A stretch of DNA of 64,000 nt from positions 1 through 64,000 of IMG/VR virus record IMGVR_UViG_3300005264_000008, one strand, 5' to 3'. Below, one piece after another: positions 1 to 64,000 of the stretch (position 1 is the first letter of the stretch; each line of letters begins with the position of its first letter). The notes under the pieces were generated by a model. It had not been told where the DNA came from. It saw only the letters and a program-made list of their open reading frames with translations, and did not search any database. The stretch comes from a virus. A program made the translations under genes and the position numbers.

Positions 1-1241
1 ATTTTTTTACCATTAGCCCAAAAATAAAAATTAGGTTGTCCGCTTTTAACTGCAATACTTATTGTTCTAGTTGCAATAGAAATGTCACCAAGACTATTAG
101 GTGTTTGTAAGTCAAATCCATTTGTAAACTTTGTATCACCAAGTTCAACTAATGCATCTTCAACATTATCTTCAATATAATAACTGGCTGTATCTGTTAG
201 TTTTATGGCATTAGCTGGTATATTATGAACATCGTTTTCAGGGTTAGAGTCAATAACAATGATACCTTCGGTTGCATGACTACGAAGAACAACACCAACT
301 CTTACAACATAATTTGGATATACTGGTTTTGTAGTTGTTAGTTCGCCAGGTGTTGTTGACAAATACAACTTATCACCTTCTGAAAAGGATGATGTATCTA
401 GTCCATGTCTTTTCCCTGCTAGACATACATATCCTGTTTCATTATTATTAATACTATCACTAATAATAATTCCTACAGGTCTTGAGTTATCGATATGTGT
501 AGCATCTGCAAGGTCTACAGTTGGGTTGTTATCTGTAGCTCCTGTTGGACGCACTACCGCCAATTTAGTTATTGTACCACCACTTGTATTTTTTACTTTG
601 AATACATTTTCAGCTAATTGTGCCGAAATTCCATCAAGGTCTACAATAGGTTTTCCTGTTGTAGTGCACCACTTAATACGTCCTTCTTGATGTGGGTATT
701 CCGTTGATGTGTCTATGTCAAAATAGCCTTGTAGACTATTATCAATTTTTGCCCAACCTGTTTCAGTTTTTATAGCCCAATCATTAATTTCCCAATCAGT
801 GATACCATCTAAAGATGTTGTACCAGCTCCATTTACTAACCAATAATGTCCTATTGTAGTTGTACCTGTAATATCAGGAGTATTTGTATCAGCATCCCAG
901 TTTCCTTGTGGTATAAGAGAACCTTGTAATGATTGTATTAAGTCGTATAATATTTTACCTTGATATGCTGATAGAGGTTTATCAATATCAGTCGAAACGA
1001 GTGTATTAATAATATCTGATATATTAACTTTTAAATTAGTATCTTCTATTGTACTGTATTCTTGCCAAGATGAACTATCAAATTTATTAAATGCATTTGT
1101 TGTAGTATTCCATATAATATATCCTTTAATTACATCTGTCAACGCATCACGTTCAATAGTAGTATATTCTGGATATGGTTTTGGTTGCACATATTTATCA
1201 TCTATATAAATATCACCTTGAAATTTATTTATTTCTCCCAT
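1..1241 (-). CDS. Virion fibre/appendage structural protein (C-terminal part cut by window edge)
   Basis: The reading frame is open from an ATG at 1239-1241 down to the left edge, so the C-terminus lies outside the window. The protein starts MGEINKFQGDIYIDD. It has Gly/Thr/Asp-rich stretches, a segment reading DNVEDALVELGDTKF, and then FDLQTPNSLGDI and SGQPNFYFWANGKK near the edge. This composition and the VEDALVELGDTKF-type segment are what I associate with tail-fibre or appendage proteins of phages of marine Bacteroidetes, but I cannot name an exact family. It ends a run of tail genes on the minus strand (tape measure, beta-helix protein), which supports a virion role. It is followed closely upstream by the gene at 1244, with only 2 bases between them. 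Confidence 0.6.
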   Translation of the reverse strand, partial: MGEINKFQGDIYIDDKYVQPKPYPEYTTIERDALTDVIKGYIIWNTTTNAFNKFDSSSWQEYSTIEDTNLKVNISDIINTLVSTDIDKPLSAYQGKILYDLIQSLQGSLIPQGNWDADTNTPDITGTTTIGHYWLVNGAGTTSLDGITDWEINDWAIKTETGWAKIDNSLQGYFDIDTSTEYPHQEGRIKWCTTTGKPIVDLDGISAQLAENVFKVKNTSGGTITKLAVVRPTGATDNNPTVDLADATHIDNSRPVGIIISDSINNNETGYVCLAGKRHGLDTSSFSEGDKLYLSTTPGELTTTKPVYPNYVVRVGVVLRSHATEGIIVIDSNPENDVHNIPANAIKLTDTASYYIEDNVEDALVELGDTKFTNGFDLQTPNSLGDISIATRTISIAVKSGQPNFYFWANGKK

Positions 1242-1243
1242 TA

Positions 1244-1768
1244 TTAATTTTTTTTAGCTTCAATAAACATGGTTGTTCCTAAATATGGTGTTATTGTTGG
1301 TGTATCATCTGTATCAATTGAATTTACATATAGTATTGACACAACGTCTTCAGGATTATCAATATAAAATCCGAAATTTTTAATCTTTTCGTTTTCTATT
1401 AGTGCACCTATATCAGTTAATAAACCAGTACTATCAATTGGTTGTAATTGTTTTAAGATGAAAGATGAAATTATAATAATTCTGTAAGGTCTATCATCAA
1501 ATAACCAATTTTGTAAATCATCCGAAATCTCAAATTCATCTAACTCTCTTTCAGATTTTAAATTTGTATAACATAATTCCATATAATTTGTTGTTTGTGA
1601 TAAAAAATCACTTAAAACAACATCAGTAAATACATGAGCAGATTGATGGCTTATATATTCCATTTCATTATTTTTATATTCATATTCAGTATATACCACT
1701 CTATTTTGATTAATATCTATTTTATTTATTATAATTGTATGTCCGTTAGTTATATTATTTAATTGCAT
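1244..1768 (-). CDS. Hypothetical protein in tail module
   Basis: A 174-residue acidic protein starting MQLNNITNGHTIIINK, with no signal peptide or membrane segment. I recognise no catalytic motif. It sits between the fibre-like protein and the beta-helix-like protein in the same orientation, with 2 and 10 bases between neighbours, so it is almost certainly co-transcribed and probably a virion or assembly protein. The start is an ATG preceded by an A/T-rich leader without a Shine-Dalgarno sequence, as for nearly every gene here. Confidence 0.6.
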   Translation of the reverse strand: MQLNNITNGHTIIINKIDINQNRVVYTEYEYKNNEMEYISHQSAHVFTDVVLSDFLSQTTNYMELCYTNLKSERELDEFEISDDLQNWLFDDRPYRIIIISSFILKQLQPIDSTGLLTDIGALIENEKIKNFGFYIDNPEDVVSILYVNSIDTDDTPTITPYLGTTMFIEAKKN

Positions 1769-1778
1769 ATTTTTATTT

Positions 1779-2864
1779 TTAAATTAGTTGATTGTTTGAA
1801 AGTATCGTATTTGTACCATTGTCTATAATTGATGTTGATGTTCGGCAGTTTGAAATATTTGTTTTATCTGCCGTTGGATTTACTGTTATAGTATAATCTG
1901 TCCAACAATCACTCAATGTAACATTACTATCTTCAACCACAATTCCGTCTTGAATATATATTCGCATACAATGACCTGTAATACCATTAGAGTATATTGA
2001 TTTTGCTGAAATATCTACGTATACTCCGTTATATTGTAAATTAACCATTAAAGTTTTTGTAGTTGCAATATCATAAATATTATGACCATTGCATAGATTT
2101 ATCCTTCCATTTGTGGTTGTAATATTGAAAGTTGTGTTTTTTAAATTTTTAATGTATGCAATAAGATTGTTGCTGGCGAATGTTCCAGTAAATTTTAAAT
2201 TATCAAGCCAATTCAAATTAGTATTCGCAGATATTGCCATTGTACAAATTGCACCACCACCAATAATCTCTGAATCAGATATGTTACCTAAAAATGTATA
2301 TCCACCTGTTAAGCCAAATCCACCATATGCCGTATTAGGTAATTGTGCTATTATATTTTTAAAATTACCATATGTGGATGTGATAGGGCAATTTGCAACT
2401 GTTGAATTGTTATCAATTATTATGTTATTAACATTTATAAATTTATTTGATAATGTGTTAAATAATTGTTTTGCAACTGTATAAGCAAATGTTATTTTTC
2501 CAATACCTCTAATTCCAGTAATATCTAAGCTTCCACTTGTCGTAAATGTAAAATTGTAAACACCCAAGTTTAAATTAAATTCTTGAACATTTATGCTAAT
2601 ATTATTATTCACACTAATATTATTAGTTTCAATAACATCACTTACTAATAATAAATTATATTTTCCGTCTGTAATTGCATCGTATATTGTAACATAATTT
2701 CCACCAGTACCTACTGTTGTTGTAAATTGTTCATCTTGTAGAACGACACTGTCAATTATATCTCGAAGGTGTTCTTGTAATATATCTCCTGTAACACCTT
2801 GTTCTTCATTTTGATATATTCTATTTGTATTTGATGTTGTTAGTTCACCTCTTGTTTTAATCAT
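1779..2864 (-). CDS. Beta-helix-like tail appendage protein
   Basis: About 361 residues beginning MIKTRGELTTSNTNRI. I chose the ATG at 2862-2864; a longer frame begins at a TTG three codons upstream and is less likely. After a short helical N-terminus (QEHLRDIIDSVV) the protein is a series of short, hydrophobic, Asn/Gly/Thr-rich strands (for example ITGIRGIGKITF, NVNNIIIDNNS, GGFGLTGGYTF). This is the rhythm of a right-handed parallel beta-helix as found in tail spikes and fibres. No catalytic residues can be assigned. Its start overlaps the end of the upstream gene in an AATGATTAA arrangement, which implies translational coupling within the tail operon. Confidence 0.6.
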   Translation of the reverse strand: MIKTRGELTTSNTNRIYQNEEQGVTGDILQEHLRDIIDSVVLQDEQFTTTVGTGGNYVTIYDAITDGKYNLLLVSDVIETNNISVNNNISINVQEFNLNLGVYNFTFTTSGSLDITGIRGIGKITFAYTVAKQLFNTLSNKFINVNNIIIDNNSTVANCPITSTYGNFKNIIAQLPNTAYGGFGLTGGYTFLGNISDSEIIGGGAICTMAISANTNLNWLDNLKFTGTFASNNLIAYIKNLKNTTFNITTTNGRINLCNGHNIYDIATTKTLMVNLQYNGVYVDISAKSIYSNGITGHCMRIYIQDGIVVEDSNVTLSDCWTDYTITVNPTADKTNISNCRTSTSIIDNGTNTILSNNQLI

Positions 2865-3342
2865 TATGTTCAATATTTAATAGATTCCTTTTTGTTAAAT
2901 GCCCTGTAAATATTATACTAACATTCCATCCGTATAATTTACTTAAATCTTTATTTGTATTTGGATTTCGTTTCATAAACAATTGATTTTCAATTTTGTG
3001 TGTTAATTCCCAAAAATTATTATTCCAATGTATGATATCACCAACATCAATATACACATCTTTATCTACAACTTCATCACGAGAAAACGATATTCGTATT
3101 GTCTGCATAATATCATATCCAAAGTCTTCATAATTACTTGACTGCTCATCAACACTAATCAATGCATTAAGCCTAATTGGTGTTTTGTATATTTTTTTCT
3201 CGCTTTCACCATATATATTATCTTTCGTGGCAATAATATCAAACCGAAACACATCAATTTTAGTATCAATCACATTATTCAATAATTCTTTATTTATCGC
3301 TTTGAATAATCGAATATCTCTTATTTTACCATATAAAGCCAT
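2857..3342 (-). CDS. Putative virion connector/neck-type protein
   Basis: 161 residues starting MALYGKIRDIRLFKAIN. The middle holds GDIIHWNNNFWEL, a short motif resembling segments of phage head-tail connector or tail-completion proteins (a 'boundary plus W-x-x-x-F/Y-W-E' pattern). That resemblance is weak and from memory. The gene overlaps its downstream neighbour by a few bases and shares one base with the tagged gene at 3342, so it belongs to the tail operon. No enzyme motif is visible. A virion structural role is inferred mainly from position. Confidence 0.45.
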   Translation of the reverse strand: MALYGKIRDIRLFKAINKELLNNVIDTKIDVFRFDIIATKDNIYGESEKKIYKTPIRLNALISVDEQSSNYEDFGYDIMQTIRISFSRDEVVDKDVYIDVGDIIHWNNNFWELTHKIENQLFMKRNPNTNKDLSKLYGWNVSIIFTGHLTKRNLLNIEHND

Positions 3343-3749
3343 TAGAATAATTCATAATCATAATCTATATCATTTTTCTTTAATAACGATGTGATTGATT
3401 TCATATCAGCTCGACCTTTCAAATATACTGTTATTGAACCATCTGGTTGTGCGATTATATTTTTTTTATTTGGTTCTAAAATTATACCAAACGATTCATC
3501 AGATGATTTTTTTGATTCTTGTAGTTTCCGTATATCTTTAGCAGTATATCCAAATTTATATTTTAATAATTTGACTGCATCTTTTTTTTCTGATGCTGTT
3601 TTAGTTGAACTTTGTATTGTTTTAATTGCCAATTTATGTTCGCTATGACTGACATAATTATAGTCAGTTGGAATTGTTTTTGCTTCTTTAAGTTGTTCAC
3701 TAATAATATTTGTTATTAGTGTGTTTAATTGTTTTTTTGTCATTTTCAT
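3342..3749 (-). CDS. Small protein with the shared MKxTKKxL N-terminal tag
   Basis: 135 residues. The N-terminus, MKMTKKQLNTLITNIISEQ, is one of at least twelve copies in this window of a basic amphipathic tag. Here the tag is followed by LKEAK, giving possible (L/I)xE-type cleavage sites. The rest is Lys/Ser-rich (residues about 40-85), then a small alpha/beta segment ending SLLKKNDIDYDYELF. It lies directly downstream of the tape-measure gene. The 18-base gap contains ACTATTTATATAAAAAT, nearly the same leader as before the tagged gene at 49356, so a late promoter is possible. Function unknown; inferred to be packaged with, or assembled into, the virion. Confidence 0.6.
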   Translation of the reverse strand: MKMTKKQLNTLITNIISEQLKEAKTIPTDYNYVSHSEHKLAIKTIQSSTKTASEKKDAVKLLKYKFGYTAKDIRKLQESKKSSDESFGIILEPNKKNIIAQPDGSITVYLKGRADMKSITSLLKKNDIDYDYELF

Positions 3750-3767
3750 ATTTTTATATAAATAGTA

Positions 3768-6257
3768 TTAAATTCCATTTACTTTCATTTTATTCATTTT
3801 TAATCCCAAATATCTACCAACTTCTCTATCGTTAATATAAACACCTCCACCTTTGTTTAGAGTAGAAACTAAATTATCAACACTAGAAATTAATTTATCC
3901 ATTTTACTATCTTTTGATTCATCGCTTTTGCCACTTCCACCTGTCATAATAGGCTTTAATTTCGTTGTTAGCGTTGTTAATGTTGCTAGTATAGGTATCA
4001 TAGGTGTGATTGCCAATAAAGACCCTGCAAACGATAAAATACCCACTCCCATCAATGCAAACCCTTCACCTATCGAAGATAAACTTCCGCTTATAGAAGA
4101 AAGTTGCATTATGAGTGGTATGAATGCTGTAATTGGATTTACTATCATTTGCAATCCAAGTCCTAACATAGAAAGTGCACCACCCAAAGCAAGGAAACCA
4201 AGTACACCAGCTCCAAATAATATTGCACCTGGTCCAGTTAATAACGCACCCAATCCAAACATTGCAAGTGTTAGCCCTACAAGTGCAGTACCAGCAATAC
4301 CAAGTGTTTTCCAATCAATATCAGTAAATTGTTGCAATGCATAACCTAATGGTATTAAAGAAGCACTCATAATTGCCAATGCAATTGAACCCTTTAGTAT
4401 ACCACCACCCATTTTACTAATTACTTTCATAATTCCTGCCATTGCAAGCATAGAACCCATACCCATTAAGGCAGATTCAAATGGAACATCAGCAAATTGT
4501 TTTAATGCTATTGCTAACAATGGTATTGTGACAATGATTACACCGATTGCAAGACTAAATTTCGCAAGGGCTTTCAAATCTAACTTTTTCCAGCCATTAA
4601 TCCAATTGACAATTGGATTTCCTTTCATTTTTGAAATGCCATCTTTTCCGATTGCACCTGTTGTTTTTGATAAATCTTTACCTTTTGATGCTGATGATAA
4701 TAATTTAGAAGATGTACCACCTGTTTCTGTTGCACTTTGAATTGCTTTTCCTTTAAGTAATCCAGAAATCCATTGACCTACTCCTCTTACCATTTTACCC
4801 ATTCCTTTGAATATACCTGGCATTAGTGATTTCATTGATGATAATGCCATAACACTAGACATTAAAAGTTCTTTTTGTTCCCAAGCTCCTTTAACCATTC
4901 CCTGTACTTTAATTACATTATCTCCTAATGCACTACCATATACATCATGAATTTTACCTAATTTTTCTTGCTGTGAAATCATTGTTTGCATTTGGTCAGT
5001 TGACATTCCAAGTGACTCTGCTACTTTTTGTCGTTGTATCACATCCCATTCATTCCATTCCGAAATAGTGAATTGATTATTCAATATTTCTTTCATCATA
5101 CCTGCATGGTCACGTGCTAATGCTAATTCACGTGCTTTATTAAAATTCAATTGCTTTCCTGTTAATACACTTGCACTCATTTCTGCTTCAATACTACTAT
5201 CAATATCAAGTAAACTACTAGAAATTTGGTCAATTGTTCCAAGTGATAATCCTAATTGTTGAGCCGATACGGCCGCATTTATAATATTGTTAGTTCCAGC
5301 TTTAGAATATTTAGCGAAATATTCAGTATTTTGTGCAACTTCCCCCATCGTTTTACCAGTACTCACACCACCTGCTTTCGCAATATTTTCATATATTTTA
5401 AAACTATCTTCAGCAGATTGATTTGTTAGTGGTTGTATATCGGAGAACATTTTATACAATTTAGCACCATCATTTACTGCTAAACCATAATAAGTAGACA
5501 TTTTTCCAACTTGTACAATTGCTTCATCAGTAACATCGTTAATATCTTTAAATTCATCATATAATGCAGATGCTGATTCACCAGCTTTACCTAATCCAAC
5601 ACCAAATGCTAAACCTTTCACAGATGCAATTGACATGTTTTTTGCTAAAATCATACTATCACTGCCACTTAACCCCATTTCGACTCTAGTATCAAGCATA
5701 CTTTGTGCTAATTCACCACCACTTTTTGCCAATGATGCCATGAATACTCCACCTGCAACTTTTGGATTTTTTGCCATTGTAGTTAATGTTTTAGTAAACC
5801 CATCCACCCTTTTTCCAATGTTCATCAACTTTTCACGTTGTTCTTCTAAAATGTCATTTTCTTCATTTAAAATATCGATTTGAGTTTTACCTTTATCATT
5901 CACAAGAGTTTTAGAATCAATCATATCTTGTAGCATTTGCAATTGAATTGTCATTGCTTTTTGTTGATTCTCATTCATATCATCACCTAATAGTTTCATT
6001 GCTTTTGTAACTGAGAACTTTTTTAATTCTAATGTGTTACCGTCTTTTAGATTTTGCAATTGGTCTTTGACTATATCTGCTAATCCCATATTAAGAGATG
6101 CACGACCTTTATCAATATTAAATAATACCTTTGATTGTTTTGTTAATTTCACAGCCATATCAGTAACATCAGCAAAATGATTCTGCTGAATATTACTCAT
6201 TTCTTTAATTTGATTTTGTAAGTCTAATCCAAAATCACGAATGTCATCGAATTCCAT
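3768..6257 (-). CDS. Tail tape measure protein
   Basis: 829 residues. The N-terminal half is long, largely helical and coiled-coil-like (LQNQIKEMSNIQ... LKDGNTLELKKF), followed by an Ala/Gly/Ser-rich part. Residues about 560-770 contain several hydrophobic segments (for example LAIGVIIVTIPLLAIALK and LAMFGLGALLTGPGAILFG). The protein ends with a short VYINDREVGRYLGLKMNK segment. Coiled coil plus a hydrophobic C-terminal third, in a tail cluster and preceded by two small genes, is the normal organisation of tape measure proteins, which set tail length and pass into the host envelope. The length is modest for a myovirus, suggesting a tail in the T4 length range. No lytic transglycosylase or peptidase domain is evident. 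Confidence 0.85.
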   Translation of the reverse strand: MEFDDIRDFGLDLQNQIKEMSNIQQNHFADVTDMAVKLTKQSKVLFNIDKGRASLNMGLADIVKDQLQNLKDGNTLELKKFSVTKAMKLLGDDMNENQQKAMTIQLQMLQDMIDSKTLVNDKGKTQIDILNEENDILEEQREKLMNIGKRVDGFTKTLTTMAKNPKVAGGVFMASLAKSGGELAQSMLDTRVEMGLSGSDSMILAKNMSIASVKGLAFGVGLGKAGESASALYDEFKDINDVTDEAIVQVGKMSTYYGLAVNDGAKLYKMFSDIQPLTNQSAEDSFKIYENIAKAGGVSTGKTMGEVAQNTEYFAKYSKAGTNNIINAAVSAQQLGLSLGTIDQISSSLLDIDSSIEAEMSASVLTGKQLNFNKARELALARDHAGMMKEILNNQFTISEWNEWDVIQRQKVAESLGMSTDQMQTMISQQEKLGKIHDVYGSALGDNVIKVQGMVKGAWEQKELLMSSVMALSSMKSLMPGIFKGMGKMVRGVGQWISGLLKGKAIQSATETGGTSSKLLSSASKGKDLSKTTGAIGKDGISKMKGNPIVNWINGWKKLDLKALAKFSLAIGVIIVTIPLLAIALKQFADVPFESALMGMGSMLAMAGIMKVISKMGGGILKGSIALAIMSASLIPLGYALQQFTDIDWKTLGIAGTALVGLTLAMFGLGALLTGPGAILFGAGVLGFLALGGALSMLGLGLQMIVNPITAFIPLIMQLSSISGSLSSIGEGFALMGVGILSFAGSLLAITPMIPILATLTTLTTKLKPIMTGGSGKSDESKDSKMDKLISSVDNLVSTLNKGGGVYINDREVGRYLGLKMNKMKVNGI

Positions 6258-6259
6258 TA

Positions 6260-6802
6260 TTAGTCAAGTTTAGTGTTATTCATCAAGTCTTCAAATTCTT
6301 CTGGACTAAGTCCATATTCATTTGCTAAGTCATGCTCATATTTTTTCATTATAGTATCCACCTTTTTTTTATTTTTCTTCACTGATTGCATCATTTCGGG
6401 ATGGTCATTATTGAATTTTTTAATGGCATCTCGTTCAATTGTTTTATGAATACTTTTAAAAAAATTTGTGAAGAATCCTTCGTCTATATTAGATTTTTCT
6501 GATAATATTTTCGGTGTATTAACATATTTCATCAATCTAATTCTTATTGTATTATCTTCGTTCATATATTCAGATGTCAATCTTATTAAATCTGATAATA
6601 TGTTGTTATAATTCTCAGAAATGAAAAACGTTTCATCGAACATTAAATCTATCATTGAAGTGTCGTATTTTTTAGTATCTACTCTTACTTGTTTGATTGT
6701 TTTTTCTCCAATGATATTAATATTATGTTTTTCTAATATTTCATCATATCTTTTTAATAATTCATATGTAACTTTTTTTAATTTTCGTTGCTTTATATTC
6801 AT
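6260..6802 (-). CDS. Hypothetical protein upstream of tape measure (possible tail assembly chaperone)
   Basis: 180 residues, charged and helical, starting MNIKQRKLKKVTYELLKRYDE. Its C-terminal part (about 110-180) contains FFKSIHKTIERDAIKKF and ends in an acidic helix (LSPEEFEDLMNNTKLD). It sits 2 bases upstream of the tape-measure gene, the usual place of tail assembly chaperones. I see no slippery site joining it to the next gene, so a frameshifted chaperone pair as in lambda G/GT is not supported. The role is inferred from position only. Confidence 0.5.
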   Translation of the reverse strand: MNIKQRKLKKVTYELLKRYDEILEKHNINIIGEKTIKQVRVDTKKYDTSMIDLMFDETFFISENYNNILSDLIRLTSEYMNEDNTIRIRLMKYVNTPKILSEKSNIDEGFFTNFFKSIHKTIERDAIKKFNNDHPEMMQSVKKNKKKVDTIMKKYEHDLANEYGLSPEEFEDLMNNTKLD

Positions 6803-6808
6803 GAGTTT

Positions 6809-7159
6809 TCAGTTTATTTTCAATATGTGTTTAGGAATTTGTTCAATTGTATATAATTCATATAATTTATGAATTGCTTTGTGTTTATTATTGACAATAT
6901 AATAAATCATAAAATTATCTAAATTTATTAATACCGAATCTATTTTATCAATATATGGTTGAATTCGTTTTGTTATAATATTATGCATCAATTTTATTGA
7001 TTTTATTTTTAAATCATCTCCAAAAGCATCATCAATATAATATGAAATTACATTATTAGTATCAACACTTGCATTTGAAAATGTCAATGTTTCATCATTT
7101 TGAAATGTGTATTTATAATTGTATATCGCATATGTACATATTATATTTAAGTAATCCAT
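6809..7159 (-). CDS. Hypothetical small protein, first gene of the tail operon
   Basis: 116 residues, Tyr/Ile/Asn-rich, starting MDYLNIICTYAIYNYKYTF. No membrane segment or motif is recognised. It is the first gene of the minus-strand tail operon that runs to the left edge. Its start lies 2 bases past the bidirectional late-promoter-like palindrome at 7162-7180. Together with the next gene it occupies the slot where T4-type phages carry baseplate or tail-assembly factors. Confidence 0.5.
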   Translation of the reverse strand: MDYLNIICTYAIYNYKYTFQNDETLTFSNASVDTNNVISYYIDDAFGDDLKIKSIKLMHNIITKRIQPYIDKIDSVLINLDNFMIYYIVNNKHKAIHKLYELYTIEQIPKHILKIN

Positions 7160-7161
7160 TT

Positions 7162-7180
7162 ACTATTTATTATAAATAGT
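7162..7180. promoter_or_regulatory. Bidirectional T4-like late promoter palindrome
   Basis: The 19-base palindrome ACTATTTATTATAAATAGT lies between the divergent starts at 7159 (minus) and 7189 (plus). Read on the plus strand it contains TATAAATA (7171-7178), identical to the T4 late promoter -10 box. Read on the minus strand it gives TAATAAATAGT. A gp55-like late sigma factor is encoded at 18785, so late transcription in both directions is a reasonable inference. The leader to either start codon would be very short. Confidence 0.5.
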
Positions 7181-7188
7181 ATAATATA

Positions 7189-7488
7189 ATGAATAATGTA
7201 CAAGAACTAATATTAGAAATAAAATATTTAATAGCTGAATTGCGGTTGACCGAAGTTGAAACAAAACGTGTCATACGGAATAAAAAAGTAGTAAAAAAGA
7301 AAGAATGTAAAAAGGGTTACAAATGGAATGCATCTAATAAAAAATGTATAAAAATGTCACCAACTGAAATTCTCAATCGAAGACGTGCACAAAAAAAGGC
7401 ATCATTTAAACGAAAAAGTAAAAAGACACAAACAACTAGAAAACGTAACCAAAGTTTATCAAAAAGAAAATCGAGTGGAATAAAATAA
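7189..7488 (+). CDS. Very basic protein with Cys-pair motif CKKGYKW...KKCIKMS
   Basis: 99 residues. The N-terminal 30 are a helix (VQELILEIKYLIAELRL). A two-cysteine motif follows at about 42-60 (ECKKGYKWNASNKKCIKM), then a Lys/Arg/Ser/Thr tail (RRRAQKKASFKRKSKKTQ...). The same Cys motif and basic tail recur in the protein at 54984. The very high positive charge of the tail suggests nucleic acid binding, for example with packaged DNA, but this is inference. It is transcribed from the late-promoter palindrome at 7162-7180 and ends before the bidirectional terminator at 7621. Confidence 0.65.
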   Translation: MNNVQELILEIKYLIAELRLTEVETKRVIRNKKVVKKKECKKGYKWNASNKKCIKMSPTEILNRRRAQKKASFKRKSKKTQTTRKRNQSLSKRKSSGIK

Positions 7489-7541
7489 AATATATTTAAC
7501 ATTTTTAATATAAATAATTTTCATATTAAAGTTATATAACT

Positions 7542-7549
7542 TATATTTG
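7542..7549 (+). promoter_or_regulatory. Bacteroidetes-type promoter, -7 box TATATTTG
   Basis: TATATTTG fits the Bacteroidetes -7 consensus TAnnTTTG. It sits in a longer context (TATTAAA, then about 10 bases, then TTATATTTGCACTATAACTA) that is almost repeated before the genes at 9673 and 45291 (both minus strand). It points to the short stretch 7576-7657 before the terminator, where no sizeable gene exists. Confidence 0.5.
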
Positions 7550-7575
7550 CACTATAACTAATAAAACAAACTATT

Positions 7576-7611
7576 ATGGCGGAAGCACTCAAACAATATG
7601 AACTCACCTAG
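7576..7611 (+). other. Possible 11-codon peptide or small RNA between promoter and terminator
   Basis: Downstream of the TATATTTG box lies ATG then MAEALKQYELT and a TAG stop. Ten bases later the strong terminator at 7621-7657 begins. The peptide uses GCG, CTC and ACC codons that are uncommon in neighbouring genes. The promoter-to-terminator distance predicts a transcript of roughly 100 bases. It could be a regulatory RNA, a leader peptide, or the stump of a deleted gene. Confidence 0.25.
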
Positions 7612-7620
7612 AAATTATTA

Positions 7621-7657
7621 AACAAAAAGGGACTTCAATTTGAAGTCCCTTTTTGTT
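7621..7657. terminator. Bidirectional intrinsic terminator
   Basis: A perfect inverted repeat: AACAAAAAGGGACTTCAA (7621-7638) pairs with TTGAAGTCCCTTTTTGTT (7640-7657). It has a GC-containing core and flanking A and T tracts, so it ends transcripts on both strands. It separates the plus-strand unit ending here from the convergent GGDEF gene, whose stop codon it overlaps. Confidence 0.85.
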
Positions 7658-8072
7658 ACCGTATACTCTTTTTCCATTTACATTTAGAGTGTATCATTTC
7701 AGTATCTGCATGATGTATGGTTTCAATTAAATTATTATCATATATACTCATACCAACTGAAAATATATCATTTGTAATAATTTTGTTTCTTGTATTTGAT
7801 AATAAAATGAATTCATCACCACCATATCGAATTAGTATATCTGTTTTATCGAGTTTAATTGTATTGATACAGTCTTTAATATATTCATCACCAATTGAAT
7901 GTCCTTTTTTATTTATAACATGTAAATTGTTAATATCAATATAGTATACATATTTAGCACTAATATTATCAATATTTTGGTGTAACCAATTTCGATTTAA
8001 CAATCCTGTTAATAAATCATGGTATGCAATATACTTTAACTTTCTGTATTCTTTTATTAATTTAATTATCAT
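7656..8072 (-). CDS. Minimal GGDEF-domain protein (putative diguanylate cyclase)
   Basis: 138 residues, essentially one GGDEF domain. Visible landmarks are HDLLTGLLNRNWL (18-30), YYIDINNLHVINKKGHSIGD (43-62) with metal-binding Asp46 and the substrate-recognition Asn54 and Asp62, then RYGGDEF (82-88), VGMSIYD and HADTEMIHSK near the C-terminus. These match active GGDEF enzymes, which make c-di-GMP (or, in the Hypr subgroup, cGAMP) from NTPs. The inhibitory I-site RxxD before GGDEF is absent (DKTD instead), and the helices between GGDEF and the SxG strand are shortened. There is no sensor or membrane domain. The start overlaps the stop of the radical SAM gene as ATGA, so the two are coupled. 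Activity is inferred, not shown. Confidence 0.85.
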   Translation of the reverse strand: MIIKLIKEYRKLKYIAYHDLLTGLLNRNWLHQNIDNISAKYVYYIDINNLHVINKKGHSIGDEYIKDCINTIKLDKTDILIRYGGDEFILLSNTRNKIITNDIFSVGMSIYDNNLIETIHHADTEMIHSKCKWKKSIR

Positions 8073-9058
8073 TTGAATTGATTGTATTGTTTATATTTAT
8101 TATTGTAATCAATACATACATCAAGACAATTATTCCTACAAATGTCATCTATAAATGTATTGTGTTCGGCAAACCAATTGAATCGTTCTTCTCGCATTTT
8201 ATTAGACACTTTTCCAATAGCTTTTCCTTTTTCTCGCATATATATTACACATGGATAATGATAATCACCAGCTATCACCGAATCATCTAATACTAATGCA
8301 CATTTGGTTGTGTCTGTGTTTTGAATCCCCCGAACATTCCTACCAATTGCAAAATGTTTAATTCTATAATCTAATATCGGATGTGCCTTTCTAATATCAA
8401 TTTCAATTTCGTTTAATCTTGGGATTGGTTCGTTCCATTGTGCGGATGATATAATCCGAATATCATTAACACCAAGTAAATGTGCAAACCGAATAGTTTC
8501 AAGAGTATTGTCAATATTAGTTGGTGTTAGAACTACACCTACAGTAACATATGTTAATTTAGATAATATTCTTATATTATTAACCACAATATCCCATGAA
8601 CCACTGATGTTTCCTGCCATTTTATCACCATCTATAGCACAACACGCATCTAATGATATTGAAAAATCATTCACACCAGCGTTAATCAATTGTTTATATA
8701 AATCTGTTTTATTAGACCCATTTGTCGATAATGCAATTCGTGATATTCCTTTCTGTTTGGAATATCGCACAATTTCAATTATATCTTTATGTAAGGTTGG
8801 TTCTCCACCCGAAAAACGAATGTTTTCAAGTGGACTATTTTCACACCATAAATCAATATTATGCTTTATTTCACCTAAACTCAATTGTTTAAATTTACGA
8901 TTTCCATATACTTCATCACCAAGACCTCTGCAATAAGGACAGCTAAAATTACAATATTCAGTAATTATCATTTCACAACGTTTCATTTGTGAATATTGAC
9001 TTGTGTTTTTTACTCGATTGTCGTATAAACTATAAAATCCAATTTCTTCTAATTTCAT
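8069..9058 (-). CDS. Radical SAM protein with SPASM-like C-terminus
   Basis: 329 residues. The radical SAM cluster motif is CNFSCPYC (Cys36, Cys40, Cys43), followed by FSGGEPTLHKDI for SAM binding and STNGS. The C-terminal part carries further cysteines (KCALVLDD, PCVIYM, ICRNNCLDVC), as in SPASM/twitch domains that hold auxiliary Fe-S clusters. Such enzymes modify peptides or proteins, or act in cofactor synthesis; MoaA is the nearest general fold. The substrate cannot be read from the sequence. It lies 9 bases after the lipoprotein gene and overlaps the GGDEF gene, so all three probably share the promoter at 9701. Confidence 0.85.
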   Translation of the reverse strand: MKLEEIGFYSLYDNRVKNTSQYSQMKRCEMIITEYCNFSCPYCRGLGDEVYGNRKFKQLSLGEIKHNIDLWCENSPLENIRFSGGEPTLHKDIIEIVRYSKQKGISRIALSTNGSNKTDLYKQLINAGVNDFSISLDACCAIDGDKMAGNISGSWDIVVNNIRILSKLTYVTVGVVLTPTNIDNTLETIRFAHLLGVNDIRIISSAQWNEPIPRLNEIEIDIRKAHPILDYRIKHFAIGRNVRGIQNTDTTKCALVLDDSVIAGDYHYPCVIYMREKGKAIGKVSNKMREERFNWFAEHNTFIDDICRNNCLDVCIDYNNKYKQYNQFK

Positions 9059-9067
9059 GATTATCGT

Positions 9068-9673
9068 TTATTTTTTATTTTCTGTTTTTAATAGTTTTAT
9101 GATTGTATACACCTTTTGTGTATATTTAGGGTCAGTTGCATATCCACATGCAGATATTTCAATACATAATTCAGCAATAGTTGTTGCTTCCATTAATGGT
9201 TTATAACGAAGTTTTCCTTTATTTTCGGTGGTTTTTATGATAGTAAAAAAATTATGAAAACAATCACTAAATGAATAGAATACAGCAAATTCACCCGATA
9301 CTTGTTTTAATTCTTTATTTATATATTCATTTGTGCCATATAAAACTGAAGGTCGTAGCTTTAATTTCTTAATTCCTAATAAATTATTATGAAATGTCAA
9401 TTGACTTTTTAAATTACCTGATTCGAGTAACACCATTGCTCCAATAAAATATATCAAATCTTCACTATCACATGCAAAGTATTCTATGTTTGAATCTACC
9501 TGTATTTTAATGACAGGTTTTATTAAGTTAAACACTTCAAGTTGCGATAAGTCATTTTCAAATACTTGTTTAATTATATGACTATCATTATTTGTATATA
9601 TTTCATCTGATGTTGTGCACGATGTCAATGCTAATGATACTAATACTAGTGTAAATAATGTTAATTTTTTCAT
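9068..9673 (-). CDS. Lipoprotein with glucosaminidase-like domain
   Basis: 201 residues. The N-terminus MKKLTLFTLVLVSLALTSC is a lipoprotein signal peptide with the lipobox cysteine at 19. The remainder resembles the FlgJ/LytG glucosaminidase family: FIGAMVLLESGNLKSQL (probable catalytic Glu84), HNNLLGIK, EFAVFYSFSDCFHNFF and a C-terminal YATDPKYTQKVYTIIKLL. That family cleaves peptidoglycan between GlcNAc and MurNAc. A lipid anchor would place it in the periplasmic or outer-membrane leaflet of the host, so a role in lysis or in cell-wall change during infection is plausible. A second related protein is encoded at 14706. Confidence 0.75.
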   Translation of the reverse strand: MKKLTLFTLVLVSLALTSCTTSDEIYTNNDSHIIKQVFENDLSQLEVFNLIKPVIKIQVDSNIEYFACDSEDLIYFIGAMVLLESGNLKSQLTFHNNLLGIKKLKLRPSVLYGTNEYINKELKQVSGEFAVFYSFSDCFHNFFTIIKTTENKGKLRYKPLMEATTIAELCIEISACGYATDPKYTQKVYTIIKLLKTENKK

Positions 9674-9700
9674 GTTTTTATCCTTTTATGTTTAATATTG

Positions 9701-9708
9701 CAAATATA
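9701..9708 (-). promoter_or_regulatory. Bacteroidetes-type promoter, -7 box TATATTTG
   Basis: On the minus strand the sequence reads CATATTAAAATTGTATATC then TTATATTTGCAATATTAAAC. It matches the promoter-like block at 7542 and the one at 45319. It lies about 30 bases before the start codon at 9673 and would drive the glucosaminidase lipoprotein, radical SAM and GGDEF genes. Confidence 0.55.
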
Positions 9709-9740
9709 AGATATACAATTTTAATATGTAAATTATTTTT

Positions 9741-10515
9741 TTAATTGAACAATTCTATTATTTTTTCATAACCGTATTGACCTTCAGTGATTTTCATCAC
9801 TTCGGTTAATGGTAATTCATCTACTTTTATATTATTTCCATCAAGAAAATTTTGTACCCCTGTTAAACAAGCTCCTGTCAATAATCTATATTCAGTAACA
9901 TTTACAGTTTGTTTTTCTTTGATTTTATTTACTATGTCATCTAAATCAAAAGTTTCTTGTAAGAACTTGAAATTAACATCAGCAATTGCTTGCTTTATTG
10001 TTTTTCCATGAGCATAGTATTTACCTTTTTCAGCAACAAAAACTTGTTTAAGTTTATCAATATCACCACCTCCAAAATATCTAGCATTGTAGATGATGTA
10101 ATCGTCAATTTTATGTTCATTTTCAATTAACATTGTGAAACCATCAACATGAATCAATCGTATCTGCTTACCTTTATAAGTTTGAGTTTCTGATTTTAGA
10201 TTTTCTAAATAAACACGACCGTTATTATTAAACGATGTTTTTGCAGAAATCTTTATAAGATTTTCTAAATCAGCATAACCTTTTCGTAAGATTTTCTAAA
10301 TAAACATCACCACTGTTATTAAAAATAACATTAGTAGTAATTTCTCTGAGATTTCGCAAATCAACACCACCATTATTTTCAAATTTAACATTAGTAGTTA
10401 TTTCAGTTAGATTCGATAAATAAACATGACCATTATTTTCAGTAATAATAACAGTATTATTTTCAACCACATAATTAATTTCTTCTTCTATCAAAACATT
10501 TATTAAGTCTTTCAT
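9741..10515 (-). pseudogene. Repeat-containing protein gene broken by a one-base frameshift
   Basis: From ATG 10513-10515 the frame encodes MKDLINVLIEEEINYVV and then repeats of the type NNGxVYLxNLTEITTNVxF. It stops after LENLTKRLC. Dropping one A from the AAAA run (plus-strand T4 at 10281-10284) joins it to GYADLENLIKISAKTSFN and on through VHVDGFTMLI-like sequence (10157 onwards) to ELFN at 9741. The total is then an exact 258 codons, so this was one gene. The C-terminal 138 residues are unrelated to the repeats. Function unknown; the repeats resemble short beta-solenoid repeats. The break may be a sequencing error in a homopolymer. Confidence 0.65.
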
Positions 10516-10535
10516 ATTTTTATTTTTGTTGTTTA

Positions 10536-10543
10536 TATAAATA
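10536..10543 (+). promoter_or_regulatory. TATAAATA late-type promoter box
   Basis: TATAAATA lies between the divergent starts at 10515 (minus) and 10590 (plus), 46 bases before the topoisomerase start codon. It is identical to the T4 late -10 element. A topoisomerase subunit is normally early in T4, so this box could be fortuitous in such AT-rich DNA. Confidence 0.3.
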
Positions 10544-10589
10544 AACGAATCTTTTTTTTAATTTAGTTCATTTTATAAAAATAATTATT

Positions 10590-11972
10590 ATGATTGAAAT
10601 ACATACATTGACTGATTTTTTCAATAAAGATTATATACAATATCCAAATTATGTATTAACTCAACGTGCAATACCATCTGTTATTGATGGGATGAAAATA
10701 GTACAGCGTAAAATTATAGCAGAGGCAAGGAATAGTGTCACAACTGATTTTATAAAAGCATTTCAATTAGTTGGGCGTGCTTCTGATAAAATGTATTATC
10801 ATCATGGTGATAAATCAATGGCGGATGCTATAATTGGATTAGCACAAACATTTTATTCAAATGTACCATTACTTGATAAAGATGGTCAGTTCGGAGGAAT
10901 AAGACATCAAGTTGCAGGTGAAAGTCGATATATTAGTGTTAAATTACATAGCAATTTCAATAAATTTTTCAAAGATGTGGATTTATTAGAATATAAATAT
11001 GATAATGAAAATCGCATTGAACCAAACACATTTTATCCAGTTATACCGACTATCTTATGTAATAAAAGTGAAGGTATAGCAGTAGGTTTCAATTCGTATA
11101 TATTACCACGTAAAGTAAGTAATATTGTTAATTTGGTGAAAATGTGTATAAATAATGATATAAATGACAAGACTAATTTATTTACTAAACGTTTTATAAA
11201 ATTAATAACACCACATTTCCCAGAAAATTACAATGGTAAGGTTGAATTTGATATGCATTATCATATTCATAAGAAAGACTTCACTGATAAATGGATTTTA
11301 TATGGGAATATCATACATGTGAATAAAAATATATATGTTATAAATGAATTACCACCATTTACTACATTTGATGATGTGAATAATACGTTAACTGAATTAT
11401 TAAATAATAAAATAATACATGATTACACAAACAATTCAAGTGGTAATATTATTGAAATAGAAATTGAATTTAATAGTGATATAGTTAATAACTATAATTT
11501 AATAACAGATATATATGATAAAAAGTATAAATTTTCATTGTATAAATTATTGCGATTAATTGAAACACGTGTTGAATATTATAATCTAATCGATGAAAAT
11601 AATGAATTTATCCAATTTAATGATGTATTTAGTATTATGAGATACTTTGTTAATTTTAGACTTGGGATATATGATAAAAGGAAAGAATTTAATATTACTA
11701 AATTATCTGATAAAATAAATAATAATAATAATTTGATGCGATTTATTAAACTAGTAAAATCAAATAAAATTGACTTAAATAGTGGTGAGCAAAGTATTAT
11801 AAAAAAATTAGATGAAAATAAACTCAACCACTCACTACTAGATATGCCAATCCGTAAGTTAACATTGGATAATTATAAACGAATGGAGCAAACTAATAAA
11901 GATTATAAATCCGAAATTAAAACAATGAAAAATACACCTGTTAAACAGATGTATTTAGAAGATTTAAAATAA
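10590..11972 (+). CDS. 52: DNA topoisomerase II, medium subunit (T4 gp52-like)
   Basis: 460 residues, GyrA/ParC-type breakage-reunion subunit. The N-terminus has YPNYVLTQRAIPSVIDGMKI and VQRKIIAEA. QFGGIRHQVAGESRYISVKL follows, with the catalytic Arg113-Tyr114 pair that forms the covalent bond with DNA. The length matches T4 gp52, shorter than bacterial GyrA because the C-terminal beta-propeller is absent. The ATPase partner gp39 is encoded at 58110. Together they relax DNA and support phage replication. A hairpin just after the stop (11970-11990) may terminate transcription. Confidence 0.9.
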   Translation: MIEIHTLTDFFNKDYIQYPNYVLTQRAIPSVIDGMKIVQRKIIAEARNSVTTDFIKAFQLVGRASDKMYYHHGDKSMADAIIGLAQTFYSNVPLLDKDGQFGGIRHQVAGESRYISVKLHSNFNKFFKDVDLLEYKYDNENRIEPNTFYPVIPTILCNKSEGIAVGFNSYILPRKVSNIVNLVKMCINNDINDKTNLFTKRFIKLITPHFPENYNGKVEFDMHYHIHKKDFTDKWILYGNIIHVNKNIYVINELPPFTTFDDVNNTLTELLNNKIIHDYTNNSSGNIIEIEIEFNSDIVNNYNLITDIYDKKYKFSLYKLLRLIETRVEYYNLIDENNEFIQFNDVFSIMRYFVNFRLGIYDKRKEFNITKLSDKINNNNNLMRFIKLVKSNKIDLNSGEQSIIKKLDENKLNHSLLDMPIRKLTLDNYKRMEQTNKDYKSEIKTMKNTPVKQMYLEDLK

Positions 11973-11996
11973 TCACATAAAAAGTGATTATCTTTT
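11970..11996 (+). terminator. Weak intrinsic terminator after gp52
   Basis: TAATCAC (11970-11976) and GTGATTA (11984-11990) form a seven-pair stem around an A-rich loop, followed by TCTTTTAT. It overlaps the gp52 stop codon. The stem is short, so termination may be partial. Confidence 0.45.
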
Positions 11997-12050
11997 ATAC
12001 GTTTTTGCCAATTGAGTTGCATTATAACCTATCAAAGCAAACATTTTATC

Positions 12051-12455
12051 TTATAATTTTGGTTTTATTATCATATCATCTACATAAACCCAATTACCAT
12101 ACCGAGTACATACACGTCTATTAAGTATAATTGTATTTTTGTATTTATTGTTGAACTTTTTAAGTGCTAATCTAACATCTTTATCAGACGGTTCTTCTTT
12201 ATTACGTCCATGTATAATAACATTAACCGTTTCAGTGTTACCTTTATAAAATTTACCTTTATAATGATATGTGATAGGGCTATTTATAAAAGCAGTTTTA
12301 TCTATAATCAGTATGGGTCTTTTAAAGGATTCTTTCTTATTTTTATTCAAAACAAATTCAAACTCTTCCATTGTTTTTTCTTTGGATGACTCATTCAAAT
12401 AGTTGTGAACTACTTTACTAATGGTATTTGTTAATTATTTTTTTGTTATTTTCAT
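12051..12455 (-). pseudogene. Tagged small protein with an in-frame TAA inside the N-terminal tag
   Basis: From the ATG at 12453-12455 the frame reads MKITKK, then TAA (12435-12437), then LTNTISKVVHNYLNESSKEK and an intact 115-residue remainder. Other copies of the tag have CAA (Gln) at exactly this codon, for example at 51897 and 52217, so a C-to-T change explains the stop. The body (about residues 20-134) is a small alpha/beta protein with ITYHYKGKFYKGNTE and RRVCTRYGNWVYVDD, function unknown. Without readthrough the first usable ATG is inside the body (MEEFEFVLNK), which would give an untagged product. Confidence 0.65.
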
Positions 12456-12459
12456 TTTA

Positions 12460-13473
12460 TTATTTGATTTTAATTAAGCAATCATATACTACTTTAGGAA
12501 CTTCAATATATGAGTTGTTTTTGAAATATAGTATATATATCTTTTTAGCTTTCAATCTTTTTTCATATTCTATTTGTTTGGACATATCTAGTTTATGATG
12601 ATATAATCTATTAAATGCTGTTTCTCCACTTAATATTTTTTTATTGACAATTAAACCATTATTAATAATTGTTTCTAATGTCATTGTATCATTATCACCT
12701 AAAATATATTGTTTTTTTAATATTTTCGGTAATCGACCTTTAATAGTTGGTGACAAACTATCCCAATTAATATCATATGTTTTTTTAACATTTCGAGGAC
12801 GATATTCAAAATCGGGTCGGAATGATGAATTAATAGGGCAATTTATAAATATGTCCATTGAACTTTTTACATTACTAACATTCCATTTGGATATATTTTT
12901 ATTAAACATAGAATTAGAAAACATAAAATTCATATTTTTTACATTACTAACATTCCATTTGGATATATCACCGTTGAATAAACTTTCTTCAAACATACTT
13001 TCCGTATTAGTTACATTACTAACATTCCATTTGGATATATTTTTATTAAACATAGAATTAGAAAACATACCTTCCATGCTTTTTACATTACTAACATTCC
13101 ATTTGGATATATCACTATTGAAAACGGATTTGTCAAATACATGTTGCATATTAGTTACATTGCTAACATTCCATTTAGAAATATCACCATTAAATTTAGA
13201 CCTTGAAAACATACGTTGTATATTTTTTACATTGCTAACATCCCATTTAGAAATATTACCATTGAATGCACTATTCCGAAACAATTTAGACATATCAGTA
13301 ACACGACCAGTATCAATGAAATTTAAATCTACATTATTACCATGTTTTTTAATCGTTGATTCTACTAATTGCTTTAAATGTTTTGAATCTTTTGCTATTA
13401 TTTCGATGAAGTCACCATTCAAATATTTTTGAATCGAATCATTGATTATTTCTGTTAATTGTTTTTTTGTCAT
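12460..13473 (-). CDS. BspA/DUF285-type repeat protein with the shared N-terminal tag
   Basis: I chose ATG 13471-13473 (MTKKQLTEIINDSIQKYLNG), because this is the tag seen in other proteins; the longer frame upstream runs through ATAAAT repeats and a TTG. 337 residues. Residues about 65-215 contain six copies of ISKW(N/D)VSNV spaced exactly 24 residues apart, with MF and SxFNGD between them. This is the BspA-like/DUF285 repeat found in surface proteins of Bacteroidetes and mycoplasmas. The C-terminal 120 residues are unique. DUF285 repeats mediate protein binding in cellular proteins. Here the tag suggests a packaged or virion-associated protein; that is inference. Confidence 0.75.
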   Translation of the reverse strand: MTKKQLTEIINDSIQKYLNGDFIEIIAKDSKHLKQLVESTIKKHGNNVDLNFIDTGRVTDMSKLFRNSAFNGNISKWDVSNVKNIQRMFSRSKFNGDISKWNVSNVTNMQHVFDKSVFNSDISKWNVSNVKSMEGMFSNSMFNKNISKWNVSNVTNTESMFEESLFNGDISKWNVSNVKNMNFMFSNSMFNKNISKWNVSNVKSSMDIFINCPINSSFRPDFEYRPRNVKKTYDINWDSLSPTIKGRLPKILKKQYILGDNDTMTLETIINNGLIVNKKILSGETAFNRLYHHKLDMSKQIEYEKRLKAKKIYILYFKNNSYIEVPKVVYDCLIKIK

Positions 13474-13510
13474 ATTTATATTTATATTTATATTTATATT
13501 ATTATATTTA

Positions 13511-13518
13511 TAATAAAT
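13511..13518 (+). promoter_or_regulatory. TAATAAAT late-type promoter box
   Basis: TATAATAAATAGTAT precedes the ATG at 13527 by about 10 bases. It matches the element at 7171 (TATAAATAGTAT) in sequence and in its close spacing to the start. On the opposite strand, ATAAATATAAATATAAATATA repeats precede the tagged gene at 13473. Confidence 0.4.
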
Positions 13519-13526
13519 AGTATGCA

Positions 13527-14288
13527 ATGAAACAAAATATAAACGAAGTATCACATTTATTTGGAAAGGGTGATGTTGATGACGGACCTAAAATGTTTGA
13601 TGTAACATTAAAAAGTTATGAACGGAGAATTAACAGTATTGCCAAAATGCAAGGATTATCAGTAATTGATAATATGATTGGTAATAAAACAATAACAAAC
13701 TTTGACCCACAAGAATACAATCCAATTACGGATGTAACACAGTTTCCAAGTGGAATTGATACAGGTATTATTATGTCTACATTAGAAAATACGAAATCTT
13801 ATAAAGAATGGTTGAAGATTATAAAATTAATATTACAGCCATCTGATTTAGTAATGATTGATGATTTGGATGCTAATATGAGTATTGGTAATAATTTAAT
13901 TGAATCATATATTGAAAATATGTCTGATAAAATTTTCATTGATGAATTATATGATAAAAATAGTGGTATAATGTACGATGATGAGCAATCATTATCAATG
14001 TTATCGAATGTCATTAAACAAAAATATGATTTGGTACTAACATTCAATTCAAATAATGGGTATAAGTATAAAACACTAATTAATGATAAATCACATAAAA
14101 TAATTCGCAAAATGTTTGGTGAGTTTCCTAAAAATAGTGATGTTTATTTATGTATGAATTTTAATGAAGAGCGAAACGAAGTACAATTATTATTAGTAGA
14201 CGAAAACAAAAAAATTGTTAATAATTCACGAATAATTAAATTTGTACAATATAAAATGAGATGGACAGAAGATACAAATCTTTCATAA
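13527..14288 (+). CDS. Hypothetical protein, possibly late
   Basis: 253 residues starting MKQNINEVSHLFGKGDVDD, acidic, with no signal peptide or membrane segment. A middle part (LVMIDDLDANMSIGNNLIES) and a C-terminal alpha/beta part (DVYLCMNFNEERNEVQLLLV) are visible, but no family is recognised. It has its own late-type promoter box and is followed by a strong terminator, so it is a single-gene unit. Confidence 0.6.
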   Translation: MKQNINEVSHLFGKGDVDDGPKMFDVTLKSYERRINSIAKMQGLSVIDNMIGNKTITNFDPQEYNPITDVTQFPSGIDTGIIMSTLENTKSYKEWLKIIKLILQPSDLVMIDDLDANMSIGNNLIESYIENMSDKIFIDELYDKNSGIMYDDEQSLSMLSNVIKQKYDLVLTFNSNNGYKYKTLINDKSHKIIRKMFGEFPKNSDVYLCMNFNEERNEVQLLLVDENKKIVNNSRIIKFVQYKMRWTEDTNLS

Positions 14289-14291
14289 AGC

Positions 14292-14324
14292 ATAAAAATA
14301 ACGTCATATGGACGTTATTTTTAT
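14292..14324 (+). terminator. Intrinsic terminator
   Basis: AAAAATAACGTC (14294-14305) pairs with GACGTTATTTTT (14311-14322) around an ATATG loop, and T-rich sequence follows. It lies just after the stop at 14288 and can also act on transcripts arriving from the minus-strand gene side. Confidence 0.75.
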
Positions 14325-14383
14325 TTAATGGTTGTTCGTACCATTTAAACATTGAATGCTCTTATAATTGAAATTTCGATGTG

Positions 14384-14749
14384 TTATGATAATATAAATT
14401 CAATATAATCTTCAATATTATTATTAGTAGAATATTCAATTCGTAAATTAATAGAATGTTCATTACTATTAACAATTATATTATTTACTGATATATATGG
14501 CATATTATCTAGAAAGCAACGTTCAATTTCATCAGTGATATTTGATATTAATACATCATCACTTGTTTCAAAAATCATTTTTAATAAATCACATCCAAAA
14601 TTAGGATTCATTATTCGTTCTCCTTTATTTGTAAATAGTAGATTACGAATATTATCTTTAATTAAACTATCAGTTGTGTAATTTAATGCAAAAAATGTTT
14701 TATTATCAGTTGTAAGTGGAAGATTTAGCCCCAAACCTTTTTTTATCAT
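14384..14749 (-). CDS. 25: Baseplate wedge protein, gp25-like
   Basis: 121 residues of the GPW/gp25 family. It shows GLNLPL, NIRNLLFTNKGERIMNP and NFGCDLLKMIFE, the conserved core of the family, followed by ISNITDEIERCF. gp25 is part of the baseplate wedge and helps trigger sheath contraction. It overlaps the upstream glucosaminidase-like gene by 44 bases, unusually long but with both starts clear ATGs. It stands apart from the other tail genes at 1-7160. Confidence 0.85.
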   Translation of the reverse strand: MIKKGLGLNLPLTTDNKTFFALNYTTDSLIKDNIRNLLFTNKGERIMNPNFGCDLLKMIFETSDDVLISNITDEIERCFLDNMPYISVNNIIVNSNEHSINLRIEYSTNNNIEDYIEFILS

Positions 14750-15470
14750 GGTTTTTTAATATATATCTCTTTTCAATCGAAAAATAATAGTTTTTATAAA
14801 ATTTTGACCATGTAATATACCATGTTGGATGTGTATAATATCCACAATGTTTCATTTGTTTGAAAAAATCTTGATAACTTTTACAATTATGTAAACTTTG
14901 ATAACGAGGTCTTTCAAACATTGTCAATATATACTCAAAACTTTCAGCAACAGAATTAAATGATTTGAATTCATCATATAATACTACACGCACATCATCA
15001 ATATATTCTACAGTTGATAATGTTATTCCACGTCCTTTTATACCTGATACATTATTTGCTTTTAAAAATAATGTATTTGAAAATGGCACTCCTTTACTTG
15101 TAGATGTTTCTGTTTGTGCTAATGTTAACAGAATACCTGTTAATGTTATATCACTTACTTCATAATTACTTTTGTCAAACGATTTGACAATATCAAGTAC
15201 ACCTCTGTATAATAATTCATTTATAATCAATCTATCAGCATGTTTCCACTTAGTTGTTTTAATATGTTTAACAACCACAGTATCAAAAAATGCTTGCCTA
15301 TTGAAATGACTACTATAATGTTTTGGTGTTTTTAACTTGGTTGGTGGTGTGCTAATCGTATTACGACTAGAACTAATTAGAATAATAAATATAGCAGGAA
15401 TTAGTATAAATATACTTTTGAAGTATAAATTTACATTGCTAAATTTTATTCTATTGAATTTTAAATTCAT
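14706..15470 (-). CDS. Membrane-anchored glucosaminidase-like protein
   Basis: 254 residues. One hydrophobic segment near the N-terminus (about 17-34, FKSIFILIPAIFIILISS) looks like a signal anchor. The domain that follows is similar in layout to the lipoprotein at 9068: LTLAQTETSTSKG (possible catalytic Glu121), LFLKANNVSGIKGRG, EFKSFNSVAESFEYI, YQDFFKQMKHCGYYTHP. This is the FlgJ/LytG glucosaminidase pattern. It could be the endolysin exported by signal anchor, or a tail-associated wall enzyme given the overlap with gp25. Length and catalytic Glu fit, but the family call rests on motifs only. Confidence 0.65.
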   Translation of the reverse strand: MNLKFNRIKFSNVNLYFKSIFILIPAIFIILISSSRNTISTPPTKLKTPKHYSSHFNRQAFFDTVVVKHIKTTKWKHADRLIINELLYRGVLDIVKSFDKSNYEVSDITLTGILLTLAQTETSTSKGVPFSNTLFLKANNVSGIKGRGITLSTVEYIDDVRVVLYDEFKSFNSVAESFEYILTMFERPRYQSLHNCKSYQDFFKQMKHCGYYTHPTWYITWSKFYKNYYFSIEKRYILKNHDKKRFGAKSSTYN

Positions 15471-15490
15471 AAATATAATTTAGTGTTCTA

Positions 15491-15500
15491 TAATAAATAT
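15491..15500 (+). promoter_or_regulatory. TATAATAAATAT promoter-like box
   Basis: TATAATAAATATAATTTCG lies about 30 bases upstream of the start at 15527, at the head of a long plus-strand gene run (15527-21505). It resembles the late-type boxes at 7171 and 13511, but AT-rich context makes chance matches likely. Confidence 0.3.
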
Positions 15501-15526
15501 AATTTCGTTAATTTAAAATAAACAAA

Positions 15527-15793
15527 ATGAACGAAATTAAATTAAACAAAGACAAACTTGATAAATTAAAATCACTTCAGCGTGAAATAGATGTAAAAAT
15601 TTATACACTTGGTATAAAAAAATACGAAAAAGATGCAATAAATGTTCAATTTGACAATGAAATACAGAATATTACAAGTGTTATTAAGGCAAAAACTCGT
15701 GAGTATGAAACTGTAATTAAAGTCGAGCGTGATAAATATGGTGATTTTGATTTAGACTTACAAAATGGTACAATAAAATTAATAAAAAAATAA
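15527..15793 (+). CDS. Small coiled-coil protein
   Basis: 88 residues, starting MNEIKLNKDKLDKLKSLQRE, highly charged and predicted helical over the first 65 residues, with a short beta-like end (DFDLDLQNGTIKLIKK). It is first in the replication/nucleotide run and ends one base before the exonuclease gene, implying co-translation. No function recognised. Confidence 0.6.
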   Translation: MNEIKLNKDKLDKLKSLQREIDVKIYTLGIKKYEKDAINVQFDNEIQNITSVIKAKTREYETVIKVERDKYGDFDLDLQNGTIKLIKK

Positions 15794-15794
15794 T

Positions 15795-16838
15795 ATGGGA
15801 TTGAATTTCGATGATATATTCAAGAAAATATCAGAAACAAATATTGGTATTAAAAAACGAATATTATTAATTGATGGTCATAATACATTTATGAGGGCAA
15901 TGTCAATGCAAAATATTGTGAATGATAATGGTGTTCATATAGGAGGATTGTCTGGATTTTTACTTAGTATAGGAAGTACATTAAAAAAGTTGAAACCTAT
16001 CCATGAAATTGTTATTGTCTTTGACGGAAAAGACACAATTAAATCAAGAAGAGAAATTTATGAAAATTATAAATTAAAAAAGAAAGATATTTCTCGATTT
16101 GGATTTTATAATGTGAAACAGGAACAAAATGCAATCAAATTTCAAATGGAACGTTTGTTTAAATATTTTGAATTTTTGCCTGTTCGTGTTATAATTGCAG
16201 ACTATGCCGAAGCAGATGATGTAATTGGATATATGGCATCAAATTATAAAGATTTTTTTGAAGATGTTAATCAGATATATATAATGTCAACTGATAAAGA
16301 TTATAAACAAAATTTAGTAAAAAATGATGATATTGAAATTAGTATTTTTGAACCATCAAAAAAGATTATAATTGATAAGGATACTTTCAAAACACAGTAT
16401 AATATGATACCTGAAAATTATACATTATTGAAGTGTTTTATTCGAGATGACGGTGATAATATACCAGGTGTATATGGCATTGGCGAAAAAACATTTGCTA
16501 AGTTATTTCCATTTGTATTGAATACGGATACAGTATTTGATATTAGCAGTTTTTTTGATGTAATAACACATGATGACATTTATACAAAAAGCAAATCAAA
16601 GAAAATACAAAGTGTATTACAACAACAGGACTTATTGAATATTTTTTATAAACTTGTAGATTTACGGAATAATAGTTTAAAAAATATTACATCTGATATG
16701 ATTGGTGATATTAAAATGATATTAAAAAAACCAGTTCCAATTACGAATAAATACTCAATATTACAATTAGCTACACAAGATGGTGTAATAAATTTTATTA
16801 AAAATCCTATTAAATGGGTGGAACAGGTATTTATATAA
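15795..16838 (+). CDS. rnh: 5'-3' exonuclease of the FEN/T4 RNase H family
   Basis: 347 residues with a PIN-like N-terminal part: ILLIDGHNTFMRAMSM (Asp27), IVIVFDGKDTIKSRREIYENYK, DYAEADDVIGYMAS and IMSTDKDYKQNL. A helix-hairpin-helix follows: DDGDNIPGVYGIGEKTFAKL. These are the metal-binding acidic clusters and DNA-binding loop of flap endonucleases. In T4, RNase H removes primers and flaps on the lagging strand. It lies next to dUTPase and upstream of late sigma. Confidence 0.9.
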   Translation: MGLNFDDIFKKISETNIGIKKRILLIDGHNTFMRAMSMQNIVNDNGVHIGGLSGFLLSIGSTLKKLKPIHEIVIVFDGKDTIKSRREIYENYKLKKKDISRFGFYNVKQEQNAIKFQMERLFKYFEFLPVRVIIADYAEADDVIGYMASNYKDFFEDVNQIYIMSTDKDYKQNLVKNDDIEISIFEPSKKIIIDKDTFKTQYNMIPENYTLLKCFIRDDGDNIPGVYGIGEKTFAKLFPFVLNTDTVFDISSFFDVITHDDIYTKSKSKKIQSVLQQQDLLNIFYKLVDLRNNSLKNITSDMIGDIKMILKKPVPITNKYSILQLATQDGVINFIKNPIKWVEQVFI

Positions 16839-16874
16839 GAATGATTTAATTTACTTAATTAAAATAAAAACAAA

Positions 16875-17405
16875 ATGAAAATAGATATTGTTAATAAGTC
16901 GCTATTTGACCTTCCAAAATTTGCGATTAAGGGAGATGTAGGAATGGATTTATATGCAAATATAACTGATGAATGGTTAGATTTACAAAATATATCTGAT
17001 AATAATATTAGTTATATATCATTGAATAATAAACATAATGTAGCTGTTGACTTTTATAAGAAAAGTATATGGTTAGAACCTCGTGATAGAGTATTAATAC
17101 CAACTGGTATTCATATAGGACTGCCAACTGGATATGAAGCCCAAATACGAAGTAGGAGTGGGTTAGCATTGAAGTATGGTGTATGTGTATTAAATAGTCC
17201 TGGTACTATAGACAATGAATATACAGGAGAAATACAAATAATTATATATAATTCATCTAACCAACGATATGAAGTTCAATATGGTGATAAAATAGCACAA
17301 ATGGTTATTAAAAAATATGAAGATAATATTGAATGGGATTTAAAATCCACACTCACATCTTCAATACGTGATACTAATGGATTTGGACATACTGGTGATA
17401 AATAA
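16875..17405 (+). CDS. dut: dUTP diphosphatase (trimeric dUTPase)
   Basis: 176 residues with the five dUTPase motifs in order: GDVGMDLYA, LIPTGIHIGLPTGYEAQIRS, RSGLALKYG, SPGTIDNEYTGEIQ and a C-terminal FGHTG. The enzyme hydrolyses dUTP to dUMP, keeping uracil out of phage DNA and supplying dTMP synthesis. An insertion of about 25 residues follows motif I (DEWLDLQNISDNN...). The gene is 11 bases before the HD-domain gene. Confidence 0.93.
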   Translation: MKIDIVNKSLFDLPKFAIKGDVGMDLYANITDEWLDLQNISDNNISYISLNNKHNVAVDFYKKSIWLEPRDRVLIPTGIHIGLPTGYEAQIRSRSGLALKYGVCVLNSPGTIDNEYTGEIQIIIYNSSNQRYEVQYGDKIAQMVIKKYEDNIEWDLKSTLTSSIRDTNGFGHTGDK

Positions 17406-17416
17406 AAAAATAAATT

Positions 17417-18067
17417 ATGATAAGTGAGAAACAAATTGTAGAAAATTACAATATTTATATTCAATTGTTAAAAAAAGTTACAACTGAAGAGCGTTATAAT
17501 AATATAATTAAATTATTAACATCTTTGAATGAAGAGCATGTTGCAACAGCACCTGCATCGGCAAAAAAACATTATCATGGTGCATATCATGGTGGATTGA
17601 TAGTACATTTGTTAAATGTATACACATTCGCAAATCAAATATATGAAATGTGGAAAATAAATGGCAGTGATTTGAGTGGTTATGATAAGAATGAATTATT
17701 ATTCACTGCATTAACACATGATATTGGAAAGCTTGGTACAGTTGGACAGCCGTTCTATATTTTACAAACAGATAATTGGAGACGTGATAAGTTGGGTGAA
17801 TTATATACATATAATCCTGACATAGCATTCTTACGACATAGTGATAGAACATTATACTTATTCCAAGAATTTAATATAAAATTAACTGAGAATGAATATA
17901 TTGGTATATACACACATGATGGATTGTTTGATGTTAAAAATGAAATTCATTTTAAATCATCGAATCCAAATCAATTATTCAAAACTAATTTACCATTTAT
18001 ATTACATCAAGCTGATTATATGGCTTATAGAATAGAAACAGAAAATGAACGAGATACTACAAAATAA
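17417..18067 (+). CDS. HD-domain phosphohydrolase
   Basis: 216 residues. HYHGAYHGGLIVHLLNV supplies the first metal ligands, LTHDIGKLG (His101-Asp102) is the HD motif, and LRHSDRTLYLF and YIGIYTHDGLFD provide later histidines and aspartates. HD-domain proteins are metal-dependent phosphohydrolases; in phages they are often nucleotidases or nucleases. The exact substrate is not readable, but placement after dUTPase suggests nucleotide metabolism. The end overlaps the next gene by 23 bases. Confidence 0.8.
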   Translation: MISEKQIVENYNIYIQLLKKVTTEERYNNIIKLLTSLNEEHVATAPASAKKHYHGAYHGGLIVHLLNVYTFANQIYEMWKINGSDLSGYDKNELLFTALTHDIGKLGTVGQPFYILQTDNWRRDKLGELYTYNPDIAFLRHSDRTLYLFQEFNIKLTENEYIGIYTHDGLFDVKNEIHFKSSNPNQLFKTNLPFILHQADYMAYRIETENERDTTK

Positions 18068-18356
18068 TATAACCATTTATATTTTAATTGGTGTGATAGT
18101 AATTCTAATGATTATTATTATAAATTTGATGCGTAATTATTTACATATTAATAGAATTAATGATACATTAATATCATCATTTAATAATATTAAAGACATC
18201 ATTACAACTGCAACTAATAGATTACTTGAAATCGATAGGAAGGGTACATTTAGTAGTGATGATGAAAGTGGATTTATATTTACTCAAATGAAAAATATAC
18301 AATTAATATTGCAATCACTATTTGATAACACTAATACTAACACTAACAATGATTAA
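18045..18356 (+). CDS. Small single-pass membrane protein
   Basis: 103 residues with one strong transmembrane segment (about 8-28, ITIYILIGVIVILMIIIINL), then a charged helix and an Asn/Thr-rich tail repeated as NTNTNTNND. It begins inside the HD gene. The topology suggests an N-out, C-in anchor. It could be an inner-membrane lysis or takeover factor, but nothing decides this. Confidence 0.6.
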   Translation: MNEILQNNITIYILIGVIVILMIIIINLMRNYLHINRINDTLISSFNNIKDIITTATNRLLEIDRKGTFSSDDESGFIFTQMKNIQLILQSLFDNTNTNTNND

Positions 18357-18774
18357 ACCAATTTTAAATATTACGGTTGATAATAAGTTATTTGTGCGAA
18401 AAGATACATTTTATTGTAATAATAACACAGAATTTACAATTAATATAACTAATACATATAATTATATTATAATGTGTAGTATTATAAGTGATGATAATTT
18501 AGAACCATTTATAACAGCACCGTTAAAACCAATGCAAGATTATAGCATAACATCAGTATTCAAATCTGATGAATATAATAGTATTGATTATAAAGTTAGT
18601 GTACTATTATCATTATCAAATGAAAAACCGATTTTTTATAAGGATTTTTTCTTTTTTAATAAACATATGAAAAAGTATATTAATTTAATAAACAAAACAT
18701 CAATATGTACATCATGTAATAGTCAATTAGAATTTGGTTGGGACTACTGCCCAACTTGCGGATTAAAAAAATAA
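18349..18774 (+). CDS. Protein with C-terminal zinc ribbon
   Basis: I use the ATG at 18349-18351 (MIKPILNITVDNKLF); a longer frame begins at a TTG inside the previous gene. 141 residues. The N-terminal 95 residues are beta-rich (FTINITNTYNYIIMCS...). The C-terminus has CTSCNSQLEFGWDYCPTCG, a four-cysteine zinc ribbon. It overlaps the previous gene (ATGATTAA) and lies 10 bases before the late sigma gene. Proteins with such ribbons often bind nucleic acid or RNA polymerase, so a link to transcription is possible but unproven. Confidence 0.6.
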   Translation: MIKPILNITVDNKLFVRKDTFYCNNNTEFTINITNTYNYIIMCSIISDDNLEPFITAPLKPMQDYSITSVFKSDEYNSIDYKVSVLLSLSNEKPIFYKDFFFFNKHMKKYINLINKTSICTSCNSQLEFGWDYCPTCGLKK

Positions 18775-18784
18775 ATAATAGAGT

Positions 18785-19543
18785 ATGTCACGAAAGAAAA
18801 CAAAAAAAGTACCATATTTTAATGATGGAACTGAAAAAGCAATTCAGATATATAATAATGAATCTGATGTAGATAAACGAAATTTATTATTTGAACAAGA
18901 AATATTATATCCGATATTGAAATTATCCGAGTACCTGATAAATTCAATGCATATGTATAATATTATGGATGATGGTAATATAAAAAACTTACAATTTGAA
19001 ATTGTAAACGATGTATTAACTAAGTTAGATAAAATCAATACTGATAAAGGGAAAGCATTTTCATATTTACATATTGTTATACGGAATTTTTTAATCGGTA
19101 AATCAAAAAAAGTACATAATAAAAAGATTAATAAAATTGAATTGGAATACTTTGATACGTTTTCTTTTTTCGATGAGAATCATTATTATATAGATGGCGA
19201 TAGTAAAAATGATATTAGTAAATTTGTCACACAATTTACTACAATTATTAAAGATAATATTAATTTAATATATGATAGTGAACAAGAGCGTAATATTATA
19301 ATTGACATTTTAGATTTATTTTATGACAGTTCCCATCTCAATAAAATAAATAAACGTGAACTGTATGCATATATTAAAAATAAATATAATATTGAAAGTA
19401 AATTTTTGACGAGTGTTTTAAAAGATTTAAAGATTATATATATTAAAGCATATGCCGAATTTAATGATATTGGTATGATAAATGTCGATTCACTATTGCG
19501 AAAATATAAAGAATCGAATATAAATAAACTTTTTAAATTTTAA
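18785..19543 (+). CDS. 55: Late-transcription sigma factor, gp55-like
   Basis: 252 residues. The central KAFSYLHIVIRNFLIGKSKK resembles the sigma region 2 segment of T4 and cyanophage gp55, and the C-terminal part (KRELYAYIKNKYNIESKFLT) looks like a helix-turn-helix. gp55 directs host RNA polymerase to TATAAATA late promoters and binds the gp45 sliding clamp through its C-terminus. This protein ends NINKLFKF, almost the same tail as three methyltransferases in this window (NNLFNF), supporting a clamp-docking role. Several TATAAATA-like boxes are present upstream of late-type genes. Confidence 0.75.
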   Translation: MSRKKTKKVPYFNDGTEKAIQIYNNESDVDKRNLLFEQEILYPILKLSEYLINSMHMYNIMDDGNIKNLQFEIVNDVLTKLDKINTDKGKAFSYLHIVIRNFLIGKSKKVHNKKINKIELEYFDTFSFFDENHYYIDGDSKNDISKFVTQFTTIIKDNINLIYDSEQERNIIIDILDLFYDSSHLNKINKRELYAYIKNKYNIESKFLTSVLKDLKIIYIKAYAEFNDIGMINVDSLLRKYKESNINKLFKF

Positions 19544-19548
19544 CATAT

Positions 19549-19950
19549 ATGATAAACACAAACGAAATAAAAGTATTTGATGGTGTTAACTTATCAGACA
19601 TATTCAAAAATGTTTTTGTAAACAATAGCTTTACAAAAACAAATATAGATAGTGTTATTACTAATTTAATGGAAAAAATTAAATCAGTTAATGACTCTAT
19701 CATAATAGCACCAGTTGTAAAAGATTATTTAAATACTGCAATTGCTAATGATAAAGTATTATTGGAAATGGCTAAAATAGTCGAAAGATTGAATAATTCG
19801 GGTGATGGGCAATTAGGTGTAAATGGTATGAGTGATTTGATGATGACAGCGGAAGATTTGCAGAGTTTAGATGAACACGTTACTAAACATTTTGATGATA
19901 TTACCGAAAAAACATCGAAAAAATTGGTGAAAATGAAAAAAAACACATGA
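19549..19950 (+). CDS. Hypothetical helical protein
   Basis: 133 residues, starting MINTNEIKVFDGVNLSDIF, helical with a short GDGQLGVNGMSDLMM linker near residue 90 and a charged end (KLVKMKKNT). It lies 5 bases after late sigma and overlaps the spike-like gene by 4 bases (ATGA), so it is co-translated with a baseplate component and may be virion-associated. No family is recognised. Confidence 0.55.
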   Translation: MINTNEIKVFDGVNLSDIFKNVFVNNSFTKTNIDSVITNLMEKIKSVNDSIIIAPVVKDYLNTAIANDKVLLEMAKIVERLNNSGDGQLGVNGMSDLMMTAEDLQSLDEHVTKHFDDITEKTSKKLVKMKKNT

Positions 19951-21131
19951 AATTAGAATATAACAATACAATATCATATGATAAAAAGGATATAAAAGTA
20001 CAAACACAGCTGAAGGAATATGAACCTGCTGAAATTGTTGATGTTATATACGATGATTCACATCCTCGTTATAGTACTGATATGGATATTGGTTCTGTTA
20101 TTATTAGACGTTTATTCACTGATTATAATAAAAAATACACAGCACTACCAATAGCAAAACCAGCAAACGGAAATAATCAATTATATCCATTGCGATATGA
20201 AATTGTTATGGTATATAAATCGATTGGTCCACATACAGGAACAACTAATCAATCTACTACTTATTACTATGACAATCCAATTAGTGTATGGAATTTAGCA
20301 AATCATAATGCGTTACCATTTTCAACTATTAGTACAAATCGAGAAAAACAGAATGATTATACTAATTTTACTGGTGTGAACAGTAAAAAGAATCAAAATA
20401 TAATATTAGGGGAATATTTTACTGAACAACCATCTGTTAATAAATTAAAGCCATTTGAAGGTGACTATATATTACAGGGTCGTTATAATAATAGTATTCG
20501 ATTCACCAATACAACATTACCAAATAAAGATAATCAATGGTCTAAACAAGGTAAAGCAGGTGACCCACTAATTATAATAAATAATACACGTAATACTGAA
20601 AAATCATTTGGTTTTAGATTAGAGGATATAAACCGTGATGATAGTAATATTTGGCTAACATCTACACAGACAATTCCAATCGAACTCGTTGCTAAGGAAC
20701 AAAAAGGATTCGTAGCAAATTATAAACCTGAATTAGTAAATAAATATAATCAACCACAACTTATTTTTAATAGTGGAAGACTGATATTCAATGCTAAAAC
20801 TGATAGTGTTGTTGTAAGTGCAAATAAAAGTATAAATTTAATATCTAATGACAATATAGTTATTAATAGCGATAAATATATAAATCTAAATAGTAATAAA
20901 ATATATATAGGAGGAGTAAGTGCGAGTAAAGAAAAAGAACCAATTGTACTTGGTCAGCAAATATTAAATACGCTTGATGAAATTATTAATATCATAACAA
21001 CATTAACAGTTGGTACTGCGGTCGGACCATCAACACCACCATTACCAACTACATTGACAAAATTATTAAATCTACAAATTAAATTAAAAACATCTAAATA
21101 TATTTTAAGTAAAAAAATATTCACAGAATAA
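19947..21131 (+). CDS. Baseplate hub/spike-like structural protein (gp5-like C-terminal repeats)
   Basis: 394 residues. An N-terminal OB-like part (EIVDVIYDDSHPRYSTDMDIG) is followed by FEGDYILQGRYNNSIRF, a motif I recall from baseplate spike proteins of T4-like marine phages. A beta-helical stretch with short repeats (INLISNDNIVINSDKYINLN) then resembles the gp5/VgrG needle. The C-terminus is helical. There is no lysozyme domain, unlike T4 gp5. It probably forms the cell-puncturing needle; the helical end may trimerise. It overlaps its upstream gene by ATGA. Confidence 0.7.
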   Translation: MKLEYNNTISYDKKDIKVQTQLKEYEPAEIVDVIYDDSHPRYSTDMDIGSVIIRRLFTDYNKKYTALPIAKPANGNNQLYPLRYEIVMVYKSIGPHTGTTNQSTTYYYDNPISVWNLANHNALPFSTISTNREKQNDYTNFTGVNSKKNQNIILGEYFTEQPSVNKLKPFEGDYILQGRYNNSIRFTNTTLPNKDNQWSKQGKAGDPLIIINNTRNTEKSFGFRLEDINRDDSNIWLTSTQTIPIELVAKEQKGFVANYKPELVNKYNQPQLIFNSGRLIFNAKTDSVVVSANKSINLISNDNIVINSDKYINLNSNKIYIGGVSASKEKEPIVLGQQILNTLDEIINIITTLTVGTAVGPSTPPLPTTLTKLLNLQIKLKTSKYILSKKIFTE

Positions 21132-21142
21132 ACACAAAAATT

Positions 21143-21505
21143 ATGACAAAGAAAGAATTAAATCAAATTGTAACTCAAATTGTAAATGTAAAAGTTCAAC
21201 AACTGGTTAGTCCATTAATAACTGAATTGAAAAAACAACGTGAGCAAATTAGAAAATTAACAGAACATGTTCAACGTGGTAACAATAACCAACAACCACA
21301 GCAATTAAACGCTTCATATCAACAACCAGCAGTGAATCAAGTTCCACAAAGTGGGATTATGGCACAAAGTAATGATATGATGGGCAATGGAGAATATGAA
21401 AATAGTCCACTATTACAAGAAATGTTAAATAAAAATTACAAACCATTACTTGATAAAACTAAAAAAGCAGTAGATAGAATTAGAACTAATACACCTATTA
21501 AATAA
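21143..21505 (+). CDS. Small coiled-coil protein with shared N-terminal tag
   Basis: 120 residues beginning MTKKELNQIVTQIVNVKVQQ, a divergent copy of the MKxTKKxL tag. A coiled coil follows (LITELKKQREQIRKLTEHV), then a Gln/Asn/Pro-rich linker (NNNQQPQQLNASYQQP) and a basic end. It is last in the plus-strand run after the spike-like gene and just before a terminator, so late expression and a virion role are plausible. Confidence 0.55.
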   Translation: MTKKELNQIVTQIVNVKVQQLVSPLITELKKQREQIRKLTEHVQRGNNNQQPQQLNASYQQPAVNQVPQSGIMAQSNDMMGNGEYENSPLLQEMLNKNYKPLLDKTKKAVDRIRTNTPIK

Positions 21506-21538
21506 AAAAAAAGCAAGTATAACTTGCTTTTTTTTATT
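21506..21538 (+). terminator. Intrinsic terminator
   Basis: AAAAAGCAAGT pairs with ACTTGCTTTTT around an ATA loop, directly after the stop at 21505, with a long T run (to 21538). It closes the 15527-21505 plus-strand unit, and the A tract on the left makes it usable on the minus strand too. Confidence 0.85.
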
Positions 21539-21552
21539 TACCATTGTACAAT

Positions 21553-21660
21553 TTATGATTTTATTACCCATTCACCATTTGGTTCGAGATTTTCAATTGC
21601 ATCAGCAATTTCTTCAGCACACGTTGCAACTGTTCCTAAATCATCTAATAATTCACTCAT
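21553..21660 (-). CDS. 35-residue acidic protein
   Basis: A short frame from ATG 21658-21660: MSELLDDLGTVATCAEEIAD, then AIENLEPNGEWVIKS. Its coding-like composition, A-rich leader and position right after a terminator support a real small gene. Function unknown. Confidence 0.45.
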   Translation of the reverse strand: MSELLDDLGTVATCAEEIADAIENLEPNGEWVIKS

Positions 21661-21787
21661 ATTTTTTTGTTTGTTTGTTTGTTTATAAATATAGTTTCTT
21701 TTTTGTATTTTTTAATTTTTTCTAAATTCATACTACAGATATACATTAATTATTGTTAATAAATGCTAATTCTTTAGTTTGTATATA

Positions 21788-21961
21788 TTAAGGATGATTT
21801 ACAACTCTCATATTATGAAAGTTTGTACCATCTTCATATTTTTCCATATTTTTGAAAATTTCGTCAGTTAACACAAAATCAATGGTTTTACCATTCTTAA
21901 TATATTTATAATTGATATCGTATCAAATAATACCACCAATTTTAAAATTATTATACCACAT
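21788..21961 (-). pseudogene. Small hypothetical gene with in-frame TGA
   Basis: The frame from ATG 21959-21961 reads MWYNNFKIGGII, then TGA (21923-21925), then YDINYKYIKNGKTIDFVLTD and EIFKNMEKYEDGTNFHNMRV to a TAA at 21788. The downstream part is clearly protein-like. The stop is one C-to-T change from CGA (Arg). The frame also extends upstream through a run of eight G (minus strand; plus-strand C8 at 21979-21986), the longest G/C homopolymer in the window. The stretch 21661-21787 shows nothing I can assign. Confidence 0.45.
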
Positions 21962-22017
21962 AAATAAGTTTTTTATAACCCCCCCCTTTCCAAGAGTGAT
22001 TTTCAATTTATTTTTTA

Positions 22018-22304
22018 TTACAACAACACATCCGATATTTTAGATTGTTCCAATTCGATAAATATATTGAAGTATTCTAATAATGCAGGTTCGTAACCAT
22101 TTATTTTTAAAGGGTGTCCTTGTTTTTTTTTATAACTTCGGTAGGATTATTATTCGAAATCTCATTCAGTAGTTTTTGGTTATGACACAATTTTTTTTCA
22201 AGATACGACTTAAACACACAACCTATTTCAATTGCAACAGTGTCTTCAATTTTAGCGTTTGTATAATTTGTTCGTATGAAATGTGGAAAATACTGTATAT
22301 CCAT
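22018..22304 (-). pseudogene. Small hypothetical gene with homopolymer frameshift
   Basis: ATG 22302-22304 starts MDIQYFPHFIRTNYTNAKIE, which stops after KKNKDTL. Adding one A to the A9 run (plus-strand T9 at 22123-22131) continues it as KKKQGHPLKINGYEPALLEY and FNIFIELEQSKISDVLL to a TAA at 22018, giving a whole number of codons. Function unknown. It precedes about 110 bases of AT-rich DNA before the primase, where no further feature is seen. Confidence 0.5.
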
Positions 22305-22417
22305 AATTGCTATTTTGTTGATTAAAAATTTACTATGTATTATGTTTTTATAAATAAAATAACTTTTTTATTAATATTGGTGTAATTTTCGATTTTTTAA
22401 TTGATTTTATTTTAAAT

Positions 22418-23398
22418 ATGAGTCATAACATAAAACTATTGCAATATATAAAACCATTTCTTGGAGATTACAAAAAGACAAGTGATTCAAATGTAGCATT
22501 TATATGTCCATTTTGTAACCATCCTAAGAAGAAATTAGAAGTGAATATTAGTAAAAACGATACTAAAATGGGATATTGGCATTGTTGGGTTTGTGGTGAA
22601 GGTGGGCATCATTTGGCAAATTTGTTTAAAAAACTAGATTACAATCAAAACATAATATCAGATTTATATAAACTAGTATCAAATAACAAATCAAATGCAA
22701 TATATGTAAAGTCAGATATAGATAGTATTTTTACTAATAATCATAAAACATTAGTATTTAATCGAGATTTTAAACCATTGTATAATAATATAAATGATAG
22801 TATAGAATATAAACGTGCAATTAAATATTTGGAAAATAGAAATGTAACTAAATATGAGATAGAGCGATATAAAATTCATTACTTTGAACATACAATTATA
22901 AATGATAAACAATTGTATAATAGAATTGTGATACCAACATATAATGATGAATTTAAATTTATATCGTATATTACACGAGACTACACAGACAATCAATATA
23001 TTCCATATATTAAACCAAAAATATCTCATACTGATATTATATTTTTTGAACATTTAATTAATTGGAATTTACCCATATTTTTAGTTGAAGGAGTATTTGA
23101 TGCGATAGCGTTACGATACAATGCTATTCCATTATTAGGCAAAAATATCAATACTAAGCTATTAAATAAGCTACAGCAACATCAACCACCTGTATATGTA
23201 GTTTTCGACCCTGATGCGAAATTTGACTCGATTTTGAAAGCTAAATATTTGTATGAAAAAGGTATTAGTAATGTTAATGTAGTATTACTAGATTCAGATG
23301 GAGATATTGCTGATATGGGATATGAAATGAGTATGGAATATATTTTACGAAATAATGTGAATATAAATTTAGAAACTATAATGAAATTATTATTATGA
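22418..23398 (+). CDS. 61: DNA primase (T4 gp61/DnaG type)
   Basis: 326 residues. An N-terminal zinc finger has CPFC (Cys30, Cys33) and HCWVCG (Cys56, Cys59). A Toprim catalytic domain follows, with [12 protein letters not shown] (about 220) and [12 protein letters not shown] (about 265). This enzyme makes RNA primers for lagging-strand synthesis and works with the gp41-type helicase at 47716. The stop overlaps the methyltransferase start by four bases. Confidence 0.9.
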
Positions 23399-24171
23399 TA
23401 CAACTAATAAAAGGTGATTGTCTTATTGAAATGCAAAACATACCAGATAAAAGCATTGATGCTATTATTTGTGATTTACCTTATGGGGTATTAAATAAAG
23501 GCAATAAATCAGCAAAATGGGATTCCGTAATTCCTTTTGATATGTTGTGGAACGAATATAATAGAATAATTAAACTTAATGGTGCGATTGTATTATTTGG
23601 ACAAGGTATGTTTTCAGCACAATTAATGATAAGCAATAAAAAATATTGGCGATATAATTTAATTTGGGACAAAGTTGCTAAAACTGGGTTCTTAAATTCA
23701 AAGCGAATGCAACTCAGACAGCATGAGGATATATGTGTATTCTATAAAAAATTACCAACATACAACCCTCAAATGACAAAATGTGAACCACACAAAAGAA
23801 ACCATAGCAAGGGAAATATGGAAACGCCACAAAAGAATAGTTGTTATGGTAATTTTGTTGAAACACCAACTATAATATCTGATGAGAAATTTCCAACATC
23901 AATAATTACTATATCAAAAGAGCATAAGAAAGGGAAGTTTTACCACCCTACACAAAAACCAGTTGCATTATTAGAATATTTAGTAAAAACTTACACAAAC
24001 GAAAATGATACAATTTTAGATAATACAATGGGAAGTGGAACAACTGGTATAGCCTGTCAAAATCTAAATAGAAATTTTATAGGTATCGAATTAGATAAAA
24101 AATATTTTGATATTGCTGTTAAACGAGTAGAAGAAAACAAATCTAAAGTAAATAATTTATTTAATTTCTAA
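23395..24171 (+). CDS. DNA methyltransferase (adenine-N6 type) with clamp-like tail
   Basis: 258 residues. Motif IV is DLPYG (a DPPY variant) after DKSIDAIIC. Motif I is [15 protein letters not shown], followed by [14 protein letters not shown]. The order DPPY then FxGxG marks the beta class. The enzyme would methylate phage DNA for protection or regulation. The last residues KVNNLFNF match the ends of the proteins at 25181, 42705 and 19543. It overlaps primase (ATGA), so it may be delivered to the replisome; this is inference. Target sequence unknown. Confidence 0.85.
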
Positions 24172-24173
24172 TA

Positions 24174-25181
24174 ATGAAAAAATACCCAACTGAAAATAAA
24201 TATTTTGAAACTGAAAGTGGAATTTTATATGTTAATGATACATTGTCACAATTAAAAAATATTCCGAATGAAAGTATTGATAGTGTCATTACAAGTCCAC
24301 CTTATTGGGCAATGCGTGATTACGGTGTAGATGGTCAATTAGGACAGGAAGAAACACCCGAATTGTACATTGCTAAATTGATTGATATATATGACGAAAT
24401 ATATAGAGTATTAAAATCAGATGGTACATGTTTTATAAATTTAGGTGATACGTATGCAGGAAGTGGAGCAGGGACAACAACAAAAGTAGATACAGAAAAG
24501 TATATTAAAAATTCAAAGCAAGTTTATGTAATGCCAAATGGAAGTAATAAATCTGCACAATACCGAAAAACACGCATGAATAAAAGTCTTTTGATGATTC
24601 CATATAAATTTTCAATTGAAATGATTGAGCGTGGTTGGATTACGGTTGATTTTGAACCTATTTTCTTCTTTGTTAAAAACAAAAAATATCAATTTGAACA
24701 GCAATTTGAAATTGCAACTGGTTATGATGGAAGAAAAGATATAAAATATAAAGGTGGTAATAAAGATGTAAGTATTGGTAAGCATAATAGATGGTCTTTT
24801 AAAAATTTACAAGATAAAGGGCAAAAAACACATAGTATGCATGAAAATAGAGCAAAAGGAATACCAGACAAAATATATCCAATGCGAAATATGAGAACAA
24901 CTTGGAATATCCCTACAAAACCATTCTCAGAAGCACATTTTGCAGTATATCCCGATACATTAGTTGAAAGAATGATTGAAGCAGGATGTCCAATTGACGG
25001 TGTTGTTTTGGACCCATTTATGGGTTCAGGTACAACTGGGATGGTTGCAGAACGTTTGAACCGCAAATGGATTGGAATTGATATAAATCCTGATTATTGT
25101 AAAATTGCAGAAAAACGTATAATGCAAACTAATATTATAAAAAAACAAGAAAACAAAATGAATAATTTATTTAATTTTTAA
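24174..25181 (+). CDS. DNA methyltransferase (N4-cytosine/N6-adenine type) with clamp-like tail
   Basis: 335 residues. [11 protein letters not shown] is motif IV (the SPPYW form is common in N4-cytosine and some N6-adenine enzymes). [20 protein letters not shown] is motif I and [11 protein letters not shown] motif X-like. An 80-residue target-recognition segment lies between. It ends KMNNLFNF, the shared tail. It is two bases from the previous methyltransferase, but the proteins are not close paralogs. Confidence 0.85.
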
Positions 25182-25185
25182 TATT

Positions 25186-25836
25186 ATGAGACTAGAAAAC
25201 ATAACAATTCCAATTGAAGATATTGATAATATCTTCCATATTTCGGATATACATATACGAAATACCAAACGTCATGATGAATATTTATCTGTATTTGACA
25301 AGTTGTATTCGGAGATTAAACACACTAATTCAATAAATTGTGTATGTGGTGATATAGTACATACGAAGACACAAATGTCACCCGAACTAATACAAATAAC
25401 GAGTGATTTTTTTATAAATTTATCTAGGATAAATCCTACATTTGTAATAACTGGTAATCACGATACTAATTTAAGTAATAGAAATAGATTGGATGCATTA
25501 GAGCCAATTATAAATAATATACAATTAGATTCCGAAGTTAAATCTAATTTATATTATCTTAAAGAAAGTGGAATATACACTATTAATAATTCTATTGATT
25601 TAGTGGTTTTTTCTGTATTAGATGGGATTGAAAAATATAATGAAATGATTGATTATTATAAAGAATATTATTCAGATAATAATAGAAAATCATATGCAAT
25701 GTATCATGGGACAGTAAAAGGTGCTGTTACTGATTTAGGTTATAAATTAGCTGAAGAAAAAATAACAACTAATATGTTTATGCATTTCGACCATACATTA
25801 TTAGGAGACATTCATTTACAACAAACTTTAAAATAG
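25186..25836 (+). CDS. 47: Recombination nuclease gp47/SbcD-like, N-terminal part ending at TAG
   Basis: 216 residues up to a TAG at 25834-25836. It contains the Mre11/SbcD phosphoesterase motifs SDIHIRN (Asp21, His23), CGDIVHTK, GNHDTN (90-93), YHGTVKG and GDIHLQQ. The usual continuation of this family (YSGSLVQQNFGE) is found immediately after the TAG, in the same frame, as the start of the next product. So the nuclease is cut near its catalytic C-terminal motif. Either both parts associate, the TAG is read through, or it is a mutation (CAG to TAG would suffice). Confidence 0.85.
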   Translation: MRLENITIPIEDIDNIFHISDIHIRNTKRHDEYLSVFDKLYSEIKHTNSINCVCGDIVHTKTQMSPELIQITSDFFINLSRINPTFVITGNHDTNLSNRNRLDALEPIINNIQLDSEVKSNLYYLKESGIYTINNSIDLVVFSVLDGIEKYNEMIDYYKEYYSDNNRKSYAMYHGTVKGAVTDLGYKLAEEKITTNMFMHFDHTLLGDIHLQQTLK

Positions 25837-25842
25837 ATAATT

Positions 25843-28446
25843 ATGATTTCATATAGTGGAAGTTTAGTACAGCAAAATTTTGGTGAGAGTAATACACATG
25901 GTATTCTCAAATGGGATGTAAAAAACAATACAAATAAATTCATACCAATTGAAAGTGATTATGGTTTTAGAACTGTTTATTATATTGATAATATACTAAT
26001 AACAGTTTCAGATGATAAATTTATTGAATTGTCATTTGATGATATGATTTCACAGTTTCCGAAAAACTTATCATTACGAATAAAAAATGATAATAGTGAT
26101 AGATTAGTCATTGATGATTTTATTTCAAAGGTAGAATTACATTTTAATTTACAAAGTTTAATTATACTTGATATTGATAGTAAAGATAGTGAAATATCTA
26201 ATTTAAAAGCTGAAAATGATATACTAGATACACAATCTAATATAACACAAGTATCATATCAAAATGAGTTAATTAAAAATATGCATTCACAAATATTAGG
26301 ATATGATTTAGAAGATGATATATTGCAAAAGATATTTAAGTTGAATGATAATTTAAATAAAACATTTCTACAACAACCAGATACAAATTACGGTAGTTTG
26401 ATAAAACTAAAAGAAATGACATTCAATAATATGTTTAGTTATGGAACAGGTAATTATATTAACTTCGATTCTATGAATGGTATAGTTGGATTGTTTGCTC
26501 CAAATAGACAGGGGAAAAGTAGTATTATGCAGATACTATTATTTTTATTATATGATAAATCAAGTAAAACTAATAAAACACTAGATTATCTAAATATAAA
26601 CACTCGGTTCTTTGATGCTAAATTAACATTTGAAGTTGATAATGAGACATATATAATTGAAAAAAATGGTAAATTAGATTCTAAAGATAAGTTACATTTT
26701 ACTGTTAATTTTTATAAATTAACTGATAAAAATGTACAAGTTAGTTTAAATGGTGAGCAAAGAAGAGAAACTGTTAAAAAAATTCGTGCAATAGTTGGTA
26801 CATATGAGAATATTGTAATGACTAATATAGTATTACAACAAGACGATTCGTTTAATTTTATACGCAAAACACAAACTGAAAGACGTGTATTATTAAATCA
26901 TTTTATTGGTTTAGACATTTTCCAGCAACTACATAAAAGTGTACAATCATTGGTAAAAGAAAGCAAAGTGAAATTTAATTTATTATTAAGTGAAAATATA
27001 ATCACCACTATTAATAAATACGAACAAGAACTCAAAGAATATAAATCTCAATTAATTGCTCTTGATAAAGATGTGAAACAATATGATTTGGATATAAAAT
27101 CATATGAAATATTAAAAACAGATATACAATCTAAAATAAAAAATATTGATGTTAAAGATATAAATGTTACTGCTATTAAACAAAATATTCAACAATATGA
27201 AACATTTATATCCGACAAAACTTTAGAGTGTGAAGAAGTTAATATATTAATTAGCCAATTAAAAAGTGATATTGATGATAAAAATAAATCCATAATTGAA
27301 TATGATGTCAATGAACTAACAAAGCAATTTAATACATATAATGATAATGTAAATAATATAAGTAAATTACAAACTAAATTAAGAACACTATCATTGAGAA
27401 ATGATACCATAACACAGTCACTCGGAATCATTTCTAAATTTGAATATGATACTGATAATTGTGATGTATGTTTAGCTAACAACAAAATACAATCGGATGG
27501 ATTATCACAATTTAATTCTGACTTTTCTGCCAATAAACAAACAATTATTCAATTGAACAATGATATTACTAAATTAGTAAATGAAAATGTTCAATTGGAA
27601 GAATCTGTGAAACGTCATAATAACTTAACTATAATCAGTCAAGATATTAATGAATTGAATAGTAAAGTTGTGAAATTGGAGAACCATATTAAATTAACGA
27701 CAAGTGAAATAAATACTAAAAATGAAAAACTATTAACAGCTAATACACAAATAAATCAATATAATACATCTAAAAATATAATTGAACAAAACCAAATACA
27801 TCAAACTAAACTGAATGATATTAATAGTGTATTATTTAACTTCAATAGTGAACGTAGAAATGTAGAACAACAGATAAATCAAATTGGTGTTAAAGCTGAT
27901 GTCATAGAAGAAAAACTCAAAGATTTATATGTGAAGCGTGTTAATTTGGAAGTGTTAGAACAGGATTTGAAAATATTAGAATATTATAGTAAATTATACC
28001 ATCATACAGGAATACCATTCCAATTATTGTCAAACGTAATATTGAAATTAAATACTGAAACTAATAAGATATTATCACAAATAACTAATTTTACATTGGA
28101 TTTTGAGATGTCAGATACAAATATAAATATTTACATTTGTTATGGAAATAAACGATGGTTATTAGAATTAAATAGTGGTATGGAAAATTTTATTAGTAAT
28201 ATTGCTGTGAGAATGGCACTGAGTAAAATTACAACCCTTCCTAAAACAGAGTTCATGTTTGTTGATGAAGGATGGGCATCACTTGATAAGGACAATATAA
28301 CAAAAGTATCAAATTTATTTGATTATTTAAAACAAGTATATAAATATGTTATAATTGTTTCACATATTGATACAATGAAAGATGATATTGATATGCCAAT
28401 TGACATAACAAAAGAAAATGAATTTAGTAAAATTATTGTCAAATAA
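25843..28446 (+). CDS. 46: gp47 C-terminal part fused to gp46/SbcC (Rad50-type) ATPase
   Basis: 867 residues in the same frame as the preceding gene. Residues 1-185 complete gp47 (SYSGSLVQQNFGE, then a capping region). From about 187 a Rad50/SbcC ATPase begins: MTFNNMFSYG, Walker A APNRQGKSS (219-227), long coiled coils, a CDVC zinc hook near 540, the signature LNSGMENFISN near 770 and Walker B FMFVDEGWASLD near 805. gp46-gp47 resect DNA ends for recombination-dependent replication. One continuous gp47-gp46 frame is unlike T4, where they are separate genes. Confidence 0.88.
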   Translation: MISYSGSLVQQNFGESNTHGILKWDVKNNTNKFIPIESDYGFRTVYYIDNILITVSDDKFIELSFDDMISQFPKNLSLRIKNDNSDRLVIDDFISKVELHFNLQSLIILDIDSKDSEISNLKAENDILDTQSNITQVSYQNELIKNMHSQILGYDLEDDILQKIFKLNDNLNKTFLQQPDTNYGSLIKLKEMTFNNMFSYGTGNYINFDSMNGIVGLFAPNRQGKSSIMQILLFLLYDKSSKTNKTLDYLNINTRFFDAKLTFEVDNETYIIEKNGKLDSKDKLHFTVNFYKLTDKNVQVSLNGEQRRETVKKIRAIVGTYENIVMTNIVLQQDDSFNFIRKTQTERRVLLNHFIGLDIFQQLHKSVQSLVKESKVKFNLLLSENIITTINKYEQELKEYKSQLIALDKDVKQYDLDIKSYEILKTDIQSKIKNIDVKDINVTAIKQNIQQYETFISDKTLECEEVNILISQLKSDIDDKNKSIIEYDVNELTKQFNTYNDNVNNISKLQTKLRTLSLRNDTITQSLGIISKFEYDTDNCDVCLANNKIQSDGLSQFNSDFSANKQTIIQLNNDITKLVNENVQLEESVKRHNNLTIISQDINELNSKVVKLENHIKLTTSEINTKNEKLLTANTQINQYNTSKNIIEQNQIHQTKLNDINSVLFNFNSERRNVEQQINQIGVKADVIEEKLKDLYVKRVNLEVLEQDLKILEYYSKLYHHTGIPFQLLSNVILKLNTETNKILSQITNFTLDFEMSDTNINIYICYGNKRWLLELNSGMENFISNIAVRMALSKITTLPKTEFMFVDEGWASLDKDNITKVSNLFDYLKQVYKYVIIVSHIDTMKDDIDMPIDITKENEFSKIIVK

Positions 28447-28484
28447 AATTACTTAGTTTATAATAATAATAAAAAAAATAAAAA

Positions 28485-28709
28485 ATGAAACATTTTGAAT
28501 ACGTACATAATTTTTTACGAGAATTAAACAAACTTGTTCCAAATGAAGGTGAAATTAGACATAATATTATATTATGTTAAGACACAGGTAAATTAATGAT
28601 TTCTATATTTAATGATGGTAAGTGGAATGGTGTTGATATGGATAAAATGTATGAAGATAAAGCAACATATCAAGAATTGGTAAATGGTATATGTGAATTA
28701 TTGAAGTAA
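28485..28709 (+). pseudogene. Small hypothetical gene with in-frame TAA
   Basis: From ATG 28485-28487 the frame gives MKHFEYVHNFLRELNKLVPN, EGEIRHNIILC, TAA (28578-28580), then DTGKLMISIFNDGKWNGVDM and onward to a TAA at 28707. Both halves look coding, and the full length is 74 codons plus stop. CAA to TAA would account for it. Function unknown. Confidence 0.45.
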
Positions 28710-28735
28710 TCATGTTTAAATAAAAATATATTAAA

Positions 28736-28942
28736 ATGGGAAAAGTAAATAGTACAAAAAGGGAGAAAATATCAGAATTGAAAAGGTGGATAAATGACGA
28801 AGAAGTTTTTGAATGGTGGTCGGGCGGAAATGATACATTTGAATTATATGCTGAAAAATTGGTTAATAAAGGTATTGATATTGAATTTATAAAAATGATG
28901 TTCAGTGGACTTTATCGGGCTGTTTTAGGTGAATATGAATAA
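28736..28942 (+). CDS. Small hypothetical protein
   Basis: 68 residues, acidic, starting MGKVNSTKREKISELKRWIN and containing EVFEWWSGGNDTFELYAEKL. It starts with ATG after an A-rich leader and ends just before an 18-base inverted repeat. No family recognised. Confidence 0.5.
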   Translation: MGKVNSTKREKISELKRWINDEEVFEWWSGGNDTFELYAEKLVNKGIDIEFIKMMFSGLYRAVLGEYE

Positions 28943-28954
28943 ACATATTTTAAT

Positions 28955-29002
28955 TATAAGTAGCCAAATGTACATTAAATTGTATACATTTGGCTACTTA
29001 TA
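28955..29002. repeat. Perfect 18-bp inverted repeat (hairpin)
   Basis: TATAAGTAGCCAAATGTA (28955-28972) pairs with TACATTTGGCTACTTATA (28985-29002) around a 12-base loop. No T tract follows on the plus strand (AAAACTC), so it is not a classical intrinsic terminator, though it lies at a gene end. It marks the left edge of the accessory region. Confidence 0.7.
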
Positions 29003-29021
29003 AAAACTCAATTATTATCTA

Positions 29022-29029
29022 TACATTTG
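29022..29029 (+). promoter_or_regulatory. Bacteroidetes-type -7 box TACATTTG
   Basis: TACATTTG fits TAnnTTTG and lies 33 bases before the ATG at 29063, just after the 28955-29002 hairpin. CATTTGC also occurs in the hairpin arm, so the match could be partly fortuitous. Confidence 0.35.
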
Positions 29030-29062
29030 CAACAAATTATTAATCTTATTAAATTTAGAATT

Positions 29063-29397
29063 ATGGAAAGTATTGATGAAAAATCACAAAATTATGCTTA
29101 TAAAAAGGTTAGAGAATCGTTTCCAACATTGCGTGGAAATGCATTTCAATTAATTAAGTTAATCGTAAAATCAGCATATATACAAGGTGCTGAATTTACA
29201 AGTAGTGAGAATATTGGGAAATCTGCAAAAGAATATGCAAACAATAGAGTCTCAGAAAATTTACTAAATATCCAGAAGCTACGAAAAATTTATTATCTCT
29301 AATGATGCAACAGGCATTTATTCAAGCATGTGATGATAATGGGAAAAATGTCAATGTCGAAAGAATTGACATAGCGTTTCAATTATGTAGTGTCTAA
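29063..29397 (+). pseudogene. Small accessory gene with homopolymer frameshift
   Basis: ATG 29063 starts MESIDEKSQNYAYKKVRESF. The frame ends early as NIQKLRKIYYL. Adding one A at 29266-29268 continues it as LLKYPEATKNLLSLMMQQAF, IQACDDNGKNVNVERIDIAF to a TAA at 29395-29397, making 112 exact codons. The repaired protein has two similar helical units (NYA...FQLIKLIVKSAYIQGAEF and EYANNR...LLSLMMQQAFIQACDD). Function unknown. Confidence 0.5.
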
Positions 29398-29401
29398 ATT
29401 A

Positions 29402-29436
29402 ACCATGACGAATACGTGTTTGACACTGTTATCTAC
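29402..29436 (+). repeat. Degenerate attC-like element (site a)
   Basis: ACCATGACGAATACGTGTTTGACACTGTTATCTAC shares ACGAATACGTGTTTG exactly with the element at 29743. Its right end GTTATC (29428-29433) is the reverse complement of GATAAC at the left of the next element, as expected for the two ends of a gene cassette. The left core is altered (TGAC for TAAC) and the middle is missing. Confidence 0.4.
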
Positions 29437-29481
29437 TTTATTTTTAACATTTAAATTATTAACAATATAAAAAGTAATAGT

Positions 29482-29739
29482 ATGGAATATAAAACCGTAG
29501 AAAATTGGACAAGTGGTAGTGGTAATATATTAGTCACAAAACAGGAAGTGAAATTAGAAGCTGGTGACCAATATATAGGAGAAGGGTTGTCTGGAAGAAA
29601 TATATTTTCATGGTCTAAAAATCAAAAAAAAGAATATCCACAAAAAAAAGCTATTAAAGTAATTGCTCGTAGTTTTAATTTAGTTTGGTGTTTTTCTGGT
29701 AACAATAACATTTCAGATTTACCAGTAGTAGATATTTAG
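29482..29739 (+). CDS. Cassette-borne hypothetical protein
   Basis: 85 residues, starting MEYKTVENWTSGSGNILVTK, beta-rich, with LEAGDQYIGEGLSGRN and a C-terminal VIARSFNLVWCFSGN. Stop is TAG. It lies alone between two attC-like elements, as a gene cassette would, and has no convincing promoter of its own. Function unknown. Confidence 0.5.
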   Translation: MEYKTVENWTSGSGNILVTKQEVKLEAGDQYIGEGLSGRNIFSWSKNQKKEYPQKKAIKVIARSFNLVWCFSGNNNISDLPVVDI

Positions 29740-29742
29740 TTG

Positions 29743-29816
29743 CTGATAACGAATACGTGTTTGTGATGTTTTGGGAGTTTTTAGAACCAAATAACATCAA
29801 AAACGCTGTTATAGTT
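29743..29816 (+). repeat. attC-like imperfect palindrome (site b)
   Basis: The left arm GATAACGAATACGTGTTTG with TGATGTT faces a right arm AACATCAAAAACGCTGTTATAG. Their complement shares TAAC, CGT-TTTG-TGTT with small bulges. An imperfect palindrome with TAAC at the left and GTTA at the right is the shape of an integron attC site. It follows the stop of the gene at 29482 directly. Confidence 0.45.
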
Positions 29817-29875
29817 ACCTTATTGAAACATTTCAGCATCGAATAAATGAAATATTAATCTTAAAATATTGAATT

Positions 29876-30073
29876 ATGAATGGAAGAAAGTTATATAGAG
29901 AATATACACAAAGTAAGGGCAAAGAAGCAAAAGAGTTTATCAAGATTGAAGAAGACTGGTATAATTTAGACATGTTAATAACAAAAGATAATAAGGGTCA
30001 TGAAGAAAAAACAAGTATTAATTATAAGGATTTAGTTAATTGGATAATCCGAAATAGGCCTGATTACTCATAA
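29876..30073 (+). CDS. Hypothetical accessory protein
   Basis: 65 residues, starting MNGRKLYREYTQSKGKEAKE. YNLDMLITKDNKGHEEKTSI and DLVNWIIRNRPDYS suggest a small alpha/beta fold. CATAACAAAACGC directly after its stop resembles the left half of an attC-like site, so it may be the remnant of another cassette. Function unknown. Confidence 0.45.
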   Translation: MNGRKLYREYTQSKGKEAKEFIKIEEDWYNLDMLITKDNKGHEEKTSINYKDLVNWIIRNRPDYS

Positions 30074-30162
30074 CAAAACGCTTGATGTATCTTTCATATA
30101 ATAATTAAATTATAAGATGTTAAAAATGTATGTAATATTTAATTTTCATATTAGATTTATAT

Positions 30163-30195
30163 AAAAATCCATGTTTAATAAACATGGATTTTTTA
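30163..30195 (+). terminator. Intrinsic terminator before groEL
   Basis: AAAAATCCATGTTTA (about 30164-30178) pairs with TAAACATGGATTTTT (about 30180-30194). The T run ends at 30194. It isolates the GroEL gene from the cassette-like genes upstream. It is preceded by TTTTCATATTAGATTTATATA, which resembles the upstream half of the promoter block at 7542. Confidence 0.8.
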
Positions 30196-30241
30196 ATTTA
30201 TTTAATTTATATAATAATAACAAAAAAATAATAACAAAGAA

Positions 30242-31942
30242 ATGAATACAAAAAAAATTGTATATGAAAGTGATGCATTATCACAAATGAAAAAAGGAAT
30301 TGATAAGGTGTATGGAGCAGTTAGTTCAACATTAGGACCGAATGGTCATAATGTACTAATTGAAACTGAAAATGGAAAAATAATTTCAACTAAAGATGGT
30401 GTAACAGTAGCAAAATCAATAAAGTTAGAAGATAGTGTTGAAAACATGGGTGCACAATTCATAATCAACAGTTCAATTCATACAAATAAAATTGCTGGTG
30501 ATGGAACAACAACTGCAACTGTATTGACACATTCTATTATTACAGAAGGATTAAAACGACTTGACACTAATATCAATGTGTTTGATTTAAAACGTGGCTT
30601 AGAACAAACAAAAGACGTGATTATTGATGAACTTGATAATATGAAGAAAGATATTGTTGATGAAAATGATTATGAAAATGTTGCAACTATATCTGCAAAT
30701 GGTGATGATAAAATTGGAAGACTTATTTCAGAAGCATTTAAATCAGTTGGGACAGATGGTGTAATTACTGTTGAAAAAAGTAATACTGGATTAGATGAAT
30801 TGGAAATTGTGGATGGATTGCAATTTAATAGTGGGTATTTATCACCATTGTTTATTAATAATGAACAATCATTACAAGTTGAATTTGATAATCCTCGTTA
30901 TATATTTTTCGATGGTAAATTACAAACAGTTACTCAAATATTAAAATTACTTGAATATTCAGCTACTCATAATATACCACTTGTCATTGTAGCAGATGAT
31001 ATTAGTAATGAAGCATTGTCAATATTGATTGTTAATAAAGTTAGAGGTATTGCAAATGTATGTGCAGTTAAAGCACCTGGATATGGTGATTTACGAAAAG
31101 AAATGTTACAAGATATGGCAACATTGACAAATGGTATTGTTGTAAGTGCTGACCGTGGCATGGAGATTGAAAATATTACTGATGATGTGTTTAATGATGA
31201 TGGAGAACTAATTCAGACTATAAATAATGTATTTGGGACTAGCCGTTCATTCACAAGTACTAACAAACAAAGTACTATAATTGATGGGAATGGTGAATTG
31301 GAGAAAATCGAGTTGAGAATAGACCAATTACAATCACAAATAGAAAAATCAGTATCTGATTATGAAAAACAACGTTATAGAGAACGTTTAGGTAAAATGT
31401 CAGGTGGTGTAGCAATCATAAATGTAGGTGGTGAAAGTGATGTGGAAATTGAAGATAAAAAGTTTAGAATAGAAGATGCGTTAAATGCAACTAAATCAGC
31501 TATTGAAGACGGTGTGTTACCAGGTGGAGGAATTGCATTGATGAAAATCTGGGATAAACTTGAAAATGAAACAGAATATTCAAGTGATATTCTTGAAAAT
31601 GTTATCTCACGAAATATTATGTTAAAAGCAATTAAACAACCATTTATGAAAATCATCGATAATGCTGGATTGAATGGTGATGTTATTTGGAGTGAACTAC
31701 ATACATCGAATGATTTATTAACAGCAATTGAAAATAAAAATAATCCAATTGAATTAAACGATGGATTCAATGTTAAAACTAAAAAATATGTTAATATGAT
31801 TACAGATGGTGTCATTGACCCAACCAAAGTTGTAAAAACAGCATTACAAAAAGCAACATCACTAGCATCAACATTTTTGATGACTAATGCAATAATTGTG
31901 GATATTCCTACTGAAACAAAACCCGAAGAAATGCAATATTAA
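30242..31942 (+). CDS. groEL: Phage GroEL-type chaperonin
   Basis: 566 residues, full-length group I chaperonin. Visible motifs are TLGPNGHNVLIE, TKDGVTVAKSI, GDGTTTATVL (ATP site), APGYGDLRKEML in the apical domain, GGVAIINVGGESDVE, and VIDPTKVVKTALQKATSLAS near the C-terminus. The Gly-Gly-Met tail of bacterial GroEL is absent (ends TKPEEMQY). No groES is seen in the window. Phage GroELs may fold capsid proteins with a host or phage cofactor. Confidence 0.93.
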   Translation: MNTKKIVYESDALSQMKKGIDKVYGAVSSTLGPNGHNVLIETENGKIISTKDGVTVAKSIKLEDSVENMGAQFIINSSIHTNKIAGDGTTTATVLTHSIITEGLKRLDTNINVFDLKRGLEQTKDVIIDELDNMKKDIVDENDYENVATISANGDDKIGRLISEAFKSVGTDGVITVEKSNTGLDELEIVDGLQFNSGYLSPLFINNEQSLQVEFDNPRYIFFDGKLQTVTQILKLLEYSATHNIPLVIVADDISNEALSILIVNKVRGIANVCAVKAPGYGDLRKEMLQDMATLTNGIVVSADRGMEIENITDDVFNDDGELIQTINNVFGTSRSFTSTNKQSTIIDGNGELEKIELRIDQLQSQIEKSVSDYEKQRYRERLGKMSGGVAIINVGGESDVEIEDKKFRIEDALNATKSAIEDGVLPGGGIALMKIWDKLENETEYSSDILENVISRNIMLKAIKQPFMKIIDNAGLNGDVIWSELHTSNDLLTAIENKNNPIELNDGFNVKTKKYVNMITDGVIDPTKVVKTALQKATSLASTFLMTNAIIVDIPTETKPEEMQY

Positions 31943-31959
31943 TAAAAATATAAAAAAAA

Positions 31960-32208
31960 ATGAATCAACAACAACAACAACAACAAATCGATTTAAGTCT
32001 TACTGGTGAAATTATATGTGAAAATTGCAGTAATACATTATTCAAACAAGTTTATTATCTAAGAACAGTACCCAAAACCATATCTAAAAGTGGTCGAGAA
32101 GAAGTATTTCCAATTGTAACATTTGCTTGTGAAGAATGTGGACACATCAATAAAAATTTTGAAGTTAATATTAAACCAAAAATTAAAGAAAACAAAATTA
32201 TCAAATAA
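31960..32208 (+). CDS. Small zinc-ribbon protein
   Basis: 82 residues. After a poly-Gln start (MNQQQQQQQIDLS) it has CENC (about 22-25) and CEEC (about 58-61), a split four-cysteine zinc ribbon, with a basic C-terminus (KPKIKENKIIK). It lies 17 bases after groEL and 2 bases before the nuclease gene, so it is in the same operon. A nucleic-acid or RNA-polymerase binding role is possible. Confidence 0.6.
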   Translation: MNQQQQQQQIDLSLTGEIICENCSNTLFKQVYYLRTVPKTISKSGREEVFPIVTFACEECGHINKNFEVNIKPKIKENKIIK

Positions 32209-32210
32209 TA

Positions 32211-33054
32211 ATGCGTAAACAAGTATCATATTCACAATACATGCAATATGTCAATTGTAAAAAACAATATGAACTAACATACATAGAAGGGCTGTCGATT
32301 AGGCAACCCTCTATTTATACTTTAATTGGAACATCTATTCATGAAACTATTCAACAGTATTATGACGAACAATTTCCAATTAAATACAATTACAGTGATA
32401 TATTATTTTCATATATTGAAAAAAACATTAAAATTCAATCTGATAAATTTCAAGAAACATTTGTCAATTCAACAGAGTTGAATGATTTTTTCGTACAAAG
32501 TCAAGTGGTATTACAAAAATTCGTTAGCAACCGAACTGAACTTATTAGCCCCGAACTGCAATATATTAAATCAGAATACGAATTAAAATGTGATTTATCA
32601 TTTCTTGGTGCAGATGCTCGGTTTAGGTATATTAATATAATTGGATTCATCGACATGTTATTCAAAACAATTGATGGTAAATACATAATATTTGATATAA
32701 AATCTAGTAATAAAGGATGGACTATTATTGATAAGAAAAACAAATATAAATTATTCCAACTAATATTATATAAAAAATTACTATCACTAATATCAAATAT
32801 TGATGAAAATGATATTGAAATTAAATATTTGTTTTTAGAATATGGGACTGGTGAAGTTAATGTATTCACACCAAATTTGTCCAAAATAAATGAAAACGAA
32901 TTATTCAATGAATTCAGAGATTTCATATTTGATGTGTTTGATGAAAACGGTATGTATATACAAAGATTTTAATAATACTGATAATAGTGACAATTGTTTT
33001 TTCTGCGAATATAAAGGGACACCATACTGTAATAAATTTAAATTGACTATATGA
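32211..33054 (+). pseudogene. Cas4/RecB-like PD-(D/E)XK nuclease with C-terminal frameshift
   Basis: The intact frame (to 32972) gives 253 residues: YSQYMQYVNCKKQYELTYIE with the first Fe-S-type cysteine, GTSIHETIQQYYDEQF, and the nuclease core GFIDMLFKTIDGKYIIFDIKSS. It then stops after MYIQRF. Removing one A from 32962-32964 adds DFNNTDNSDNCFFCEYKGTP and YCNKFKLTI, which supplies the three C-terminal cysteines of the Cas4/AddB-type 4Fe-4S cluster. It then ends at a TGA overlapping the next start as ATGA (33051-33054). That overlap argues that the frameshifted end is the true one. It likely processes DNA ends. Confidence 0.7.
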
Positions 33055-33485
33055 TTAAAGTGTTAATAACTGGATATCGAGAAACAAATAACCCAATATA
33101 TATAAAGGATTTCATATTTAATATAAAACAATCATATAAAGATGATAATATCACGATATTTGGTAGAGGTGAATATAATAATGATAATTATAAATCAAAT
33201 ATAGATTTTCTTATTCGTAAATATTGTAGGGAATTTGATGTTTCATTTTGCGAATATACACCTTATTATAAACAGAGAAACCCATTTACAATTAATATTT
33301 ATGATATATATACACAAACAGTTAAAAAACGATTTATACGGTTAATACATATGTTTGAACATGTTAATTATATTGTATATTTCATTGATAAAACACTATA
33401 TCCGACTGTGGACGATATCAAGGATACATCATTTTTTAATGAATTGAAAAAACATAAAACGCAATTTAAAATTAAAATAATATAA
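33051..33485 (+). CDS. Hypothetical Rossmann-like protein (possible SLOG/DUF2493 relative)
   Basis: 144 residues. MIKVLITGYRETNNP at the N-terminus and FGRGEYNNDNYKSNIDFLIR after the second strand resemble the nucleotide-binding loops of SLOG/DUF2493 proteins, and HVNYIVYFIDKT the later strand. The match is suggestive only. The start overlaps the frame-corrected nuclease end. Function unknown. Confidence 0.45.
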   Translation: MIKVLITGYRETNNPIYIKDFIFNIKQSYKDDNITIFGRGEYNNDNYKSNIDFLIRKYCREFDVSFCEYTPYYKQRNPFTINIYDIYTQTVKKRFIRLIHMFEHVNYIVYFIDKTLYPTVDDIKDTSFFNELKKHKTQFKIKII

Positions 33486-33515
33486 TAGTTATAAAAAAAG
33501 TTGTAGTTTAAATTA

Positions 33516-33672
33516 GCTATAACGGATAACTTCTTGATTTTCATTTACAAATACTAACAATTTAATAAATTAAAAAACATCATCCAAATTCAATTAAATA
33601 TTGGTAAATGAGTCTTGTCTTCTTATTAAATAGCAGAAAAAAATAAATGACTTCAAACGCAATGTTAGCAAC
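33516..33672 (+). repeat. attC-like element (site c)
   Basis: The left end GCTATAACGGATAACTTC (33516-) and the right end AAACGCAATGTTAGCAAC (to 33672) bracket a long spacer. TTGATTTTCATTT at left and AAATGACTTCAA at right are roughly complementary. The right end GTTAGCAAC (33664-33672) is the exact reverse complement of GTTGCTAAC at the left of the next element (34013-34021), the diagnostic relationship between the two ends of one gene cassette. No coding frame is seen within. Confidence 0.5.
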
Positions 33673-33704
33673 TTTATTTATTAATAACTTTAAAATTAAA
33701 AAAA

Positions 33705-34010
33705 ATGGATATTCAAATTTTTATCGATGAACAAGTCGAAATGTTAAACAATGATTTTGGTACAGACCAAATTCAATGGAATATATACAGACTATTTTTC
33801 AAAGAATATATGCCAGACTTACCCCTTAATACAATAATTTCGAGATGTATGGAAGTTTATGCACAAATTATTAAAATCCATTCGGCTCAACCTTTATTTA
33901 AAGCTCTTGAAAAAGTTCAATTGCAAGTTGGTCAAATCGAACATAACTGGGATTATCAACAGAAAGAATATATGCCGTTTGTTATAAAAGCACTTACAGC
34001 TAACTTTTAA
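33705..34010 (+). CDS. Cassette-borne hypothetical protein
   Basis: 101 residues, all-helical, starting MDIQIFIDEQVEMLNNDFGT. It lies between GTTAGCAAC and GTTGCTAAC, perfect 9-base complements, as the single gene of a cassette-like unit, and its stop is 2 bases from the right element. It has no obvious promoter. Function unknown. Confidence 0.5.
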   Translation: MDIQIFIDEQVEMLNNDFGTDQIQWNIYRLFFKEYMPDLPLNTIISRCMEVYAQIIKIHSAQPLFKALEKVQLQVGQIEHNWDYQQKEYMPFVIKALTANF

Positions 34011-34012
34011 TT

Positions 34013-34148
34013 GTTGCTAACGGCTAACTTAATTGAACTGTTGCGACTTAACGCACAACGTAAATTAAAAGTAGTAAGTCCAAAAATAACACAGATGTAA
34101 ATTAACAGCATAATGTAAGCCTGTGAAATTCAAGCAAATGTTATGTGC
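34013..34148 (+). repeat. attC-like element (site d)
   Basis: It begins GTTGCTAACGGCTAACTTAATT and ends GCAAATGTTATGTGC. The left end complements the right end of site c, and the right end GTTATGTGC (34140-34148) is the exact reverse complement of GCACATAAC at site e (34754-34762). The arms around CTTAATTGAACTG and CCTGTGAAATTCAAG pair imperfectly. Confidence 0.5.
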
Positions 34149-34163
34149 TTAAATTTAAAAATT

Positions 34164-34721
34164 ATGATTAAAGTATTAAATTTATACGCAGGTATTGGAG
34201 GTAATCGAAAGTTTTGGAATAACTGTAATATCACTGCAGTAGAAAATGATAACCAAATTGCAGATAAATATAAACAGCAATTTCCAAATGATAAAATAAT
34301 TATTGATGACGCTCATCAATTTTTATTGGAAAATTATAAAGAGTTTGATTTTATTTGGTCAAGCCCCCCATGCCCAACTCATTCTCGAACTAATTATTTT
34401 CTAAATCCAAAAGGAATAATTCGATACCCGGATATGAAATTATGGCAAGAAATAATCTTTTTATCTGCATTTTTTAAAGGTTATTTCGTTGTTGAAAATG
34501 TAATAAGCTATTATAAACCTATTCTTAATCCGCAACAAATAGGAAGACATTATTTTTGGTCAAACTTCAATATCCCAAAAATAAAACAACCAACAAATGA
34601 CATTGGTAGAATGAATGGGAAAAATCAACCAGCATGTAAAAAACATAAAACTGAAAGAAATGCTGTCAATTCTGAATTAGGTTTACACATTTTTAATCAA
34701 TTTTTGGAAGTTAAAAAATAA
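34164..34721 (+). CDS. Cassette-borne C5-cytosine methyltransferase-like protein
   Basis: 185 residues from ATG 34164 (MIKVLNLYAGIGGNRKFW); an earlier in-frame ATG at 34143 lies inside the attC-like core. Motif I is LYAGIGG, motif IV SSPPCPTHS with the catalytic-type Pro-Cys, and motif VI VVENV. The C-terminal motifs IX and X of full-length Dcm-type enzymes are not evident, so it may be a short phage-type enzyme or inactive. It lies between the exact complements GTTATGTGC and GCACATAAC. Confidence 0.7.
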   Translation: MIKVLNLYAGIGGNRKFWNNCNITAVENDNQIADKYKQQFPNDKIIIDDAHQFLLENYKEFDFIWSSPPCPTHSRTNYFLNPKGIIRYPDMKLWQEIIFLSAFFKGYFVVENVISYYKPILNPQQIGRHYFWSNFNIPKIKQPTNDIGRMNGKNQPACKKHKTERNAVNSELGLHIFNQFLEVKK

Positions 34722-34753
34722 AACAATCCAGCTATGCTGTCGCTATTTTAGTT

Positions 34754-34825
34754 GCACATAACGAAAATGTATTTAAACTGAAAAATCTTTTTTGATTTTT
34801 TTGTTTTAAATACAATGTTAGGAGC
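34754..34825 (+). repeat. attC-like imperfect palindrome (site e), best formed
   Basis: GCACATAACGAAAATGTATT with TAAAC at left pairs with GTTTTAAATACAATGTTAGG at right; the complement shares TAAC, ATGTATTTAAA and C with single-base bulges. A second inner stem is AAAAATC with GATTTTT. Bulged outer arms, an inner stem and TAAC/GTTA ends are the folded shape of integron attC sites. The right end is GTTAGGAGC (34817-34825). Confidence 0.55.
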
Positions 34826-34909
34826 TTTATTTTTAGGCTTTTATCATTGTATCGGAAAATAAATAAAAGAAACTTGAAAAAAAAATTTTTTTATTCAAAA
34901 TAAGTTTTG

Positions 34910-34917
34910 TATCTTTG
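34910..34917 (+). promoter_or_regulatory. Bacteroidetes-type promoter, -7 box TATCTTTG
   Basis: TATCTTTG matches TAnnTTTG about 40 bases upstream of the ATG at 34959. It heads a three-gene unit (34959, 35545, 35751) whose A/T-rich but bacterial-looking genes follow the last attC-like element, consistent with a module of host origin. Confidence 0.5.
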
Positions 34918-34958
34918 TCATACTAAAAAGCAATAAAGCTGAGGTGAAAAAGGAAATT

Positions 34959-35540
34959 ATGAGAAAGGAAATAAAATATAAAAATTATACAATCCTTTTA
35001 ATTAAAAATAAATACGGAAGCGGTCAAGTTCATTTTGATTATAATGGAACTAATTCAGCTACAAATTTTGGATTAAAAACTGCTTTTGAATTGTTTTCTT
35101 TTATTCACAATGAAGTTTTGAAATTTGCAAAGGAAAATCAAATTAATAGATTTTATACACAAGGAGCTACAGATGATGAAATAATAATAGCTCAAATTAA
35201 GGATATAAAAGATAATAATTTATTTGAATATCCTGAATATTTTTATTCAAATTATATTGATTTTGAATATTTAGGAAATGGGAAATATGAAGGATATGAT
35301 AAAGATGAAGATGAATTAATTACTTTAGATTGTGAAAGTAATATGTTTGATTTTGAGAATATGATAATGAATACGTTTAATGCTTATGAAAAAGTAGGAT
35401 TTGAATTATCAAACATCAAAACGAAAGCTGACCAAAGATTAAAATTATATGCTCGAATGATTTTAAAATATGATGGAGAAATAGAAGAGTTAAACATTCA
35501 AAATAATTATTTAAGTTTTTACATTAATAAAAAAAAATAA
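34959..35540 (+). CDS. Hypothetical accessory protein
   Basis: 193 residues from ATG 34959 (MRKEIKYKNYTILLIKNKYG); a GTG lies five codons earlier. It is acidic in the middle (YEGYDKDEDELITLDCESN) and helical at the end. No family recognised. It is the first gene of a small operon with 35545 and 35751. Confidence 0.5.
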   Translation: MRKEIKYKNYTILLIKNKYGSGQVHFDYNGTNSATNFGLKTAFELFSFIHNEVLKFAKENQINRFYTQGATDDEIIIAQIKDIKDNNLFEYPEYFYSNYIDFEYLGNGKYEGYDKDEDELITLDCESNMFDFENMIMNTFNAYEKVGFELSNIKTKADQRLKLYARMILKYDGEIEELNIQNNYLSFYINKKK

Positions 35541-35544
35541 TATT

Positions 35545-35754
35545 ATGAAAAAATTAACAATAAAAGAATGTAATAATTTTATCACTTATATTCATAAAAA
35601 TGAAGAAAGTGTAATCTTAAGCATTGAAGAAAAAGATAATGCAATCGTAATAGTAATTAGTTGTGTTGATTTTTCAAATTTAACAACACACGAAAAAGAA
35701 TTAACTTTTACAGAAAAAGAGTTTAAAAATATTATTAAACAAATAAAACAATGA
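35545..35754 (+). CDS. Hypothetical accessory protein
   Basis: 69 residues, starting MKKLTIKECNNFITYIHKNE, a small alpha/beta protein with IVIVISCVDFSNL. It is four bases after the previous gene and overlaps the next as ATGA. Function unknown. Confidence 0.5.
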   Translation: MKKLTIKECNNFITYIHKNEESVILSIEEKDNAIVIVISCVDFSNLTTHEKELTFTEKEFKNIIKQIKQ

Positions 35755-35934
35755 AAACATTAATCGTATTACCAGATACATTAGCAGTAGTAGCTAAAAA
35801 AACAAGGATTTACACCAAAAGGCTATTATTCTCAATCAGAAAAAGGTGCAAACGAAAATAAATACATTCTTTTGTTTTATGAAGGCGATGAATATTTACA
35901 GGAAATCCCAGACTTTTGTTATCTTTTATATTAG
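35751..35934 (+). pseudogene. Small accessory gene with homopolymer frameshift
   Basis: ATG 35751 starts MKTLIVLPDTLAVVAKK. The A7 run at 35796-35802 breaks the frame; with A6 it continues QGFTPKGYYSQSEKGANENK and YILLFYEGDEYLQEIPDF, ending at TAG 35932-35934, 61 exact codons. It overlaps the previous stop as ATGA. Function unknown. From 35935 to 36058 I see only AT-rich sequence. Confidence 0.5.
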
Positions 35935-36058
35935 TATTATATATTGTTATATTAGTATCACATAAAAATTTAATATTTTTTAACAATTATTATATTAACT
36001 TTAATTTTTAAATTATGTTATTTATAGAATGGTAAAAAATAATACTACAATCGTTAAT

Positions 36059-36090
36059 GCGTGTCGTGAGTTCGAATCTCACGACACGCT
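36059..36090 (+). ncRNA. tRNA-like minihelix (acceptor plus T arm)
   Basis: GCGTGTC then GTGAG, loop TTCGAAT, CTCAC, GACACGC form a perfect 12-pair hairpin with a seven-base T loop. This equals a 7-bp acceptor stem stacked directly on a 5-bp T stem, with no D or anticodon arm between, followed by T as the discriminator position. It stands 24 bases before the tRNA-His gene. It could be the relic of a deleted tRNA gene or a functional tRNA mimic. An upstream strand complementary to the acceptor at normal tRNA distance is not present. Confidence 0.5.
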
Positions 36091-36114
36091 CAGATTTTAA
36101 AATAAAACAAAAAC

Positions 36115-36185
36115 CCTACTGTAGTGTAATGGTAGCATCCATGTTTGTGGAACATGTAGTCCCAGTTCGAACCTGGTCAGTAGGA
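36115..36185 (+). tRNA. tRNA-His (GTG)
   Basis: Acceptor strands CCTACTG (36115-36121) and CAGTAGG (36178-36184) pair fully. The D arm contains AATGGTAGC, the anticodon arm is CATGT-TTGTGGA-ACATG with anticodon GTG, and the T arm has TTCGAAC. The discriminator is A, and position -1 is C; the G(-1):C73 pair that defines bacterial tRNA-His is missing. CCA is not encoded. Confidence 0.8.
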
Positions 36186-36198
36186 CAAATATAATTAA

Positions 36199-36288
36199 GG
36201 AAGATTGACAGAGTTGGTAATGTGCCTGATTGCTAATCAGAGTCTTCGGTTAATAGCTGATGCGTAGGTTCGAATCCTACATCTTCCG
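36199..36288 (+). tRNA. tRNA-Ser (GCT)
   Basis: Acceptor GGAAGAT (36199-36205) pairs with ATCTTCC (36281-36287). The D arm has GAGTTGGTAATG, the anticodon loop is TTGCTAA with anticodon GCT, a long variable arm (GTCTTCGGTTAATAGCTGAT) marks a class II serine tRNA, and the T arm has GGTTCGAATCC. The discriminator is G, as usual for Ser. CCA is not encoded. Confidence 0.88.
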
Positions 36289-36290
36289 CA

Positions 36291-36321
36291 AAAAAATCCC
36301 AAATAATTGGGATTTTTTTTA
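36291..36321 (+). terminator. Intrinsic terminator after the tRNA genes
   Basis: AAAAAATCCCAA pairs with TTGGGATTTTTT around a short AT loop, with T8 following. It ends the tRNA transcript before the ribonucleotide reductase gene. Confidence 0.8.
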
Positions 36322-36398
36322 TTATCTTGATGTTTAAAATGTTTTTTTAATTACGTTTATTATTATAAAAATCTAATTTATTAAACACTTTATAACAT

Positions 36399-39300
36399 AT
36401 GAAAAAATATTCGCACTCCACTGTACATGATGAAACAATGAAATATTTTGATAATGATGTATTAGCAACCGATGTATGGATGAAGAAATACGCATTGAAA
36501 GATTCCGATGATAATTATTACGAATTAACACCTGATGACATGCATCATCGAATAGCAAGTGAACTTGCACGTGTTGAAAAAAAATATCCTAACCCTATGG
36601 GCGAAGATGAAATATTTGAATTATTAAAAGACTTTAAATATGTCATACCTGCTGGTTCTAATTTATTTGGTATTGGCAATGATAAATATTTAACAAGTCT
36701 TAGTAATTGCTTTTATATACATCATGATAACAATGATAGTTATGGAGGGATAATGAAATTAGATGAAGAATTAGTTCACCTTTTCAAAAGAAGATGTGTC
36801 GAAGAAAATTCACATGTGATGACTTTAAATAATGGATTATTAAGAATAAAAAATATTACTAAAGGTGATATGGTGTTATCTTATAATACTAAAACCCAAA
36901 AATCCGAATATAAAAAGGTAATTGATAAATTTGATACTTTTGTTGATAAAGATGATAGAATAATAATAAAACTATCAAATGGAAGCCAATTAAAAACATC
37001 AAAAAAACATCCAGTTTTGACATTTTCTGAAATTGGAGAATATGTTTATAAAAATGCAGGAGATATACAAAAAGGTGATATTTGTATATCATCTTTGACT
37101 AAAAATAATTATAATGTTTATAATTTTGATAAAAAATTATCTGATATTGCATGGTTCACAGGACATCATCTGGGAGATGGTACATGTGGTAAAAATAAGT
37201 TACGTTTTAGAATATTAGGGGATAATGAAAAATGTATTGCAGAGTATGCATCTATTTTGAATGACATAACAGGCTCAACTGCAAAATATGGGTTATCTAA
37301 AAAGAAAGGTTATTTAGTTGATGTATGGGACTATACTAATAATAAAAAATCTTTAAACGATGTATTAGTTAGATATTTGGATAACCAGCGTGGAAAAAAA
37401 ACATATTCAATGTTTACTCCAAATTTTATAAAAAATAATAATTTATGGATACCTTTCATAGCAGGTTTAATAGATGCAGATGGAACAGTAACAGCAGATG
37501 GTAGATTATCGTTAACACTAACATCAAAAACAATGATAGATGAAATAAATTCTTATCTGTTATATAATGGTATCAGTTGTCATGTGAGTGTTAAGATTGA
37601 CAAACGCAATTCAAAATGGAAACCGCTTTATACATTACGATTTCATAAAGATGTTGAATTTTATTCTAATATATTAAAATATCTTATTCATGATAAAAAA
37701 AGACAACGTCTTATTGAAAATAAAATAACGGTTCATTCGTATAAAAGATTTATAACTGAAGAAGAACATAATGAAATGTTGAATAATTATAGTTCTAAAG
37801 GATTTTATAAATATAATAGAAACAACAAAGCACCAAAAGAATTTAATATTAAACGGAAACAATTGCAAAGTGCTATTGATACTGTGAAAGGTAATAATGG
37901 ATTAGGTATAAGTGCTTTAAATATACTGTTAAAACATGATATTATAAATAATGATAAGTATAATGAGATTAATCAACGTGTTTTTGTTACGAATGTAAGT
38001 ATAGATAATGATAGTTCTAAATATATTGATATTGAAGTCGATGGTAATCATAATTTTTATGCAGGTAATTTTGGCGGAATCGTAACTCATAATTGTGGAG
38101 TCGGAATTGATGTGTCATTTTTAAGACCCAAAAATTCTAAAGTTAATAATGCGGCCTTAACAACAACTGGTGCAGTGAGTTTTATGAATAGATTTAGTCA
38201 TACAACTGAAGAAGTTTCTCTTTTAGGTCGTAGGGCCGCACTAATGATTACAATGGATGTTAGTCATCCTGAAATTGAAGATTTTATTTCAATAAAACAA
38301 GATTTAACAAAAGTAACAGGGGCAAATGTATCAATTAAAATAACAGATGATTTTATGTTAGCTGTTAAAGAAAATAATGAATTTGAATTGAAATTTCAAA
38401 TGGCAGATAAGTCTTGGATAAGAAAAAAGGTAAACGCTAAACAGATATGGGACAAATTTATAAATGCAAGCTGGAATTCAGCCGAACCTGGATTGTTATA
38501 TTGGGATAAAATAAAAAGAGAATCACCTTCCGATGGTTACGAAGGGTTTGATTTACAGGGGGTTAATCCATGTTCTGAATTAACGCTATCAGATTCAGAG
38601 AGTTGTAGATTAACATCTATTAATTTAACTGCTTTTGTTAAAAATAGTTTCACTGAAAAAAGTATGTTTGATTTTGAACAATTCAAAAATGTAGCGATTA
38701 AAGCTCAGAGATTGATGGACGATATAACTGATTTAGAAATAGAAAAAATAAATTCGATTTTACAAAAAATTGAACAAGACCCTGAGAATGCCGATGTGAA
38801 ATTTAGAGAAATTTCCTTATGGAAAAAAATATTAGATAAAGCAACTGATGGTAGACGTTCAGGATTAGGTATAACTGGATTGGCTGACATGTTAGCAATG
38901 CTCGGATATACATATGGAACACACGAAGCAACTTCATTTTCAGAAAAAATATTTATAGATTTAGCAAAATCGTCATATGAATCTTCAATAAACATGGCTA
39001 AAGAAAGAGGAGCTTTTAAAAATTGGTCAATTGATAAAGATAAAAAAAGTGATTTTATAAATAGATTATTATATGAAACCATAGACTCAGACGTTTTTGA
39101 ATTATATAAAAAATATGGTCGTAGAAATATCGCAAATTTAACAATTGCACCAAATGGGTCATTGAGTTTATTGAGTAAAACATCATCAGGTGTTGAACCT
39201 GTTTTCATGGTTAAACATAAAAGACGAAGAAGAGCAACAGAAACAGATTCAGTTGATTTCATTGATGATGTTGGTAATAAATGGAAAGAATATCTTGTAT

Positions 39301-40139
39301 TTCATCCTAAGTTCGAAGAATGGTTTAATAAAAATAATACTAATAAAAAACTAAAAGATTTAACAGAAAGTGAAATAGATGATATTATAACAAAATCTCC
39401 ATACTATAATGCAACAGCACAAACGATAGATTACATAGAAAAAATTAGGATGCAAGGAATCATTAATAAATGGATAGACCATAGCATTTCAATGACTGTT
39501 AATTTACCAAATAATATAACCAAAAAACAAGTGTCAGATTTATATATGAAAGGTTGGGAATATGGTTTAAAAGGAATGACTATTTATAGAGATGGTTCAC
39601 GTTCGGGTGTATTAGTTGCAACTGATTCTAAAAAAGAAGTAACACCAGATAGACCAAAAGAAATACCATGTGATATACATTATATTCAAGCAAATAAGAT
39701 AAAATATTATGTTATAGTTGGTTTAGTTAATGACAAACCATATGAAATATTTGCATTTGAAAAGAAACATATTTCAATACCGCAAATTAGAAAAGATGGT
39801 AAATTAATAAAAGTTAAATCAGGTATGTATAATTTAAAATATAATGGTACTGAAATTGAAAATATTGCTCAACATTTTCAATCACCACAAGAAGATGGTT
39901 TTACTCGAATGGTATCATTATTATTAAGACGTGGAAATTCAGTAGCAGATATAACAGAACAAATTGATAAATCATATAGTGCTATATCAGGATTTTATAA
40001 AGCAATTTCACGAGTATTACGTAAAAATTATACTTCAGATGGTAAAATAGACGAAAAATGTCCGCAATGTAATGCTAATTTAGTAATGAAAGAAGGATGT
40101 AAATCATGTCCTGCATGTGGATTTGAATTTTGTGGTTAA
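36399..40139 (+). CDS. nrdJ: Class II (B12-dependent) ribonucleotide reductase precursor with intein
   Basis: 1246 residues encoding an extein of 813 residues interrupted by a 433-residue intein. The joined extein reads LVHLFKRR + CGVGIDVSFLRPKN, then TTTGAVSFMNRFSHTTEEVS, NPCSELTL with the active-site cysteine, IAPNGSLSLLSKTSSGVEP and a C-terminal CPACGFEFCG redox/zinc region. This matches the adenosylcobalamin-dependent NrdJ of Bacteroidetes, which reduces ribonucleotides without oxygen or a separate NrdB. The residue after the splice site is Cys where intein-free relatives have Gly (RRGGVG, from memory). It supplies dNTPs for phage replication. Confidence 0.9.
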   Translation: MKKYSHSTVHDETMKYFDNDVLATDVWMKKYALKDSDDNYYELTPDDMHHRIASELARVEKKYPNPMGEDEIFELLKDFKYVIPAGSNLFGIGNDKYLTSLSNCFYIHHDNNDSYGGIMKLDEELVHLFKRRCVEENSHVMTLNNGLLRIKNITKGDMVLSYNTKTQKSEYKKVIDKFDTFVDKDDRIIIKLSNGSQLKTSKKHPVLTFSEIGEYVYKNAGDIQKGDICISSLTKNNYNVYNFDKKLSDIAWFTGHHLGDGTCGKNKLRFRILGDNEKCIAEYASILNDITGSTAKYGLSKKKGYLVDVWDYTNNKKSLNDVLVRYLDNQRGKKTYSMFTPNFIKNNNLWIPFIAGLIDADGTVTADGRLSLTLTSKTMIDEINSYLLYNGISCHVSVKIDKRNSKWKPLYTLRFHKDVEFYSNILKYLIHDKKRQRLIENKITVHSYKRFITEEEHNEMLNNYSSKGFYKYNRNNKAPKEFNIKRKQLQSAIDTVKGNNGLGISALNILLKHDIINNDKYNEINQRVFVTNVSIDNDSSKYIDIEVDGNHNFYAGNFGGIVTHNCGVGIDVSFLRPKNSKVNNAALTTTGAVSFMNRFSHTTEEVSLLGRRAALMITMDVSHPEIEDFISIKQDLTKVTGANVSIKITDDFMLAVKENNEFELKFQMADKSWIRKKVNAKQIWDKFINASWNSAEPGLLYWDKIKRESPSDGYEGFDLQGVNPCSELTLSDSESCRLTSINLTAFVKNSFTEKSMFDFEQFKNVAIKAQRLMDDITDLEIEKINSILQKIEQDPENADVKFREISLWKKILDKATDGRRSGLGITGLADMLAMLGYTYGTHEATSFSEKIFIDLAKSSYESSINMAKERGAFKNWSIDKDKKSDFINRLLYETIDSDVFELYKKYGRRNIANLTIAPNGSLSLLSKTSSGVEPVFMVKHKRRRRATETDSVDFIDDVGNKWKEYLVFHPKFEEWFNKNNTNKKLKDLTESEIDDIITKSPYYNATAQTIDYIEKIRMQGIINKWIDHSISMTVNLPNNITKKQVSDLYMKGWEYGLKGMTIYRDGSRSGVLVATDSKKEVTPDRPKEIPCDIHYIQANKIKYYVIVGLVNDKPYEIFAFEKKHISIPQIRKDGKLIKVKSGMYNLKYNGTEIENIAQHFQSPQEDGFTRMVSLLLRRGNSVADITEQIDKSYSAISGFYKAISRVLRKNYTSDGKIDEKCPQCNANLVMKEGCKSCPACGFEFCG
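36795..38093 (+). other. Intein with LAGLIDADG homing endonuclease within nrdJ
   Basis: 433 residues, precursor 133-565. It starts with Cys (CVEENSHVMTLNNGLLRIKN), block B is SKKHPVLTF, the endonuclease blocks are WFTGHHLGDGT and FIAGLIDADGTV, and the C-terminal end is HNFYAGNFGGIVTHN with the splicing Asn before the +1 Cys. All residues needed for splicing (Cys1, block B His, penultimate His, Asn, Cys+1) are visible. Both LAGLIDADG acidic residues are present, so homing activity is likely retained. Confidence 0.92.
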
Positions 40140-40281
40140 TACACACACAACACAGACAAATCTCAATTGTAAGAGTTTTTAATTTAATGTGGACTGAAAC
40201 ATTTACTTTCATAAACAAACACATTACAATTGGAATTTGGGTGTTATAACACTAATATTTTTAATTTATATAATTATAATA

Positions 40282-41217
40282 ATGGAAAAGATAATAAATA
40301 ACATTTGGGTTGAAAAATATCGCCCACACGATTTAACTGAATTAGTTGGTAATGAACATTTAAAAAATAAGTTATCATCGTTTATTACTAAACAAGAAAT
40401 ACCTAATATCTTATTATATGGTGTATTTGGAACAGGTAAAACATCGATTGGTAATATTCTTATAAATAATATTGCATGTGACCCATTATACATAAATGCA
40501 GTTGATGAAAATGATGTTGATGTAGTTAGAACCAAAATTAAAAGTTTCGTACAAACAGTTTCTATGCACAAATGGAAAATTGTTTTCTTGGACGAATTCC
40601 ATAGATTTTCAATGCCAGCTCAACAAATATTACGAAATATAGTTGAAACATATAGTTTAAAAACTAGATTTGTAATTACTACTAATTATATTGAAAAAAT
40701 CGATGGTGCTATGAGAAGTAGATTTCAAGAATTTGAAGTTGTTCCTCCATCTAAATTAGAAGTTTTGAAACGGCTGTTACATATATTAGCAGTAGAAAAA
40801 GTTAAATATGTAGATGAAGATGTTGCCAACATATTAAATCAATATTATCCAGATATTCGGAAAATAACAAATACACTGCAAATGTGTGTAATTGATAATG
40901 AACTTATACTTGATAATTCAGCATTAGCAGTTACAGATTTTATGGATGATATTATGAAAATATTAGTAGATGGTACAAATCAAACTACTATGTTTCGACA
41001 AATAAGACAAATAATTGCCGATAATAAGGTAAGAGATTTTCAACCAATGTATAAATACATCTATGATAAGATGGATAAAATAACAACTGATATAAATAAA
41101 CAATCATTACTTATATTAGCATTAGCAGACGCACAATATCAAGAAACATTTGTGGTGAATAAAGAAATAACATTTATGAGCAGTATAGTTCAACTAATTA
41201 ATACAAAACTAAATTAA
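40282..41217 (+). CDS. 44: Clamp loader large subunit, gp44-like AAA+ ATPase
   Basis: 311 residues from ATG 40282 (MEKIINNIWVEKYRPHDLTE); a TTG 15 codons upstream is not needed. The RFC-box WVEKYRPHDL, Walker A GVFGTGKTS (47-55), Walker B VFLDEFHR (101-108; DEFH rather than DEAD), sensor 1 VITTNYI and the SRC-like RSRFQEF are visible. It loads the sliding clamp with gp62; a probable gp62 is at 46692 on the other strand. The gap 40140-40281 shows no gene. Confidence 0.9.
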   Translation: MEKIINNIWVEKYRPHDLTELVGNEHLKNKLSSFITKQEIPNILLYGVFGTGKTSIGNILINNIACDPLYINAVDENDVDVVRTKIKSFVQTVSMHKWKIVFLDEFHRFSMPAQQILRNIVETYSLKTRFVITTNYIEKIDGAMRSRFQEFEVVPPSKLEVLKRLLHILAVEKVKYVDEDVANILNQYYPDIRKITNTLQMCVIDNELILDNSALAVTDFMDDIMKILVDGTNQTTMFRQIRQIIADNKVRDFQPMYKYIYDKMDKITTDINKQSLLILALADAQYQETFVVNKEITFMSSIVQLINTKLN

Positions 41218-41227
41218 AATAAATAAT

Positions 41228-41491
41228 ATGGACAATGTAATATCAATTAATTTTAACATATCTAAATTTAATATAACAAATATTGAATGTGATGATATAA
41301 CACCAATATCTACCACAATTGGCATACCAATTGGACATGCAATTATTAGTAATACAAATGATGAGTATAATATTGTTATTGTGTTGACTGAAAGATATTT
41401 TTTCAATGATTTTAGATTCATTGGTGAATTATTTTCAAAAAATGATAAACATATATTCAAAATAAATGAAATACGACTTATATGCAAATAA
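41228..41491 (+). CDS. Hypothetical protein
   Basis: 87 residues, starting MDNVISINFNISKFNITNIE, beta-rich, with IPIGHAIISN and a C-terminal FIGELFSKNDKHIFKINEIR. It lies between the clamp loader and a methyltransferase and overlaps the latter by ten bases. No family recognised. Confidence 0.5.
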   Translation: MDNVISINFNISKFNITNIECDDITPISTTIGIPIGHAIISNTNDEYNIVIVLTERYFFNDFRFIGELFSKNDKHIFKINEIRLICK

Positions 41492-42705
41492 ATACATTAT
41501 ATAATGAAAATTGTTTAGTTACAATGAAGAGAATGGATGATAACTCAATTGATTCTATTGTGACTGACCCACCATATGGGATACGATTTATGAATAAAAA
41601 ATGGGATTATGACATACCATCTGTTGATATATGGAAAGAATGTTTACGAGTATTAAAACCATGTGGACATTTATTATCATTCGCAGGAACTCGTACACAG
41701 CATCGAATGGTAACTAATATTGAAGATGCTGGATTTGAAATTAGAGATATGATTGCATATGTCTACGCAAGTGGATTTCCAAAGTCACTTAATATTAGTA
41801 AGGCAATTGATAAACAACTCGGTGCGAAACGAAAGGTAGTTGGGGTAGCAGGCAAATCAGGGTCAAAACGAAATTGTATGATGTCAGACTTTAAAGGTGG
41901 TACATATATGACTACATTACCATCTACAGATGAAGCAATTCAGTTTGAGAAGTTTGGTACAGCTCTTAAACCGTCATTAGAACCAATTACACTTGCACGA
42001 AAACCGTTATCGGAACAAACAATAGCAAGTAATGTTTTAAAATGGGGTACAGGTGGAATTAATATTGATGGGTGTCGTGTTCCATATACAAAAGACAATC
42101 CACCAATTCCACAGTTAGCACAAAATAAGATAAATGTAGATAGTAAAAAAACAATGTATGATGGTCAATCATTTAATAAATCAGTAACAAAGGCAATTAT
42201 AGGTGGTTCTTTGGATGGTAGATTTCCAGCTAATTTAATTCATGATGGTAGTGATGAAGTAAAAAATATGTTTCCTGACACTAAAAGTGGTAAAGTAATA
42301 AATGATAAAACAGCATATAATAATAGTAAATCTAATACTAGTTTTATAAAGGGAGAAACAAATCAATTTAATCAATATGGTGATAACGGCAATGCTTCAC
42401 GCTTTTTTTATTGTGCAAAACCATCTAAAAAAGAACGTGGTAAAAATAATACGCATCCAACTGTAAAACCAATTGCATTAATGAAATATTTGGTCACATT
42501 AGTAACACCTCCAAATGGTATTGTTTATGACCCATTTATGGGAAGTGGTTCTACTTTAATTGCATGTAAATTATTAGATTTTGATTATATCGGGAGTGAA
42601 TTGGATAAAAGTTCATGTGACATTGCAAATGAACGGCTAATATCAAATGAAGATATAATAAAAAAAGAAAAAGAAGATAAAATAAATAATCTATTTAATT
42701 TTTAA
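41482..42705 (+). CDS. DNA methyltransferase (N6-adenine type) with clamp-like tail
   Basis: 407 residues. VTDPPYGIRFMNKKWDYD is motif IV, YDPFMGSGSTLIACKLLDF motif I, DYIGSELDKSSCDIA follows. About 200 residues between hold the recognition part (PSLEPITLARKPLSEQTIAS, WGTGGINIDGCRVPY), a layout seen in many phage adenine methyltransferases. The C-terminus KINNLFNF matches those at 24171 and 25181. It follows the clamp loader operon. Confidence 0.88.
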   Translation: MQINTLYNENCLVTMKRMDDNSIDSIVTDPPYGIRFMNKKWDYDIPSVDIWKECLRVLKPCGHLLSFAGTRTQHRMVTNIEDAGFEIRDMIAYVYASGFPKSLNISKAIDKQLGAKRKVVGVAGKSGSKRNCMMSDFKGGTYMTTLPSTDEAIQFEKFGTALKPSLEPITLARKPLSEQTIASNVLKWGTGGINIDGCRVPYTKDNPPIPQLAQNKINVDSKKTMYDGQSFNKSVTKAIIGGSLDGRFPANLIHDGSDEVKNMFPDTKSGKVINDKTAYNNSKSNTSFIKGETNQFNQYGDNGNASRFFYCAKPSKKERGKNNTHPTVKPIALMKYLVTLVTPPNGIVYDPFMGSGSTLIACKLLDFDYIGSELDKSSCDIANERLISNEDIIKKEKEDKINNLFNF

Positions 42706-42716
42706 AATGAAAACAT

Positions 42717-43226
42717 ATGGATAAAATATATTTAAATGATGATAAAGGGAATGTAATTATAGAAACAGATATTACTAATTTTCACATATACTGTCAGGAT
42801 TTACAACCGAAAATGCTAGAATTTAAAACTACATTTGATATGCCGAACTTAAATGTATATTCAGTTACAATTGTATCGACAAATTTATTAGAGACTATTA
42901 TTTTAGGTAAAATCATTACACATGAAAATGATAAGTTTGTTTACTGTATAAAGAATACAAACATAGAATTTAAAGTACTGAATATTAAAGCTGTGTATAA
43001 TGATGAAATATCAATATTACCTAATCTAATAAAACATATCAATATAACTAATATGAAAAGTAAATTTAGTATACTGTTCGAAAGATTTGATAACTTGAAT
43101 GAACATCAGATAAAATCATTAACAATCGAAATGAAAAATGATGTGGTGTATAAAATAATATTACGAACTGCTGATATATCTGATAGTAGTATAGTATCAA
43201 CCAATTTTAAAATAACTAAACAATGA
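42717..43226 (+). CDS. Hypothetical protein
   Basis: 169 residues, starting MDKIYLNDDKGNVIIETDIT, mostly beta strands, hydrophilic, no signal. It overlaps the next gene by ATGA. No family is recognised. An alternating strand composition and pairing with the next gene suggest a virion or assembly pair. Confidence 0.5.
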   Translation: MDKIYLNDDKGNVIIETDITNFHIYCQDLQPKMLEFKTTFDMPNLNVYSVTIVSTNLLETIILGKIITHENDKFVYCIKNTNIEFKVLNIKAVYNDEISILPNLIKHINITNMKSKFSILFERFDNLNEHQIKSLTIEMKNDVVYKIILRTADISDSSIVSTNFKITKQ

Positions 43227-43813
43227 TTAATTGGTCACACGTTCAAACATCTTTATACGGTGCGTTTATAACAAATATGCCATCTTCAATTGAAGAAAGT
43301 GCAAATATACACGCAGGAATATTTGTAAACGATGTATTATTAAAAGCAACACTATCAACAGGTAATAAATGTTCGTTTCGAAATACGAAAACAGTAATAG
43401 AAGATATATCAATAATGTTTCAAACATTATTTAATACTAATATAAAATCAATAGTAGATTTACACAGTGTTCCATATATAGTATTAGCGACATCTTTAAG
43501 TGGTTATATTTATACGAATATGAATATCACAACATTACCACCAATACCACCTACAACCACTCCACAGCCAATTGCAAAACCAATTATAATGACAACAGCA
43601 GGAAATCCACTTGTATTTGGTAAATTATTGTATGAAGCATTTACATCAGGTAAAAAAGCTAATACAACTGAAGAAGGTGGGAATATAGTATCAAAAAGTT
43701 TAAGTCTCGCATATAAAACATATTTATCAACTATAACAGGACAATATTTTGGTTTAGTACCAAATCCAAATGGAGCAATACCAACTACTATTACGTGGGT
43801 TGGATTGGTGTAG
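43223..43813 (+). CDS. Hypothetical, possibly structural protein
   Basis: 196 residues, starting MINWSHVQTSLYGAFITNMP. It has a Pro/Thr linker (LPPIPPTTTPQPIAKP, about 108-123) between two small helical parts, which is common in virion proteins. The stop is TAG, followed two codons later by TAA. No family recognised. Confidence 0.5.
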   Translation: MINWSHVQTSLYGAFITNMPSSIEESANIHAGIFVNDVLLKATLSTGNKCSFRNTKTVIEDISIMFQTLFNTNIKSIVDLHSVPYIVLATSLSGYIYTNMNITTLPPIPPTTTPQPIAKPIIMTTAGNPLVFGKLLYEAFTSGKKANTTEEGGNIVSKSLSLAYKTYLSTITGQYFGLVPNPNGAIPTTITWVGLV

Positions 43814-43894
43814 GGATAAATAGAATTATTAAAATAGAATATTATTAAATGGCAAAAAACTTTATGCAATGATAATAATCAAAAACAAACAATT

Positions 43895-43991
43895 ATGAAT
43901 ATAGAATTTAAAGAAATTACTGTTCGAATTAACCAACGGATATGAAGATAACGAAGAAGGTGGTGTTTTATTATCTTGTATGATATGTTAA
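43895..43991 (+). pseudogene. Fragment resembling the start of a DUF262 (GmrSD-type) gene
   Basis: ATG 43895 gives MNIEFKEITVR, and after a one-base shift ELTNGYEDNEEGGVLLSCMI to a TAA at 43989-43991. The phrase VRELTNGYEDNEEGGV is how I recall DUF262/GmrSD-family proteins of Bacteroidetes beginning, but only these ~30 residues remain. It would be a relic of a defence-type gene. Low certainty. Confidence 0.3.
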
Positions 43992-44248
43992 AATTCATAA
44001 TCACTTACACCTGATGCTAAGTGTCTCAAATCAATATATGCTGATTTTATAGAACAAGCTGAAAATCCAATTAAAGATAATGTTTCGTTGACAAACACAT
44101 ATTTACCAGCATCATTACCGCATGCAATACCGTCTCGGTTATCATATAATACGATAATATGTCCTTTGTATTTACCTTTTAATACTTTGCGACTAGTTAT
44201 ATATCCGTGATTACTATTATATTTTTCTCTATATGTTTTTCTTGGCAT
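43988..44248 (-). CDS. Hypothetical small protein
   Basis: 86 residues, starting MPRKTYREKYNSNHGYITSR. KGKYKGHIIVLYDNRDGIAC resembles a small KOW/SH3-like beta fold. It is two bases downstream of the nucleotidyltransferase gene in the same operon. Function unknown. Confidence 0.5.
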   Translation of the reverse strand: MPRKTYREKYNSNHGYITSRKVLKGKYKGHIIVLYDNRDGIACGNDAGKYVFVNETLSLIGFSACSIKSAYIDLRHLASGVSDYEF

Positions 44249-44250
44249 TT

Positions 44251-45291
44251 TTATTTTTTATTTATTAACGTTAATACATCATTAAATAAGACATCACTAT
44301 CAGTTTCTAATAAATATTTAATTGTTTTGGTTTTTCTATATTCATTGATAATTTCACTGATAATTTTTCCATGTTTAACTGGATTTAACTCTAATTTTGA
44401 TAGAAACAATCTGACATTTAATTTTTTCTTAATTGCTAAATTATTACTAATAGTATTACAACTGTCATTAATTCTAGTTGATAATGTATGTGGCGGAAAG
44501 AAATCATTTACATATGATTCTTTTTCTCTATATGAGTAAGAAGGAAACTCATTTTTTAAGTTATGTTTATTATCTGAAATCCATTTCTCAAATTCTTTAA
44601 AGGAACTTCGTTTGTCATTACGTTTCCTGTCTATATGTCGTCTATTTTCAGGAGAAAATAATTCAGTGAAAAATAATGAACTTTTGGAAATATACTCATA
44701 TAATTCAACATAAGTATCGAATCCTTTATTGAAAATATTTTTATCTAATCCAATATATTTAAATAGCATATTAGAATCATCTGTTATATGTAAATTTTCA
44801 ATTTTACCATTTTCATGCTTATGAATATAATATAACCCATTATATCCAAATTTAATATTGAATAGTCTAGTCATCTTACCAAGAAGATTTCCAAATGGGT
44901 CATTACTATAAAAAGTAGTAGCAATATCCCATTTACTTTTCTTAATAAAAATTAAATCAATTTCAATGATTTTATCATTATATTCGTATGCGAACGCCTT
45001 TACAGTACCGTTGTGAACGATTATAGGTTCATCGTTCTTATCACGTACTGCAATGTCATTATATAGGACATGTAAATCAATATCAAACATATAACTATCA
45101 TCAACGTTTAATAATAAATCAATATCACCAAAATCCCTTTTTTCACCAATAACAGACGGTTCAATTACCGTATTTACATTGATGTGTTTTTTTATTATTG
45201 GTGTGATTTCTGATAGGATGTCTGCCTTTTCAGATATGGAAATCCTATCAGCTTTGAAATTGTATTTTTTGTTAAAGATGTTACCACCCAT
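44251..45291 (-). CDS. Nucleotidyltransferase-fold (Pol beta superfamily) protein
   Basis: 346 residues. SVIGEKRDFGDIDLLLNV carries the D-x-D metal pair (Asp56, Asp58), and IIEIDLIFIKKSKWD the third Asp (Asp112), as in Pol beta-type nucleotidyltransferases. The remaining 230 residues are helical and charged (NRRHIDRKRNDKRSSFKEFE). The family includes tRNA-adding, kanamycin-type and MNT-type enzymes. The large phage versions I know have no proven function. It has its own promoter block at 45319. Confidence 0.7.
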   Translation of the reverse strand: MGGNIFNKKYNFKADRISISEKADILSEITPIIKKHINVNTVIEPSVIGEKRDFGDIDLLLNVDDSYMFDIDLHVLYNDIAVRDKNDEPIIVHNGTVKAFAYEYNDKIIEIDLIFIKKSKWDIATTFYSNDPFGNLLGKMTRLFNIKFGYNGLYYIHKHENGKIENLHITDDSNMLFKYIGLDKNIFNKGFDTYVELYEYISKSSLFFTELFSPENRRHIDRKRNDKRSSFKEFEKWISDNKHNLKNEFPSYSYREKESYVNDFFPPHTLSTRINDSCNTISNNLAIKKKLNVRLFLSKLELNPVKHGKIISEIINEYRKTKTIKYLLETDSDVLFNDVLTLINKK

Positions 45292-45318
45292 TTTTGTTTA
45301 TTTTTAATAGTTATAGTG

Positions 45319-45326
45319 CAAATATA
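45319..45326 (-). promoter_or_regulatory. Bacteroidetes-type promoter, -7 box TATATTTG
   Basis: On the minus strand it reads TATTAAATTATATAGATTAT and then ATTTGCACTATAACTA. The stretch TTATATTTGCACTATAACTA is identical to that at 7541-7560. It lies about 30 bases before the nucleotidyltransferase start. Confidence 0.6.
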
Positions 45327-45426
45327 ATCTATATAATTTAATATAAAAATAATAATTGTTAAAAAATGTTAAAATGTCACACAAAAACATCAAAGACACA
45401 CACTATGTGTTTTATTATGGTTAATT

Positions 45427-45741
45427 TTAACGATGGCGAATATAGTTATCAAAAGCCCTTTTATCATTTTCGGAATTATCTTCTTTGCATTTTGAACATA
45501 CATGAACACCTTGCGAATATGACATTCCGTAAATGTCGAAATTTAAACATTGCTTACATAAAATATTACTATTTTCTTTTATTTTCTCAAATAGATAACT
45601 TGCAACTTCGTAACCTAATTCAAATTTTATTTGAATTTGACTAACTGATAATTTCCATTTCATACTTGTAAATTTCTTTTCTATTTTTGGAATAAGGTGA
45701 TTATGCTTTTCGTTCCTTTCTTTAATTAGTTGTGTTATCAT
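45427..45741 (-). CDS. Small DNA-binding-like protein with zinc motif
   Basis: 104 residues. KLSVSQIQIKFELGYEVASY resembles the winged-helix DNA-recognition part of FtsK-gamma domains. CKQC (about 62-65) and CSKC (about 82-85) form a zinc-binding site. It may be a small regulator. It sits downstream of the methyltransferase at 45886 with about 140 bases between them. Confidence 0.5.
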   Translation of the reverse strand: MITQLIKERNEKHNHLIPKIEKKFTSMKWKLSVSQIQIKFELGYEVASYLFEKIKENSNILCKQCLNFDIYGMSYSQGVHVCSKCKEDNSENDKRAFDNYIRHR

Positions 45742-45791
45742 AATTTAATATTTATTTGAGATTAGTATTTTGATAATCGGTTGGTAATGTT

Positions 45792-45833
45792 AAGAGTTTG
45801 GGAGTTTAAATTTAAACTTTTTGGATAACTCTT
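45792..45833. repeat. Imperfect inverted repeat in intergenic gap
   Basis: AAGAGTTTGGGAGTTTAAA faces TTTAAACTTTTTGGATAACT with CTT; ends AAGAGTT/AACTCTT and centre AGTTTAAA/TTTAAACT pair, and the middle bulges. GCTATAAC lies just beyond (45850-45857), recalling the attC-like left ends at 33516. It may be a decayed cassette boundary or a terminator. Confidence 0.35.
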
Positions 45834-45885
45834 TTAATTTTAAAATGCTATAACACACTTTACATCAAATTCATGTTTATTATGA

Positions 45886-46662
45886 CTAATGAGAATCAGT
45901 AACCCGACATTCAGACAACTTACAATATTCTTCTGAAATGTCCATTCCGATAAATCTTCTTTTATTTAATTTTGCCGATTTTAAAACTGTTCCACTTCCA
46001 CACATTGGGTCTAAAATTATATCATTTTCATTTGACCAACTTAATATGTGGTCGGTTGCTAAATCGAATGGAAAAGGAGCAGGATGTTTTTTCGACTCAT
46101 GGTCAATTTTTTTCTTACCAACAACATAAGACCATATATTCCCTTTTATCTTTTGTTTCTTTACTTGAGTTGCTTTCTTTTTTCTTGTTTGCTTTCCTTT
46201 TGAAAAGTTTTTATATGTAGTTCCTTTTAGTTCTAACCCGGCATGAATACAATCTATTTTAATAGGATTATGAGTTTTAATTTTACCTTTTGAAAAAACA
46301 AACATATATTCAAATACATTATTGTATCTTTGTCTGTAAATTTGTGGAATTGGATTAGTTTTCTGAAATATCATTGTATCATGTAGATTAAATCCTATTT
46401 CTTTGAAATATAACGCTTGTTTAAAACTTGTACCTGTTTCACTTCTGTTTATCGTAGCATCAGCAACAACCCAAACCACAACACCACCAGTTTTTGTAAC
46501 TCTATACAATTCACGTGCAATCAATTCAAACGGAAAGGAAAATCCATTATAATTTCGTAAATTATCATAAGGCGGTGAAGTAACTGTTAAATCAATACTA
46601 TTGTCAGATAATAATTTTAAACCGTCCTGAGCAGGTTTATTGTAAATTATATTAGTTTTCAT
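45886..46662 (-). CDS. DNA methyltransferase (SPPY type)
   Basis: 258 residues. TVTSPPYDNLRNYNGF is motif IV, ILDPMCGSGTVLKSAKLNK motif I and RFIGMDISEEYC follows; a basic stretch (GKQTRKKKATQVKKQKIKGN) lies in the recognition region. It is probably an N4-cytosine or N6-adenine enzyme. It lacks the NNLFNF tail of the other three (ends CRVTDSH) and stops at TAG. It may have been acquired separately. Confidence 0.85.
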   Translation of the reverse strand: MKTNIIYNKPAQDGLKLLSDNSIDLTVTSPPYDNLRNYNGFSFPFELIARELYRVTKTGGVVVWVVADATINRSETGTSFKQALYFKEIGFNLHDTMIFQKTNPIPQIYRQRYNNVFEYMFVFSKGKIKTHNPIKIDCIHAGLELKGTTYKNFSKGKQTRKKKATQVKKQKIKGNIWSYVVGKKKIDHESKKHPAPFPFDLATDHILSWSNENDIILDPMCGSGTVLKSAKLNKRRFIGMDISEEYCKLSECRVTDSH

Positions 46663-46691
46663 ATATTTTGTTTAAAAATTTGATATGATAA

Positions 46692-47138
46692 TCAAATAAG
46701 ATTCATATATTGTTTAATAATTGATTTCATCTTGTTATTATCAACCCCGATTTTTGTTAATGTATATATAATATCATTTTTTGAGAAAAATAATTGTATA
46801 TATTCGGACATTTCAATTATAGAAACAGATAAATCAGTCTTCAAATTTATCAATGTTGCTATTTCATCATATACATTATTATTTGATTTACATTTAACAT
46901 ATTTCAAAAACAGCTTTTTTTGTGGTAAAATTCCTAAATATAATTTATAAGCATCACGTTTATTTAATAACCCAACTGTATATTTTTGAAACATGTCAAT
47001 ATATTCAATTAAACTTTTGTCCATGCTTAACCATATATTAATCATATATGGATTGAAACTTTTCATGTCTTCATCTGAATAAGTGTTCACTGGTTTTTTA
47101 TCAACAGTTAGATTTCTAATGTGGTCAAATATTGTCAT
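46692..47138 (-). CDS. 62: Probable clamp loader small subunit, gp62-like
   Basis: 148 residues. FNPYMINIWLSMDKSLIEYI, KRDAYKLYLGILPQKKLFLK and YVK resemble the conserved core of gp62 proteins from T4-like phages as I recall it (a YMxNxxLS segment, then LYxxILPKxKxFxKYxK). gp62 joins gp44 to open the sliding clamp. It is oddly placed on the opposite strand, 5.5 kb from gp44. The call depends on short motifs. Confidence 0.5.
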   Translation of the reverse strand: MTIFDHIRNLTVDKKPVNTYSDEDMKSFNPYMINIWLSMDKSLIEYIDMFQKYTVGLLNKRDAYKLYLGILPQKKLFLKYVKCKSNNNVYDEIATLINLKTDLSVSIIEMSEYIQLFFSKNDIIYTLTKIGVDNNKMKSIIKQYMNLI

Positions 47139-47359
47139 TTTGATATTATTTTTATGATTAAATACATAAATATTATGATTATTGTATTTATTATTGGTGT
47201 GAATATTAATATATATAATAATACTTTAGTATGTATTTTGTAATTATAATATGGTGTTTTTATAATACCATTATACAAGAATTGTACAGTTGGAATGTAT
47301 GATGTGATAGTTATTAATAATATAAATAGTACCATTATAAAAAATATCATTTTTATCAT
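47135..47359 (-). CDS. Small two-pass membrane protein
   Basis: 74 residues with two hydrophobic segments: about 3-21 (KMIFFIMVLFILLITITSY) and about 46-71 (VLLYILIFTPIINTIIIIFM). The size and hairpin topology fit a holin or similar small phage membrane protein, but there is no lysis gene beside it. It overlaps the gp62-like gene by ATGA. Confidence 0.5.
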   Translation of the reverse strand: MIKMIFFIMVLFILLITITSYIPTVQFLYNGIIKTPYYNYKIHTKVLLYILIFTPIINTIIIIFMYLIIKIISK

Positions 47360-47418
47360 AAGATTAATATATTTTAATTGAATTAATTTATTATATTATA
47401 AATAAAGTAATAATAATT

Positions 47419-47670
47419 TTAATCAAATGGAATCCTAATACTAGAACCAGGTTCAATGAAAAATGTAATTGGTGTTATATTATTTGCCAATGCTATAATA
47501 TACCACATAGTAGCATCATTATAATATTTATTGGCAAGTAAATCTAATCTATCGTTTTTTTTAGTAATAATATATTCATCATTTGGTGATTCGGGTATAT
47601 TAGCTAATGTATTAGATGTGTAATGTTTCTTATTTCCTGTTAAAATTATATTTGATGTGATTCTTTCCAT
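47419..47670 (-). CDS. LysM-domain tail/baseplate protein
   Basis: 83 residues. EYIITKKNDRLDLLANKYYN, MWYIIALANNI and EPGSSIRIP are a single LysM domain, as in small baseplate proteins (the T4 gp53 C-terminus, P2 gpX). It probably stabilises the baseplate or hub rather than binding wall. It is a lone late-type gene diverging from the helicase. Confidence 0.7.
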   Translation of the reverse strand: MERITSNIILTGNKKHYTSNTLANIPESPNDEYIITKKNDRLDLLANKYYNDATMWYIIALANNITPITFFIEPGSSIRIPFD

Positions 47671-47690
47671 TTTTAATTTATTTTATTTTA

Positions 47691-47698
47691 TATAAATA
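47691..47698 (+). promoter_or_regulatory. TATAAATA box before helicase
   Basis: TATAAATATA lies 18 bases before the helicase ATG, between divergent genes. It fits the late-type box; a replication gene would normally be early, so it may be fortuitous. Confidence 0.3.
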
Positions 47699-47715
47699 TA
47701 AAAAAATAATTTAAT

Positions 47716-49056
47716 ATGGTTGATAAATTCAGGTATGGAACAACATTTCAGACTAAAATAATATCATCAATGATGTCGGATAGTATATTTATGAAACGAA
47801 TAATCGATATTATTGATGTTAAGTATTTCGAGAATGATATTATACAAAATATAATACATGAAATTATAGAGTATTTTCATAAATATAAAATGAAACCCAC
47901 ATTTGATAGTTTGAAAACAATTTTTATTCAGCCAAAATATTCACAAATAAGTAATTCAAGTATTCAAATTATAATTGATGCACAAAGTTATTTAGATAGT
48001 TCGGACTTAGATTATGTAAAGGATAGTGTCATACAATTCTGTAGACACCAAGAAATAAAACGAGCAATTTTACAAAGTGTCGATTTATTAAACAATGATA
48101 AATTTGACATTATCGAAAAAATGATGAATGACAGTTTTAAAATTGGATTAGATATAAACACAGGTATCAATATTAAAAGAGATGTCGATTTAGTATTCAC
48201 TGATGACAAACGCAATCCAGTTGCAACACCGTGGGAACAAATAAATAATATAACTGAAGGTGGTCTTGGATTAGGTGAGTTAGGTGTGATTGCGGCCCCA
48301 CCTGGAATTGGTAAAAGTTGGGCGTTAGTTTCGTTGGCTTCACATGCAATTAAACAAGGAAAAAAAGTTGTATTTTTTACTCTTGAATTATATGAAAATT
48401 ATGTTGCAAAACGATTCTATTCTAATCTCACACATACAAAATTAAATAATCTAAAATATGAAGTTGATGCAATTAAAACATATCTAAACCATTTGAAGGG
48501 AGAATTGATAATACAATACTACCCAACTAAATCAGTTTCAGTTAATTCATTGAAAGGATTTGTTGAACGAAGTATAACAGAAGAATTCAAACCTGATTTA
48601 ATTATAGTTGATTATGCTGATTTATTGAAAGCACCATATGTAAATAGTACAAAAAGGGATGACCAAATACTAGGTGATATTTATGCTGAATTACGTGGTA
48701 TGGCTGGTGAATTTGAAATACCTGTGTGGACAGCTTCTCAAATTAATAGAAGTGGAGCAAAATCACAAGTTATTGAAAGTGATAGTATTGCAGGGAGTTT
48801 TGAAAAAATTATGATTGCTGATATTGTTGTGTCTATTAGTCGTCAACTTGAAGATAAAATTGCCAATACAAGTAGGTGGCATATATTAAAAAATAGATTT
48901 GGTAGGGACGGTGTTACATTCCCAGCCCAAAATGATTTATCAATGGGTAAAATACAACTATTTGAACCGACTACTGAAAAGGGTAAGGAAGTATCGAATA
49001 GTACTGAAATGGCTTCTAAAAAATTTATGAGAAACAAATATAAACAATTTTTATAA
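47716..49056 (+). CDS. 41: Replicative DNA helicase, gp41/DnaB-like
   Basis: 446 residues. The N-terminal 150 are the helical primase-interaction part. The RecA core has APPGIGKSWAL (Walker A, about 193-200), VVFFTLELYENYVAKRFYS, LIIVDYADLLKAP (Walker B, about 295-303) and WTASQINRSGAKS with the arginine-finger region. It unwinds DNA at the fork with the gp61 primase at 22418. The next gene starts one base inside its stop codon (TAATG). Confidence 0.92.
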   Translation: MVDKFRYGTTFQTKIISSMMSDSIFMKRIIDIIDVKYFENDIIQNIIHEIIEYFHKYKMKPTFDSLKTIFIQPKYSQISNSSIQIIIDAQSYLDSSDLDYVKDSVIQFCRHQEIKRAILQSVDLLNNDKFDIIEKMMNDSFKIGLDINTGINIKRDVDLVFTDDKRNPVATPWEQINNITEGGLGLGELGVIAAPPGIGKSWALVSLASHAIKQGKKVVFFTLELYENYVAKRFYSNLTHTKLNNLKYEVDAIKTYLNHLKGELIIQYYPTKSVSVNSLKGFVERSITEEFKPDLIIVDYADLLKAPYVNSTKRDDQILGDIYAELRGMAGEFEIPVWTASQINRSGAKSQVIESDSIAGSFEKIMIADIVVSISRQLEDKIANTSRWHILKNRFGRDGVTFPAQNDLSMGKIQLFEPTTEKGKEVSNSTEMASKKFMRNKYKQFL

Positions 49057-49280
49057 TGGTAATACTAACTATACTACTGAGTTTATTTATTTTAGTAACA
49101 ATATACCAACAGTATATATTATATAAAATAGGCAAAATAATTAAAACACATGGTCTGTTAATTGACAATCTTAAAGAACTTATAATACAAAATATTAAGA
49201 TAACAAAAAATAATACATCACTAATTAATAATATGCAAAATATAATAAAATCACTGTTGAAAAAACATAAAAATAAATAA
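49056..49280 (+). CDS. Small single-pass membrane protein
   Basis: 74 residues: one N-terminal membrane segment (MVILTILLSLFILVTIYQQY), then a coiled coil rich in Asn, Lys and Ile. It is translationally coupled to the helicase, suggesting a membrane link, but its role is unknown. Confidence 0.55.
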   Translation: MVILTILLSLFILVTIYQQYILYKIGKIIKTHGLLIDNLKELIIQNIKITKNNTSLINNMQNIIKSLLKKHKNK

Positions 49281-49291
49281 TGTATTCAAAT

Positions 49292-49322
49292 AAAAATCCA
49301 AATATATAATTTGGATTTTTTT
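49292..49322 (+). terminator. Intrinsic terminator
   Basis: AAAAATCCAAAT pairs with ATTTGGATTTTT around a short loop, with further T. It ends the helicase unit before the tagged-protein cluster. Confidence 0.8.
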
Positions 49323-49355
49323 GTTATTATAACACTATTTATATAAAAATTGATT

Positions 49356-49676
49356 ATGACAAAAAAAGAATTGGAAAATATCATTAGAGAAGTGATATAT
49401 GAAAATATTAATAATATCATATTATCACCTAAAGACAAATTTACATTTAAAGAAACGTTTAATGCATTTGATGAACCTGATTATTTATTTATTTATAAAG
49501 ATGGAAAAAAACTCACTGAATTTTATTATAATATGAGAGGATTCATTCCAAATTTCACATTAACAAATGGTAATGGTGTGCAAGCATCATTTGGCGAACT
49601 ATCAAAATCAAAAAGTCTTAGGTTATTTAAAAATAATATAAAGCAAGGTTTTGTAAACTTACATAAATTTAATTAA
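49356..49676 (+). CDS. Tagged hypothetical protein, first of the cluster
   Basis: 107 residues from ATG 49356 (MTKKELENIIREVIYENINN); the TTG two codons earlier is unlikely. The tag is followed by an 85-residue alpha/beta body with YLFIYKDGKKLTEFYYN and FGELSKSKSLRLF. The leader CACTATTTATATAAAAATT resembles the one before the tagged gene at 3749. Function unknown. Confidence 0.55.
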   Translation: MTKKELENIIREVIYENINNIILSPKDKFTFKETFNAFDEPDYLFIYKDGKKLTEFYYNMRGFIPNFTLTNGNGVQASFGELSKSKSLRLFKNNIKQGFVNLHKFN

Positions 49677-49704
49677 AAGGATAATTAAAATAAAAATAAT
49701 ACAT

Positions 49705-50811
49705 ATGTCAAAAGAATACACAAATATTAAAAAGATTATTACAAGTGGATTGGAAGTTGAAAAACAGTTTGCTGATAAAACTCCTACATTGAATTTATTA
49801 TCTGAAATTATGTTTAATAACACAGGATTAAATACAAATGAAATGGACACAATTAAACAAATCCAATTTATCAATACAGTAATAACGGAATTATATAATG
49901 GAGATATAATAAAACCATATCAATCACTCACATTAAAATCAACTATAAATTCAATATTACCCGAAAATATTCCTGTTGATTCTTTAAATGAATTACAAAT
50001 TGAAAATTTATATAATAATTTAGTTGGTAAGGTTAAAACAATGGGGCTATTTGAGCTGTTTAAGGTATGGAATGATAAATATAAATATGTTACTACTGAA
50101 AGCAAAAACAATTCAAAATTATATAATATTATAAGTGAAACAATTGATAAATATATAAACGAAGAAATAGAATCCGATGAATCAAAATTAAAAAAAACAT
50201 ATTACTTACAATATGGAATTGGTAGGTCGAAATATGTTGTGAATTATTATTCTGGTAAAAAAACACATCCAGATGGTAGTAAATTTTATGATATTTCTAT
50301 TTTTAAAAATAAATCTAAATTAAAAGCATTTATAGATAGTTTAAAAAAAGATGGATATATAACAGAATCGCATAATATAAACGAAGAATCGAAATTAAAA
50401 AAGGCATATAATGCATTTTTTGAAAAGGCAATGAAAATAGCTAAAATTAAATCACCTGATGATTTAGACGAAAAAGAACAAAAGAAATTCTTTAATGCTA
50501 TATCGAAAAATTGGAAAAATGGAGTTGGTGCTGTTGACGGTTGGGAAGATACCTTTGAAAAGGCGTTGAATGAAAATTCACAATCAACGTCATCTAATAT
50601 TGATAGTTTGTTAAAATATTATTATTTCAGACCAACTAATATTCCAAATGAATATGAAAATATAAATAGAAGCACTAAAATTATTCATATAAAAAATAAA
50701 CTATTAATTACAGATTACACACCTAAATATAACAGATTTTTAAATAGCACTACAATAAAAGTAACAGATTTAGATAAATATGCGAAACGTAATAATTGGC
50801 AACATGAATAA
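49705..50811 (+). CDS. Multidomain protein with internal tag-like segment
   Basis: 368 residues, starting MSKEYTNIKKIITSGLEVEK. A helical N-terminal part is followed at about 135-155 by SKLYNIISETIDKYINEE, nearly the same as the N-terminus of the protein at 62996 (LYQIISETIDKYTSN). KYVVNYYSGKKTHPDGSKFY with DISIFKNKSKLKAFIDSL looks like a small phage-specific domain. After the TAA at 50809-50811 the same frame stays open to 50940 (NKNSDDTFYAFHYEKKDTVS...RRIEHIINND), so the stop may be a CAA-to-TAA change and the gene originally 411 codons. The gap 50941-51004 holds nothing visible. Confidence 0.55.
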   Translation: MSKEYTNIKKIITSGLEVEKQFADKTPTLNLLSEIMFNNTGLNTNEMDTIKQIQFINTVITELYNGDIIKPYQSLTLKSTINSILPENIPVDSLNELQIENLYNNLVGKVKTMGLFELFKVWNDKYKYVTTESKNNSKLYNIISETIDKYINEEIESDESKLKKTYYLQYGIGRSKYVVNYYSGKKTHPDGSKFYDISIFKNKSKLKAFIDSLKKDGYITESHNINEESKLKKAYNAFFEKAMKIAKIKSPDDLDEKEQKKFFNAISKNWKNGVGAVDGWEDTFEKALNENSQSTSSNIDSLLKYYYFRPTNIPNEYENINRSTKIIHIKNKLLITDYTPKYNRFLNSTTIKVTDLDKYAKRNNWQHE

Positions 50812-51004
50812 AACAAAAATTCAGACGATACTTTTTATGCTTTTCACTATGAAAAGAAAGACACAGTTTCAGTAGGTGATATTCAGCAAAAAGACGATGG
50901 TTCAGTTAGACGAATTGAACATATTATTAATAACGATTAATATCTTTTTGATGTTGAGTTATAACAGGTTAAAAAATAAAATAAAATAAAAAAAAATAAA
51001 CAAA

Positions 51005-51877
51005 ATGGATAATAATTACTTAGTAGAAAGAAATGGTCACATCATACATTTGAATGATGAAGTGATTATCGAAAATAAAAATAAACGTTTTCTAGCAACA
51101 TTCATACAAATGGATGATTCTGATAATGCAATATTAAAAATGAATGAAAGCGGAAAGCATATTAAAATAAACAGAGTACAAGCACAACAATATTTAAAAC
51201 TAAATGAATCAAATCAAACTAAAAATGATTTGACATTAGTTGATAGTAAAATGTTCTTCGGTGAAATAGCTAATGATATTATTAGTGAAGAAACATCATC
51301 ATTAAAACCGATTGTTGATATAGATGACATATCAAAATATGGTATTAATATAACAGAAAATTTTAATAATTCTGGAAGACGTATTGCGGATATTAAAAAA
51401 TTAGAATCTATATTGTATAATGCTAAAATAATAGCAGAGAAATATAATTTGGACTTACATAGATTAATTACAGAAGGTAAAGATGTATTAGGTGTAGTCG
51501 GGTATGGTATCGAAACATCTTCGGAGTATGAAATTGAAGAATATGCGAATGAAGATGGAATTGAAACCGATAGTGAATTTTGGTCAAAAATTAATAATGA
51601 TATAAGTATAATTGAAAGAAATGTTCTTAAATATCTAAATAAAACTGATTCTGCACGTGATGAAGGTCACAATTCAAATGATGAATTAGTTGGAACATTA
51701 TATATATCAAATAATAAGACATTAGAAATGGTTGAAGATTCTATTGATGATGAACCACGAATGACATCAAAAGGTGATTTTCCACTGGATGATAGTGAGC
51801 TATACAAAGGTGTATCAGATGTTGGTGGCTTGATTGAAGTTTCACTTAACTTTTATAATTTAGAATTAGAAAAATAA
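51005..51877 (+). CDS. Hypothetical acidic protein in tagged cluster
   Basis: 290 residues, starting MDNNYLVERNGHIIHLNDEV, an SH3-like beta start, then an acidic helical body (TSSEYEIEEYANEDGIETDS) with ITEGKD and IISEETSS segments that could be (I/L)xE processing sites. It has no N-terminal tag. It lies between tagged genes in the same orientation. Function unknown. Confidence 0.5.
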   Translation: MDNNYLVERNGHIIHLNDEVIIENKNKRFLATFIQMDDSDNAILKMNESGKHIKINRVQAQQYLKLNESNQTKNDLTLVDSKMFFGEIANDIISEETSSLKPIVDIDDISKYGINITENFNNSGRRIADIKKLESILYNAKIIAEKYNLDLHRLITEGKDVLGVVGYGIETSSEYEIEEYANEDGIETDSEFWSKINNDISIIERNVLKYLNKTDSARDEGHNSNDELVGTLYISNNKTLEMVEDSIDDEPRMTSKGDFPLDDSELYKGVSDVGGLIEVSLNFYNLELEK

Positions 51878-51890
51878 TAAAATAAAATAA

Positions 51891-51962
51891 AATAAAATGA
51901 AAATAACAAAGAAACAATTAACAGAAATCATAACTGAGTCAGTACAAAAATATTTGAATGAA
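51891..51962 (+). repeat. 72-bp direct repeat, copy 1 (encodes the tag)
   Basis: The stretch from AATAAAATGAAAATAACAAA through TATTTGAATGAA recurs at 52211-52282 with a single difference (A/G at 51950/52270). It covers the ribosome-binding leader and the first 22 codons of both genes, while the sequences after it are unrelated. This shows recent duplication or conversion of the tag-coding segment. Confidence 0.9.
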
Positions 51963-52208
51963 AATAAATATAAATCAAACAGTAAAGAATCAAATATTGT
52001 AGATATGTTTTATGATACATGGGCAAAAAATAAACAATTTCCACAACTAAAACAAAAATCAATTGACCCAATTGAAGTGGATTCTACAAATGGAATTATT
52101 AAATTGAAATTTACTATTGATGAGATTTTTAATAACAAAGGTAAAATAGAAAAAATAAAGCCAGAAAAGTACAATATTGATTTGAAATTTGAAATTACGA
52201 AAATATAA
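51897..52208 (+). CDS. Tagged hypothetical protein
   Basis: 103 residues: the tag MKITKKQLTEIITESVQKYL then NE, followed by a Ser/Lys-rich linker and a small beta domain (NGIIKLKFTIDEIFNNKGKI). The tag is identical to that of the next gene. LNE after the tag is a possible prohead-protease-type site. Function unknown. Confidence 0.6.
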   Translation: MKITKKQLTEIITESVQKYLNENKYKSNSKESNIVDMFYDTWAKNKQFPQLKQKSIDPIEVDSTNGIIKLKFTIDEIFNNKGKIEKIKPEKYNIDLKFEITKI

Positions 52209-52210
52209 AT

Positions 52211-52282
52211 AATAAAATGAAAATAACAAAGAAACAATTAACAGAAATCATAACTGAGTCAGTACAAAAGTATTTGAATGAA
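52211..52282 (+). repeat. 72-bp direct repeat, copy 2 (encodes the tag)
   Basis: This is the second copy of the repeat at 51891-51962, with one mismatch at 52270. It begins one base after the preceding gene's stop region and spans the start and tag of the gene at 52217. Confidence 0.9.
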
Positions 52283-52552
52283 GTTATGGGTTATAATATG
52301 AAAGCAAGTGATAAAAAATTCATATCAAGTTGGATTAATGGTAATCTAAAAGAAGGAGATAATAACCAGCGTTTATCAATAGAAAAAGGTAATATACTAT
52401 CTGGTGTAATGTCTAATTTGGCAAGGATTAAAGATATGGTACTATATTATGGTTATGCATATGGTAATGTATCACAAACATATATTAATTATATTAAAAA
52501 AACAGCAAAACAAAACGGACTTACGTTAAAATACTCTGAAAAAATTTATTAA
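52217..52552 (+). CDS. Tagged hypothetical protein
   Basis: 111 residues with the tag MKITKKQLTEIITESVQKYL, then NEVMGYNMKASDKKFISSWI and a helical body (SGVMSNLARIKDMVLYYGYA). The body is unrelated to that of the previous gene despite the identical tag. Function unknown. Confidence 0.6.
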   Translation: MKITKKQLTEIITESVQKYLNEVMGYNMKASDKKFISSWINGNLKEGDNNQRLSIEKGNILSGVMSNLARIKDMVLYYGYAYGNVSQTYINYIKKTAKQNGLTLKYSEKIY

Positions 52553-52553
52553 A

Positions 52554-52940
52554 ATGAATATAGTACCATTTCCACATAATAAAACCAATGTATTAAATAT
52601 ACTTGAAGATATAGATGGTAATAAGTTAAATTTGGCAGATAAATTATCTAAGATAAAAACATTACCAACTTATGCAAAAGATTTAAATGATATTGAAATA
52701 AATAAATCATTAGATGAAATAGTTAATATAATCAATCTTGCTGAAAAAGTAATTACTGATAATCGTAAAGAAGATTGGGATAATATGATTGTAAATAAAG
52801 ATGTTAAGCAAATTGAAGAGACAAAGAAAGCATTCCAAAAAAATGTAATCGAATTTAAATTATTACAACAACGTTTATTTGGATTGTACGATGACTTGAT
52901 GTTTAAACTTAATAGATATTTTAACTTTAATGATGAATAA
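52554..52940 (+). CDS. Hypothetical helical protein
   Basis: 128 residues, starting MNIVPFPHNKTNVLNILEDI, helical and charged, no tag. It lies one base after a tagged gene and 20 bases before the next. No function recognised. Confidence 0.5.
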   Translation: MNIVPFPHNKTNVLNILEDIDGNKLNLADKLSKIKTLPTYAKDLNDIEINKSLDEIVNIINLAEKVITDNRKEDWDNMIVNKDVKQIEETKKAFQKNVIEFKLLQQRLFGLYDDLMFKLNRYFNFNDE

Positions 52941-52960
52941 AACGAAAATAATAAAATAAC

Positions 52961-53809
52961 ATGAAACTATCTAAGAAAAAACTAACAACTTTAATTTTAA
53001 ACGAAATTAAAAAGCAAACTGGAAAAAGTTCGGTTAATGAAAATATTGAACAATTGCAAATGCGTAAAGAAATTTCTGAAAATTATGATAAACTAAATAA
53101 CGAAGCATTAGAAGTGAAACCGACTAAAAGAATAGGACGTGGTACATTTAATGTTGTAAGTTTAAGTGGCGGTGAAAGTGGTGAATACACAAAAGTAGCA
53201 CAAAGATTTATTGATATGAATAACCATCTATCTAAAACAGAAACACAATTAAAAGATGTTAATAAAATTTTAGATAAAAAAATAATCGAATTTAAAAACG
53301 AACTAAAAAAATCGAGTGGATTGGATATTGATAGTATTGAAGATAAAGTCAAAACTCTAAAATCACAAGTGAAAATAAAACAAAAAGAACTATTCGACTA
53401 TTCAATAAATAATATATTTGGAAAACTTCGTGATGAAATAGACAGTACAATTGGAATAATAGTTGAAACAAAAAGCTTAACATCACAATTTAATGCACCT
53501 GCTAAAAAAATTGATTATATTAAAATATTAAATGAATTAGTTAAAATAAACGCAGTTAGTCAAGATGTAATAGACAATATTACACAGCAATTTACAACTT
53601 TTGATGATACGAAGCGAAAATTGAAAGAAATCGTCCCTAATATCAATGAAAATAATTTACGAGAAGGGTTATTTAATAAAGTTAAAATGTTATTCGTAAA
53701 CATATGGATTAAAATGAAAAATTCATTTACTTCATTACTTGCATCTACACATTTAAAAAATAAGCAATTGAATAAATCTTTAAAACATATTAACAGACAA
53801 ATAAACTAA
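52961..53809 (+). CDS. Tagged helical protein
   Basis: 282 residues. The tag variant is MKLSKKKLTTLILNEIKKQT, followed by GKSSVNENIE. A short Gly-rich stretch (RIGRGTFNVVSLSGGESGEY) precedes long coiled coils (residues about 85-150) and a helical end (LFNKVKMLFVNIWIKMKNSF). The tag DNA is close to that of the next gene. Function unknown. Confidence 0.55.
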   Translation: MKLSKKKLTTLILNEIKKQTGKSSVNENIEQLQMRKEISENYDKLNNEALEVKPTKRIGRGTFNVVSLSGGESGEYTKVAQRFIDMNNHLSKTETQLKDVNKILDKKIIEFKNELKKSSGLDIDSIEDKVKTLKSQVKIKQKELFDYSINNIFGKLRDEIDSTIGIIVETKSLTSQFNAPAKKIDYIKILNELVKINAVSQDVIDNITQQFTTFDDTKRKLKEIVPNINENNLREGLFNKVKMLFVNIWIKMKNSFTSLLASTHLKNKQLNKSLKHINRQIN

Positions 53810-53814
53810 ATAAC

Positions 53815-54711
53815 ATGAAATTAACAAAGAAAACTTTAACAACTTTAATTTTAAAAGAAATTAAAAAGCAAACTAAAAAAAGTTTAGTAGTAACTGAATC
53901 AATTCGTGATAAAGTATTAATTGAAAATACAATTAGTAAAATTAAAAATAGTAAATTAACATATTTAAAAAAGAAAAAATATATTAATGCTATTACTGAG
54001 AACATTGGCAATGCAAAGAAAGTAAGTAAATATTTAACAGAAGGCATTGATAAAAAGTTGTTAACATTACAAAAATATCTTACAAAAGAATATGGTAAAC
54101 AATATGAAGATGTGATTGAACATGAATATGATAATACTTATTCATATAATGATGAAGAATATATTGTATTAACCGATAAAGAAGCTGATGAACTTGCAGT
54201 TGAGTACATGAAAGATTTATTAGATGATATTGGAATTGAAGGTACAAATCTAAATCAAGAAGACTATATCAATAATACAGACTGGTTTGATACTGCTATG
54301 CAAGAATCATATGAAAGTTATGTAAAAGAAATTGAAAATGAAAGTGATAATACATACGATAATAGATTAATTGCAGAATTAGTTGAAACTGGTTTGTTAG
54401 ATGATGATGATTTTGAAACTGATGAAGATGGTGATATTGATTATTATAATTTAAACGATGATGTTAATTTAGATGATAAAAGGGAAAAATATATTGAAGT
54501 GTTAATGGATAATTATTCAGATAGTGTCGAATGGTTTAAAAGTAATTTTGGTGATGACGAATTTAATGATATATTAAAAGATAAAGATTTAATAGATATT
54601 GATAGAGTTGTTGACGATATAATCCGCATTGACGGTAGAGGTAGTGTAATATCATCATATGATGGAGCAGAAAACAAATTAAATAACTTTTATATATATC
54701 GAACGAGTTAA
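53815..54711 (+). CDS. Tagged acidic protein
   Basis: 298 residues. The tag is MKLTKKTLTTLILKEIKKQT, followed by KKSLVVTESI. A basic helix (KLTYLKKKKYINAITENIGN) is followed by a strongly acidic body rich in Asp, Glu and Tyr (LLDDDDFETDEDGDIDYYNL). The bipolar charge is unusual. The body could mimic DNA or bind a basic partner; this is speculation. The leader ACTAAATAACATGAAA is repeated before the next gene. Confidence 0.55.
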   Translation: MKLTKKTLTTLILKEIKKQTKKSLVVTESIRDKVLIENTISKIKNSKLTYLKKKKYINAITENIGNAKKVSKYLTEGIDKKLLTLQKYLTKEYGKQYEDVIEHEYDNTYSYNDEEYIVLTDKEADELAVEYMKDLLDDIGIEGTNLNQEDYINNTDWFDTAMQESYESYVKEIENESDNTYDNRLIAELVETGLLDDDDFETDEDGDIDYYNLNDDVNLDDKREKYIEVLMDNYSDSVEWFKSNFGDDEFNDILKDKDLIDIDRVVDDIIRIDGRGSVISSYDGAENKLNNFYIYRTS

Positions 54712-54732
54712 CAAACAAATAAACTAAATAAC

Positions 54733-54978
54733 ATGAAATTAACAAAAAAAGAATTAACAAAAATCATTTCAGAAGTAATAGACAATCATATCAATGAAGA
54801 TTATGGATGGGATATTAAACGTGGTAAAGAACAGGATGCACTTGAAGATGCAATTGAAATGTTTGGTGAAAAATCAATATTACAACAATTAGTACAAGCA
54901 ATGGGTACAAGTGCATTATCTGATAATCTTTCTTATATTTTTAGAATGAATGATTATGAATCACCATATTTAAAATAA
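54733..54978 (+). CDS. Small tagged protein
   Basis: 81 residues: MKLTKKELTKIISEVIDNHI then NEDYGWDIKRGKEQDALEDA and a helical rest (SILQQLVQAMGTSALSDNLS). The tag ends at INE. Function unknown. Confidence 0.55.
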   Translation: MKLTKKELTKIISEVIDNHINEDYGWDIKRGKEQDALEDAIEMFGEKSILQQLVQAMGTSALSDNLSYIFRMNDYESPYLK

Positions 54979-54983
54979 CATAA

Positions 54984-55718
54984 TTGAAATCTTCATTGAC
55001 TAAAATACAAAAACATGTCAATATAATATTTGATATTATATTGACACATCATGCACAGGGTCAACAATTACGACACGTTGATAAAGATAATATAATAATT
55101 ACTAAACAAATTATATTGGATACATTGAAATGTTGTTTGGATGATATTATTTCTGATTTATTATTAGATAGAATTGATATTTCTGATTTTATTCGTGTCT
55201 TTAATAAAACGAATGATTTAAATATCATAATAAAGATTGAAAATAATAATGATGATATAATGTTACGTATAATAACGGTAATAATCAAGCGAAATTTCAA
55301 AGATAAGGACATTAAACATGTTTATAATGTCATGTGTAAGACTAATGATTACTCTCGTCTAAGAGAAGATTTAATGCTATTACAGCCGACCTTTAAACGT
55401 ATAGATGAAACTTTTAAAAGAATACGAAACCAAAAATTGCAAAGAATAAAAGGTAAACCGTGTGAAAAAGGCAAGCGTAAAGATTCTGAGACTGGTAAAT
55501 GTATTAAGATGAGTTCGCAGGATAAAAGACGTTATTCAATACAGAATAAGAAAAGTGCTTTGAAATCACGTGGTAAACGAGCATTAACATCAAAGAAAAG
55601 AAAGAAGAGTATGAGTTTACATAAAAAACACATTGGAAACCCATATGAAACTGATGTAGATAAAAGTGAATTAGAATCAGATTATAAGTTTAAAAATTTT
55701 AAACCTTATTCTGATTAA
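54984..55718 (+). CDS. Protein with Cys-pair motif and very basic tail
   Basis: 244 residues if started at the TTG at 54984 (MKSSLTKIQKHVNIIFDIIL), which follows a stop directly; no early ATG exists. The N-terminal 145 residues are helical. Residues about 155-174 hold PCEKGKRKDSETGKCIKMSS, the same C-x-K-G-x-K...K-C-I-K-M-S motif as the protein at 7189, followed by a Lys/Arg/Ser tail (KSALKSRGKRALTSKKRKKS). It ends the tagged cluster just before a terminator. Nucleic-acid binding is likely from charge. Confidence 0.6.
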   Translation: MKSSLTKIQKHVNIIFDIILTHHAQGQQLRHVDKDNIIITKQIILDTLKCCLDDIISDLLLDRIDISDFIRVFNKTNDLNIIIKIENNNDDIMLRIITVIIKRNFKDKDIKHVYNVMCKTNDYSRLREDLMLLQPTFKRIDETFKRIRNQKLQRIKGKPCEKGKRKDSETGKCIKMSSQDKRRYSIQNKKSALKSRGKRALTSKKRKKSMSLHKKHIGNPYETDVDKSELESDYKFKNFKPYSD

Positions 55719-55720
55719 AT

Positions 55721-55750
55721 AAAAAAATCCCACATAATGTGGGATTTTTT
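55721..55750 (+). terminator. Intrinsic terminator
   Basis: AAAAAATCCCACAT pairs with ATGTGGGATTTTTT in a compact palindrome. It closes the 49356-55718 cluster. A (TA)n tract lies at 55791-55805. Confidence 0.88.
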
Positions 55751-55815
55751 GTTTCGAATAATTATTTTTATATGTAAATTATTAGTAATTTATATATATA
55801 TATATATTCATTTTT

Positions 55816-55983
55816 TTATTCTTTATGTACATATACAATAGTTTCATTTCGAATTGAGTCAGTTATTTCGAATTGTTCATCTTCTGATAAATCTTCCCAA
55901 CAAGTTGATTCATCATACCCCAAATCAACTAAATCTATTGTAGCTTCATTTGTTGAGAGTGTTATACTAAATTGTATTTCCAT
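55816..55983 (-). CDS. Small acidic hypothetical protein
   Basis: 55 residues from ATG 55981-55983: MEIQFSITLSTNEATIDLVD, then LGYDESTCWEDLSEDEQFEI and TDSIRNETIVYVHKE. The pattern (beta strand, then a WEDLSEDEQ-type acidic helix) is one I recall in small phage proteins. Function unknown. From 55984 to 56098 no feature is seen. Confidence 0.55.
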   Translation of the reverse strand: MEIQFSITLSTNEATIDLVDLGYDESTCWEDLSEDEQFEITDSIRNETIVYVHKE

Positions 55984-56098
55984 GTTATTTTATTTATGTG
56001 TTTATTTTTATTTTTACTTTTTAATATTGGTGTTCCATTCTTTTTTACAAATAACTGAATATTTTCCACATATTACAGATAATATATCTTAAAAAAAG

Positions 56099-58063
56099 TT
56101 AAATTCCAAACATTTTTTCAAAGAATGAGTCTTTCATGTTTATTTTAGTTACTTTCATTTTCGATATTTCTCCTTGATTAACTGCACTTGTAATCATTTG
56201 TTTATAATTAATAGTTTTATAAATATAATAATCAATTGTATCACGAGCTAACATATTATATATATTAACACTATCATTTGTTTGACCAATTCTATGTATT
56301 CTATCAGATGCTTGGTCACGTTTACCAGGTGTCCACGGTTGTTCAATCATTAATAAATCACTTGAACTTGTTAGTGTTAATCCAGTTCCACCAGCTTCTA
56401 TATTAAGAAATATTAAATTTACACTATCATCATTTTGAAATGATTCTACATATTTATGTCGCTGTTCAATATCAATATCACCTACAACAATAGGAACATC
56501 ATAATTAAATTTAGTTGAATAATATTTTTGTAACTTAACTAACGAATCCTTACGAATACCGAATACAACTAATTTTTTAGTTGGATTGTTTATGAAAAAA
56601 TCATTTATCCAATTTCTAATACTATTATACTTTTGTTCTATTGTTATTGTTTGGTATTTTGTCATAAGCATTATACCAATTGCATTTGCAAGATTACTGT
56701 CAATAATATGATTTTCAATTAAAGTATGTATAATATTTTGTAATTTAGAAACACTGTTTTCTTTTGTTTTTTCTTCAGTGGCGGTTTCAATTATTTGTTG
56801 TAATAATATTTTTTCTGCATTATTATATTCTTTATAATTATCTAATTCAGTTTCTATAATTATATGATTTTTAAGTGGTAATTCAGGTAATACATCTTTT
56901 TTTAATCGTCTCATATAACATATTTTCCGTAATTCAGTATTCAATTTTAATAATTTATTAGGATTTTCTTCAATTACATAATTATTCCAAAAATACCAAA
57001 ACCCACCAAATTCATCTAATCGACCAAGCACTGTAAGTTGAGAAATTATTTCAGATGGTGTGCTAAGAATTGGTGTCCCACTTAATAGTAATCTCACATC
57101 AATATTTTTAACTAATTTTTTAATAATTTTAGTTCGTTTTGCTTTGTAATTTTTAATATAATGACTCTCATCAATTATTACTGATTGTATATTAAGTGCT
57201 TTTAGTTTATCAAACATTTTCTCAACTATATCATAATTAATTATATACACATCGGCATCATAATTATTTTCATCTACTTTATACTTGACTTTATTTTTGG
57301 TACGTATTTTTATATTATTGCTATCTAAAATAGAAATTATTTTTTCTTCTTTACTCCATATGTCCCACTCTGTTTTCCAATTATATTTCAATCCATTTGG
57401 GCATATTACTAACACAGGATATGAATCCATTTGAATGATACTTGCAATAGATTCGACTGTTTTACCAAGTCCCTGTTCATCACCGATTAAAATTCGTTTT
57501 TTATTACATATGTATTCAACACCAGCAATTTGAAATGGTCGTAGTGTTCCGTTTAAACCATTTATTTTATATTCTGATTCTTGAGAACTTGATTTTTTGA
57601 ATGACTCATCATATTCAAGAAGTAACATATCAATATATGTTGTGACGGATTCATCAACATCAAATATATCAAATAATTTAGATTTTATAATTGGAATTGT
57701 GATGTTATTAATATTGATTGTCCAATGTTTGTGAGTTGGATTAAATTTTCTAGTTGGAACTTCTTTTATCAGATTGACTAATGCTTGGTCATATGGAAAT
57801 GATGCTACTAATTCATTTTTAGCATTCATATATAATTTATTATTTGTAATATTTTTTTCTTTCGTAGAAACTAAATTCAATGATTTGAATTTAATGTTGA
57901 TTAAATCTTGTTTATGTCGTCTTAATATATGATATAATTGAATTCTATGTGTTAATAATAACAGATTATATTTATTATAATATGATAATATATCATTAAT
58001 AATAGGCTGTTCATATTTAGAATTGAAGTCTATATATTTTATTTCATTGATTATAGTTTGCAT
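56099..58063 (-). CDS. SNF2-family helicase with HARP-like N-terminus
   Basis: 654 residues. Residues about 85-115 (ELVASFPYDQALVNLIKEVP then RKFNPTHKHWTI) resemble the HARP domain of SMARCAL1-type annealing helicases. The motor has GDEQGLGKT (Walker A), VLVICPNGLKYNW, IIDESHYIKN (DESH), LLLSGTPI, FLNIEAGGTGLTLT and QASDRIHRIGQT. Such enzymes re-anneal or remodel DNA forks. In T4, UvsW and Dda fill related roles. It ends FFEKMFGI, a hydrophobic tail that may also dock to a clamp. Confidence 0.88.
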   Translation of the reverse strand: MQTIINEIKYIDFNSKYEQPIINDILSYYNKYNLLLLTHRIQLYHILRRHKQDLINIKFKSLNLVSTKEKNITNNKLYMNAKNELVASFPYDQALVNLIKEVPTRKFNPTHKHWTININNITIPIIKSKLFDIFDVDESVTTYIDMLLLEYDESFKKSSSQESEYKINGLNGTLRPFQIAGVEYICNKKRILIGDEQGLGKTVESIASIIQMDSYPVLVICPNGLKYNWKTEWDIWSKEEKIISILDSNNIKIRTKNKVKYKVDENNYDADVYIINYDIVEKMFDKLKALNIQSVIIDESHYIKNYKAKRTKIIKKLVKNIDVRLLLSGTPILSTPSEIISQLTVLGRLDEFGGFWYFWNNYVIEENPNKLLKLNTELRKICYMRRLKKDVLPELPLKNHIIIETELDNYKEYNNAEKILLQQIIETATEEKTKENSVSKLQNIIHTLIENHIIDSNLANAIGIMLMTKYQTITIEQKYNSIRNWINDFFINNPTKKLVVFGIRKDSLVKLQKYYSTKFNYDVPIVVGDIDIEQRHKYVESFQNDDSVNLIFLNIEAGGTGLTLTSSSDLLMIEQPWTPGKRDQASDRIHRIGQTNDSVNIYNMLARDTIDYYIYKTINYKQMITSAVNQGEISKMKVTKINMKDSFFEKMFGI

Positions 58064-58109
58064 TTTTTTTTAAATTATGTTATTTACAATATTAAATTAA
58101 ATAAATTAA

Positions 58110-59960
58110 ATGCATATGAAATATAAATGGATTGATAATGATGTCGATTATATACTATTACGACCAGATAATTATATTGGGTCTTTAGTTCGTAAGGATA
58201 TAGAAGATGTTATATTCGATAAAGAAACTCATAAATTTAAACCATACACATACAACATATCAGATGGATTAATACATTTGTTTAACGAAATAGTATCAAA
58301 TTCGATTGATGAATTCAATAATAATAAAAAGGTAAAAAATATAAAGATAAATATAAATACAGATGTTGGTAGTATTACTATATCAGATGATGGGAGTGGT
58401 ATAGATGTAAAGAAGTATGAAAATACTGATATTTATATTCCTGAAATATTAACTACTAAATTACATTCTGGTAGTAATTTTGATGATACACAGAAACGCT
58501 CTACAATTGGTAGGAATGGCGTTGGATTGACAATTGTTAATATATTTTCCAAATTATTTGAAATAGAAACTTCAGATGGGAAAAATAAATTCCATATGAG
58601 ATTTGAACAAAATAGTCGATTAAAAGGTGCGTGTAAAATTACTAAAAATAAAAAGCATTATACATCTATAACATATATACCCGACTATAAACGGTTTAAC
58701 TACAAATCAATAACTGATGATATAATTAATTATATGAGAAAAAAAATAATTGATTTGGCTGGGTTATTTTCAGGTATACGATTCACATTTAAAGTAGATG
58801 ACATTGTAAATATTTACCAATTTAATAATATAAAAGATTACTTTAAAATGTTTATAAGTGATACAAGTGATTTTATTTATTATTCCGATGAAAATTGGAA
58901 TATTGGTGTTAGTTACAGCAAAAACACATTTAAACAAATCAGTTTTGCAAATGGAATACGAACTGCAATGGGTGGTTCGCATGTTGAAAAAGTTTTAGAT
59001 AATATATTACCAGTTATTAAACAAAATATAGAAAAGAAACACAAAATACAATTAAGTAATTACTTATTAAAACAAAATCTAAAATTACATGTCAATGTTA
59101 ATGTTATAAATCCAACATATGATACTCAAACTAAAATTAGATTAGATATAAAAGAACTACCCGAACTAAACATTCCAACTACGACATTTAACCAAATTAT
59201 TAATAGCGATTTATTTGAAAATCTTTCTAAATACGCAATTCAAAAACAAAATGAAAAGGAACAACAAGAGTTAAAACGAATTAATAAAAAGTTAAATAAA
59301 GTTAGAATAGATAATTTTATTGATGCAACTAATCGTAAGCGTTTAAATAATACATTATACTTATTTGAAGGTAACTCTGCACAATCAGGATTTTACAAAT
59401 ATCGAAATAATAAACAGGGAGCATTATCATTAAAAGGTAAACCAAATAATATATACAAAATGACTGATTTGGCAATTGCTAAAAAAGAAAAAATTCAAAA
59501 TATATTATCTGCAATTGGATTACAACTTGGTGTTCCTTATAATAATAAAAAATTAAGGTATGGTAAAATTATAATTGGCACTGATGCTGATGTTGATGGG
59601 TATCATATCACAGGGTTATTATTGTCGATGTTTTATCGGAATTGGAAGGAGCTGTTCAATGATGGGCGTATATATAGACTACTAACACCAATTATGGTTG
59701 TTACACATAAAAAAACAAAAAAAATATTTTATACTGAACAGGATTATAAAAAATGGACAAATACAATTAACGATATATCTAAATATAAAGTATCATATAA
59801 AAAGGGATTAGCAAGTCTATCAGATGCAGAATATCAAGATATTATACAGAATCCCAAACTCATACAATACAAAATAGACGATAAATCAGATAATATTATT
59901 GAAACTTGGTTTGGGTTAGATGCTGAATTACGAAAAAAACAAATTATATTACATCATTAA
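58110..59960 (+). CDS. 39: DNA topoisomerase II, large subunit (T4 gp39-like)
   Basis: 616 residues. The GHKL ATPase has NEIVSNSIDEF, ISDDGSGID and GRNGVGLTIVN. The Toprim domain has LFEGNSAQSGF (about 418) and GTDADVDGYH (about 490). This GyrB/ParE-type subunit pairs with gp52 at 10590. Either ATG (58110 or two codons later) could start it. It diverges from the SNF2 gene. Confidence 0.92.
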   Translation: MHMKYKWIDNDVDYILLRPDNYIGSLVRKDIEDVIFDKETHKFKPYTYNISDGLIHLFNEIVSNSIDEFNNNKKVKNIKININTDVGSITISDDGSGIDVKKYENTDIYIPEILTTKLHSGSNFDDTQKRSTIGRNGVGLTIVNIFSKLFEIETSDGKNKFHMRFEQNSRLKGACKITKNKKHYTSITYIPDYKRFNYKSITDDIINYMRKKIIDLAGLFSGIRFTFKVDDIVNIYQFNNIKDYFKMFISDTSDFIYYSDENWNIGVSYSKNTFKQISFANGIRTAMGGSHVEKVLDNILPVIKQNIEKKHKIQLSNYLLKQNLKLHVNVNVINPTYDTQTKIRLDIKELPELNIPTTTFNQIINSDLFENLSKYAIQKQNEKEQQELKRINKKLNKVRIDNFIDATNRKRLNNTLYLFEGNSAQSGFYKYRNNKQGALSLKGKPNNIYKMTDLAIAKKEKIQNILSAIGLQLGVPYNNKKLRYGKIIIGTDADVDGYHITGLLLSMFYRNWKELFNDGRIYRLLTPIMVVTHKKTKKIFYTEQDYKKWTNTINDISKYKVSYKKGLASLSDAEYQDIIQNPKLIQYKIDDKSDNIIETWFGLDAELRKKQIILHH

Positions 59961-59974
59961 AATAAAAATTGAAT

Positions 59975-60391
59975 ATGGAATCTCTAGTACAGACAAAAAA
60001 TGACTTTTTTGAACAAGTTAAATTAAATGTAATAACAGAAATATCATCACAAGTCTATAACAATACAGTAATTTTATCATCACCATCTAAAATTAAAAAA
60101 GTAATTGAACAATATTTGTTAGACAAAAATTTAGTAACATTACAAAATAAATTCATTGGTGCACGTGTTGTATTAGATGCAATTCTCGATGATGTTAATT
60201 TAGTAATTGACAGTGAAATTCGTGTTATTCGTGTACGTAAAATATTTGCATCAGCATTGATGGAATTGAAAGGTTATGTCAATGAATACACTAATACAAT
60301 GAAAAGATTTTCAAGTGGGAATCCAATTATAATATCAGATATAACATTGTTAACTTTTTTATTAAAAGACTTAATTCAACTATATTTATAA
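59975..60391 (+). CDS. Hypothetical helical protein
   Basis: 138 residues from ATG 59975 (MESLVQTKNDFFEQVKLNVI); a TTG two codons upstream is unlikely. All helical, with a C-terminal LLTFLLKDLIQLYL. It lies 14 bases after gp39. No function recognised. Confidence 0.5.
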   Translation: MESLVQTKNDFFEQVKLNVITEISSQVYNNTVILSSPSKIKKVIEQYLLDKNLVTLQNKFIGARVVLDAILDDVNLVIDSEIRVIRVRKIFASALMELKGYVNEYTNTMKRFSSGNPIIISDITLLTFLLKDLIQLYL

Positions 60392-60404
60392 ATAAAAACA
60401 ACAA

Positions 60405-61517
60405 ATGAGAAAAACTAAATACATCATACTAATATCAGCAATATTATTAGCTATGACAGCAGGATATATGTCAATATTTGGATTGACAACTTTACTTAAA
60501 GGTAATATATATGTAATTGGAATTATGGCTATATTATTAGAAATCGCAAAAATATTAAATATTACTTATTTGCACAATGAATGGAAGAGAATTAAAATAT
60601 TACATAAAATTTTTATTTTCTTAACAACAATTATATTATTAGTTATTACCAGTAGTGGTGTATTTGGATTCTTAAAAAATTCTAGTATAGAAACAATTGG
60701 TAAAGTTAAACAAATTGAGCTATTGGTTTCACAGGTTGATAGAAAGATTAATTTTCTAACAGAAGATGAAATCAAACTAGAAAATAAAATCAAAGAACAC
60801 CAATTACAATTAGCTGATGACCAAAAATTATTGAACGATATTACTTCTAACCAAACTAATATGTCGGTGTTAAATGATACAACTTCAAAATTTTGGGCTA
60901 AATATAGTTTTGTAAACAAAGCATCAGAATTAAAAGATAAAGTAACAGAACAAATTGATATACATCGAGAAAATATTGCTAAAGAAGAACAAAAACATAA
61001 TGTATTGCGAAATGATATTGACTCACTTGAATCATATATGCTAGACTTACAAAATAATAATATAGGTGTTAAACAAGAACTTGGTCCTTTTTATTCATTT
61101 TCACAGTTGATATTTAATAAAGAAGTATTATCGACTAAGGAACTTGAAACAACAGTCAATTGGTATATATTCATATTGATATTTGTTTTTGACCCTACTG
61201 CTGTTAGTTTAATATTAATATATCTAAATATAAATAAACGTCAAAATATCGATTCTAACGGTGATTCTTCAACAAGTGATAACAACACACCAATTAAAAA
61301 AGATAATACATTAGAAGCAGAATTACACCATGACAAAGACATAAATAAACAATCAATTAAAGAAGGTGTTGAACATGTGCCAAAAAAAGATGTGATTACC
61401 GATGACTTCACTTTCAAAGATGCTCCAATTAAAAAAACAGATAATGCAAAAATAAAACCCAAAAAAATGACTACTTGGTATGATGTTGATTCGGCTGGTG
61501 GAATGAAAAAACGGTAA
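60405..61517 (+). CDS. Multi-pass membrane protein with coiled coil
   Basis: 370 residues. Hydrophobic segments at about 6-30, 36-52 and 67-88 are followed by a coiled coil (about 100-225, LLVSQVDRKINFLTEDEIKL...), one more membrane segment (WYIFILIFVFDPTAVSLILI) and a hydrophilic Lys/Asp/Thr-rich C-terminus. It is a phage inner-membrane protein of unknown role, perhaps in membrane anchoring or superinfection control. It ends at a bidirectional terminator. Confidence 0.6.
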   Translation: MRKTKYIILISAILLAMTAGYMSIFGLTTLLKGNIYVIGIMAILLEIAKILNITYLHNEWKRIKILHKIFIFLTTIILLVITSSGVFGFLKNSSIETIGKVKQIELLVSQVDRKINFLTEDEIKLENKIKEHQLQLADDQKLLNDITSNQTNMSVLNDTTSKFWAKYSFVNKASELKDKVTEQIDIHRENIAKEEQKHNVLRNDIDSLESYMLDLQNNNIGVKQELGPFYSFSQLIFNKEVLSTKELETTVNWYIFILIFVFDPTAVSLILIYLNINKRQNIDSNGDSSTSDNNTPIKKDNTLEAELHHDKDINKQSIKEGVEHVPKKDVITDDFTFKDAPIKKTDNAKIKPKKMTTWYDVDSAGGMKKR

Positions 61518-61540
61518 TTTAAAATAAATATGTTACAAAT

Positions 61541-61577
61541 ATAAAAAATAGTGGAATTTAATTCCACTATTTTTTAT
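61541..61577. terminator. Bidirectional intrinsic terminator
   Basis: ATAAAAAATAGTGGAATT (61541-61558) and AATTCCACTATTTTTTAT (61560-61577) form a perfect inverted repeat with A and T tracts. It separates convergent genes ending at 61517 and 61580. Confidence 0.85.
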
Positions 61578-61579
61578 AT

Positions 61580-62152
61580 TTAGGATTGAGTATTATCATA
61601 AAATCCATTGCGATTAAGATATTGTTTCATCTTACTAAATGAATACTTATTATAATCTGTATAATGTACAAAAACTGGATTACGACCTTTAACCCATTTG
61701 GTGAATTTCGGTAATGATTCAACTATACCATCAACATCTTCTTTATAAGTGTACATACCTATAATTTTATCCCTTTGATTATGAATCATAATTTCTTCAT
61801 ATCCATTTGAAAACGTGTGTTCTGCAAATCCTTCATTTAATTTCTTATTATTCATATATTTTTTAAAAAATGATTTTAATTCACCGATACTACCAGTGTT
61901 ATTTTTTATATCATCTATATAATTAAACTCATAATCAAAATCTAGCTGGTCACATAATTTCTTATATTCACCGAGCACATACTGATATGCTTTAGATGTA
62001 TTTGATACGTTTGTTTTTGTGTTTGTTTTTGTTTGTATATATTTAGCTAAATCCACTATATTTAATTCAATGGATTCGTCCAAATGTACATTTATTTTTT
62101 TTCTAACAACTGTTTCAATTATGTTAGTTAATTCTTGTTTTGTTATTTTCAT
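61580..62152 (-). CDS. Tagged hypothetical protein
   Basis: 190 residues with the tag MKITKQELTNIIETVVRKKI, then NVHLDESIELNIVDLAKYIQ. The body is mixed alpha/beta, with KKLNEGFAEHTFSNGYEEIM and FVHYTDYNKYSFSKMKQYLN at the end. It is the last of three minus-strand genes with tag-like starts. Function unknown. Confidence 0.55.
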   Translation of the reverse strand: MKITKQELTNIIETVVRKKINVHLDESIELNIVDLAKYIQTKTNTKTNVSNTSKAYQYVLGEYKKLCDQLDFDYEFNYIDDIKNNTGSIGELKSFFKKYMNNKKLNEGFAEHTFSNGYEEIMIHNQRDKIIGMYTYKEDVDGIVESLPKFTKWVKGRNPVFVHYTDYNKYSFSKMKQYLNRNGFYDNTQS

Positions 62153-62180
62153 ATTTTTGTTTTTAATATTTTTAGTTTTA

Positions 62181-62996
62181 TTATTCCATAATTTTTATAA
62201 ATTCATCTAATATTTTTTTATATTTTGATTTATATTTATTATACCAATGTGATATAGCAAATAATTCTGCAAATTGTTCTCCTTTCCACGAATTAGGTGT
62301 TTTTGAATATGGAGTTGTATACCATTCATCTGTATAAAAATCAGTTGGTAATTTATTATATTTTTCAAACCGATGTCCAAGTTCATGTAAAATTATATAT
62401 GATATTGAAGCATATTCATCATTAAATGCTTTTATTTTATCAGGGCGAATCAATATAATATCTTGTTCTGATTTATATGTTGCGGTTGCTTTTGTTTTAG
62501 CTTTTTTTACAAAATATATTTTCAATGATGGTTTTAAAATTTTTTTATGAAATCCTTTTAATGATGAAAGAAATTTATCAATTTCATTACTTAATAATCT
62601 AAATCGTTTTTCACTTATAATAGATTCATTTATATATGTACCATTATTTAATTTTAATATTCTAAATTTATTTACATTTGAAAATTTTTTATTTATTGTA
62701 TCTATATCTGATATTTTATACCAACTGAACATTGCATCAATATATCTCATTGCATCTGGATTTGCTTCTACATCATTATTATAATATTTGGTAATATCTT
62801 TAAGTCTACTATCCAATGCATTTAAGTCTGTATGAAATTTTTTCATTCCCTTTGGTGCACGTCCTTTATAATCTAATGTTTTAAGCCAATTGCGTAATAA
62901 AGTAATATATTCATTAGTATTTTGTACATTTAATATATTATTTGATGTATATTTATCAATAGTTTCAGATATTATTTGATATAAATTTCCTTTCAT
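62181..62996 (-). CDS. Putative zinc metalloprotease with tag-like N-terminus
   Basis: 271 residues. MKGNLYQIISETIDKYTSNN is a tag variant shared with an internal segment of the protein at 49705. ISYIILHELGHRFEKYN contains HELGH (204-208), the HExxH zinc motif with the catalytic Glu, and GEQFAELFAISHW (240-250) offers a third ligand. A metalloprotease could process host or virion proteins. It is one base from the kinase-like gene, in the same operon. Confidence 0.7.
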   Translation of the reverse strand: MKGNLYQIISETIDKYTSNNILNVQNTNEYITLLRNWLKTLDYKGRAPKGMKKFHTDLNALDSRLKDITKYYNNDVEANPDAMRYIDAMFSWYKISDIDTINKKFSNVNKFRILKLNNGTYINESIISEKRFRLLSNEIDKFLSSLKGFHKKILKPSLKIYFVKKAKTKATATYKSEQDIILIRPDKIKAFNDEYASISYIILHELGHRFEKYNKLPTDFYTDEWYTTPYSKTPNSWKGEQFAELFAISHWYNKYKSKYKKILDEFIKIME

Positions 62997-62997
62997 A

Positions 62998-63861
62998 TTA
63001 TTTCTTTAATTTTCGCTTGATACTATATCTATTATCACTTATTTTTATCCATGTACCTTTAATTGGGCTATCTCCACTTGGTTTCCATTTGAAATGTAGT
63101 ATTCTATCAACAATACTATCTTGTTTTTCAGCATTTTGTTTATATGTCGAAATCGCATTATCTAACCTTTCGGTATATGCGAAAATAACTTCTTCACCAA
63201 CACCTCTGCCTTCCGTTTCTTCACGATACCTATCTCTTACAATACACAATTCAGGGTCAATTTCTAAATAAATTATAGTGTTATTATAATCATTATCATG
63301 TAATTTTTGTAAACGTGCCAGTAAAGTATCAGGACTAGCACCAACTGTATCAATTACTAGTATATTACCTGCTTTTTTAATTTTGGTATTAAACAATTGT
63401 TTATCAATTTCTTTTGCCAAAGAACGAATATCAAAATATGTTGCATAATATGGTTTATAAAAATCCATCCAAAATTTTTTAAATCCATTATTTTTATTTT
63501 CATTCCACCAATCAAGTGTGATTGGATGTATTATTTGGGTTTTTCTATTACTAACATAAGATGATTTAGATTTAAATACTGATATTACTTTTTGTAAATT
63601 TTTTTTCGTATTATGTAAATTTGATGATAGTGTTTTGTAATGATTTTGTGCAGTAATATACTGTAATGCTTTTACTTGACTATCACTGTTAGATACTTTA
63701 TAACCTTTAAATCCGTGAATGTATTTGTTTATTTCTTTATTTATAAATGTACTTTTTCCAGAAGCAGGTAATCCAGTTATAACAACTGTACGTTTCCCTA
63801 AGTCTTCTAAGAATTCAGTAACTAGTTGTTCTATTAATATTTTTAAATTTGTTTGTTTCAT
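62998..63861 (-). CDS. P-loop kinase-like protein (zeta-toxin/polynucleotide-kinase type) with tag-like N-terminus
   Basis: 287 residues. MKQTNLKILIEQLVTEFLED resembles the tag in helical pattern. VVITGLPASGKSTFINKEIN (Walker A 30-38) is followed by ILVIDTVGASPDTLLARLQK and IIYLEIDPELCIVRDRYREE with lid arginines, as in zeta-toxin and PNK-like kinases. The substrate could be UDP-GlcNAc-type sugar, nucleic acid or a nucleotide; this is not decidable here. Confidence 0.65.
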   Translation of the reverse strand: MKQTNLKILIEQLVTEFLEDLGKRTVVITGLPASGKSTFINKEINKYIHGFKGYKVSNSDSQVKALQYITAQNHYKTLSSNLHNTKKNLQKVISVFKSKSSYVSNRKTQIIHPITLDWWNENKNNGFKKFWMDFYKPYYATYFDIRSLAKEIDKQLFNTKIKKAGNILVIDTVGASPDTLLARLQKLHDNDYNNTIIYLEIDPELCIVRDRYREETEGRGVGEEVIFAYTERLDNAISTYKQNAEKQDSIVDRILHFKWKPSGDSPIKGTWIKISDNRYSIKRKLKK

Positions 63862-63885
63862 GTTATTATTATTGTTATTATTATT

Positions 63886-64000
63886 TTAATCTAAACTATA
63901 TTCACGCTTTTTGGTAGTATCAAATGGTTTAGCCAAAAAAACATTCAGTTTTAAATTGCTGTTTGTTATGGTCTCATAACGTCTACCTATACACAATTCA
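63886..64000 (-). CDS. C-terminal end of an unidentified protein (cut by window edge)
   Basis: The minus-strand frame is open from the right edge to a TAA at 63886-63888 and encodes about 37 residues, including YETITNSNLKLNVFLAKPFD and TTKKREYSLD. No function can be given. It is probably the preceding gene of the kinase/metalloprotease operon. Confidence 0.5.
   Translation of the reverse strand, partial: ELCIGRRYETITNSNLKLNVFLAKPFDTTKKREYSLD

What the first reader, a model, noticed from the sequence alone, without database searches (positions are those of the whole stretch)
7656..8072. Phage-encoded minimal GGDEF cyclase lacking the feedback I-site
The 138-residue protein retains the metal, guanine and GGDEF residues of active cyclases but has no sensory domain, a shortened C-terminal lobe, and DKTD instead of the inhibitory RxxD. 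Known: GGDEF enzymes make c-di-GMP or, in the Hypr group, cGAMP, and cyclic nucleotides also drive anti-phage systems such as CBASS. A constitutively active cyclase from a phage could alter host motility or biofilm state, or act as a decoy or competitor in nucleotide-based defence.
Basis: partly seen in the sequence, partly recalled or inferred. Interest (0 to 1): 0.8.

Follow-up and report, generated by a model that had tools for sequence, protein, structure and literature searches.

The report
Trimmed GGDEF cyclase paired with radical-SAM
A large phage carries a stripped-down version of the bacterial enzyme domain that makes the signal molecule cyclic di-GMP, and it sits next to a gene for an unrelated radical-chemistry enzyme in every close relative found, which suggests the two work together rather than the phage simply tampering with host biofilm signalling.

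Summary
Window 7656-8072 (minus strand) encodes a 138-aa protein that is a real GGDEF domain (Pfam 3.3e-13; AF2 pLDDT 87, nearest solved fold the Thermotoga diguanylate cyclase). It has no sensory domain, no RxxD I-site, and lacks the helix after the GGDEF hairpin. The metal, catalytic and guanine-contact residues are invariant in its close family and dN/dS is about 0.1-0.2. Three other pocket residues are changed, and the guanine loop is one residue shorter. The family is tied to that enzyme: all 10 contigs of the close family recovered by its own patterns carry it, and 14 such contigs are known in all. A second, diverged palm family lies beside it or is fused to it in 5 more phages, one of 735 kb. 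Most of these phages lack Shine-Dalgarno sites, as Bacteroidota genes do. I read it as a probable cyclase serving a radical-SAM module of large phages. A motility/biofilm or CBASS-decoy role is unsupported. Activity and product are untested.

The parts
7656..8072 (-). mini-GGDEF protein, 138 aa: metal Asp46, Asn54, Asp62, GGDEF at 84-88, Lys130; no RxxD; no helix after the GGDEF hairpin
8069..9058 (-). radical-SAM enzyme, 329 aa, MoaA/Twitch-like: CxxxCxxC at 36-43, C-terminal Cys 253, 270, 307, 311, 315; its TGA overlaps the ATG of the GGDEF gene (ATGA 8069-8072)
7621..7657 (-). perfect hairpin directly after the GGDEF stop codon followed by a T-rich stretch; probable end of the transcript
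   Evidence: -23.7 kcal/mol, z -7.6, 0 of 200 shuffles as good; the consensus scan missed it
9068..9673 (-). glucosaminidase-type endolysin-like protein ending 10 bases upstream of the radical-SAM gene, same strand; possibly the same transcript

Best explanation
The protein is a trimmed GGDEF-fold nucleotidyl cyclase. It most likely still binds GTP with metal and probably condenses it to a cyclic dinucleotide, c-di-GMP by its specificity residues. It works as a dedicated partner of the radical-SAM enzyme whose gene it overlaps: the two are made together, and the cyclase either supplies or senses a guanine nucleotide that the radical-SAM enzyme uses or is regulated by. It is an accessory of a radical-SAM module, often with a third ~90-aa protein, that is widespread in large phages. 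Shown: homology, fold, residue conservation, purifying selection, overlap and conserved linkage. Inferred: catalysis, product, physical partnership, regulation.
For: GGDEF family and fold. Invariant in the aligned close family: Asp46, Asn54, Gly57-His58, Asp62, Arg82-Tyr83, Gly85-Asp86-Glu87-Phe88, Lys130. dN/dS 0.12-0.18 for the six closest pairs. Linkage: family A lies near the radical-SAM gene in 14 contigs other than the window. All 10 close-family contigs found by GGDEF patterns alone carry the radical-SAM gene, and the six distant phage GGDEFs found in the same scan do not. In 218-kb and 211-kb contigs the only family match lies 0.26 and 3.7 kb from the radical-SAM gene. A second palm family (SGDE) is beside it in four contigs and fused to its N-terminus in the 735-kb phage LR756503; a pattern scan for that family found only those four contigs. 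GGDEF and radical-SAM distances correlate (Mantel r 0.87, p 0.0002).
Against: No activity data. Residues corresponding to PleD Phe331, Lys332 and Asp336 are changed, and the guanine loop is one residue short in the close family. In EcGReg the matching Phe and Asp were needed and the Lys mutant was partly active (PMC5549716). About three quarters of the radical-SAM loci have no palm domain nearby, so it is not a core subunit. Linkage and correlated distances can also arise from shared inheritance in one phage lineage.
Confidence: 0.5

Rival explanations
1. It is a free-standing diguanylate cyclase that raises host c-di-GMP without feedback inhibition, to change host behaviour during infection. 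The radical-SAM neighbour is incidental.
For: GGDEF signature, specificity Asp and Asn kept, no I-site. Other phages carry GGDEF proteins: phage G gp350, Yuavirus, SP-15. AGDEF enzymes can be active (PMC5549716, citing VCA0965).
Against: Conserved linkage and fusion of palm domains to the radical-SAM enzyme. Likely hosts have few GGDEF genes. No dimerising sensor domain; pocket changes.
Confidence: 0.2
2. It is a non-catalytic GTP- or dinucleotide-binding regulatory subunit of the radical-SAM enzyme, an allosteric palm domain.
For: Trimmed lobe and changed pocket. The second palm family has lost the guanine Asp and GH yet keeps its linkage, and is fused in LR756503.
Against: Catalytic DE and the metal Asp are invariant in both families. 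A purely structural subunit would not need them.
Confidence: 0.2
3. It makes a cyclic nucleotide that acts as a decoy or competitor against host CBASS-type defence.
For: Minimal palm cyclases making decoy nucleotides exist on the host side (Panoptes OptS, PMC12657218).
Against: PADLOC gives no match for the protein, and no such effector or sponge was recognised beside the window gene. The specificity Asp predicts c-di-GMP, which some CBASS/STING effectors are activated by (own knowledge).
Confidence: 0.04
4. It is a decaying, non-functional remnant of a captured host GGDEF gene.
For: Short length; loss of one helix and the I-site.
Against: Consistent length (132-153 aa) in the complete copies, invariant catalytic residues, dN/dS well below 1, kept start/stop overlap.
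Confidence: 0.03

Closest known systems
Thermotoga maritima diguanylate cyclase domain (tDGC; PDB 4urs, 4urg)
   Same: Best sequence match in the PDB (2.5e-17) and first in Foldseek (7e-8); same core strands, metal Asp and GGDEF hairpin.
   Different: The phage protein is shorter by the helix after GGDEF, has no RxxD, most relatives read AGDEF, and Phe/Lys/Asp pocket residues differ.
Other phage GGDEF proteins: Bacillus phage G gp350, Bacillus phage SP-15, Yuavirus and Vojvodinavirus small GGDEF proteins
   Same: Phage-encoded GGDEF domains; those of Yuavirus PaSz-4 and Bordetella phage CN1 are also small, about 150 aa.
   Different: About 24-32% identity, other neighbours (antirestriction genes, metallophosphoesterases), no radical-SAM partner annotated beside them.
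mCpol / OptS of Panoptes defence
   Same: Stand-alone minimal palm-fold cyclase (PMC12657218).
   Different: mCpol lacks the GGDEF signature and pairs with a 2TM-beta effector; here the signature is intact and the partner is a radical-SAM enzyme.
Radical-SAM MoaA / Twitch enzymes (MoaA 1tv7, BlsE 7vob, SkfB 6efn), for the neighbouring gene
   Same: Radical-SAM core; C-terminal Cys set like a Twitch/SPASM cluster.
   Different: Far below the curated cut-offs of MoaA (81 vs 284 bits) and prokaryotic viperin (48 vs 180); a family of its own in large phages.

Membership tests
GGDEF domain (PF00990) | Score above the curated Pfam cut-off | tested here: met
   50.1 vs 23.8 bits
GGDEF domain (PF00990) | GGDEF fold | tested here: met
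   AF2 pLDDT 87, Foldseek matches to diguanylate cyclases at probability 1.00; one helix of the canonical fold absent
Active diguanylate cyclase | Metal Asp and the D-E of the signature | tested here: met
   Asp46, Asp86, Glu87 invariant
Active diguanylate cyclase | Guanine-contact Asn and Asp | tested here: met
   Asn54 and Asp62 invariant, but the loop between them is one residue short
Active diguanylate cyclase | Phe and Lys of DxDxFK, and Asp after the Asn | tested here: not met
   Leu, His/Lys/Arg/Thr, and Lys/Glu here
Active diguanylate cyclase | Homodimer with one GTP per subunit, and c-di-GMP production | not testable with these tools
   needs biochemistry
Feedback-inhibited diguanylate cyclase | RxxD I-site upstream of GGDEF | tested here: not met
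   DKTD here; no R at that position in relatives
Hypr GGDEF (cGAMP-making) | Ser in place of the specificity Asp (own knowledge) | tested here: not met
   Asp62 kept
mCpol / Panoptes synthase | 2TM-beta effector partner gene | tested here: not met
   The partner gene is radical-SAM; none recognised among the neighbouring genes scanned
MoaA (neighbouring gene) | NCBIfam equivalog cut-off | tested here: not met
   81 vs 284 bits
Prokaryotic viperin (neighbouring gene) | NCBIfam equivalog cut-off | tested here: not met
   48 vs 180 bits; the PADLOC pVip match covers residues 30-153 only

The most novel reading that the evidence does not exclude
The pair forms a two-enzyme phage pathway in which the palm-fold cyclase makes a (cyclic) dinucleotide and the radical-SAM enzyme chemically modifies it or its GTP precursor, giving a nucleotide signal or counter-defence molecule not yet described.
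Probability: 0.12. Interest if true: 0.92.

Novelty: new variant of a known kind. Interest (0 to 1): 0.58.

Why it matters
GGDEF domains are read as c-di-GMP biofilm and motility enzymes. Here two diverged palm families are tied to a radical-SAM enzyme in large phages, and most of those phages look as if they infect bacteria with little c-di-GMP signalling. If the partnership is real, it would give GGDEF chemistry a role beyond host lifestyle signalling and open up a radical-SAM module of large phages that I found no account of in the papers searched. It also gives a direct test: what do the two proteins make together from GTP?

Tried and rejected
A single-sequence scan of viral contigs with the GGDEF protein found nothing; the family appeared only through the radical-SAM neighbour and then by alignment. 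My first profile of the second palm family included its own members, so its E-values were circular; I redid it with the close family alone (L060 4e-5, L090 0.16, L023 1.4) and with a profile of three second-family members (L084 2e-25, L023 2e-20), plus a direct profile comparison (hhalign probability 75%). Homology of that second family to GGDEF is therefore likely but not strong. EAL and PilZ partners: none in the phage records. The ~90-aa partner domain has no Pfam, PHROG or PDB match and could not be scanned for. RtcB and RNA ligases near other radical-SAM loci hinted at RNA repair, but such ligases are common in jumbo phages (PMC7824862), so I did not build on it. Viperin and MoaA identity were rejected on curated cut-offs. 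Promoter hits were at chance level. I found no paper describing this pair.

Full report
What is there. The ORF at 7656-8072 lies on the minus strand and encodes 138 aa. It matches Pfam GGDEF at 50.1 bits, E 3.3e-13, over the first 92 of 161 profile positions. AlphaFold2 with eight relatives gives pLDDT 87. Foldseek's first hits in the PDB are diguanylate cyclases, the Thermotoga domain first, which is also the best PDB sequence match. The strands and hairpin of the core are present. The helix that normally follows the GGDEF hairpin is missing, and the protein ends with the final helix. RxxD is replaced by DKTD, and no close relative has the Arg.

Active site. In the aligned family the metal Asp (46), the guanine-contact Asn (54) and Asp (62), Arg-Tyr 82-83, G-D-E-F 85-88 and Lys130 are invariant. 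Pairwise dN/dS is 0.12-0.18 for the six closest pairs, so the protein is kept under selection. There are also departures: Leu for Phe, a variable residue for Lys, Lys/Glu for the Asp after the Asn, and a loop one residue short between Asn and Asp in every close member. In the cyclase EcGReg, Ala at the matching Phe or Asp abolished function, Ala at Lys left partial function, and Ala at the first Gly of GGDEF abolished it too (PMC5549716). The same paper notes enzymes from Pectobacterium and Vibrio that are active with Ala there. Most members of this family read AGDEF; the window's own copy reads GGDEF. Catalysis is plausible, not shown.

The neighbour. The start codon overlaps by four bases (ATGA) the stop of a 329-aa radical-SAM gene at 8069-9058. 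A strong hairpin with a T-rich tail directly follows the GGDEF stop, so the two genes probably end one transcript. The radical-SAM protein is MoaA/Twitch-like by profile and fold but far below the cut-offs for MoaA and viperin. Its family was found in 88 viral contigs, 80 of them kept, and in the 735-kb phage LR756503.

Linkage. Among these loci, 14 contigs besides the window carry the mini-GGDEF family near the radical-SAM gene: overlapping in some, within 300 bases in others, and at 0.8-3.7 kb in the rest. To avoid the bias of searching through the radical-SAM gene, I also scanned with GGDEF patterns alone: all 10 close-family contigs carry it, while the six distant phage GGDEFs found in the same scan do not. 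A second, diverged palm family (SGDE signature, guanine Asp and GH lost) stands beside the radical-SAM gene in four contigs and is fused to its N-terminus in LR756503. A pattern scan for that family found only those four contigs. One of them, L084, lies in another part of the radical-SAM tree. GGDEF and radical-SAM distances correlate (Mantel r 0.87), as expected for co-inherited partners. Shared ancestry of one phage lineage explains part of this. The fusion and the second palm family argue for function.

The module. A ~90-aa domain with no database match lies next to, or is fused to the C-terminus of, the radical-SAM protein in 32 loci. It was not found in the window's record. RtcB ligases lie near the gene, often directly beside it, in 13 loci. 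Most radical-SAM loci have no palm domain nearby, so the cyclase is an accessory.

Hosts. Of ORFs of at least 100 aa, 13% have a Shine-Dalgarno-like site in the GGDEF-bearing loci (window 3 of 64) and 54% in the other radical-SAM loci. L102 and L049 are exceptions. Lack of these sites is typical of Bacteroidota (PMC6847099). One relative sits on a contig binned into an Ignavibacteria MAG; in 61 genomes sampled from that MAG's phylum, 27 had no GGDEF hit and most of the others had one. Host assignment is indirect. Under it, manipulating c-di-GMP biofilm circuits is a weak explanation.

Verdict. The protein is a genuine, conserved, trimmed GGDEF protein, new as a variant, whose most likely role is as partner of a radical-SAM enzyme.

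Noticed in passing
L072:8001-9245, L092:8001-9257, L116:8001-9236 (fused); L055:8995-9270, L084:9371-9667 and others: A ~90-aa domain with no Pfam, PHROG or PDB match (AIGxCxxExLxCRPK...AVMF...FWTHLTxxEF) beside or fused to the phage radical-SAM protein in 32 loci.
   Followed up: partly
L080:1421-2707 and 12 other loci; L102:3631-4785; L084:3442-4482: RtcB and ATP-grasp RNA ligase genes lie close to the radical-SAM gene in many loci, which might point to an RNA-related role of that enzyme.
   Followed up: partly
L018:4992-6901 (same contig as L090): The radical-SAM gene is split in two pieces (4992-5621 and 6512-6901) with an ORF resembling a GIY-YIG endonuclease (5654-6508) between them.
   Followed up: no
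window 36399-40139 (+): Ribonucleotide reductase large subunit of 1246 aa that appears to carry an intein with LAGLIDADG-like motifs.
   Followed up: no
window 3342-3749 (-), 51897-52208, 52217-52552, 52961-53809, 53815-54711, 61580-62152 (-) and others: Several otherwise unlike proteins share an N-terminal stretch MK(I/L/M)(T/S)KKxLxxxI; possibly a virion-targeting signal.
   Followed up: no
window 12460-13554 (-): Protein with repeats of the type WNVSNVTNMxxMF, resembling bacterial surface-protein repeats, in a phage.
   Followed up: no
L041:1707-2297, L042:5582-6160, L010:4592-5176: P-loop protein resembling sulfotransferases by eye (SGNTWVRY...LLRDP) between the radical-SAM and GGDEF genes; no Pfam match for L041 above chance.
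   Followed up: partly
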